Source of the DNA: Thermoplasmata archaeon
GTDB taxonomy: Archaea > Thermoplasmatota > Thermoplasmata > Thermoplasmatales > Thermoplasmataceae
DNA: 27,955 nucleotides
Reading direction: 5' to 3'
Assembly: GCA_021826795.1 (NCBI GenBank)
Contig: JAKAYM010000009.1
Span: 1 to 27,955, forward strand
A program made the position numbers and the translations under genes. Shown here one piece after another: positions 1 to 27,955 of this stretch; the first letter of the stretch is position 1, and every line of letters starts with the position of its first letter. The notes below the pieces were generated by a model, which saw only the letters and a list, made by a program, of their open reading frames with translations, did not search any database and was not told the origin of the DNA.

Positions 1-1
1 G

Positions 2-115
2 TCAAAGGTCTATGCAGTGGAATACTCAGATAATAAGATAGAGTTTAATGAGATTCCCAAAAGGGTTGAATCACTATTAAAGAAGATAAACATGGACATA
101 TTACCTAAGAATTAG
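2..115 (+). CDS. C-terminal end of an unidentified protein (partial)
   Basis: An open frame enters from the left edge and stops at TAG (113-115), leaving 37 residues. The peptide is charged and probably helical near its end (ESLLKKINMDILPKN). I recognise no family. The T-rich stretch just after the stop, and the convergent gene that follows, fit the end of a real gene. The frame could still be open by chance because it is short. Confidence 0.45.
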   Translation, partial: SKVYAVEYSDNKIEFNEIPKRVESLLKKINMDILPKN

Positions 116-160
116 CGAGTTAAGGTTTATAAATATAAATTATTTTTAATTAATCCAATT

Positions 161-649
161 TCAGACGTCTGGTACAAAATAAACATCGGTAGTGTTGTAC
201 TTAAGCCATTTTCTAAACTTCGCCTTCACTGGCATACCTATGTATATATCATCCTTCTCTGCCTCGATCAATCTGGACATAAACAACGAATCAATTCCAT
301 CAAACTCAACCATAACAAGATTGAATGGCGTTTCGTTCAGGAATTCTTCACCACTAAAATAGCATGTAGTCCACGAATGTATTTTTCCTGATAGAGGCAG
401 TTCTATCCATTTTGTTTCATTACCACACATCATACAGTGACCACGTGGCGTAGCATATTTATATCCACATTTTGTACACTCGCTGCCCAGTAACTGTTTT
501 TTGCCTAGGGCTCTAAAAAATTCGGAGTCCTGTGCATAGCTGTGTATATAATCAACGTCATAATGCCATTTTATTACTAGAAGGTCTGTGTTGTACACTT
601 CTGTTCCATTTTGCGATTCCGGTAATTTTGCATTTTTATTTATAACCAT
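161..649 (-). CDS. DUF35 OB-fold protein with zinc ribbon, partner of a thiolase-fold enzyme
   Basis: A protein of about 162 residues with the two-part layout of the DUF35 family: an N-terminal helix, a four-cysteine rubredoxin-like zinc ribbon (CTKCG and CMMCG, 15 residues between the pairs), then an OB fold ending in DVYFVPDV. DUF35 proteins bind acyl-CoA and form complexes with thiolase-superfamily enzymes. It closely resembles the product at 10411-10860, and the gene order is the same: thiolase-like gene first, DUF35 next. A GTG at 658 also opens the frame. The ATG at 649 is preferred because GGTGA lies 5 nt upstream of it, as at several other operon genes here. The gene looks intact although its upstream partner is broken, so its product may now serve the paralogous enzyme encoded at 10862-12121. 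Confidence 0.85.
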   Translation of the reverse strand: MVINKNAKLPESQNGTEVYNTDLLVIKWHYDVDYIHSYAQDSEFFRALGKKQLLGSECTKCGYKYATPRGHCMMCGNETKWIELPLSGKIHSWTTCYFSGEEFLNETPFNLVMVEFDGIDSLFMSRLIEAEKDDIYIGMPVKAKFRKWLKYNTTDVYFVPDV

Positions 650-659
650 TTTTTTCACC

Positions 660-1924
660 TCAAGATTTTACCCTTTCCATCACAGTTGCGGCAACATAAG
701 TACCTGTACCGGCATGACTGTGTATTAATCCCTTCTTTGCATTTTTAACCTGTAATGTATCATCCTGGAAATGCTTTTTAATAGTATGCTGAAGTTGCCA
801 GAATGCGTAAACTGACTGCATTATTCCAGTGGCACCAACGGGATGACCCGATGCCAGTAATCCGCCCGATGGATTAACTGCAACTTTTCCATTGAGTTTT
901 GATTTTCCTTCTTCAATAAATTTACCTCCTTCTCCATATTTACAAAGACCTAAATCCTCATATGTCTGAACTTCTGAAGATGTGTAAGCATCGTGCAATT
1001 CAACGAAGTCCAGTTCATCCAGTGGATCTGTTATTCCTGAGTTCTTATAAGCCTCCATTGCTGCCATCCTCCCTGCCCTGAATGAATGGACTCCAGGATA
1101 TTTTAGGTTTTTATAGTCAGATTCATTTTCATTTGGCAAAAGTGGAACCTTACCAAATGGCCTGTCAGATAATCTCATAGAATCTGTGCCCGTACCTATA
1201 CCGCTTATAAGTACTGGATTATCGGTAATTTTAAATGCCTCCTCTTCAGATGCAAGTATTGCAACAGCCGCTCCATCAGACATTTACATACATCTAGTAG
1301 TGTCAGAGGATATGATACCATCGGTGAATTTCTTACATCCTCAACAGTTAATTTCATGGGGCTCTGTGCATATGGATTATGTATAGCATTCCCGTGATTT
1401 TTAATAGATACTTTGGCCAGCTGCTCTACAGTTGTTCCGAACTCATACATATGTCTCATAGCCATCATAGCATAATATCCTGTATAAAATCCTCCAAGAG
1501 GATAATCAAAATTTGTATCACTTGCTAAAGCTATGAATTCATTGCCCTTCCAGGTATTTACATGAGACATTGTTTCGAAACCATAAACAGCACATGTATC
1601 CATTCTACCGGAAGCAATTTCTTCATATCCTGTCTGAAATGCTATACCACCGATAGCTCCACCGCTCTCAATACGCTTGCTGGGTTTCGGAGTTAATCCA
1701 AGGTAGTCCTGAACCATAATACCGGCCATTAATTGCCTCTGAAAATGATCCGAAAAATAAGATGCAACAGAGCCGTCTATATCACTTAAATTTAGGCCGG
1801 CGTCGTTCATTGCGTAATCAAAGGCTTTTTTTACCATTAGTCTAAAATCCATTTACGGCGATGCCTTGGAAAATTTTGTGACACCTCCTGCAACCATATA
1901 AACATTTCGTCCCTTGTATTTCAT
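660..1924 (-). pseudogene. Broken thiolase-superfamily gene (Cys-less, Ltp2-like), nonsense plus frameshift
   Basis: Translation in pieces gives a close paralog of the intact protein at 10862-12121. The first piece starts at ATG 1924 (MKYKGRNVYMVAGGVTKFSK) and meets TAA at 1853-1855, where the paralog has a sense codon. Homology resumes at once with MDFRLMVKKAF. A second lesion lies at 1284-1285: between the codons for DVC and MSDGAA only two bases remain where the paralog has three, a net loss of one base. The downstream piece (660-1283) runs on to HSHAGTGTY and TGA. Like the paralog, it lacks the thiolase nucleophile (ESGGAIGG). A TATA-like element at 1952-1960 sits about 26-30 nt before ATG 1924, so the promoter looks preserved. 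Re-initiation at the ATG directly after the stop is possible, but the frameshift would still split the protein. Confidence 0.85.
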
Positions 1925-2055
1925 TGTTATCCAAAGTTTATTTATTAATTACTATATTAACCTTTTTTAAAGTACATAATATTAAAATTAAAAATAACGT
2001 TTCTTGTAGATAAATAATATTACTAAATGAATTTTAGCATGTTTATATACAAGAA

Positions 2056-2063
2056 TTTATATA
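2056..2063 (+). promoter_or_regulatory. TATA box (box A) of the acyl-CoA ligase gene
   Basis: TTTATATA is centred about 26 nt before ATG 2086, so transcription should start at or next to the start codon, giving a leaderless mRNA. A second box-A-like element (GTTTATATAC, 2041-2050) lies just upstream and may be an alternative promoter. Confidence 0.55.
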
Positions 2064-2085
2064 GTAATATATTTTAGTTTTAATT

Positions 2086-4056
2086 ATGGTAAGTAAGAGT
2101 TCAGATGATAATATCGAGAGCATATTGAAACTGAGTGCTTCCTTTCCTCCATTGAAACGAAATATTAATCAAATGCAAGTTAGAGAAAAAGATTCATATA
2201 AGGATTTTTACAGGAGTTCAATTAAAAATTCATCGGATTTCTGGGGCGATGTGGCTTCCGAAATGCAATGGTTTAAAAAATGGGATAAATTAATAGATGG
2301 CTCATTTCCGGATTTCAAATTTTTTGTTAACGGTTACTCAAATGTGAGCCTTAACTGCATAGATAGATATGCGAATAAAACTCCAGGAAAGGATGCTATA
2401 ATATGGTTAAACGAACGTGGTGAGAGCAGAAGAGTAACCTATTCAGAATTAAGGGATCAAACAGGCAAATTCGCCAGTGCAATGACTATGATAGGAATTA
2501 AAAAAGGTGATGTTGTAGCAATTTTCCTCCCAAATGTAATCGAAGCATTCATTGCCGTACACGCATGTTATAGAATTGGAGCAATATATAATATTATTTT
2601 CTCCGGGTTTTCAGCTAATGCACTTAAAGAGAGATTAATTGACACAGAACCTAAAATAATTATCACAGCAGAAAACACGATAAGGAAAGGAAAAATAATT
2701 GAGTTGAAGGAGAAGATTGATTCGGTTATAGCTGATATACCAAGCATTGAAAACGTTATAGTGGTGGCTGGATATGATAAAAATAGGCGGCAAATAGGTA
2801 AAAAGGATATATTTTTTGATACTTTCATAAATAAAGCAGAAAATTCACTGGAACCACTGCCTATAGAAGCAAATGCGCCGGGTTTTATTATATATACATC
2901 AGGAACCACGTCAAAACCTAAAGGTATTGTACATTCAGGTATTGGGTTTCTAATTGGTTCATACAATAACGTGAAATACGCCCTTGATCTGGGAATGGAG
3001 GATGTATACTGGTGCACCGCTGATGTTGGATGGCTCACGTTTCCTATATTTGAACTGGTTGGTGGATTAGCTCATGGTGCAACAGTTATTGCATATGAAG
3101 GAGCACTCGATTATCCTTCAATTGATCATTTCTACAAAATAATTGAAAAATATAATGTGACAAAATTATTTACAGCTCCCACATTTCTAAGAATGCTTGC
3201 GAGGGATGGAGAAACAACGGCAAAGAAATATAATATTTCCTCCCTAAAACTTGTATCACTGGTTGGGGAACCATTAGATATCAAAACGTGGTTCTGGGTA
3301 CATAAAAATATTGGAGATGGGAATATTGAAATAAACAATACATACGGACAGACCGAAACAGGCAGTGCATGGACTTCATCGATAGTTGGGGTTACGGATG
3401 CTAGACCTGGTTCATGTGGTTTACCTTTGCCAGGACATTCGTTCAGTATTCTTGATGATAATGGGAAACCATTGCCTCCTAATAAAATAGGAACACTTGT
3501 ATTAACAGAACCGTTTCCAGGACTTGCAAGGGACATATGGAAAAACCATGATAGATTTATAAGAGAGTATTTTTCTATTTTCCCAAACAGTTATTGCACG
3601 TATGACCAGGCGGTTGAAGACAGTTTCGGGCATATCTGGGTATTAGGTCGGACAGATGATGTTATAAATGTTTCAGGGCATAGAATATCCACTATGGAAA
3701 TGGAAAATGCAGTAATGTCAGTTCCTGGTGTATCTGAGGCTGCCGTAATTGGGATAGAAGACGCTTTAACAGGCACAACTCCAGTGGTATTTGTTTCTAT
3801 TGATAAAAAATTTAATTCGGATATAAACACAATAAAAGCGATGGTAAGAGATTCCATTATAGCAGGAATAGGTTCATTCGCCAAACCATCATCCATTTTT
3901 ATAGTTTCATTTATGCCAAAAACAAGATCCGGAAAAATCATGAGAAGATTATTGCGGGAAATACTGGTGAAGCAGAGTGTTTCCGGTGATATTACCGGGC
4001 TTGAAGACCCGGAAATAATAAATAAACTCATATCCGAATTACATAAACCTGAATGA
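2086..4056 (+). CDS. AMP-forming acyl-CoA synthetase (acetyl/propionyl-CoA synthetase-like)
   Basis: A 656-residue enzyme of the ANL superfamily that activates a carboxylic acid to its CoA thioester through an acyl-AMP. The N-terminal part matches the acetyl-CoA synthetase cap. The ATP loop is YTSGTTSKPKG (270-280), with Ser where Gly is usual. Then come YWCTADVGW (308-316), NTYGQTETG (418-426), the hinge GRTDDVINVSGHR (521-533) and the C-terminal catalytic lysine K617 in PKTRSGKIMRR. Acetate-specific enzymes have Trp before QTE; here it is Gly421, which in this superfamily opens the acyl pocket to longer or branched acids. It diverges from the broken thiolase/DUF35 pair, so it may supply acyl-CoA to the beta-methyl acyl-CoA module. 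The substrate is uncertain. Confidence 0.88.
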   Translation: MVSKSSDDNIESILKLSASFPPLKRNINQMQVREKDSYKDFYRSSIKNSSDFWGDVASEMQWFKKWDKLIDGSFPDFKFFVNGYSNVSLNCIDRYANKTPGKDAIIWLNERGESRRVTYSELRDQTGKFASAMTMIGIKKGDVVAIFLPNVIEAFIAVHACYRIGAIYNIIFSGFSANALKERLIDTEPKIIITAENTIRKGKIIELKEKIDSVIADIPSIENVIVVAGYDKNRRQIGKKDIFFDTFINKAENSLEPLPIEANAPGFIIYTSGTTSKPKGIVHSGIGFLIGSYNNVKYALDLGMEDVYWCTADVGWLTFPIFELVGGLAHGATVIAYEGALDYPSIDHFYKIIEKYNVTKLFTAPTFLRMLARDGETTAKKYNISSLKLVSLVGEPLDIKTWFWVHKNIGDGNIEINNTYGQTETGSAWTSSIVGVTDARPGSCGLPLPGHSFSILDDNGKPLPPNKIGTLVLTEPFPGLARDIWKNHDRFIREYFSIFPNSYCTYDQAVEDSFGHIWVLGRTDDVINVSGHRISTMEMENAVMSVPGVSEAAVIGIEDALTGTTPVVFVSIDKKFNSDINTIKAMVRDSIIAGIGSFAKPSSIFIVSFMPKTRSGKIMRRLLREILVKQSVSGDITGLEDPEIINKLISELHKPE

Positions 4057-4151
4057 AACCGTATACGTATAAAAAATGGTATATTAACAGACATCGATGG
4101 AATACGATTTGCACTTACAGTCAAAGAAATATTATAAAAATTTATCTTTAT

Positions 4152-7100
4152 TTATAAATCACATTTTCCTGTCGGGCATGCGGGATCAAATGTGGCATCC
4201 AGTTTCAAAAGCTTATCAGGCATTTTCATGGTGAGGTCAATTTTTTTTTCCTCATCGCTCTTTTTCTGTCCGGTACCTGCATAGAGTACCTGCTGGCTTT
4301 TGCTTCTATCCCTGTATACTGTTATTCCCTTGCAGTGGAGTTCCTTTGCAAGGCGGTATGATTTTGCTATGTCATCCTGTGTTGCCTCGAAGGGCAGGTT
4401 TATTGTCTTTGAAACACCGGAATCACAGTATTTCTGGAATGTTGCCTGCATCAGTACATGCCAGTCCGGATCAATTTCCTGAGCCGTTACGAAGAGTTTT
4501 TTTATGTCCTCCGGTAAATCAAGATTCCCGAGCTTGCCGGTTTCTGCTATCTTTTCCATGATTTCCTGTGTAAACAGGTTTCTGGATTTCAGTGTATCCT
4601 CCAGTAGCGGATTGACCTCCAGAAGTTCCTGTCCGTTAAGCACGTGCCTTACGAATGCCAGTGCAAATAGTGGCTCTATTGAAGATGAGCATCCTGCAAT
4701 TATAGATATGGTTCCCGTGGGGGCGATTGTTGTGGTGGTTGAGTTCCTCATTTTTATTCCATTCTCCTCGTACTCCGAACCATACCATCCCGGGAAAACC
4801 CCTCTCTCCTCTGCAAGTTTCTGTGATTCAAGGTGTGATTCATCGTTAAGTGTTTTCATCACCTTTTCACCGAATTCCAGGGCCTCATTGCTGTTGTACG
4901 GTATGCCCAGCATTATAAGTGCATCGGCGAATCCCATTATACCCAGCCCTATTTTTCTTGTCTTCCTGGTCATATTCTTTATGGATTCAACCGGGAATTT
5001 ATTTGCGTCAACAACGTTTTCAAGGAATCTGGTTGCAACATCGATTGTATCCCTGTACCTGTCATAGTTAAATGTTCCATTCTCAACGAATTTTGAGAGA
5101 TTTATCGAGCCAAGGTTACATGATTCGTAAGGCAAAAGCGGCTGCTCTCCGCAGTTATGTACCACGATTCCATTAGCTACAAATGAATGAGTGGATGGTT
5201 CTACAAGATCATATACGTCATCTTTGCCTATATATTCTATATTTTCAGTTCTAGCAATCCAGTCCTCTTCCCTTGGACCGAGAGAGTAGCTATTCACAAG
5301 AGTTAGCAGTTTTGAGTTCTTTCTTTCTGATATAAATCCTATTTTATTATGGAATGTTATTGCACTTTTGCCCATTATATATAACTCATGGTATGCCTGT
5401 GTGTCATACATTTTTCGATTTCTATTCGAGTCTGGGAACATCTTAGAACCAGCTTTTCTGCGATTGAAATATATTCTACTATATATCCCGAAGTTAAGTA
5501 ATAATCCCTGAACTCCCTGTAATAACTTGGCACTTATTGATGTTAAATGTATGTGCCTTGTGCTATTGCCATATATATTTACTGTTCCATCAGCCTCAAA
5601 TAATGCCTGTAAAAAGCCTTTTTGCATTTCCATTGTACCGGCAAAAACGGTATCTGGAACCCTTAGTTTATTATTTATTAAAGCATATTCTGACGCCATT
5701 GTAATGCAGTTCCCGCTTTCAATATTCACCATTCCTATATTGTAATCACGGTTATTGGTGGACGGCCTGACTATATTGTTTACATAGTTTTCAAACTCAG
5801 GTGCAAAAGACGTATCCTGATCATGGAAAGAAAGAACAGCACGGTCGTTATTGGTCCCTTTATTTATATGTCTATCCCCTACAAGCCATCCGAGAACCCT
5901 GCCTTCCTCTAAGTTGCCATGAGGACCGAAGGATCCACCCTCGTTTAATATTCTGATTTTTTCCCCTTCTTTAAGTTTCAATGCCTCTATCCAGCCCCTC
6001 TCTTCACTGTATATTTTGTGGTCGCCTGTAACAGTGATATCAAAGCCTTCACTTGTTGTTATTCTGTATACATCCTTGAATCCGGTATAAATAACGTTTG
6101 AAGATTGTTTGAAACTGCCCCCGAATCTACCGTCAATCTTTACGTTTAAGCTTTCTCCCTCATCGTACAGCTGTTTGGCAGTTTTTATTCCTTCTGATGT
6201 GTATATTCTGGTATCGCCTGTAACGCATGGATTTGTTGACTCTATATATCCTATATTCTTTACCGGATTTTTCTTGTTGATCTCGTCAAGAAATACCATT
6301 CCGGGATCGCCAGTAGTCCATGCATGATTGACTATTGAATTCCATAAAGTTGATGCTTTTATTTTATTCATTACCTTGCCATCCCGCGGGTTGATAAGAT
6401 CTATATACTCATCGTTGTCAAGCTTCTCGAAAAATTCATCATTTACACCAACAGATATATTGAAGTTGCTCAGTATTTTGTTCTCCGCATCCTTGCTTGT
6501 TATGAAATCCATTATATTTGGATGGTTGTAGTTGAGGATTCCCATATTGGCTCCCCTTCTCTTTCCGCCCTGCTTGATTACATCGGTTGTAACATCGAAT
6601 ATTCTCATGAATGATACGGGCCCGGAAGCAACACCCTTGGTTGATGCAACGATATCATCGCTGGCACGTAACCTGGTAAACGAGAACCCGGTTCCACCAC
6701 CGGATTTATGTATTTCTGCTGTTGCCTTGAGTGTGTCAAATATAGAATCTATGCTGTCATCTACCGGAAGAACAAAGCATGCGCTGAGCTGCCCCAAAGG
6801 GCCTCCAGCATTCATCAAGGTAGGCGAATTTGGCACATATTCAAGATTTGTCATCATAGTTTCAAATCTGTCAATCCAGTAGTTTATCATTGTTTTTTTG
6901 GTCTGTATAAAATCTAGGAATTCCTCATATGTGCCATCTAGGCTCTTCTCCTGCCTGAGTTCATTGAATGCCCTCCTGAACTCTTCATCCTGGGTTTTTG
7001 TTATGCCGGTATAAACAGTCCCCTTCTCTGGAACCTTCCCTGATTTCCTGTATGATATATAATCATAAAGCCCCTGAATAATTCCGAGATGCATCGCTAC

Positions 7101-7538
7101 CCTATGGAACATCTGCTTCGGTGTTTCTATTATTTTTCCCTCTGAATCCTTGAAGAGGTATCTTGCCTCAAGAACCTTGACTGCATTCACACTCAATTTT
7201 AAATCATCCTTTACACCGAGGAATTCCTTTTCCTGTCTGACAGTATTTCTCTTTTCCCTGTAAAGTATATATGCCTTGGCAACGGATATGTATGAAGCTC
7301 CTTTAATTTTTTGTGTCATGAGCACATTTTCTACAGTATCCTGTATAACCTCAACGGTGGGTTCCTTCCCCGTTTTTTCAAGTTCTTTTGTAACGTAATC
7401 TGCCAGCTTGTTGGCCTCTTCCATGGACCCAGTTTTCACAGAGAGCATGGCCTTGAATATCGCCATTGCTATCTTTTTCTTATCAAATGGAACGCTGGAG
7501 CCGTCTCTTTTTATAACCTTATCTAAAACATTTATCAT
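4152..7538 (-). CDS. nrdJ: Adenosylcobalamin-dependent (class II) ribonucleotide reductase with intein
   Basis: A precursor of 1128 residues, about 770 after removal of the 358-residue intein. It reduces ribonucleotides to deoxyribonucleotides for DNA synthesis. An ATP-cone regulatory domain occupies roughly residues 1-90 (VIKRDGSSVPFDKKKIAMAIF). The barrel follows with LSACFVLP (one of the redox cysteine pair), SGGGTGFSF and RRGANMG. NP at 436-437 is joined after splicing to CGEQPLLPYESCNLGS, giving the N-x-C-x-E radical site. APTGTIS lies further on. The tail CPTGKC resembles the C-terminal dithiol that re-reduces the active site. No nrdB-like gene is adjacent, consistent with class II. GTGAT lies 5 nt before ATG 7538. 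It converges with the acyl-CoA ligase gene. Confidence 0.95.
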   Translation of the reverse strand: MINVLDKVIKRDGSSVPFDKKKIAMAIFKAMLSVKTGSMEEANKLADYVTKELEKTGKEPTVEVIQDTVENVLMTQKIKGASYISVAKAYILYREKRNTVRQEKEFLGVKDDLKLSVNAVKVLEARYLFKDSEGKIIETPKQMFHRVAMHLGIIQGLYDYISYRKSGKVPEKGTVYTGITKTQDEEFRRAFNELRQEKSLDGTYEEFLDFIQTKKTMINYWIDRFETMMTNLEYVPNSPTLMNAGGPLGQLSACFVLPVDDSIDSIFDTLKATAEIHKSGGGTGFSFTRLRASDDIVASTKGVASGPVSFMRIFDVTTDVIKQGGKRRGANMGILNYNHPNIMDFITSKDAENKILSNFNISVGVNDEFFEKLDNDEYIDLINPRDGKVMNKIKASTLWNSIVNHAWTTGDPGMVFLDEINKKNPVKNIGYIESTNPCVTGDTRIYTSEGIKTAKQLYDEGESLNVKIDGRFGGSFKQSSNVIYTGFKDVYRITTSEGFDITVTGDHKIYSEERGWIEALKLKEGEKIRILNEGGSFGPHGNLEEGRVLGWLVGDRHINKGTNNDRAVLSFHDQDTSFAPEFENYVNNIVRPSTNNRDYNIGMVNIESGNCITMASEYALINNKLRVPDTVFAGTMEMQKGFLQALFEADGTVNIYGNSTRHIHLTSISAKLLQGVQGLLLNFGIYSRIYFNRRKAGSKMFPDSNRNRKMYDTQAYHELYIMGKSAITFHNKIGFISERKNSKLLTLVNSYSLGPREEDWIARTENIEYIGKDDVYDLVEPSTHSFVANGIVVHNCGEQPLLPYESCNLGSINLSKFVENGTFNYDRYRDTIDVATRFLENVVDANKFPVESIKNMTRKTRKIGLGIMGFADALIMLGIPYNSNEALEFGEKVMKTLNDESHLESQKLAEERGVFPGWYGSEYEENGIKMRNSTTTTIAPTGTISIIAGCSSSIEPLFALAFVRHVLNGQELLEVNPLLEDTLKSRNLFTQEIMEKIAETGKLGNLDLPEDIKKLFVTAQEIDPDWHVLMQATFQKYCDSGVSKTINLPFEATQDDIAKSYRLAKELHCKGITVYRDRSKSQQVLYAGTGQKKSDEEKKIDLTMKMPDKLLKLDATFDPACPTGKCDL
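5154..6227 (-). mobile_element. Intein with LAGLIDADG homing endonuclease in nrdJ
   Basis: This in-frame insert of 358 residues runs from Cys438 to Asn795 of the precursor. Splicing signals are complete: Cys1 in CVTGDTRIYT (block A), TGDH at intein residues 67-70 (block B), a block F/G end in FVANGIVVHN, and Cys as the first C-extein residue. Two dodecapeptide motifs mark a homing endonuclease: VLGWLVGD at 111-118, where the usual GDG reads GDR, and FLQALFEADGTV at 205-216. Both acidic catalytic positions are present, so the nuclease may be active. The intein sits directly before the radical cysteine, so unspliced protein cannot have a normal active site. I recall an intein in the Ferroplasma acidarmanus large-subunit reductase, which supports the taxonomic guess. 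Confidence 0.93.
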
Positions 7539-7759
7539 TTTGCATCACGAGTGTGTACTAAAAATACATAAAAGAATTTAATACTTTTTCATACCTGATA
7601 TTTTACCATGATAAAAGAATACTTGATCGAGTTAGAATAAATATATTTGAGCTAAATAGGTAAAAAATAAAAATATATAATTAATAAAAAAATATATAAT
7701 TTTCAGTGATATCGTCGGAAAAATAAGAAAGTTTTTGAAATGATAGATAATACTGTAAA

Positions 7760-8356
7760 ATGGACTTAGATGAATACATATCAAAATTGAAGAGCGAGTC
7801 AGCAACACCGGGTGGTGGTTCTGCCTCTGCTATTTCCTCAATGTTTTCGGCTTCCCTGAACTCCATGGCATCGCTTCTTTCTATTGGGAAAAAGAAACTG
7901 GAGGCATATAATCATGATTTTGAAGATATTTCAAGAAATGCTGTCGAAATAATAAAAAAGCTCAGGAAACTGAGCAGTGATGACGAAAGTTCATTTCTGG
8001 AAATAATGGACGCGCTTCATATGGATAGAGAAAATCCTGAAAGGAAAGATATGCTTAATAAGGCTATAAAGAAAAGTGTGTATATATCATGGAGGATAGC
8101 CGGAATATCCATGGATAATCTGAATAATTCCCTATTCTTATGCAGGTATGGGAACAGGAATCTCATCACTGACAGTATATCTGCAGGGTACATGTCATAT
8201 ACAGCAATACATACATCTATCAATAATATCAGAGTAAATTTGAAAATACTGAGAGACGTTGAATATATGTACGGAGAATTGATAAAAATTAAACTATTCA
8301 TGGAAGCTGTGGAAGAAACCATAAGAGTGATTAAAGAAATGGAAGATGCATTATAA
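7760..8356 (+). CDS. Cyclodeaminase/cyclohydrolase family protein (FTCD C-terminal domain type)
   Basis: A 198-residue helical protein with the family's N-terminal signature TPGGGSASA (residues 16-24). It corresponds to the cyclodeaminase half of formiminotransferase-cyclodeaminase without the transferase half. Stand-alone members act as methenyl-THF cyclohydrolase (FchA) or formimino-THF cyclodeaminase. Formate-THF ligase lies 42 nt downstream on the same strand, which favours a cyclohydrolase role interconverting 10-formyl- and 5,10-methenyl-THF. The alternative, use in histidine breakdown, has no supporting gene here. The 5' region 7539-7759 is very AT-rich, with two copies of AATATATAAT (about 7671-7680 and 7691-7700) that could serve as TATA elements. 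Which one is used is unclear. Confidence 0.8.
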   Translation: MDLDEYISKLKSESATPGGGSASAISSMFSASLNSMASLLSIGKKKLEAYNHDFEDISRNAVEIIKKLRKLSSDDESSFLEIMDALHMDRENPERKDMLNKAIKKSVYISWRIAGISMDNLNNSLFLCRYGNRNLITDSISAGYMSYTAIHTSINNIRVNLKILRDVEYMYGELIKIKLFMEAVEETIRVIKEMEDAL

Positions 8357-8398
8357 GAAGAACAAAAATCTTTACTATTAATACTCTATATATGATTT

Positions 8399-10012
8399 AT
8401 GTTAAAAGATATTAAAAATATCCTTGAAGACCTAGGAATTAGCGATTATGAATTATATGGTAAATACGCTGCCAAGCTCGGAATTTCAAATACTATTCCC
8501 GGCAAGAAGCAGAGTAAAATTATATTGATGACCGCAATGACTCCGACACCTGCGGGGGAAGGTAAAACCACCACTGCTATAGGTCTTACACAGGCACTGA
8601 AACAGATTGGAAAAAATGTGGGCATAGCAATAAGAGAACCTTCGCTTGGACCATGCTTCGGCGTAAAGGGTGGTGCAACCGGAGGAGGAAAATCCACTGT
8701 GGAGCCTTCGGATAAGATAAATCTAATTTTTACTGGGGACTTCCCCGCAATATCTGCTGCACATAATCTGCTCTCTGCCATGATTAATAATCATATATAT
8801 TATGGAAATGAATCTGGAATCGATCCGAAGAAAATTGCATTTCCAAGGACAGTTGATATGGATGACCGTTCACTCAGAGCCATTATTGTCGGAAACGGCT
8901 CCAGGATCAATGGTATTCTGGCAAATGATTCCTTTGTGATCACTGCAGCCTCAGAAATAATGGCAATATTGGCATTATCCAAGGGTTATGAAGATTTGAA
9001 GGAAAGACTCGGGAATATAATTATCGGGTACACCATAAAAAATAAACCTGTTTTTGCAAAGGATATAAAAGCAAATGGAGCCATGGCGGCACTGCTTGCC
9101 GATGCGCTAAAACCCAATTTAGTGCAGAGCGTGGAAAACGTTCCGGCAATTATACATACCGGGCCGTTCGGCAACATAGCACATGGAACATCCAGCATAC
9201 TGGGAGATTATGCTGCAATGAATTTATTCGATTATACGGTAACAGAGGCGGGCTTCGGATCCGATCTAGGCTTCGAGAAGTTCATGGACATATTTACCAG
9301 AGAGGCAAACATAGGTGTGGATGCTGTTGTAATAGTTGCCACCATAAGGGCTATGAAACACCACGGCGGGGCCAGTAATATAGATAAAGAGGATATCACC
9401 GCACTGGAAAGTGGTTCTGAAAACCTGCTGAGGCATATTGAAAATGTAAGGAACTTCGGAATAGAACCTGTTATAGCCCTTAACGTACATTCTCTGGATA
9501 CAGATAGGGAAATCAGAACAATTTCTGAAATACTTGAAAAGAAACGTATAAAATATGCTATTTCTCGGGTGTATTCTGATGGGGGTAAAGGGGGAATAGA
9601 ACTGGCGAATGCCGTGCTTGATTCCATAAACCGCAATAAAATAAAGTATGCATACTCGCTGGATGATTCCATCAAAATAAAGATAGAGAAAATAGCCACA
9701 AAGGTATACGGTGCAGATGGAGTGGATTTTTCTAAAGACGCACTGATGGATATAAAACATGCTGAGGATAACGGCTTCGGCGGATTTTATATATGCATGG
9801 CAAAAACCCAGTCATCGATTTCCGACAATCCGGGTCTACTCAACTCTCCGAAGAATTTCAGGGTAAAAGTTAATTCAATTATGGTAAATGGGGGTTCACA
9901 TTTCATTATTCCAATACTTGGGAATATCATGACAATGCCAGGATTGCCGAAGCACCCTGCAGCAGAGCATATAGATATAGACAGCGCTGGAAACGTAACC
10001 GGACTTTCATGA
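8399..10012 (+). CDS. fhs: Formate-tetrahydrofolate ligase
   Basis: A 537-residue enzyme that joins formate to tetrahydrofolate with ATP, making 10-formyl-THF. The nucleotide loop PTPAGEGKTTT is at residues 49-59. Other conserved stretches include GPCFGVKGGATGGG, the FTGDFPAISAAHNLL region and GGAxGG-like loops typical of the family. Bacterial enzymes are about 555 residues, so this one is slightly short but complete. It follows the cyclodeaminase-family gene by 42 nt, and the two probably form a one-carbon module supplying purine and thymidylate or methyl-group synthesis. It may also have its own promoter, since an AT-rich stretch (8371-8393) lies just before the ATG. Confidence 0.95.
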   Translation: MLKDIKNILEDLGISDYELYGKYAAKLGISNTIPGKKQSKIILMTAMTPTPAGEGKTTTAIGLTQALKQIGKNVGIAIREPSLGPCFGVKGGATGGGKSTVEPSDKINLIFTGDFPAISAAHNLLSAMINNHIYYGNESGIDPKKIAFPRTVDMDDRSLRAIIVGNGSRINGILANDSFVITAASEIMAILALSKGYEDLKERLGNIIIGYTIKNKPVFAKDIKANGAMAALLADALKPNLVQSVENVPAIIHTGPFGNIAHGTSSILGDYAAMNLFDYTVTEAGFGSDLGFEKFMDIFTREANIGVDAVVIVATIRAMKHHGGASNIDKEDITALESGSENLLRHIENVRNFGIEPVIALNVHSLDTDREIRTISEILEKKRIKYAISRVYSDGGKGGIELANAVLDSINRNKIKYAYSLDDSIKIKIEKIATKVYGADGVDFSKDALMDIKHAEDNGFGGFYICMAKTQSSISDNPGLLNSPKNFRVKVNSIMVNGGSHFIIPILGNIMTMPGLPKHPAAEHIDIDSAGNVTGLS

Positions 10013-10086
10013 AGCTTCAAGATTGTTTAATGAGATTTATTTATATATGCCTCATTGTGATTTGTTAACTATATCATGCCAGAGTT

Positions 10087-10257
10087 TTGAGGCTTGCAGC
10101 GGGCAAAACAATTAGCGAAACTACAATAATATTGGATGATATGACCTATTATAATACTGAAATTCATGATAGAGCTTCACTGGGAATGTTCACCATTAAA
10201 ATTATAATGCTCGTTAATCTGATTTTCTTTTTTGGTTCAATTAACCTAGCAGAATAA
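10087..10257 (+). other. Possible small ORF or gene relic with one membrane segment
   Basis: An open frame of 56 codons starts at TTG and ends TAA, with a hydrophobic stretch (IKIIMLVNLIFFFGSI). A TATA-like element (10038-10048) lies upstream. Its nearest ATG (10076), however, reads only MPEF before a stop in another frame. I recognise no family. It lies in the 398-nt gap between fhs and the DUF35 gene and overlaps an open frame on the other strand, so at most one of them is real. Confidence 0.15.
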
Positions 10258-10298
10258 CCACAATAGTTTCCCATTGAAAACCATGATAAGTAAATCAT
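10164..10298 (-). other. Possible relic of a membrane transporter gene
   Basis: A 44-codon minus-strand frame beginning ATG and ending TGA. The pattern SMGNYCGYSARLIEPKKKIR followed by a hydrophobic segment (IIILMVNI) resembles a transmembrane helix, basic loop, helix unit of a major-facilitator-type carrier, but this is only an impression. The TATA-like sequence GCATATAAAT lies about 30 nt upstream on the same strand. The rest of the gap (10258-10410) holds AT-rich sequence, an inverted repeat CATGAT-aagtaa-ATCATG (10282-10299) and T-runs after the DUF35 stop. I see no other gene there. Confidence 0.2.
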
Positions 10299-10377
10299 GA
10301 GCTCATATAAGGTTAAATAAAATTTATATGCGTGCCTGAATTTTTCTTAAGAGTAGCATACGGGAATAAATTATATA

Positions 10378-10402
10378 CAGAAAAATATCAAAAATTATTT
10401 AT
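10378..10402 (-). terminator. T-rich terminator after the acyl-CoA operon
   Basis: Just past the DUF35 stop, the minus strand reads through several T-runs (ATTTTTG, ATTTTTC). Archaeal polymerases terminate at such T-tracts. No strong hairpin is present. Confidence 0.4.
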
Positions 10403-10410
10403 CACAAAGA

Positions 10411-10860
10411 TTAGGCAGGGACAAAATAAACATCATTGACCGTGAAACTCTGGAATTTTTTGAACTGTGCTACTATGTCCATGCCGATTTCTGGTTTTTC
10501 TCCATCGTTTATAAAAAGCCGGGACATGAAGAGAGAATCCACACCGGGGAATTCCACCAGTACTAGTGTGTACGGAACATCTCCCCTGAAAGTTTCCCCG
10601 GAATAATAGCATGTTGTGAATGAATGAACTTTACCATGCAGTGGAAGGTCCATATCATCGGTCTCTGATCCGCAATACATACAGTATTTCCTGTATGTGC
10701 CATATTTGAAGCCACAGGATTTACATTTTGAACCGAGGAGTCTGCCCCTACCAAGTGCTATGAAGAATGGAGAGTCTTCTGCATAGCTGTGCCTATATTC
10801 AATATTATAATTCCACTCAACCACAACAGGATCTATCTTAAGCAATCTTCCGTATCCCAT
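10411..10860 (-). CDS. DUF35 OB-fold, zinc-ribbon protein (acyl-CoA module)
   Basis: A 149-residue protein with zinc-ribbon cysteines CKSCG and CMYCG followed by an OB fold ending NDVYFVPA. It is a close paralog of the product at 161-649. It is the last gene of a three-gene operon, starting 2 nt after the thiolase-fold gene's stop codon ends; GGAGG near the end of that gene serves as its ribosome-binding site. DUF35 subunits are required by several thiolase-superfamily enzymes. In Ltp2-ChsH2 the DUF35 domain completes a retro-aldolase, and in methanogens a DUF35 protein bridges thiolase and HMG-CoA synthase. Because the neighbour lacks the catalytic cysteine, the aldolase analogy fits better. 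Confidence 0.9.
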   Translation of the reverse strand: MGYGRLLKIDPVVVEWNYNIEYRHSYAEDSPFFIALGRGRLLGSKCKSCGFKYGTYRKYCMYCGSETDDMDLPLHGKVHSFTTCYYSGETFRGDVPYTLVLVEFPGVDSLFMSRLFINDGEKPEIGMDIVAQFKKFQSFTVNDVYFVPA

Positions 10861-10861
10861 T

Positions 10862-12121
10862 TTAAACCGCCTCCATGATAGTTACTGCCTCATATGCTCC
10901 TGTTCCCGCATGGCTGTGTATAAGCCCACTCTGTGGATTTTTTACCTGAAGTCTGTTACTGCCGAGATGTTTATGCACCGTTTCTTGGAGTTGCCAGAAT
11001 GCATAAACAGCCTGCATTATTCCAGTGGCCCCGATTGCATGGCCAGAAGCTTGCAACCCTCCCTCCATGTTGACGGGTATATCACCATCCAGCATTGACC
11101 TACCGTCCTCTACGAATTTTCCACCCTGACCATACTGACAGAATCCCATATCCTCGTATGCCTGTATCTCAGCAGATGTATATGCATCATACAGTTCGGC
11201 AAAGTCAATTTCTTTTTCAGGGTTTGTTATGCCGGCTTTCCCGTATGCCATCCTTGCTGCAAGCCTGCCTGCACGGAATGAGTGGACTCCCGGATATTTC
11301 AGATCCCTGTACATATTATCATTCTCATTGGGTAACAGAGGCACCTTTCCGAAAGGTCTGTCTGCCAGACGCATTGTGTCGCTAGATGAACCTATGGATT
11401 TTATCAGAACTGGCTTTCCTGAAAATGATTTTGCAACCTCTTCTGAGGCGAGTATAGCGCAGGCAGCACCATCTGACATTAGGCATATATCTAGCATTTT
11501 TATGGGACTTGAAACTACAGGGGATTTCAGCACGTCCTCAACTGTAATATCCATGGGTGCCTGTGCGTATGGGTTACGCATTGCATTTCCATGATTCTTG
11601 ACGGAAACCATTGCCATCTGTTTTTCCGTTGTTCCGAACTCATACATGTGCCTCGTCGCCATCAGAGCGTAATATGCAGTATAAAACCCCCCAAGCGGGT
11701 AATCGAAGCTAGCATCACTTCCAAGTGCTATTATATCGTTTCCATGCCATGTGCCCACATGCGACATATTTTCAAATCCATATGCTAGGCAGGTATCCAT
11801 GGTACCTGATGCTATCTCCTCGTATGCTGTTTGAAAAGCAAGACCCCCGGTAGCACCTCCGCCCTCTATTCTCTTTGACGGCTTTCCTGCTAATCCGATG
11901 AAATCGTTTGACATTGCTCCTGCTATGAGTTGCCCCTGTAGGTGGTCTGAAAAATATGCAGACACAGAACCATCTATATCCTCTGTTTTCATGCCCGAAT
12001 CTTTTAGAGCATAATCGAGGGAATGTTTTACATTTAATCGAAAATCGTCATTGAAATTTATTTTTTTAAACGGAGTCATGCCTCCTGCAATCATGTAAAC
12101 CTTTCTATGATCATCTGCCAC
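10862..12121 (-). CDS. Thiolase-superfamily protein lacking catalytic cysteines, probable Ltp2-like aldolase
   Basis: A 419-residue thiolase fold of the MTPF/SCP-x-like archaeal branch. The nucleophile motif reads EGGGATGG (86-93), with Gly89 where thiolases have Cys. GHAIGATG keeps the catalytic His361. The C-terminal CxG-type motif is HSHAGTGAY (402-410), with His in place of the second Cys. Conserved tyrosines lie in YDAYTSAE (Tyr311, Tyr314) and at Tyr410. Thiolysis by the normal mechanism therefore looks impossible. The steroid aldolase Ltp2, which also lacks the nucleophile and works with a DUF35 partner, is the nearest functional parallel I know. The GTG at 12121 is chosen over the GTG at 12130: GGTGA lies 5 nt before it, and the seven residues before VYM match the paralog's spacing. 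It overlaps the dehydrogenase gene by 11 nt, implying coupled translation. Confidence 0.85.
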   Translation of the reverse strand: MADDHRKVYMIAGGMTPFKKINFNDDFRLNVKHSLDYALKDSGMKTEDIDGSVSAYFSDHLQGQLIAGAMSNDFIGLAGKPSKRIEGGGATGGLAFQTAYEEIASGTMDTCLAYGFENMSHVGTWHGNDIIALGSDASFDYPLGGFYTAYYALMATRHMYEFGTTEKQMAMVSVKNHGNAMRNPYAQAPMDITVEDVLKSPVVSSPIKMLDICLMSDGAACAILASEEVAKSFSGKPVLIKSIGSSSDTMRLADRPFGKVPLLPNENDNMYRDLKYPGVHSFRAGRLAARMAYGKAGITNPEKEIDFAELYDAYTSAEIQAYEDMGFCQYGQGGKFVEDGRSMLDGDIPVNMEGGLQASGHAIGATGIMQAVYAFWQLQETVHKHLGSNRLQVKNPQSGLIHSHAGTGAYEAVTIMEAV

Positions 12122-13250
12122 TATTATCACCCCTGTATTTTTTTATCAGTGCCTCGCTGATCACTTTTTTCCTGATTTCGTTAGTGCCAGCACCGATTGT
12201 TAAAAGTATAGAATCCCTGAAAACCCTCTCTATTTCGAAATCTTTTATGTATCCATAACCCCCGAAAATCTGAAGTGCTTCCCTTGCTATATACTCAGAT
12301 GATTCAGATGCGTACAGAATAGCGGATGCCGCATCAAGCGAATCCATTCTATCATTTTTAACCCTTTCCAGTGCCTCTATAGCAAAAAGTCTAGAAGATT
12401 CAAATTTTGTGTACATATATGCAAGCTTTTCCTGAACCAGCTCGAAATCGCTTATGGGCCTTCCGAACTGCTTCCTTTCCGATGCATATAATACTGCAAG
12501 GTCCAGTGCCCTTCTTGCTATTCCAATTGCATTGAATGATAATACTGCCCGTTCAAGATTTAAACCACTCAGCAGAACCTTCTTACCACCATTTAAATCT
12601 CCGACAACTCTCTCAGGCCCAAGCCGGATATCGTTGAAGAAAATTGTTCCAGTGGGTGATCCACGCATGCCGGTTTTATCAAATTCCTGCCCCCTAGAAA
12701 AGCCCCTATCGGTAGATTCCACGACAAAGGGAGTGATGTCTTTCCCGGTGCGTGCGTACACCAGGAATACATTTGCATATGGTGCATTTGTAATGAATGT
12801 CTTGCTTCCGTTAAGTATAAAATTTTCAGAATCCTGATCTGCTGTTGTTTTCATGGAAAGTGCATCCGATCCGGAAGAAGGCTCTGTCATTCCGAGGGAG
12901 CCTATAGTGTCACCGGAACACAGACCTGGCACATATTTTTCCCGCAAAGATTCTGAGCCATTTCTGTAAAGATTATCAAGGCATAGATTGCTGTGGGCCC
13001 CGTATGAAAGTCCGAGAGACCCGGATGCATAGCTTATCTCTTCTTCTATAAGTGCCTGTGAAAGATAATCGGAACCGGAACCACCGTATTCTTCAGGGAT
13101 TGTCACACCTAAATATCCCTCCTTGCCCATTTTCCTGAAAAGATCAGCGGGAAAGAAGTTCTCACGATCCATTTTCACTGCTACAGGCATGATTTCTTTT
13201 CTTGCAAATTCTTTTGCACTCTGCTGAATCATCAAATATTCGTCCTTCAA
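12111..13250 (-). CDS. Acyl-CoA dehydrogenase, isovaleryl-CoA dehydrogenase type
   Basis: An FAD flavoprotein of about 379 residues that makes an alpha,beta-double bond in acyl-CoA. It carries the isovaleryl-CoA-dehydrogenase signature SYGAHSNLC. The catalytic base is in the helix motif SGLNLERAVL (Glu233), while the position used by short- and medium-chain enzymes is Ala (TIGAGTNEIR), exactly the isovaleryl-type swap. GMTEPSSGSD and FGGYGYIKDF are family-typical. The frame stays open to 13331, but that start lies upstream of the TATA box at 13281-13290. TTG 13250, with AGGTG 5 nt before it, is preferred; ATG 13232 is the alternative. It is first in the operon with the thiolase-fold and DUF35 genes. 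Likely substrates are isovaleryl-CoA or other 3-methyl-branched acyl-CoAs. Confidence 0.88.
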   Translation of the reverse strand: MKDEYLMIQQSAKEFARKEIMPVAVKMDRENFFPADLFRKMGKEGYLGVTIPEEYGGSGSDYLSQALIEEEISYASGSLGLSYGAHSNLCLDNLYRNGSESLREKYVPGLCSGDTIGSLGMTEPSSGSDALSMKTTADQDSENFILNGSKTFITNAPYANVFLVYARTGKDITPFVVESTDRGFSRGQEFDKTGMRGSPTGTIFFNDIRLGPERVVGDLNGGKKVLLSGLNLERAVLSFNAIGIARRALDLAVLYASERKQFGRPISDFELVQEKLAYMYTKFESSRLFAIEALERVKNDRMDSLDAASAILYASESSEYIAREALQIFGGYGYIKDFEIERVFRDSILLTIGAGTNEIRKKVISEALIKKYRGDNSGR

Positions 13251-13280
13251 CTGTACACCTGTTAAAATTATGTTTACAAT

Positions 13281-13290
13281 ATATATAAAT
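13281..13290 (-). promoter_or_regulatory. TATA box of the dehydrogenase/thiolase-fold/DUF35 operon
   Basis: ATTTATATAT on the minus strand places transcription initiation near 13259, about 9 nt before TTG 13250. This rules against the longer start at 13331. Confidence 0.55.
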
Positions 13291-13333
13291 ATGCACTGCA
13301 GAGAAAAAATAGATGCAATTATCCATTTCAAAG

Positions 13334-13343
13334 CATATATAAG
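13334..13343 (+). promoter_or_regulatory. TATA box of threonine dehydratase gene
   Basis: CATATATAAG is centred about 26 nt before ATG 13364, predicting a leaderless mRNA. It is divergent from the acyl-CoA operon promoter about 50 nt away, so the two could influence each other. Confidence 0.55.
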
Positions 13344-13363
13344 GATAAAAGCAATCCAAATTT

Positions 13364-14569
13364 ATGTTAGATTACAGTAAAATTGAAGATGCAGAAAATG
13401 AAATTAAGGGAAAGCTTCACAGAACTCCCTTATTCCATTCAACGACATTCAGCAAGATGTTTTCATGTGATGTTTATTTCAAAATGGAAAACTTTCAGAA
13501 AACAGGTTCTTTCAAATCCAGAGGGGCAATGGTTAAATTTTCGCGGCTCACAAATGAACAGAAGAAGAATGGAGTTATAACTGCAAGTGCCGGCAACCAT
13601 GCCCAGGGTGTGGCATTTGCAGCAGCTTATTATGGAATAGATGCCAAAATAGTAATGCCTGAAACAACGCCTCCGACCAAAATAAATGCAGTCCAGTCAT
13701 ACGGTGGAAAAGTTATCTTGAAAGGAAATAGCTATGATGAGGCGCATGAATACGCAACAAAGATTTCAGTTGAAGAGGAAAGGGAGTTTATAGAAGCATA
13801 TAACGATGAGGATATAATTACCGGCCAGGGGACAATAGGTCTGGAGATTCTGGAAGACATAAAACCTGATATTGTCATTGTACCTATAGGTGGTGGAGGA
13901 CTCATATCAGGCATAGCCTTTGCATTGAAATCATCAGGTAAAAATATCAGGGTAATCGGTGTGGAATCTGAGAAAGCCAATTCCATGGAGCTTTCACTGA
14001 AGGAGGATAAGATAGTTCCCTATACAAGCAATGATACCATAGCAGATGGCATTGCTGTCAAGTATCCGGGGAATATCACATTTGAACTTGTAAAAAAATA
14101 TGTGGATTCTGTAGTAACGGTATCAGACGAAAATATAGCTTATGCACTTTTCAAGCTGCTGGAGAGAGAGAAGGTTCTGGTTGAGCCTTCCGGTGCTGCC
14201 GGTCTGGCGGCATTATTCGAGAACAAAATAGACGTTAAGGGAAAAAAGGTTGTTGTTGTACTTTCAGGAGGGAATATCAATTTTCTGTTATTATCAAATA
14301 TAATATACAGAGCCATGGAAATGGAAGATAAACTTTTGAGACTGGAATTCAAAATACCGGATCACCCAGGAACCATGGAGAAGATAGTTAATGCAATTTC
14401 TTCTGTAGGTGCGAATATATACCATGCTGAGGTAGATAATCTGGATAAGGATACTCCAATAGGATATCAGTATCTTCTGTTTACCATAAATATACTTAAC
14501 AGGGAAAGAATAGAAGAGCTTCTCGGAAATCTGGATAAGCTCGGATTTAAATATAAAATTGTAGGATGA
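13364..14569 (+). CDS. ilvA: Threonine dehydratase (PLP-dependent) with ACT domain
   Basis: A 401-residue fold-type II PLP enzyme that deaminates threonine to 2-oxobutanoate, the entry to isoleucine synthesis, or for threonine and serine breakdown. The PLP lysine is K51 in GSFKSRGA. SAGNHAQG (75-82) binds the substrate carboxylate and GGGGL (176-180) the cofactor phosphate. A single ACT-like domain from about 320 to the end (LEFKIPDHPGTMEKIV) resembles the catabolic/TdcB-like archaeal form and suggests allosteric control by an amino acid. The length is normal for this form. It is transcribed alone and converges on acylphosphatase with only 3 nt between stop codons. Confidence 0.93.
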   Translation: MLDYSKIEDAENEIKGKLHRTPLFHSTTFSKMFSCDVYFKMENFQKTGSFKSRGAMVKFSRLTNEQKKNGVITASAGNHAQGVAFAAAYYGIDAKIVMPETTPPTKINAVQSYGGKVILKGNSYDEAHEYATKISVEEEREFIEAYNDEDIITGQGTIGLEILEDIKPDIVIVPIGGGGLISGIAFALKSSGKNIRVIGVESEKANSMELSLKEDKIVPYTSNDTIADGIAVKYPGNITFELVKKYVDSVVTVSDENIAYALFKLLEREKVLVEPSGAAGLAALFENKIDVKGKKVVVVLSGGNINFLLLSNIIYRAMEMEDKLLRLEFKIPDHPGTMEKIVNAISSVGANIYHAEVDNLDKDTPIGYQYLLFTINILNRERIEELLGNLDKLGFKYKIVG

Positions 14570-14572
14570 CTA

Positions 14573-14836
14573 TTACTTTAATATTTCAAATGTGGAAAAT
14601 CCATCTTCCACGGGCTTGGATTCCACAGATGTTATAATGGATAGCGGGATTTTTCGACAATATGCTTCCATTATTGAAGTCATTTCGGGGGTTCCGGAAA
14701 ACACTGCCTTTACTGAGCCATCATCCATGTTTTTAACCCAGCCTGTTATTCCCAGTTCAGTGGCTTTTTTCTTAACATGTGCCCTGAACCCTATTCCCTG
14801 CACGCTTCCATGAAATATATACTCCGTGCTAACCAT
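14573..14836 (-). CDS. acyP: Acylphosphatase
   Basis: A complete 87-residue acylphosphatase that hydrolyses acyl phosphates such as acetyl phosphate or 1,3-bisphosphoglycerate. The phosphate loop is GSVQGIGFR with catalytic Arg18, and the second catalytic residue is Asn36 in GWVKN, followed by MDDGSVKAVFSG. An AT-rich TATA-like stretch (14847-14857) lies only 11-21 nt upstream of the ATG, so the start of transcription is unclear. It lies downstream of the HTH-10 regulator with a 34-nt gap and may be read from its transcript as well. Confidence 0.92.
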   Translation of the reverse strand: MVSTEYIFHGSVQGIGFRAHVKKKATELGITGWVKNMDDGSVKAVFSGTPEMTSIMEAYCRKIPLSIITSVESKPVEDGFSTFEILK

Positions 14837-14870
14837 GATGTATAATTATATATAAACATAAAAAATTTCC

Positions 14871-15494
14871 TCATAGATTGCTTTCCACATAATCCTTAAC
14901 TATCTTTCTTAAAGTTTTTCTCAATATTTCTGAGAGAGCTGCAGGTGAAACATCCAGCTTTTCAGCGATCTGCGTAAGTGATAGCTTTCTTTCAGGATCA
15001 AAGTACCCATATTCATAGAGCTGAATTATAATCTCTTTTTCCCTGTCAGTTATGATATTGCTGTCGCCGGATGAGAGTTCTGAAATGGTAAATTCCATTT
15101 GAGCATTTTGAAGTTCATGTTTTAGATCTATCAATTTGGAAAGACTTGGAAGTGAAATACGGTAGGAGAGAGTGTCAGGTTTAACTGCCCTGCTTCCCAG
15201 TATTACAGCCTCTGAATTTCCAAGTATGTAACAGGCGCTGCAACATGACCCCTTTGCCCAGATGGTTTTTTTCCCAGATTTTATAGAATCAATAGTTATG
15301 GATCTTAATCCGGGAAGTGCCTCATCTGCATCATTATCAGATTTGAAAGATATTCTATGAGTTGTTGTTTTACCATCTATTTTCAGGCGTTCTATACTGG
15401 CATCGGGAAATGTCTGAAGTATATAATTTGTAATTTCGCAGTCTCTTCTTTTTATGGTAATTATTGCCGTTATTTCCCTGTTTGATTTTGACAC
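14871..15494 (-). CDS. HTH-10 (bacterio-opsin activator-type) transcription regulator with CCxxC cluster
   Basis: A 207-residue protein whose last 60 residues form the HTH-10 domain found in Bat-like archaeal regulators: ITDREKEIIIQLYEYGYFD, then the helix-turn-helix LSLTQIAEKLDVSPAALSEIL (172-191). The N-terminal part is an alpha/beta sensor-like domain with a cysteine cluster CCSAC (Cys84, Cys85, Cys88) followed by YILG. Cys19 is the only other cysteine. Such a cluster could bind a metal or Fe-S centre or sense redox, but this is inferred. It is divergent from cydAB with a palindrome between them, so control of the bd oxidase and of itself is likely. GTG 15494 is the only good start in the region. 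Confidence 0.8.
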   Translation of the reverse strand: MSKSNREITAIITIKRRDCEITNYILQTFPDASIERLKIDGKTTTHRISFKSDNDADEALPGLRSITIDSIKSGKKTIWAKGSCCSACYILGNSEAVILGSRAVKPDTLSYRISLPSLSKLIDLKHELQNAQMEFTISELSSGDSNIITDREKEIIIQLYEYGYFDPERKLSLTQIAEKLDVSPAALSEILRKTLRKIVKDYVESNL

Positions 15495-15545
15495 AGTATG
15501 GTATGCAATACTTATTTAATAATTTGTACATATATTAAAGGAAAA

Positions 15546-15563
15546 TACCTTACATATAAGGTA
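15546..15563. promoter_or_regulatory. 18-bp palindrome, candidate operator between regulator and cydAB
   Basis: TACCTTA-CATA-TAAGGTA has perfect 7-bp arms around a 4-nt centre. It lies between a minus-strand TATA-like element (TTTAATATATG, 15529-15539) and a plus-strand one (AAATATAATA, about 15565-15574), so a dimer bound here would touch both divergent promoters. Symmetry of this size is what a dimeric HTH regulator needs. Confidence 0.5.
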
Positions 15564-15604
15564 AATATAATAAATACTATTTTAAAATATAATGTTTGAT
15601 TAAG

Positions 15605-17065
15605 ATGGGAGTATCATATCCGGTCTGGGATAGTGCAATGTTCGCATATACTATTTCTGCGCATATTTTAATTGTCGCAATAACGTTGGCAATGGCGCTT
15701 TTAATAACAATATCCGAATACATAGCACTGAAAAATAAGAATAAATACTATGAGGCTCTTGCCCACAAGTTGAGTATAGCTCTGGTGATCAATTTCGCCA
15801 TAGGAACTGCGTCAGGAGTTTTCATGGCAGTTGAACTGATGCTGTTCTGGCCAGAATTCATGAAACTGGTCGGTGCTGTAGCAATGATGAGTTTCTATGC
15901 AGAGGTTTTTGCATTCCTAGTTGAATCCATAACCCTTATGGTTTATGTATATTTCTGGGATAACTTTAAAAACAGATGGAACCACTGGCTTGTTTCATGG
16001 GGAGTTTTGCTGGGCACAGGTGCATCAGCATGGCTGATTACTAATGTGAACGCATGGATGAATACACCTACAGGTTCATTCAACATAGCGAAATATATGA
16101 GTACAGGTGTGATATCTGGAGTGACCCCACTGAAAGTTTTCGATGAGCCTTCTACAGGAGCACAGTTATTCCATATGTTCATGGCAATGTACTTTGCAGG
16201 TTCAATGGCACTTTTAGCATATTTTGCATACAAGTATCTAAAGTCAAAGAATGAGGAAGAGAAGAAAATAGACAGGTCTGCAATGAAAGTGTTATCAGTA
16301 ATAGGAATTGTTGATATAATTCTTGTAGGAATAAGCGGTTCTATCGAACTCTCAACTCTTCTTACGCTTGAGCCCCTCAAATATGCTATGATGGAACTCA
16401 ATATGCACCCTGTTATGTCAGGGGCACCTGAACATATATTCGGATTCCTGTCAAATGGAAAACCGGTGGATTTTATACCTCTTGCCGGAATGCAGTCACT
16501 TCTTGCTTATCCATTCACCAAGGGCAATGCAGGCTATATACCTGGACTGTCATCATATCCAACATACACATGGGCCCCATCAGTTATACATATAACACTT
16601 GATCTTATGGTAGGGTTCGGTGTATTGATGGGATTATTCTGGTTTATTGTCCTTGTCCTGAAAATAATGAAGAAGGATGTATTTAACATGAAGTTGATAT
16701 TATATGGATTCATAGGACTTGGATTCCTAGGAATGTTCACCATGGAGGACGGATGGTACACAGCAGAAGTAGGAAGGGTTCCTTATATAATATTGATGCC
16801 ATACAATTCAGCAGGGCAGCCAATAATAGCTGGGCATTACGGTGTAATGACAATAGCAGAGGCTGCTTCAACATCAACTATTGTATGGTATCTCGGAATA
16901 GTCGTAATACTCTTCTATGCAATATTAATACCGTTCACATTCTATTTCAATGCCAAAGTATTAAATCTTTCAAACGTTGAAGATGATCTCAGAAAAGCTG
17001 AAAATGATCTGAACATAACAGGTTCTGGAAAGGATGTAAACAGTGTAAATGCGGGGGCGAGATAA
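15605..17065 (+). CDS. cydA: Cytochrome bd quinol oxidase subunit I
   Basis: A 486-residue, multi-pass membrane protein, the haem-carrying subunit of the bd-type terminal oxidase that oxidises quinol and reduces oxygen to water. From ATG 15605 the haem ligands fall where expected: His20 (His19 in E. coli) and His190 (His186). The proton-channel glutamates align as Glu100 and Glu107. The GRQPW-type motif reads WYTAEVGRVPY, a divergence seen in non-enterobacterial forms. TTG 15596 is an alternative in-frame start. A three-codon frame (ATG TTT GAT TAA) at 15592 ends one base before ATG 15605 and might affect initiation. cydB follows with no gap. No cydX-like gene is visible. Confidence 0.93.
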   Translation: MGVSYPVWDSAMFAYTISAHILIVAITLAMALLITISEYIALKNKNKYYEALAHKLSIALVINFAIGTASGVFMAVELMLFWPEFMKLVGAVAMMSFYAEVFAFLVESITLMVYVYFWDNFKNRWNHWLVSWGVLLGTGASAWLITNVNAWMNTPTGSFNIAKYMSTGVISGVTPLKVFDEPSTGAQLFHMFMAMYFAGSMALLAYFAYKYLKSKNEEEKKIDRSAMKVLSVIGIVDIILVGISGSIELSTLLTLEPLKYAMMELNMHPVMSGAPEHIFGFLSNGKPVDFIPLAGMQSLLAYPFTKGNAGYIPGLSSYPTYTWAPSVIHITLDLMVGFGVLMGLFWFIVLVLKIMKKDVFNMKLILYGFIGLGFLGMFTMEDGWYTAEVGRVPYIILMPYNSAGQPIIAGHYGVMTIAEAASTSTIVWYLGIVVILFYAILIPFTFYFNAKVLNLSNVEDDLRKAENDLNITGSGKDVNSVNAGAR

Positions 17066-18127
17066 ATGTCATTTTCTTATCTTGATGCAAATGGAGTGTT
17101 TATAAAAATTGTGATTGCAGCAATGGTAACATTCCTGCTTTCAGAATTTATTGCTATATTTCCCATATTCAGCAATTATGAGAAGCACAAAACAGTGGTA
17201 TTAAAGCATATAGTCCCCATATGGGAAATAACCGGTACAATGATAGTGTTCTTTGTTGTGGAACTCGAACTTATATACTCCGGACTTATACCGATATCCT
17301 CATACCTGTTTATCCCTGTAATAGGCACTTTTGTAGCCCTGTTAATACTGAGAAATGTGGCTATAATATATGCAGAGTTTATATGGAAAAAGGTTGATAG
17401 CAAACCATTGATGATGTTTTACTCCGGTGCAACATTTATAATGGTTATAGGATTTGTGACTGCTATTGCTGCGCTTCTTGTTGGAAACAGCGTATCTACA
17501 GCTATACCCACATTACCACCACTGATTCATTTAAACATTACAACACTGTCAAAGTCCTATGTAGATTATACAGCACTCCTGACCGCGCCTGTATACTCTG
17601 CGGTCTACTGGGAATTTCTATTCGGTACATTATTCATAGCGTATGGAATGTCCCAGGTATTTTACAGACTTGCAAAGAGAACGAGCTGGATTCCGCTGCT
17701 CACTATAATATTAGGATTATTCCTGAATGTTAATGCGTGGAATGTTGTGGCTACACTTGCGGGTGCTAAATTTATGGGAGACTATATGATTCTGCCTGTT
17801 ATAATCACTCTGGCTGTTCCATTGCTGTATATGGGAAAATCGACAACACACCTGGCATCGTATAAACCATTCTGGTTTGCTGCAGTAACAATTGCTGTAT
17901 TATTCCTGGAACTTCCAATAACCAGAATTGCAGGTGGTGCATACCCCATTAATGCTTTTGCCTCAACAAATTCCATGCAGGCAGCGAATTTCTATCTAAG
18001 CATAATAGGTGGAATATTATTCCTACTGCTCATGATAATGTACGCATTCGTATACAACAGCGGTAAAATATCATTTAACCCAGAAAAAATAGAAAAGGGC
18101 AAGAAGGAAGTTCCGAAGGAAAATTAA
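17066..18127 (+). CDS. cydB: Cytochrome bd quinol oxidase subunit II
   Basis: A 353-residue hydrophobic protein with about eight or nine membrane helices, starting directly after the cydA stop (TAA-ATG) and ending in a basic tail (EKIEKGKKEVPKEN). Position and size identify it as the partner subunit of CydA; sequence similarity to bacterial CydB is weak by eye, as is usual for archaeal forms. It needs CydA for assembly and binds no haem in known complexes. Confidence 0.82.
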   Translation: MSFSYLDANGVFIKIVIAAMVTFLLSEFIAIFPIFSNYEKHKTVVLKHIVPIWEITGTMIVFFVVELELIYSGLIPISSYLFIPVIGTFVALLILRNVAIIYAEFIWKKVDSKPLMMFYSGATFIMVIGFVTAIAALLVGNSVSTAIPTLPPLIHLNITTLSKSYVDYTALLTAPVYSAVYWEFLFGTLFIAYGMSQVFYRLAKRTSWIPLLTIILGLFLNVNAWNVVATLAGAKFMGDYMILPVIITLAVPLLYMGKSTTHLASYKPFWFAAVTIAVLFLELPITRIAGGAYPINAFASTNSMQAANFYLSIIGGILFLLLMIMYAFVYNSGKISFNPEKIEKGKKEVPKEN

Positions 18128-18150
18128 TTTTTTATTTTTAAAATTTTTAA
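18128..18150 (+). terminator. T-tract terminator after cydAB
   Basis: Several T-runs (ATTTTTTATTTTT, AATTTTTAA) begin right after the cydB stop, typical of archaeal termination. The next gene is convergent. Confidence 0.5.
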
Positions 18151-18231
18151 ATGCGTTTTGTTATAATTTCATAATTTTATGATTATTCAAATGTTGTAAA
18201 GAACATACTTCTTGACTATTAAATTATACTT

Positions 18232-19314
18232 TCAGTATTTGCTTATCAGTGTTACAACATCCTCATCATTTACCCGATAATCTAACCCGACCCTGGCCTC
18301 TATCCGCCTGGATGGGCCAGTAATAATGGCATATCTGAATGTGGATATCATTTCCCTGCTGATTTTCCTGCATACATCCCTTACAGTGGCACCTTCACTG
18401 AGTATTAAAGGACGTTCGTAATCCACCTCACCTGCCTTATTTCTCATATATACACGGACCATATCCAGCGATTTATAAATCATATTCTTCATATTTTCCA
18501 GATTGTATCCTGTTTCAGCAGATACCTCTATATAATTTCCGAAATTTTTGAGACGTTTTTTCAGCTGTTCCTCATCATGCGGCATATCTATTTTATTGAC
18601 AACCATGAAGGATTTTATGTATACTATATTTCCCTTGAAAAAATCTATAAGATCGTCCATATCTATGGTTTCCCTGATATATATATCCCCGTTGACAACC
18701 TTGAATTCCTTGGCTATATCCCTGATATCATTGTTATCTATATCCACATTTCTGGGCTTATGGATCCTCAGACCACCATAATTAGTCCTTTTAAATGATA
18801 TATCTTTCCGCTTCCTGTTGAGAACTATTCCCGCCTTGTACAGCTCGGCAACTATCCGTTCAAGTCCCTTGAGCTGTATATCTGTGACCATCACAATCAA
18901 ATCAACATTGCGTATTGTACTTATTATCTCCCTGCCACGCCCTGCCCCAAGAGCTGCGTTATCGATTATACCGGGAAGGTCTAGTATCTGTATCTGGGCA
19001 CCATTGTAATTAAGTGTTCCTGGGATAACAGTAAGTGTCGTGAATTCAAAATTCCCCACAGTACTTTTTTTATTTGTCAGGGCGTTCAGAAGTGAACTTT
19101 TCCCAACATTTGGATAGCCTACCAATGCAAGGGTTGCATCCCCACTTTTTGAAACCGAAAAGCCATAGCCCCCAGATTTTTTATGGGATTCTTCTTCAAG
19201 TTCCAGCTTAGACATTCGGGCTTTGAGCAATCCTATATGCTTTTCCGTTGCCTTATTTTTCTGAGTTTTTTTAATTTCGTCTTCTATTTCCTTTATCCTT
19301 TCCTGTATTGTCAT
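18232..19314 (-). CDS. DRG-type GTPase (Obg superfamily) with TGS domain
   Basis: A 360-residue GTPase. An N-terminal helical, charged stretch (1-48) precedes the G domain: G1 GYPNVGKSS (66-74), G2 threonines in FTTLT, G3 DLPG (112-115) and G4 NKID (240-243). A lysine-rich insertion and a C-terminal TGS domain (about 285-360, RPLILSEGATVRDV) complete the DRG/Rbg architecture. Eukaryotic relatives bind ribosomes and relieve stalling, and a translation role is likely here. Its ATG overlaps the methyltransferase stop (ATGA), so the two are co-translated. Confidence 0.93.
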   Translation of the reverse strand: MTIQERIKEIEDEIKKTQKNKATEKHIGLLKARMSKLELEEESHKKSGGYGFSVSKSGDATLALVGYPNVGKSSLLNALTNKKSTVGNFEFTTLTVIPGTLNYNGAQIQILDLPGIIDNAALGAGRGREIISTIRNVDLIVMVTDIQLKGLERIVAELYKAGIVLNRKRKDISFKRTNYGGLRIHKPRNVDIDNNDIRDIAKEFKVVNGDIYIRETIDMDDLIDFFKGNIVYIKSFMVVNKIDMPHDEEQLKKRLKNFGNYIEVSAETGYNLENMKNMIYKSLDMVRVYMRNKAGEVDYERPLILSEGATVRDVCRKISREMISTFRYAIITGPSRRIEARVGLDYRVNDEDVVTLISKY

Positions 19315-19853
19315 TTTCTCACTTTTAGCTCGTAAAGCATTATAGCTTCAAAATCAAAACTCATTGATGCAATTTTTGTGAATACATAATTTTTATTTTT
19401 ATTTATAAAAGATTCTATATCAGTAAGATCTGATAGTATAAAATAAATATTTCCATTATAGCTAAGAAAGTTTGCTGCCGATTCAAGAAACCTCCCGGTA
19501 ACATCAAATCCGTCTCTCCCTCCTGCCCATTGCTGGCTTTCATATTCCACAGGCAGGTAAGGGGGGTTGAATAGCAGTGTGTCATATTTTCCATGGACAT
19601 TCTGAAAAAGGTCTGATTTTATTATTTCAATATGGACATTGTTTATTTTTGCATTATGCCCTATTAGATCTATGGCATCCTGCGATATATCAACTGCTGT
19701 AACCAAATGGCCACGCAATGCAAGATTAATCGAGATTATCCCGGATCCTGCTCCCATCTCAAGAACATTTCTACCGCAGACGGCATGTTCCATCAATAGA
19801 TAAGTATCCTCTGCTGGTCGATATACATTCTCGGAATAATCAATGTTAACCAT
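19311..19853 (-). CDS. HemK2/Mtq2-like protein-glutamine methyltransferase
   Basis: A 180-residue class I SAM-dependent methyltransferase. Motif I is EMGAGSG (32-38) and the substrate motif is NPPY (96-99), which binds a planar amide or amino group. Small archaeal members lacking the N-terminal domain of bacterial PrmC correspond to eukaryotic HEMK2/Mtq2, which methylates the GGQ glutamine of the release factor. That is the likely role, acting on aRF1. A TATA-like element (ATAAAATATC, 19875-19884) sits 26 nt before the ATG, so the mRNA is probably leaderless. The following GTPase gene overlaps it by 4 nt. A related DNA- or other protein-directed activity is possible. Confidence 0.85.
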   Translation of the reverse strand: MVNIDYSENVYRPAEDTYLLMEHAVCGRNVLEMGAGSGIISINLALRGHLVTAVDISQDAIDLIGHNAKINNVHIEIIKSDLFQNVHGKYDTLLFNPPYLPVEYESQQWAGGRDGFDVTGRFLESAANFLSYNGNIYFILSDLTDIESFINKNKNYVFTKIASMSFDFEAIMLYELKVRK

Positions 19854-19995
19854 TGTTCTTTATAATACTATAGGGATATTTTATTGTTTGGTGTTTGCCA
19901 TTAAAAATACATTTAAATTATTACATTCCCTAAAAACGCTGGTGAAATACCTGAGTTATTCATTGAAAGATCACAGACATACTATTCCGAACAGA

Positions 19996-22683
19996 TCATG
20001 AAGAAATTACATGGGTTGTGCCCTTCTGCTTTACCATTTCGTACGAGGCATCTGCTACAGATATCAATTCACTGTGATGTGTTATCATTATCATTTGGGG
20101 CACAATGTTTTCACCCTTCAATGAATATAGTATTATATCCTTTAGATTGTTCCTGCGATCCTCATCCAGGAAGTTTGTGGGTTCATCCATTATTATAGTG
20201 CTTATTCTGTCCAGTACATATTCTGTAACGGACAACCGCAATGCTATGGCAAGTGCAGTCTTTTCTCCTCCGCTCAGAGATTCCAGTGTCTGCTCCATTG
20301 AATTCTGCGTTACCTTAATATCAAAATTCTCATCGATTGCTATATCATCAAAGTCAAGATTGAATGCTTGCAGGTATTTTCTGGTGAGATTTGTCATGGA
20401 TGTAGAGGCATCCTTCCTTATCATGGACTGTATGCCGTTATAATCAAAGGATTCCCTTATTTTATCCAGCCTGGAGATGGTGTCTATGAGTTTATTATAT
20501 TTATTTGCATCCTTCTGTAGATTTTCCATTGATTGTTTATCCTTGTTTATTCTTTCACTGTAAGTTTCTGCAAGTGTAGTGAGTCTTGTAAATTCATTCA
20601 TTGATTCTGTATGCTTACTATCTGCATTTCTGTATTCTGTATCTACATCTTTATAGCTATTCAATAATATTCTTGTATCTGAAAGTTTCCTTTCTATTTC
20701 ATCTATTGATTTGTTCCTTTCAGCTATCTCATTATTCATGGATTTTATTGTTGCATCCAGTTCCTTTGCCCGGTCTGCATCTGATCTGATAGATTCTATT
20801 TCCTGTGAAATAGAATCTATTTTTTCATATTCCAGGGGATCGGGATCAAATCCGATCTCCTTGAGAATATTACCTGCATCGGTGGATTTAACCGTAATAT
20901 TATCCCTCAATTGTCTGAGCTCATCCATTAATGCGTCAATTTTAATGCCCGATATCATGCCTGTATACATTACATACTCATCTTCGTATTTCTGATTTTC
21001 ATCAAGTTTCTTTGATATTGAATCGTTTTCAGAAGATACGTCAACGTACAACTTATATTCATCATAATTATTTTTCATGTCTTCCTTGAGTCTAAAAATT
21101 TCTTTCTGCAGTGATTCAATATCTGATAGATATGAAACTGCACTATCGAGGTCCCTGCTGTTCAGGCTGTTATACTCATTCTCCATAATTTTTATTTCTG
21201 AATCGAGCTTCTCTTTTTCTACTTTAAGTAGCTCTATGGCCTCAAGTGTTTTTTCTTCCTTAATACGATATTCCTGTGAGATCTCTTCCATATGGTCTTT
21301 TGTAAGAACTGTACCGCACAGAGGGCATTTATTTTTTCCTTTCAATGTTTCCGTATTTTCACGTATCTCTTTTAACAGGTTATTATAATTTACAACCGTA
21401 GATCTGATTTCGGAAATTCTTGATTTTTTGTTCATTATTTTTTCATTGATAGTTTCCTTTTTTTCTACAGAATGCTCCAGATCCTCTAACTTCATGCCGG
21501 TTGAATTCAAAAAATTTTTAATAAATGAATTCTCCGAATCTATACGGCCCTTGACAGATTCCAGTACGTTAGCAAGTTTATTATATTTTTCATGGTTTTC
21601 CCTGAATTTTATGATTTTTCCATTATTTTCACTGTATTTCTGTTTCAACTCAAGATATTCCTGATGGAACTGCGACAGCCCCCTGATTTTTTGGGAATAA
21701 GTATCGTAATCCGCCTTTGAATTTTCAAGTCTTTTAATATCCTTTTCCAGGTTTGAAATATAGGTTTTCTGGATGAAATATTTATTTATTAGGTCTTTTT
21801 TAACATAATAAGGGTTAGATTCCAGTGTCTTTAACCGATCTGTCCTTAACTTCAGCCGATTTATATCTATCTGCAGATTCTTGATACTTGCATTGCGGGA
21901 GTTTATTTCATCTTTATACATGGATATATTTGATTCCATATATTTTATAGATGAACTTATTTCATCCCTCTCTTTAACCTTTACCTTTACTTTTTCAAGT
22001 TTTGTAGCATACTCCTTTACCCTTAATTCTACTCCTGAAAGGATTGTAGAATTTTCAGATTTTTTTGATTCCAGATCGCTGATTTCTGAATTCAGATCGT
22101 TTATCCTGTCTCTTGATCCCTGAAGCAGAGATGCCTGATTCCGGAAATTGCTTATTATGTCCCTTATTTTGTCTGCGCTTCGGGATAAGGATGTTAAGCC
22201 TATGATATCAGAAAATATGGTTTTTCTCTCCTTGGGTGTTCCTGTTATTAGGGAATCCATCTGCCCCTGCTCCACGAAAACAGAATTTTTAAAAACATCC
22301 TTTGATACGTTGAGTATTTTCGTTATCTCTGAATTTACTCCCTCGTACGTTTCAGCTACTATTACATCATCTTTTTTTATATACGCTAATCTCTCGGCGT
22401 TTTTTGCCTTCTTTATACCGAAGTGCCGGTAAACCTCGTAGTGCTCACCATTTATGTTAAAATTAAGGGTTATTTCAAAGTAGGTTTTACCCTTCTTTAT
22501 GAGTTCATTGTTTTTCTCATTATTCCTAGACTCTGCGAAGAGTGCGAACTTTATCGCATCAAGAACGCTTGTTTTTCCGGCCCCGTTTTTTCCTGTTATA
22601 ATATTGATGCCCTGCTCAAAATCTATTTCTGTGTCCTCGTGTGATAGAAAATTTTTAATTTTAATTGATTCTATGATCATCAT
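19996..22683 (-). CDS. rad50: DNA double-strand break repair ATPase Rad50
   Basis: An 895-residue SMC-like ATPase, normal length for archaea. Walker A is GKNGAGKTS (31-39), then the Q-loop VEQGQMD. Two long coiled-coil arms meet at the zinc hook KCPLCG (Cys453, Cys456), and the C-terminal ATPase half carries LSGGEKTALA and IIMDEPTNFLDE. It pairs with Mre11 to tether and process DNA ends. The first ATG (22683) overlaps the mre11 stop. The second ATG (22680) is better spaced from AGGTG and may be the real start. It is the last gene of the repair operon. Confidence 0.96.
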   Translation of the reverse strand: MMIIESIKIKNFLSHEDTEIDFEQGINIITGKNGAGKTSVLDAIKFALFAESRNNEKNNELIKKGKTYFEITLNFNINGEHYEVYRHFGIKKAKNAERLAYIKKDDVIVAETYEGVNSEITKILNVSKDVFKNSVFVEQGQMDSLITGTPKERKTIFSDIIGLTSLSRSADKIRDIISNFRNQASLLQGSRDRINDLNSEISDLESKKSENSTILSGVELRVKEYATKLEKVKVKVKERDEISSSIKYMESNISMYKDEINSRNASIKNLQIDINRLKLRTDRLKTLESNPYYVKKDLINKYFIQKTYISNLEKDIKRLENSKADYDTYSQKIRGLSQFHQEYLELKQKYSENNGKIIKFRENHEKYNKLANVLESVKGRIDSENSFIKNFLNSTGMKLEDLEHSVEKKETINEKIMNKKSRISEIRSTVVNYNNLLKEIRENTETLKGKNKCPLCGTVLTKDHMEEISQEYRIKEEKTLEAIELLKVEKEKLDSEIKIMENEYNSLNSRDLDSAVSYLSDIESLQKEIFRLKEDMKNNYDEYKLYVDVSSENDSISKKLDENQKYEDEYVMYTGMISGIKIDALMDELRQLRDNITVKSTDAGNILKEIGFDPDPLEYEKIDSISQEIESIRSDADRAKELDATIKSMNNEIAERNKSIDEIERKLSDTRILLNSYKDVDTEYRNADSKHTESMNEFTRLTTLAETYSERINKDKQSMENLQKDANKYNKLIDTISRLDKIRESFDYNGIQSMIRKDASTSMTNLTRKYLQAFNLDFDDIAIDENFDIKVTQNSMEQTLESLSGGEKTALAIALRLSVTEYVLDRISTIIMDEPTNFLDEDRRNNLKDIILYSLKGENIVPQMIMITHHSELISVADASYEMVKQKGTTHVISS

Positions 22684-23801
22684 TCCACCTGCATTATTTC
22701 CTTAATGAGACGATAGGATGTTTCACTGTCTTCATTTTTGATTGAATTAAATATGTTTTCAGCAAGAATTGCAGTGTTGTCATCATGGAAATATGCCTTA
22801 AAATAATCCAGAAGTTTTGACATATTCGGCTTAGATTCTATGGTTTTCACCTCTTTTTCGAATACAGGGCCGCGAATTATTACATCTTTCAATGCATTTA
22901 TTTTCATTTTGACCTCTTCACGGTTTGCTTTTCCATGAATTGTTACGGAAATAAGTGGTTCTTTTCTGTTTGTTCTTTCTCTGGACATAATATTGTTTAT
23001 ATCTTCCATATAATTGGCATAATTGGAACTCACCGTATCCTGATATCTTGTGGATTTTAGTTTTATTCTCTCTGCATTGATTATACCGTTATGAATTTCA
23101 ACCAGATTTACGGATTTACCGTTTTTTACAAAGTTTTTTACCTCGTTTGTGCTATTTAAATCCGTTGAACCTGCATATGAAAACACTGGATATCTGTCGG
23201 TTATCAGATGGGAGTCGTGCACATGCCCGAATGCAAGATACTTATAATTTACCGGAAGGTCCTTTGAATCAACTTCACATGCTTCAGCTATTAGATATGG
23301 AGATACTCCCTGATGAGACATTAGAATAGAGTTTTTATACGGTTTTGCTTCCACATCTGCCTTTCTGTACTGTTCAACCAGATTGTTTTTTCTCAGCCCT
23401 TTCATATTTGATATGCCTGATAGTAGTATATCCTCGCCACCATAATTTATTATTATATTCTGAAGACTCTCGGTTCCCAGTAGCTTTACCCCCAGGAAGT
23501 CAAATATTCTGGAGGCCACTTCGTCTGTTCTCTTGGGACGATCGTGATCTCCCATTATAAGGTACATGATCTTGTTTCTTTTATACAATTTTATCATTGC
23601 CTTTTTAAACTCGTTCATTGCACGATTGGATGGGGACCATGTATCGAAGAGGTCACCGGTGTGGACGAAGAAATCAACATTTTCTTCCAGACCAATATCT
23701 ATTGCCTCATTGAATGATTCATAAAAATCTTCTTCGCGCAGGTCCATCATATACTGCTTATATCCGAGATGTGTATCTGATAAATGAAGAAATCTTGCCA
23801 T
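22680..23801 (-). CDS. mre11: DNA double-strand break repair nuclease Mre11
   Basis: A 373-residue calcineurin-like nuclease, the manganese-dependent exo/endonuclease of the Mre11-Rad50 complex. Metal motifs run in order: LSDTHLG (Asp9, His11), HTGDLFD, MGDHDRPKR, MSHQG and FGHVHD. The third is usually GNHD; here Asp replaces the Asn metal ligand. The C-terminal part is the capping and Rad50-binding region. Its ATG overlaps the herA stop (TAATG), with GGTGA just upstream. Confidence 0.95.
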   Translation of the reverse strand: MARFLHLSDTHLGYKQYMMDLREEDFYESFNEAIDIGLEENVDFFVHTGDLFDTWSPSNRAMNEFKKAMIKLYKRNKIMYLIMGDHDRPKRTDEVASRIFDFLGVKLLGTESLQNIIINYGGEDILLSGISNMKGLRKNNLVEQYRKADVEAKPYKNSILMSHQGVSPYLIAEACEVDSKDLPVNYKYLAFGHVHDSHLITDRYPVFSYAGSTDLNSTNEVKNFVKNGKSVNLVEIHNGIINAERIKLKSTRYQDTVSSNYANYMEDINNIMSRERTNRKEPLISVTIHGKANREEVKMKINALKDVIIRGPVFEKEVKTIESKPNMSKLLDYFKAYFHDDNTAILAENIFNSIKNEDSETSYRLIKEIMQVE

Positions 23802-25333
23802 TAAAATTCACCCAGCAGGTCCTTTGTCTTTTTCCTGACCTCTGAAGGATCGCTTCTTTTCCTTACCTCTTCCCTTGCTTCCCTTAAAAGTTCTATTACG
23901 TCAATGTCAGAGCCACCTGCCCGGGTTTCCCTGTCCCTTATTTTAACTATGGCAGGCATCTTCACAATTTCGCCCACTATTATTGCCTCTCCTGTATCAA
24001 GCGATGGAAGATCCGCCATCAGGTATCCTGTGATGTTTTCGCTGCTTTCCAGTATGGCATTCTGATCCGATGGATTTGTAACGCGTAATATTATCTGTGA
24101 ATTGCACTGGCTCAGTACATCCGCATCGATCTTACCGGGACGCTGTGTGATCACAATCAGGAATATACCGAATTTCCTGCCTTCACCGGCTATCTTTTTT
24201 ATCATTCTGGCAATATTACTGTTATTTCTTGGGGGTACAAAGTTATGGGCTTCCTCAATGAATACAAATACAGGATATTTGAATTCCGATGAAAGCTTTA
24301 CATCGTATATGGAACTCAGAACCCTGTATGAAAAGTAATTAGCAAGAAACTGATCCATTCCGGATAAATCCATTACAGACATTTTTCCCGGGCCGAGATA
24401 GTCTGTTATGCCGGTTGTATAGTCCTGGAATATGTCCTTTATTTTACCGAGAAATGCCAGTCTTCCTCTGATCTTTCTGTAATCTTCCTGCGGCAATGAT
24501 TCCGCGGTCTGGAGAAAATCATTAAGATCCTTTTTTCCCTTCATTTTCTTGTATATGTCATCCACAATTGAATTCAAGTTCGTATATCCTTCCTTGATAT
24601 CCATTATGCCCTTTACATCCTCAGGAGTAAGATCACTGAACCTTATTGTGAAATTATTGATTATACCAACGTCGTCATTTGTGTAACGGCCTGTGCTCAA
24701 CGGCGTCCTGAATACGCTTATTCCGTCAGAATATATTTTTCCATCTGTGCCTTTCTTCATGAAAACATAATCCGCATGTGGATCCAGAACTATGATGGAC
24801 GCTCCCTTCTTGAGAAGCTCCTCCATGATTACGGAGGCAGTATGGCTTTTACCAGCACCCGTCTGTGCCAGTATTGCAAGATGCCTTCTGAGTCCATTTA
24901 CATTCAGTGATACTTTCACATTGTTGTCTGGAAGGCTTCCTATATCCAGCGACTCCTCTTCCCTGAATGAGAATACCTGCTGGAGTATTTCGTCTCCAGC
25001 CGGATATACGGGCATTCCGGGTTTGACTATTTCTCTGGACTGCATCAGAAAACCGTTTTTAATTTTACCCAGTATAGTTGAAATGCATATATTGACAAAA
25101 TCGTTGAGCCCGTTGGTAGAATATCTATCAATACTCTGGAAATCCATGTTCTCATTCAGAAGCTCACTTTTTGATACTATTTCCTCTATTCTACCTATCA
25201 CAGTTTCATCATGGATTTTCAGATAAACATATTCCCATTTCTTTATATTGCTGTCATCGGAAATGACAAACTGGAATTTTCCTGATGTATTTTCTCCTAT
25301 TGTATAACCTATTTTAAGCCCTGATTCTTGCAC
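23801..25333 (-). CDS. herA: HerA bipolar DNA helicase/translocase
   Basis: A hexameric HerA/FtsK-superfamily ATPase of 510 residues. An N-terminal HAS-barrel (about 1-100) precedes Walker A LAQTGAGKSHT. A Walker B with paired glutamates reads FVFIEEAHNF, and an arginine-finger region TQRPGKID follows. It pumps DNA into the NurA nuclease during end resection with Mre11-Rad50. ATG 25354 is possible, but the GTG at 25333 is preferred because GGTGA lies 5 nt upstream. This leaves a 20-nt overlap with nurA. Confidence 0.94.
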   Translation of the reverse strand: MQESGLKIGYTIGENTSGKFQFVISDDSNIKKWEYVYLKIHDETVIGRIEEIVSKSELLNENMDFQSIDRYSTNGLNDFVNICISTILGKIKNGFLMQSREIVKPGMPVYPAGDEILQQVFSFREEESLDIGSLPDNNVKVSLNVNGLRRHLAILAQTGAGKSHTASVIMEELLKKGASIIVLDPHADYVFMKKGTDGKIYSDGISVFRTPLSTGRYTNDDVGIINNFTIRFSDLTPEDVKGIMDIKEGYTNLNSIVDDIYKKMKGKKDLNDFLQTAESLPQEDYRKIRGRLAFLGKIKDIFQDYTTGITDYLGPGKMSVMDLSGMDQFLANYFSYRVLSSIYDVKLSSEFKYPVFVFIEEAHNFVPPRNNSNIARMIKKIAGEGRKFGIFLIVITQRPGKIDADVLSQCNSQIILRVTNPSDQNAILESSENITGYLMADLPSLDTGEAIIVGEIVKMPAIVKIRDRETRAGGSDIDVIELLREAREEVRKRSDPSEVRKKTKDLLGEF

Positions 25334-26357
25334 GCCTTTCACCCCTTGTTTCATAGAATGTTATCCCAAGCTTCCTCTCTAAAGCTCTCATGTATATGCG
25401 CTCCATTTCTACAGATCTGAATTTTACCTTCTTATCCACATCAACAAGCCAGAGATTATAAACTTTATAACCGGTATAGCCATAAAATATTATATTTATT
25501 ATTTTTTCATCCATGCTGTATGGTTTCCCATCAAGTTCTTCATTGAAAAAATCCCTGGATATGACCTGAACTTTCATCGGCAGATCTTCTGGATCGGGAA
25601 GTACATCTGTGGATACATAATTTAGATTTATACCCTCAATACTTTTCCTGTACATAACAGGCTGTGTATAGCCTTTCTCCGTGGCAAATGATTTTATTAG
25701 ATAATGATCATTCCTGTATATCCCCGATTCCTTTTCTATGATTTTTAAAGTTTCCGGATCCTTTCTTGCAGTACCAAGCAGGTATTTTTTGAAGCAGTCG
25801 GTGTAACTGCTCTTTGCCATGAATATGAGTGTTATGTTTTTTTCAAATGCTTTTCTTATCATTTCTTTCAGTGTTTTTATATATTCGTACATAAAATTTT
25901 CATAGCCTTCAATGGGTAGCTGATCTATTCTGTGTGAAAGCCTGCCTTTCAGGGACCCATCAATGAATATATATTCTGGGGAATTCTCTTCCATGAATTT
26001 AAGTATTGATTTATGCTCAGAATGCTCCATGAGCAGTATTGTAAAATTTCTCTGATCCACAGGGTCAACTGCGACTATGTCAGCAAGAAAATCTGATGTT
26101 ATCTTATTCTTATAAAGTGTGTATGCCCTGATCAGGATGATATTCTTACCGTTGTAAAGCATTCTGAGGAATTCGGAGCTATCAGTTGCAGCCACATCAA
26201 TTTTCCCTGGATTATGTGGTTCAAATTTATGATAGTTGGATTCAAATAAATTTTTATAAAATTTATATATTTCAGATGTTTCATCCAGTTTCAGGTCTCT
26301 CCGGATAGAGTCATTGTTTTTTTCAAGATAATCCATAAACTCTGAGAAAGTGTCCAT
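25314..26357 (-). CDS. nurA: NurA nuclease
   Basis: A 347-residue NurA-family RNase-H-like nuclease that works with HerA to resect 5' ends. Conserved acidic residues are visible in AATDSSEF (Asp59) and FIDGSLKGRL (Asp133), the family's metal site. The C-terminus is basic (GERRARIRA). It is the first gene of the nurA-herA-mre11-rad50 operon, with GTGAT 5 nt before ATG 26357 and a T-rich TATA-like region upstream. It is divergent from the membrane protease gene. Confidence 0.9.
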   Translation of the reverse strand: MDTFSEFMDYLEKNNDSIRRDLKLDETSEIYKFYKNLFESNYHKFEPHNPGKIDVAATDSSEFLRMLYNGKNIILIRAYTLYKNKITSDFLADIVAVDPVDQRNFTILLMEHSEHKSILKFMEENSPEYIFIDGSLKGRLSHRIDQLPIEGYENFMYEYIKTLKEMIRKAFEKNITLIFMAKSSYTDCFKKYLLGTARKDPETLKIIEKESGIYRNDHYLIKSFATEKGYTQPVMYRKSIEGINLNYVSTDVLPDPEDLPMKVQVISRDFFNEELDGKPYSMDEKIINIIFYGYTGYKVYNLWLVDVDKKVKFRSVEMERIYMRALERKLGITFYETRGERRARIRA

Positions 26358-26523
26358 TTGAAATCACTATAATTCATTCAAAAATAAATCTTTCCATGAA
26401 ACATAATATATGGACATATATATTTAATAAAGAATATAAATATAATCGTAAAGGTTTAAAAGCCGTGCTACATTATGATATGTTGCCATCAATGTATAAA
26501 CCACAGTAAATGCAGGGATTATT

Positions 26524-27603
26524 ATGCTTCAGAGTATAAAGGTTGAAAATGAGAACATGAAGGATGTTATCGAGACGGTAAAATCAAAAATAAATACGTA
26601 TGAAGTCATAGCTAATCCTGCGAGTATTAAATTTTTATTCTTTGACAGCGACAATCCCGATATCAATCAACAGTTTGATGAATTAAGGAAAATACTTGTT
26701 CCGGAAGGTTATATACCATTTCTGGTTCTTGATACAGAGCATTATGTAGAGGTAGGAATCAGGCCCAAGTCTACATACCGTAGTAACAGAGTTAATTTCA
26801 TAATGCTCATACTCACACTGGCATCCACAATATACGTTGGCTCCATATATGCCAGTAGTTTTGTCCACCCGGGACCTTTTGCAGAAGAGTATAAATTGCT
26901 TTATGGTTTGGTATTCTTTTCGCTGCCACTGATGTTTATTCTTGGAATACATGAAACAGCACATTACGTAGTTGCAAAGAAATACAGTGTAAATGCATCA
27001 TTGCCATTCTTCATACCGTTCCCATATATGATAGGCACGTTCGGTGCATTTGTATCATTGCGTGACCCTGTTCCAACAAGGAAAGCTATGGCTGAAATAG
27101 GTGCTGCAGGTCCTATTGCTGGATTTCTTGCTGCAATACCGTTGTTGTTCCTGGCACAGTATTTTGAGAGTGTGTTCAAGCCTATAGGTAACTATATACC
27201 CTTTGTGCTGAACTACCCGGAAATATATCATCTTTTCGGAATTATGGAGCCGTCCGGTGTACCCATATTCCCTATGGTATTCGCCGTTTGGGTAGGCATG
27301 TTTGCCACCGCTATGAACCTAATACCGGCAGGTCAGCTGGATGGTGGACATATTGCACGAGGTATCCTGGGGCCAAAATCCTACATAGTTGGATATATAT
27401 TCATAGGATTTTTGCTCTATCTTACAATAGCATACGATTATCTTGGATGGTTTTTCCTGGCACTCTTTGTCATCTTCATGGGCATGGTACATCCTCCTGC
27501 TCTGAATGATTATGAAAAAATATCCAAATTCGATGTTGGAATAGCGGTATTTGCACTTGTTATGTTTGTTCTAACCTTTACGCCGCTGCCGATTAAACCC
27601 TAA
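26524..27603 (+). CDS. Site-2 protease-type membrane metalloprotease (M50 family)
   Basis: A 359-residue zinc protease in the membrane. A soluble N-terminal domain (1-88) is followed by about six membrane helices. The zinc motif is HETAH (His143, Glu144, His147) and the third ligand lies in NLIPAGQLDGG (Asp273). The proline-rich loop PFFIPFPYMIGTFGAF and AGPIAGF are typical of this archaeal branch. It would cleave membrane-anchored substrates, perhaps regulators; no substrate is encoded nearby. The gap to nurA (26358-26523) is AT-rich, with TATA-like TTTAAAAG near 26452. GGGAT lies 4 nt before the ATG. Confidence 0.9.
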   Translation: MLQSIKVENENMKDVIETVKSKINTYEVIANPASIKFLFFDSDNPDINQQFDELRKILVPEGYIPFLVLDTEHYVEVGIRPKSTYRSNRVNFIMLILTLASTIYVGSIYASSFVHPGPFAEEYKLLYGLVFFSLPLMFILGIHETAHYVVAKKYSVNASLPFFIPFPYMIGTFGAFVSLRDPVPTRKAMAEIGAAGPIAGFLAAIPLLFLAQYFESVFKPIGNYIPFVLNYPEIYHLFGIMEPSGVPIFPMVFAVWVGMFATAMNLIPAGQLDGGHIARGILGPKSYIVGYIFIGFLLYLTIAYDYLGWFFLALFVIFMGMVHPPALNDYEKISKFDVGIAVFALVMFVLTFTPLPIKP

Positions 27604-27637
27604 AAAATTAATAACTAAAAAATAATATGGAGATAAC

Positions 27638-27710
27638 GGGCTTGTGGTCCAGTGGTTATGACGCTTCCCTCACACGGAAGAAATCGCCGGTTCAAATCCG
27701 GCCAGGCCCA
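27638..27710 (+). tRNA. tRNA-Val (anticodon CAC)
   Basis: All four stems fold: acceptor GGGCTTG with CAGGCCC, a D arm closed by GTC/GAC, anticodon stem CTTCC/GGAAG with loop CTCACAC (anticodon CAC), variable loop AAATC, and T stem GCCGG/CCGGC with loop TTCAAAT. The discriminator is A. CCA is not encoded and there is no intron. It starts 34 nt after the protease stop. Confidence 0.96.
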
Positions 27711-27730
27711 TCATACCGTTGGGGATATAG

Positions 27731-27790
27731 ATAAGGCCGAAAAACGTGCCGGTTTTTATATCTCATTTCAACAATTTTAGTCGGCCTTAT
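27731..27790. repeat. Nested inverted repeat downstream of tRNA-Val
   Basis: ATAAGGCCGA (27731-27740) and TCGGCCTTAT (27781-27790) are perfect 10-bp complements. Inside, AAAAAC (27740-27745) and GTTTTT (27752-27757) form a second hairpin with loop GTGCCG. The structure lies between the tRNA and a convergent gene end. It may be a transcription barrier for both sides, a small RNA, or the trace of a mobile element. Confidence 0.6.
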
Positions 27791-27867
27791 TGGATTTCAA
27801 CAAATCTTCAAAAAAATATTCTGGTGGTCTTCTAAGCTATAAGGGTGCATTTAAGAATAACTCTGCA

Positions 27868-27955
27868 TTAAGAAAGGTAAGGGTATGCATAGAAGATAGC
27901 AATCAATAAACCAACCACTATTGATGAGTAGGCCCAAGCAATCGTGTAATAGGTC
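27868..27955 (-). CDS. C-terminal end of a membrane protein (partial)
   Basis: A minus-strand frame enters from the right edge and ends TAA, giving 28 residues. IAWAYSSIVVGLLIAIFYAYPYLS reads as one terminal membrane helix rich in aromatic residues. The family cannot be told. It converges on the tRNA and the inverted repeat. Confidence 0.5.
   Translation of the reverse strand, partial: TYYTIAWAYSSIVVGLLIAIFYAYPYLS

Follow-up and report, generated by a model that had tools for sequence, protein, structure and literature searches.

A cysteine-less, DUF35-paired thiolase-fold family linked to B12-dependent acyl-CoA mutases with isobutyryl-CoA mutase residues

Thiolases make or break carbon-carbon bonds via an acyl-CoA enolate and an acyl-enzyme formed on a cysteine. 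What, then, is the role of a thiolase-fold protein in which this cysteine is missing? The question is raised by a gene in a 27,955-nucleotide stretch of DNA (i.e., positions 1 to 27,955 of contig JAKAYM010000009.1; here, the window) from an archaeon of the family Thermoplasmataceae. A preliminary description of the window proposed that the product of this gene, together with a DUF35 protein encoded beside it, is an archaeal Ltp2-like aldolase. Here, we examine the active-site residues, the kinship, and the gene neighborhoods of this protein and its relatives.

RESULTS

Organization of the locus

The gene is an intact minus-strand open reading frame (10862..12130; stop at 10862, start at the ATG at 12121 or possibly at the GTG at 12130) encoding a thiolase-fold product of 419 to 422 amino acids, and the plus-strand translation over 10862..12121 is riddled with stops. 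The preliminary description correctly recognized an intact thiolase-fold gene but left its strand unstated, which we correct here to the minus strand. The gene is placed between an acyl-CoA dehydrogenase gene and a DUF35 gene, as follows:

10862..12121, minus strand: cysteine-less thiolase-fold protein, assigned to the PRK06365 (NF004982) family; 419 amino acids from the ATG at 12121
10411..10860, minus strand: DUF35 partner with a zinc ribbon (C-x2-C-x10-C-x2-C) and an OB fold; one base past the stop of the thiolase-like gene
12111..13331, minus strand: acyl-CoA dehydrogenase; overlaps the start of the thiolase-like gene

The overlap between the dehydrogenase and thiolase-like genes probably reflects translational coupling. 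The product of 10411..10860 exceeded the profile cut-offs of two DUF35-type domains (i.e., OB_ChsH2_C and zf-ChsH2), in agreement with the initial recognition of a DUF35 gene adjoining a cysteine-less thiolase. The layout of dehydrogenase, thiolase-like, and DUF35 genes resembles what we take to be that of the Ltp2 operon, and the DUF35-paired arrangement that was likened to Ltp2 holds at the gene level, with DUF35 directly downstream and the acyl-CoA dehydrogenase adjoining. No B12-dependent acyl-CoA mutase gene was found in the window, no steroid or aromatic-degradation genes were recognized in it, and no HMG-CoA synthase gene lies beside the main gene.

Elsewhere in the window, two plus-strand genes (7760-10012; by eye, of the formiminotransferase-cyclodeaminase type and a formate-tetrahydrofolate ligase) are convergent with the DUF35 gene, and two genes of matching length (198 and 537 amino acids) adjoin the family gene at another locus (L001). 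A minus-strand ribonucleotide reductase gene (4152-7538; 1128 amino acids) carries an insert starting with CVTGDT and finishing with VHNC, which, judged by eye from its motifs, looks like an intein.

Active-site residues

The residues of the main copy were compared with those of MTTL, BbsB, the zebrafish SCP2-thiolase, Ltp2, Sal, and classical thiolases (a first AlphaFold2 model, built from 10 sequences, was poor; pLDDT, 59.5). The codons concerned are as follows:

11855..11857, minus strand: Gly89, at the place of the nucleophilic cysteine in alignments with cysteine-bearing thiolases; Gly in 71/71 family rows
11189..11191, minus strand: Tyr311 (YDAY); Tyr in 9/71 family rows, His in 62/71
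11183..11185, minus strand: Ala313, aligned with the cysteine of HDCF and with the His/Cys of YDHF/YDCY
11039..11041, minus strand: His361 (GHAIGATG), the conserved thiolase catalytic histidine; Tyr in Ltp2, Gln in Sal
10910..10915, minus strand: Ser403 and His404 (HSHAGTG); Ser403 aligns with the classical C-terminal cysteine, and His404 is family specific

The motif EGGGATGG puts Gly89 where MTTL, BbsB, SCP2, and classical thiolases carry cysteine and where Ltp2 and Sal also carry glycine. The lack of the nucleophile first noticed from this motif is common to all 71 aligned family members, as is the retention of the GHAIGATG histidine (His361). Position 311 is Asn in classical thiolases, His in those of the SCP2 type, and the catalytic base Tyr in Ltp2/Sal; this Asn (classical) or His (SCP2 type) is part of the oxyanion hole, and Tyr311 stands in its place in the window copy. 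At positions 311 and 362, most family members have His and Pro, and the window copy has Tyr and Ala.

The HSHAGTG motif had been read as a replacement of the C-terminal catalytic cysteine by His, a reading that is off by one: Ser403, and neither His402 nor His404, aligns with that cysteine. Since five of the seven cysteine-bearing rows in the 33-row alignment have Asn at this place (another has Val, and one has no letters there), no C-terminal cysteine has been lost by comparison with the nearest relatives. In SCP2-type thiolases, the second cysteine is that of HDCF, and its place is taken by Ala313 here and by Ala also in the cysteine-bearing 7yvy and BbsB. A second acid-base cysteine of either kind (CxG or HDCF) is therefore absent from the window copy (Ser403 and Ala313), as both are from 7yvy. 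The product combines the thiolase fold and the GHP-type histidine (His361) with the absence of both the nucleophilic and the second cysteine. With Gly89 in place of the nucleophile, thiolysis is unlikely, and the residues suggest that the main product is a thiolase by fold to which ordinary thiolase chemistry does not fit.

Extent and conservation of the family

Against the NCBIfam model PRK06365/NF004982, the window protein scored 684.5 bits over residues 5 to 421, slightly below the curated cut-off of 695 (next family, 337 bits). This equivalog is named "thiolase domain-containing protein" and has no function assigned. The window protein falls in the family clade of our tree (100/100; 14 rows) and carries the Gly89, His361, and HSHAGTG that are invariant in the 71 aligned members, and by these sequence features the main product belongs with the PRK06365 family. 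A protein search returned 4516 relatives among 7998 scored candidates, presumably including thiolases of other families. Database names among the 120 relatives listed were "thiolase domain-containing protein," "acetyl-CoA C-acetyltransferase," and "propanoyl-CoA C-acyltransferase." The latter two would be wrong by residues, in line with the warning in the preliminary description that an acetyl-CoA acetyltransferase annotation would mislead.

A scan of one genome per species gave at least 589 pattern matches, at least 581 of which encode a relative. The best 80 loci were taken; by title, they come from Thermoplasmata, Nitrospirae, Deltaproteobacteria, Chloroflexi, Planctomycetota, Acidobacteria, Methylomirabilota, Bacillota, and others. 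Among the 71 aligned members, Tyr147, Tyr150, Ser403, and His404 are as invariant as Gly89 and His361. Twenty family-specific positions (e.g., His60, Tyr147, Tyr150, Arg251, Asp254, and His404) reach at least 97% conservation across the 71 members and are shared by at most 1 of 19 outsiders; His404 occurs in none of the 19. The change of Cys to Gly89 in every member, together with these 20 positions, indicates an active site that is maintained and not decaying. Tyr311 marks a small group that includes the window copy. The family thus appears, from its sequences, to be widespread and strictly conserved, with a function that databases leave unassigned.

Kinship and comparison with known systems

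In a 33-row tree, the family formed its own clade. A second clade (100/100) held Ltp2, IpfD, 4u4e, and Sal, together with archaeal or plasmid sequences (L086, L088, L089, and L090) with YDxF/Y motifs. The phylogeny of cysteine-less thiolases that had been proposed as a check thus places the family outside the Ltp2/IpfD/Sal clade. Approximately unbiased (AU) tests of alternative groupings rejected a union of the family with Ltp2 and IpfD (P = 0.0005) and with the Sal set (P = 0.0003); the P values were 0.22 for a grouping with the MTTL group and 0.41 for one with ST0096 (4yzo) and L094. A junction of the family with the whole aldolase clade against the cysteine thiolases was neither supported nor rejected (support, 69/35). 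At least three changes between the cysteine and no-cysteine states are required on this tree. The earlier label "Ltp2-like aldolase" therefore fits the missing cysteine, the DUF35 partner, and the dehydrogenase neighbor but not the kinship.

Ltp2 of the Ltp2-ChsH2(DUF35) complex (6ok1) is 24% identical to the window protein in a structural alignment. It carries Tyr344 in place of the GHP histidine and the His of YDHF, whereas the window protein has His361 and Ala313. The Sal-Shy(DUF35) bile acid aldolase (9myr) has Gln352 and an essential Cys304, respectively, at these places. The window protein shares with Ltp2 and Sal the Gly at the nucleophile place, the Tyr of YDxF/Y (Tyr311; His in 62/71 of the family), and the adjoining DUF35 gene, but not the His/Cys as third motif residue, the replacement of the GHP histidine, or membership in their clade. 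The residue roles (i.e., the acid Tyr344 in Ltp2 and Gln352 and Cys304 in Sal) are those given in PMC12329534, where a Cys-to-Ala change at the YDCY place abolishes Sal activity, the zinc site of Sal-Shy is C3H1 (C4 pattern in the window DUF35), and both cysteine-less, DUF35-partnered enzymes are retro-aldolases. The ibuprofen enzyme IpfDE, also with a DUF35 partner, is held to be a retro-aldolase (PMC9195938).

On the Sal side of the tree, three Thermoplasmatales loci carry cysteine-less thiolase-like genes with YDSF/YDDF motifs (L088, 1860-3011; L089, 2931-4205; L090, 2503-3702), each with a short gene bearing a DUF35-like zinc pattern; the two loci examined for it (L088 and L090) also have an acyl-CoA ligase gene. 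A thiolase-like gene of Peptococcaceae bacterium CEB3 (L094, 2853-4046), which has Pro at the nucleophile place and lies beside a DUF35-like zinc pattern, groups with ST0096 of Sulfolobus tokodaii (4yzo; Ser at that place).

MTTL, the archaeal acetoacetyl-CoA thiolase of the HMGCS-DUF35 complex (6esq/6et9), has a cysteine nucleophile and an HMG-CoA synthase partner, and the window gene has neither. In the mevalonate operon of Thermoplasmatales (HMG-CoA synthase, thiolase, and DUF35; operon checked in L087, 2849-4030), the thiolase itself lacks the nucleophile: its place is taken by Thr in each of the 10 genomes from the genus of G001 (L104-L113) and by Ser in L092 (1988-3160), and the GHP histidine is changed to Asp or Tyr. 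The source of acetoacetyl-CoA in Thermoplasmatales thereby becomes a question.

Neighboring genes across the family

Counted without gene calling, a DUF35 gene lies directly downstream in 74 of the best 80 loci of at least 581 (automatic gene calling alone placed DUF35 at +1 in 54 of these 80). It also follows in 33/33 archaeal loci and, for the phylum of G005, in 13 of 14 family loci (the exception, L117, is at a contig end). The six of the best 80 loci without a clear directly downstream DUF35 comprise three in which none was found (L018, L035, and L046), two in which it lies 7 kb (L024) or 2.9 kb (L025) further on, and one with just a 31.6-bit match (L027). Five of these six are Nitrospirota by title, and all six are linked to a mutase.

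An acyl-CoA dehydrogenase gene occurs within the 1.5-kb flank in 8/8 archaeal loci with Tyr311 and in 9/25 archaeal loci with His. Crotonase-type hydratases were found in 7/7 archaeal genomes searched, and MaoC hydratases, the kind paired with Ltp2/Sal, in 1/7. CoA-transferase subunits occur in seven loci each among the best 80 (the one examined is glutaconate CoA-transferase-like) and an acetoacetyl-CoA synthetase cluster (one member examined) in four, directly upstream in three. These neighbors would suit a reaction like that of HMG-CoA lyase, with a 3-oxo acid set free, an option that we set aside given the few loci. L045 and L050 each contain a run of seven consecutive genes that encode, in order, a thiolase, a 3-hydroxybutyryl-CoA dehydrogenase, an acyl-CoA dehydrogenase, the large and the small mutase subunit, the cysteine-less thiolase, and DUF35 (identities by homology cluster, with cluster representatives annotated). 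In the anammox bacterium Scalindua (L029, 12102-13986), the same strand runs into genes for the 3-keto-5-aminohexanoate cleavage enzyme and 3,5-diaminohexanoate dehydrogenase (i.e., lysine fermentation).

Linkage to B12-dependent acyl-CoA mutase

The small subunit of a coenzyme B12-dependent acyl-CoA mutase is encoded in 19 and the large subunit in 18 of the best 80 loci of at least 581, both always on the same strand as the family gene; the small subunit is directly upstream in 14. In the phylum of G005 (46 genomes searched), 11 of the 14 family loci have both subunits immediately upstream. The three exceptions are L125, which stops at a contig edge; L127, where a same-strand mutase lies 2.7 kb upstream; and L128, for which the mutase is on a different contig. 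The mutase is upstream of the family gene in most loci and downstream in L044, and this varying gene order suggests a functional tie between family and mutase rather than one inherited order. In the Thermoplasmatales loci that were read, the mutase was never beside the family gene.

Co-occurrence across genomes points the same way in the class of G001. Among 150 sampled genomes of this archaeal class, 44 have the family, 89 have an acyl-CoA mutase, and 43 have both, so that the mutase is present in 43/44 genomes with the family and 46/106 without it (Fisher P = 2e-11, not corrected for kinship). This pattern indicates a one-way dependence, in which the family implies the mutase. In the phylum of G005, the corresponding counts (14/14 versus 25/32; P = 0.08) were not significant.

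We compared the three substrate-contact residues of the mutases, the Phe and Gln places of which we take to set specificity, the latter being, on our assumption, that of the carboxylate-binding Arg in methylmalonyl-CoA mutase. The triple is Phe/Ala/Gln in IcmF (4xc6), Ile/Asp/Gln in 2-hydroxyisobutyryl-CoA mutase (4r3u), and Tyr/Ala/Arg in methylmalonyl-CoA mutase. The linked mutases have Phe/Ala/Gln in 17/18 cases and Tyr/Ala/Gln in L040, and by this residue triple they are classed with isobutyryl-CoA mutase (IcmAB/IcmF). Most have their large and small subunits encoded separately; in L039 the two are fused. For the one linked mutase checked (L029), the best sequence match was 2-hydroxyisobutyryl-CoA mutase 4r3u; this identity was rejected for the linked mutases, in which the Ile and Asp of 4r3u are Phe and Ala.

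The same type prevails at genome level. The best mutase is Phe/Ala/Gln in 42/42 family genomes of the class of G001 (G092 was not typed, and G192 has no mutase), and so are 29 of 30 further mutases typed in this class (L194-L223). Among the mutases typed, those with Tyr/Ala/Arg are the best one of the family-less genome G111 (L222), the best split one of G006 (L132), which also has a fused IcmF-like mutase, and second mutases in G003, G069, G109, and G158 (L140 and L261-L263). Three of these second mutases (L261-L263) are in genomes among the 42, and G003, a bacterial family genome like G006, has both types. The PRK06365 family is thus tied to a B12-dependent acyl-CoA mutase with isobutyryl-CoA mutase residues, a link that is new: our literature search, thin on subscription literature, found no paper naming isobutyryl-CoA mutase and DUF35 together, and its closest-matching papers do not mention acyl-CoA mutase.

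A second, broken copy in the window

The window contains a second, frameshifted family member, as follows:

1205..1852, minus strand: N-terminal piece (open reading frame) of the frameshifted member (HDAY lineage)
660..1283, minus strand: C-terminal piece (open reading frame) of the broken copy
161..658, minus strand: DUF35 protein paired with the broken copy; identity to the other DUF35, 54% over 139 residues

This copy was initially cited as evidence that the replacements are family traits. It does carry ESGGAIGG and HSHAGTG, but the two active sites are not identical: the broken copy has HDAY and GHPVG, like most of the family, and the main copy YDAY and GHAIG. The 1205-1852 piece is 91.5 to 93.1% identical to its five best relatives (including that of Thermoplasma acidophilum) and 68.6% to the main copy; the corresponding values for the 660-1283 piece are 84.5 to 86.4% and 66.3%. 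Its closest relatives are HDAY proteins of the Thermoplasma/Cuniculiplasma type, and this closeness to another lineage backs the motif as a family trait and argues against a duplicate of the main gene. Within the genus of G001, a single full-length member is present in 9/10 genomes and none in the tenth. By its sequence, the broken copy seems either to be a family member that was acquired separately and has since been frameshifted or to reflect a sequencing error.

Divergent from it is a plus-strand gene for an acetyl-CoA-synthetase-like ligase (2086-4056; 702 bits to NF001208). Family members in L063 and L073 are likewise flanked by ligases of this class, that of L063 being of the acetoacetyl-CoA synthetase type.

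DISCUSSION

We propose that the PRK06365 protein and its DUF35 partner form a carbon-carbon lyase that works without an acyl-enzyme, likely by a retro-aldol reaction, in branched short-chain acyl-CoA metabolism, a reading that we consider equally apt to prove right or wrong. The aldol/retro-aldol part of it is drawn from Ltp2 and Sal, which are cysteine-less and DUF35 paired and perform such a reaction (PMC12329534), and from IpfDE, to which one is ascribed (PMC9195938). The family would have dropped the covalent (cysteine) half of the thiolase reaction and retained the enolate half. The PRK06365 protein would bind the CoA thioester together with DUF35, hold the acyl-CoA enolate in an oxyanion hole made with His361, and make or break the carbon-carbon bond with no acyl-enzyme intermediate; run degradatively, the reaction would be a retro-aldol cleavage of a 3-hydroxyacyl-CoA to an acyl-CoA and an aldehyde or ketone. 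Candidate acid-base groups are residue 311 (His in most members and Tyr in the window clade), His404, Tyr314, and also His361. The acyl-CoA dehydrogenase and the B12-dependent mutase of the isobutyryl-CoA type would be partners in the same metabolism. Since the acid-base residues of Ltp2/Sal are not conserved, the family, if an aldolase, would have arrived at a similar reaction type with a residue set of its own.

Several observations count against this explanation. The proven acid-base residues of Ltp2/Sal are missing or changed (Ala313 and His361), and the Tyr essential in Sal is missing from 62/71 family members. The mutase lies away from the gene in the Thermoplasmatales loci read, it is common without the family too, and its linkage fits action of the enzyme before or after the mutase alike. 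Furthermore, 6 of the best 80 loci have no clear adjoining DUF35, and MaoC is present in only one of the seven genomes.

It is unlikely, in our opinion, that the protein is a catalytically inert subunit serving as a scaffold for DUF35, the dehydrogenase, or the mutase. Such a role is conceivable in the HMG-CoA synthase/DUF35 operon of Thermoplasmatales, where a cysteine-less thiolase has been kept, but the 71/71 conservation of Gly89, His361, Ser403, His404, Tyr147, and Tyr150 exceeds, in our judgment, what a scaffold would need. Quite unlikely is a CoA-thioester decarboxylase, in which the two histidines of the nucleophile-free thiolase fold would remove CO2 from a malonyl-type CoA ester. The KSQ domains of polyketide synthases, with Cys changed to Gln, decarboxylate in that manner, and the residue logic matches (i.e., the oxyanion-hole His is kept, and the cysteine is lost). 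In PMC12329534, the cysteine-less TbSLP is quoted as slowly decarboxylating malonyl-CoA (kcat, 0.005 per s), but the equally cysteine-less Sal does not decarboxylate it. Moreover, the Gln, not Arg, at the carboxylate place of the linked mutases argues against dicarboxylic CoA esters. A thiolase or acyltransferase that relies on a different nucleophile, or on transfer straight from one CoA ester to the next, is improbable, given the Gly at the nucleophile place in all 71 members; Ser403 and Thr91 provide hydroxyls at or beside the two cysteine places, but we know of no thiolase that uses such Ser/Thr hydroxyls as a nucleophile. That archaea acquired a true steroid or sterol-side-chain aldolase of the Ltp2/Sal type is hardly credible despite the Cys-to-Gly change, the YDxY motif with its base Tyr, and the DUF35 and acyl-CoA dehydrogenase neighbors, as the AU tests reject the kinship, His361 stands in place of Tyr344/Gln352, position 313 is Ala, and most family members have His at the base-Tyr place.

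If the cysteine-less lyase is accepted, a more specific role can be considered, although we regard it as rather unlikely: PRK06365-DUF35 may be the entry enzyme of a pathway by which archaea and anaerobes process branched (isoprenoid or gem-dimethyl) acyl chains without oxygen, releasing isobutyryl-CoA for the mutase. A 3-hydroxyacyl-CoA intractable to beta-oxidation would be cleaved to isobutyryl-CoA or to a fragment ending as isobutyryl-CoA, which the B12-dependent mutase would convert to butyryl-CoA. The latter would then pass to three enzymes encoded in the same operon: the acyl-CoA dehydrogenase, the 3-hydroxybutyryl-CoA dehydrogenase, and the thiolase.

The family extends the cysteine-less thiolase-DUF35 enzymes past the degraders of steroids and ibuprofen, and it displays different replacement residues at one and the same active site. 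At least 581 bacterial and archaeal loci encode relatives, for which the database names of thiolase or acetyltransferase clash with the residues read. The linkage to the mutase provides a concrete, testable lead to the pathway of this family. If the entry-enzyme role is true, PRK06365-DUF35 would serve isobutyryl-CoA and its mutase as IpfDE and Ltp2 serve propionyl-CoA, and the pathway may recycle archaeal membrane lipids.
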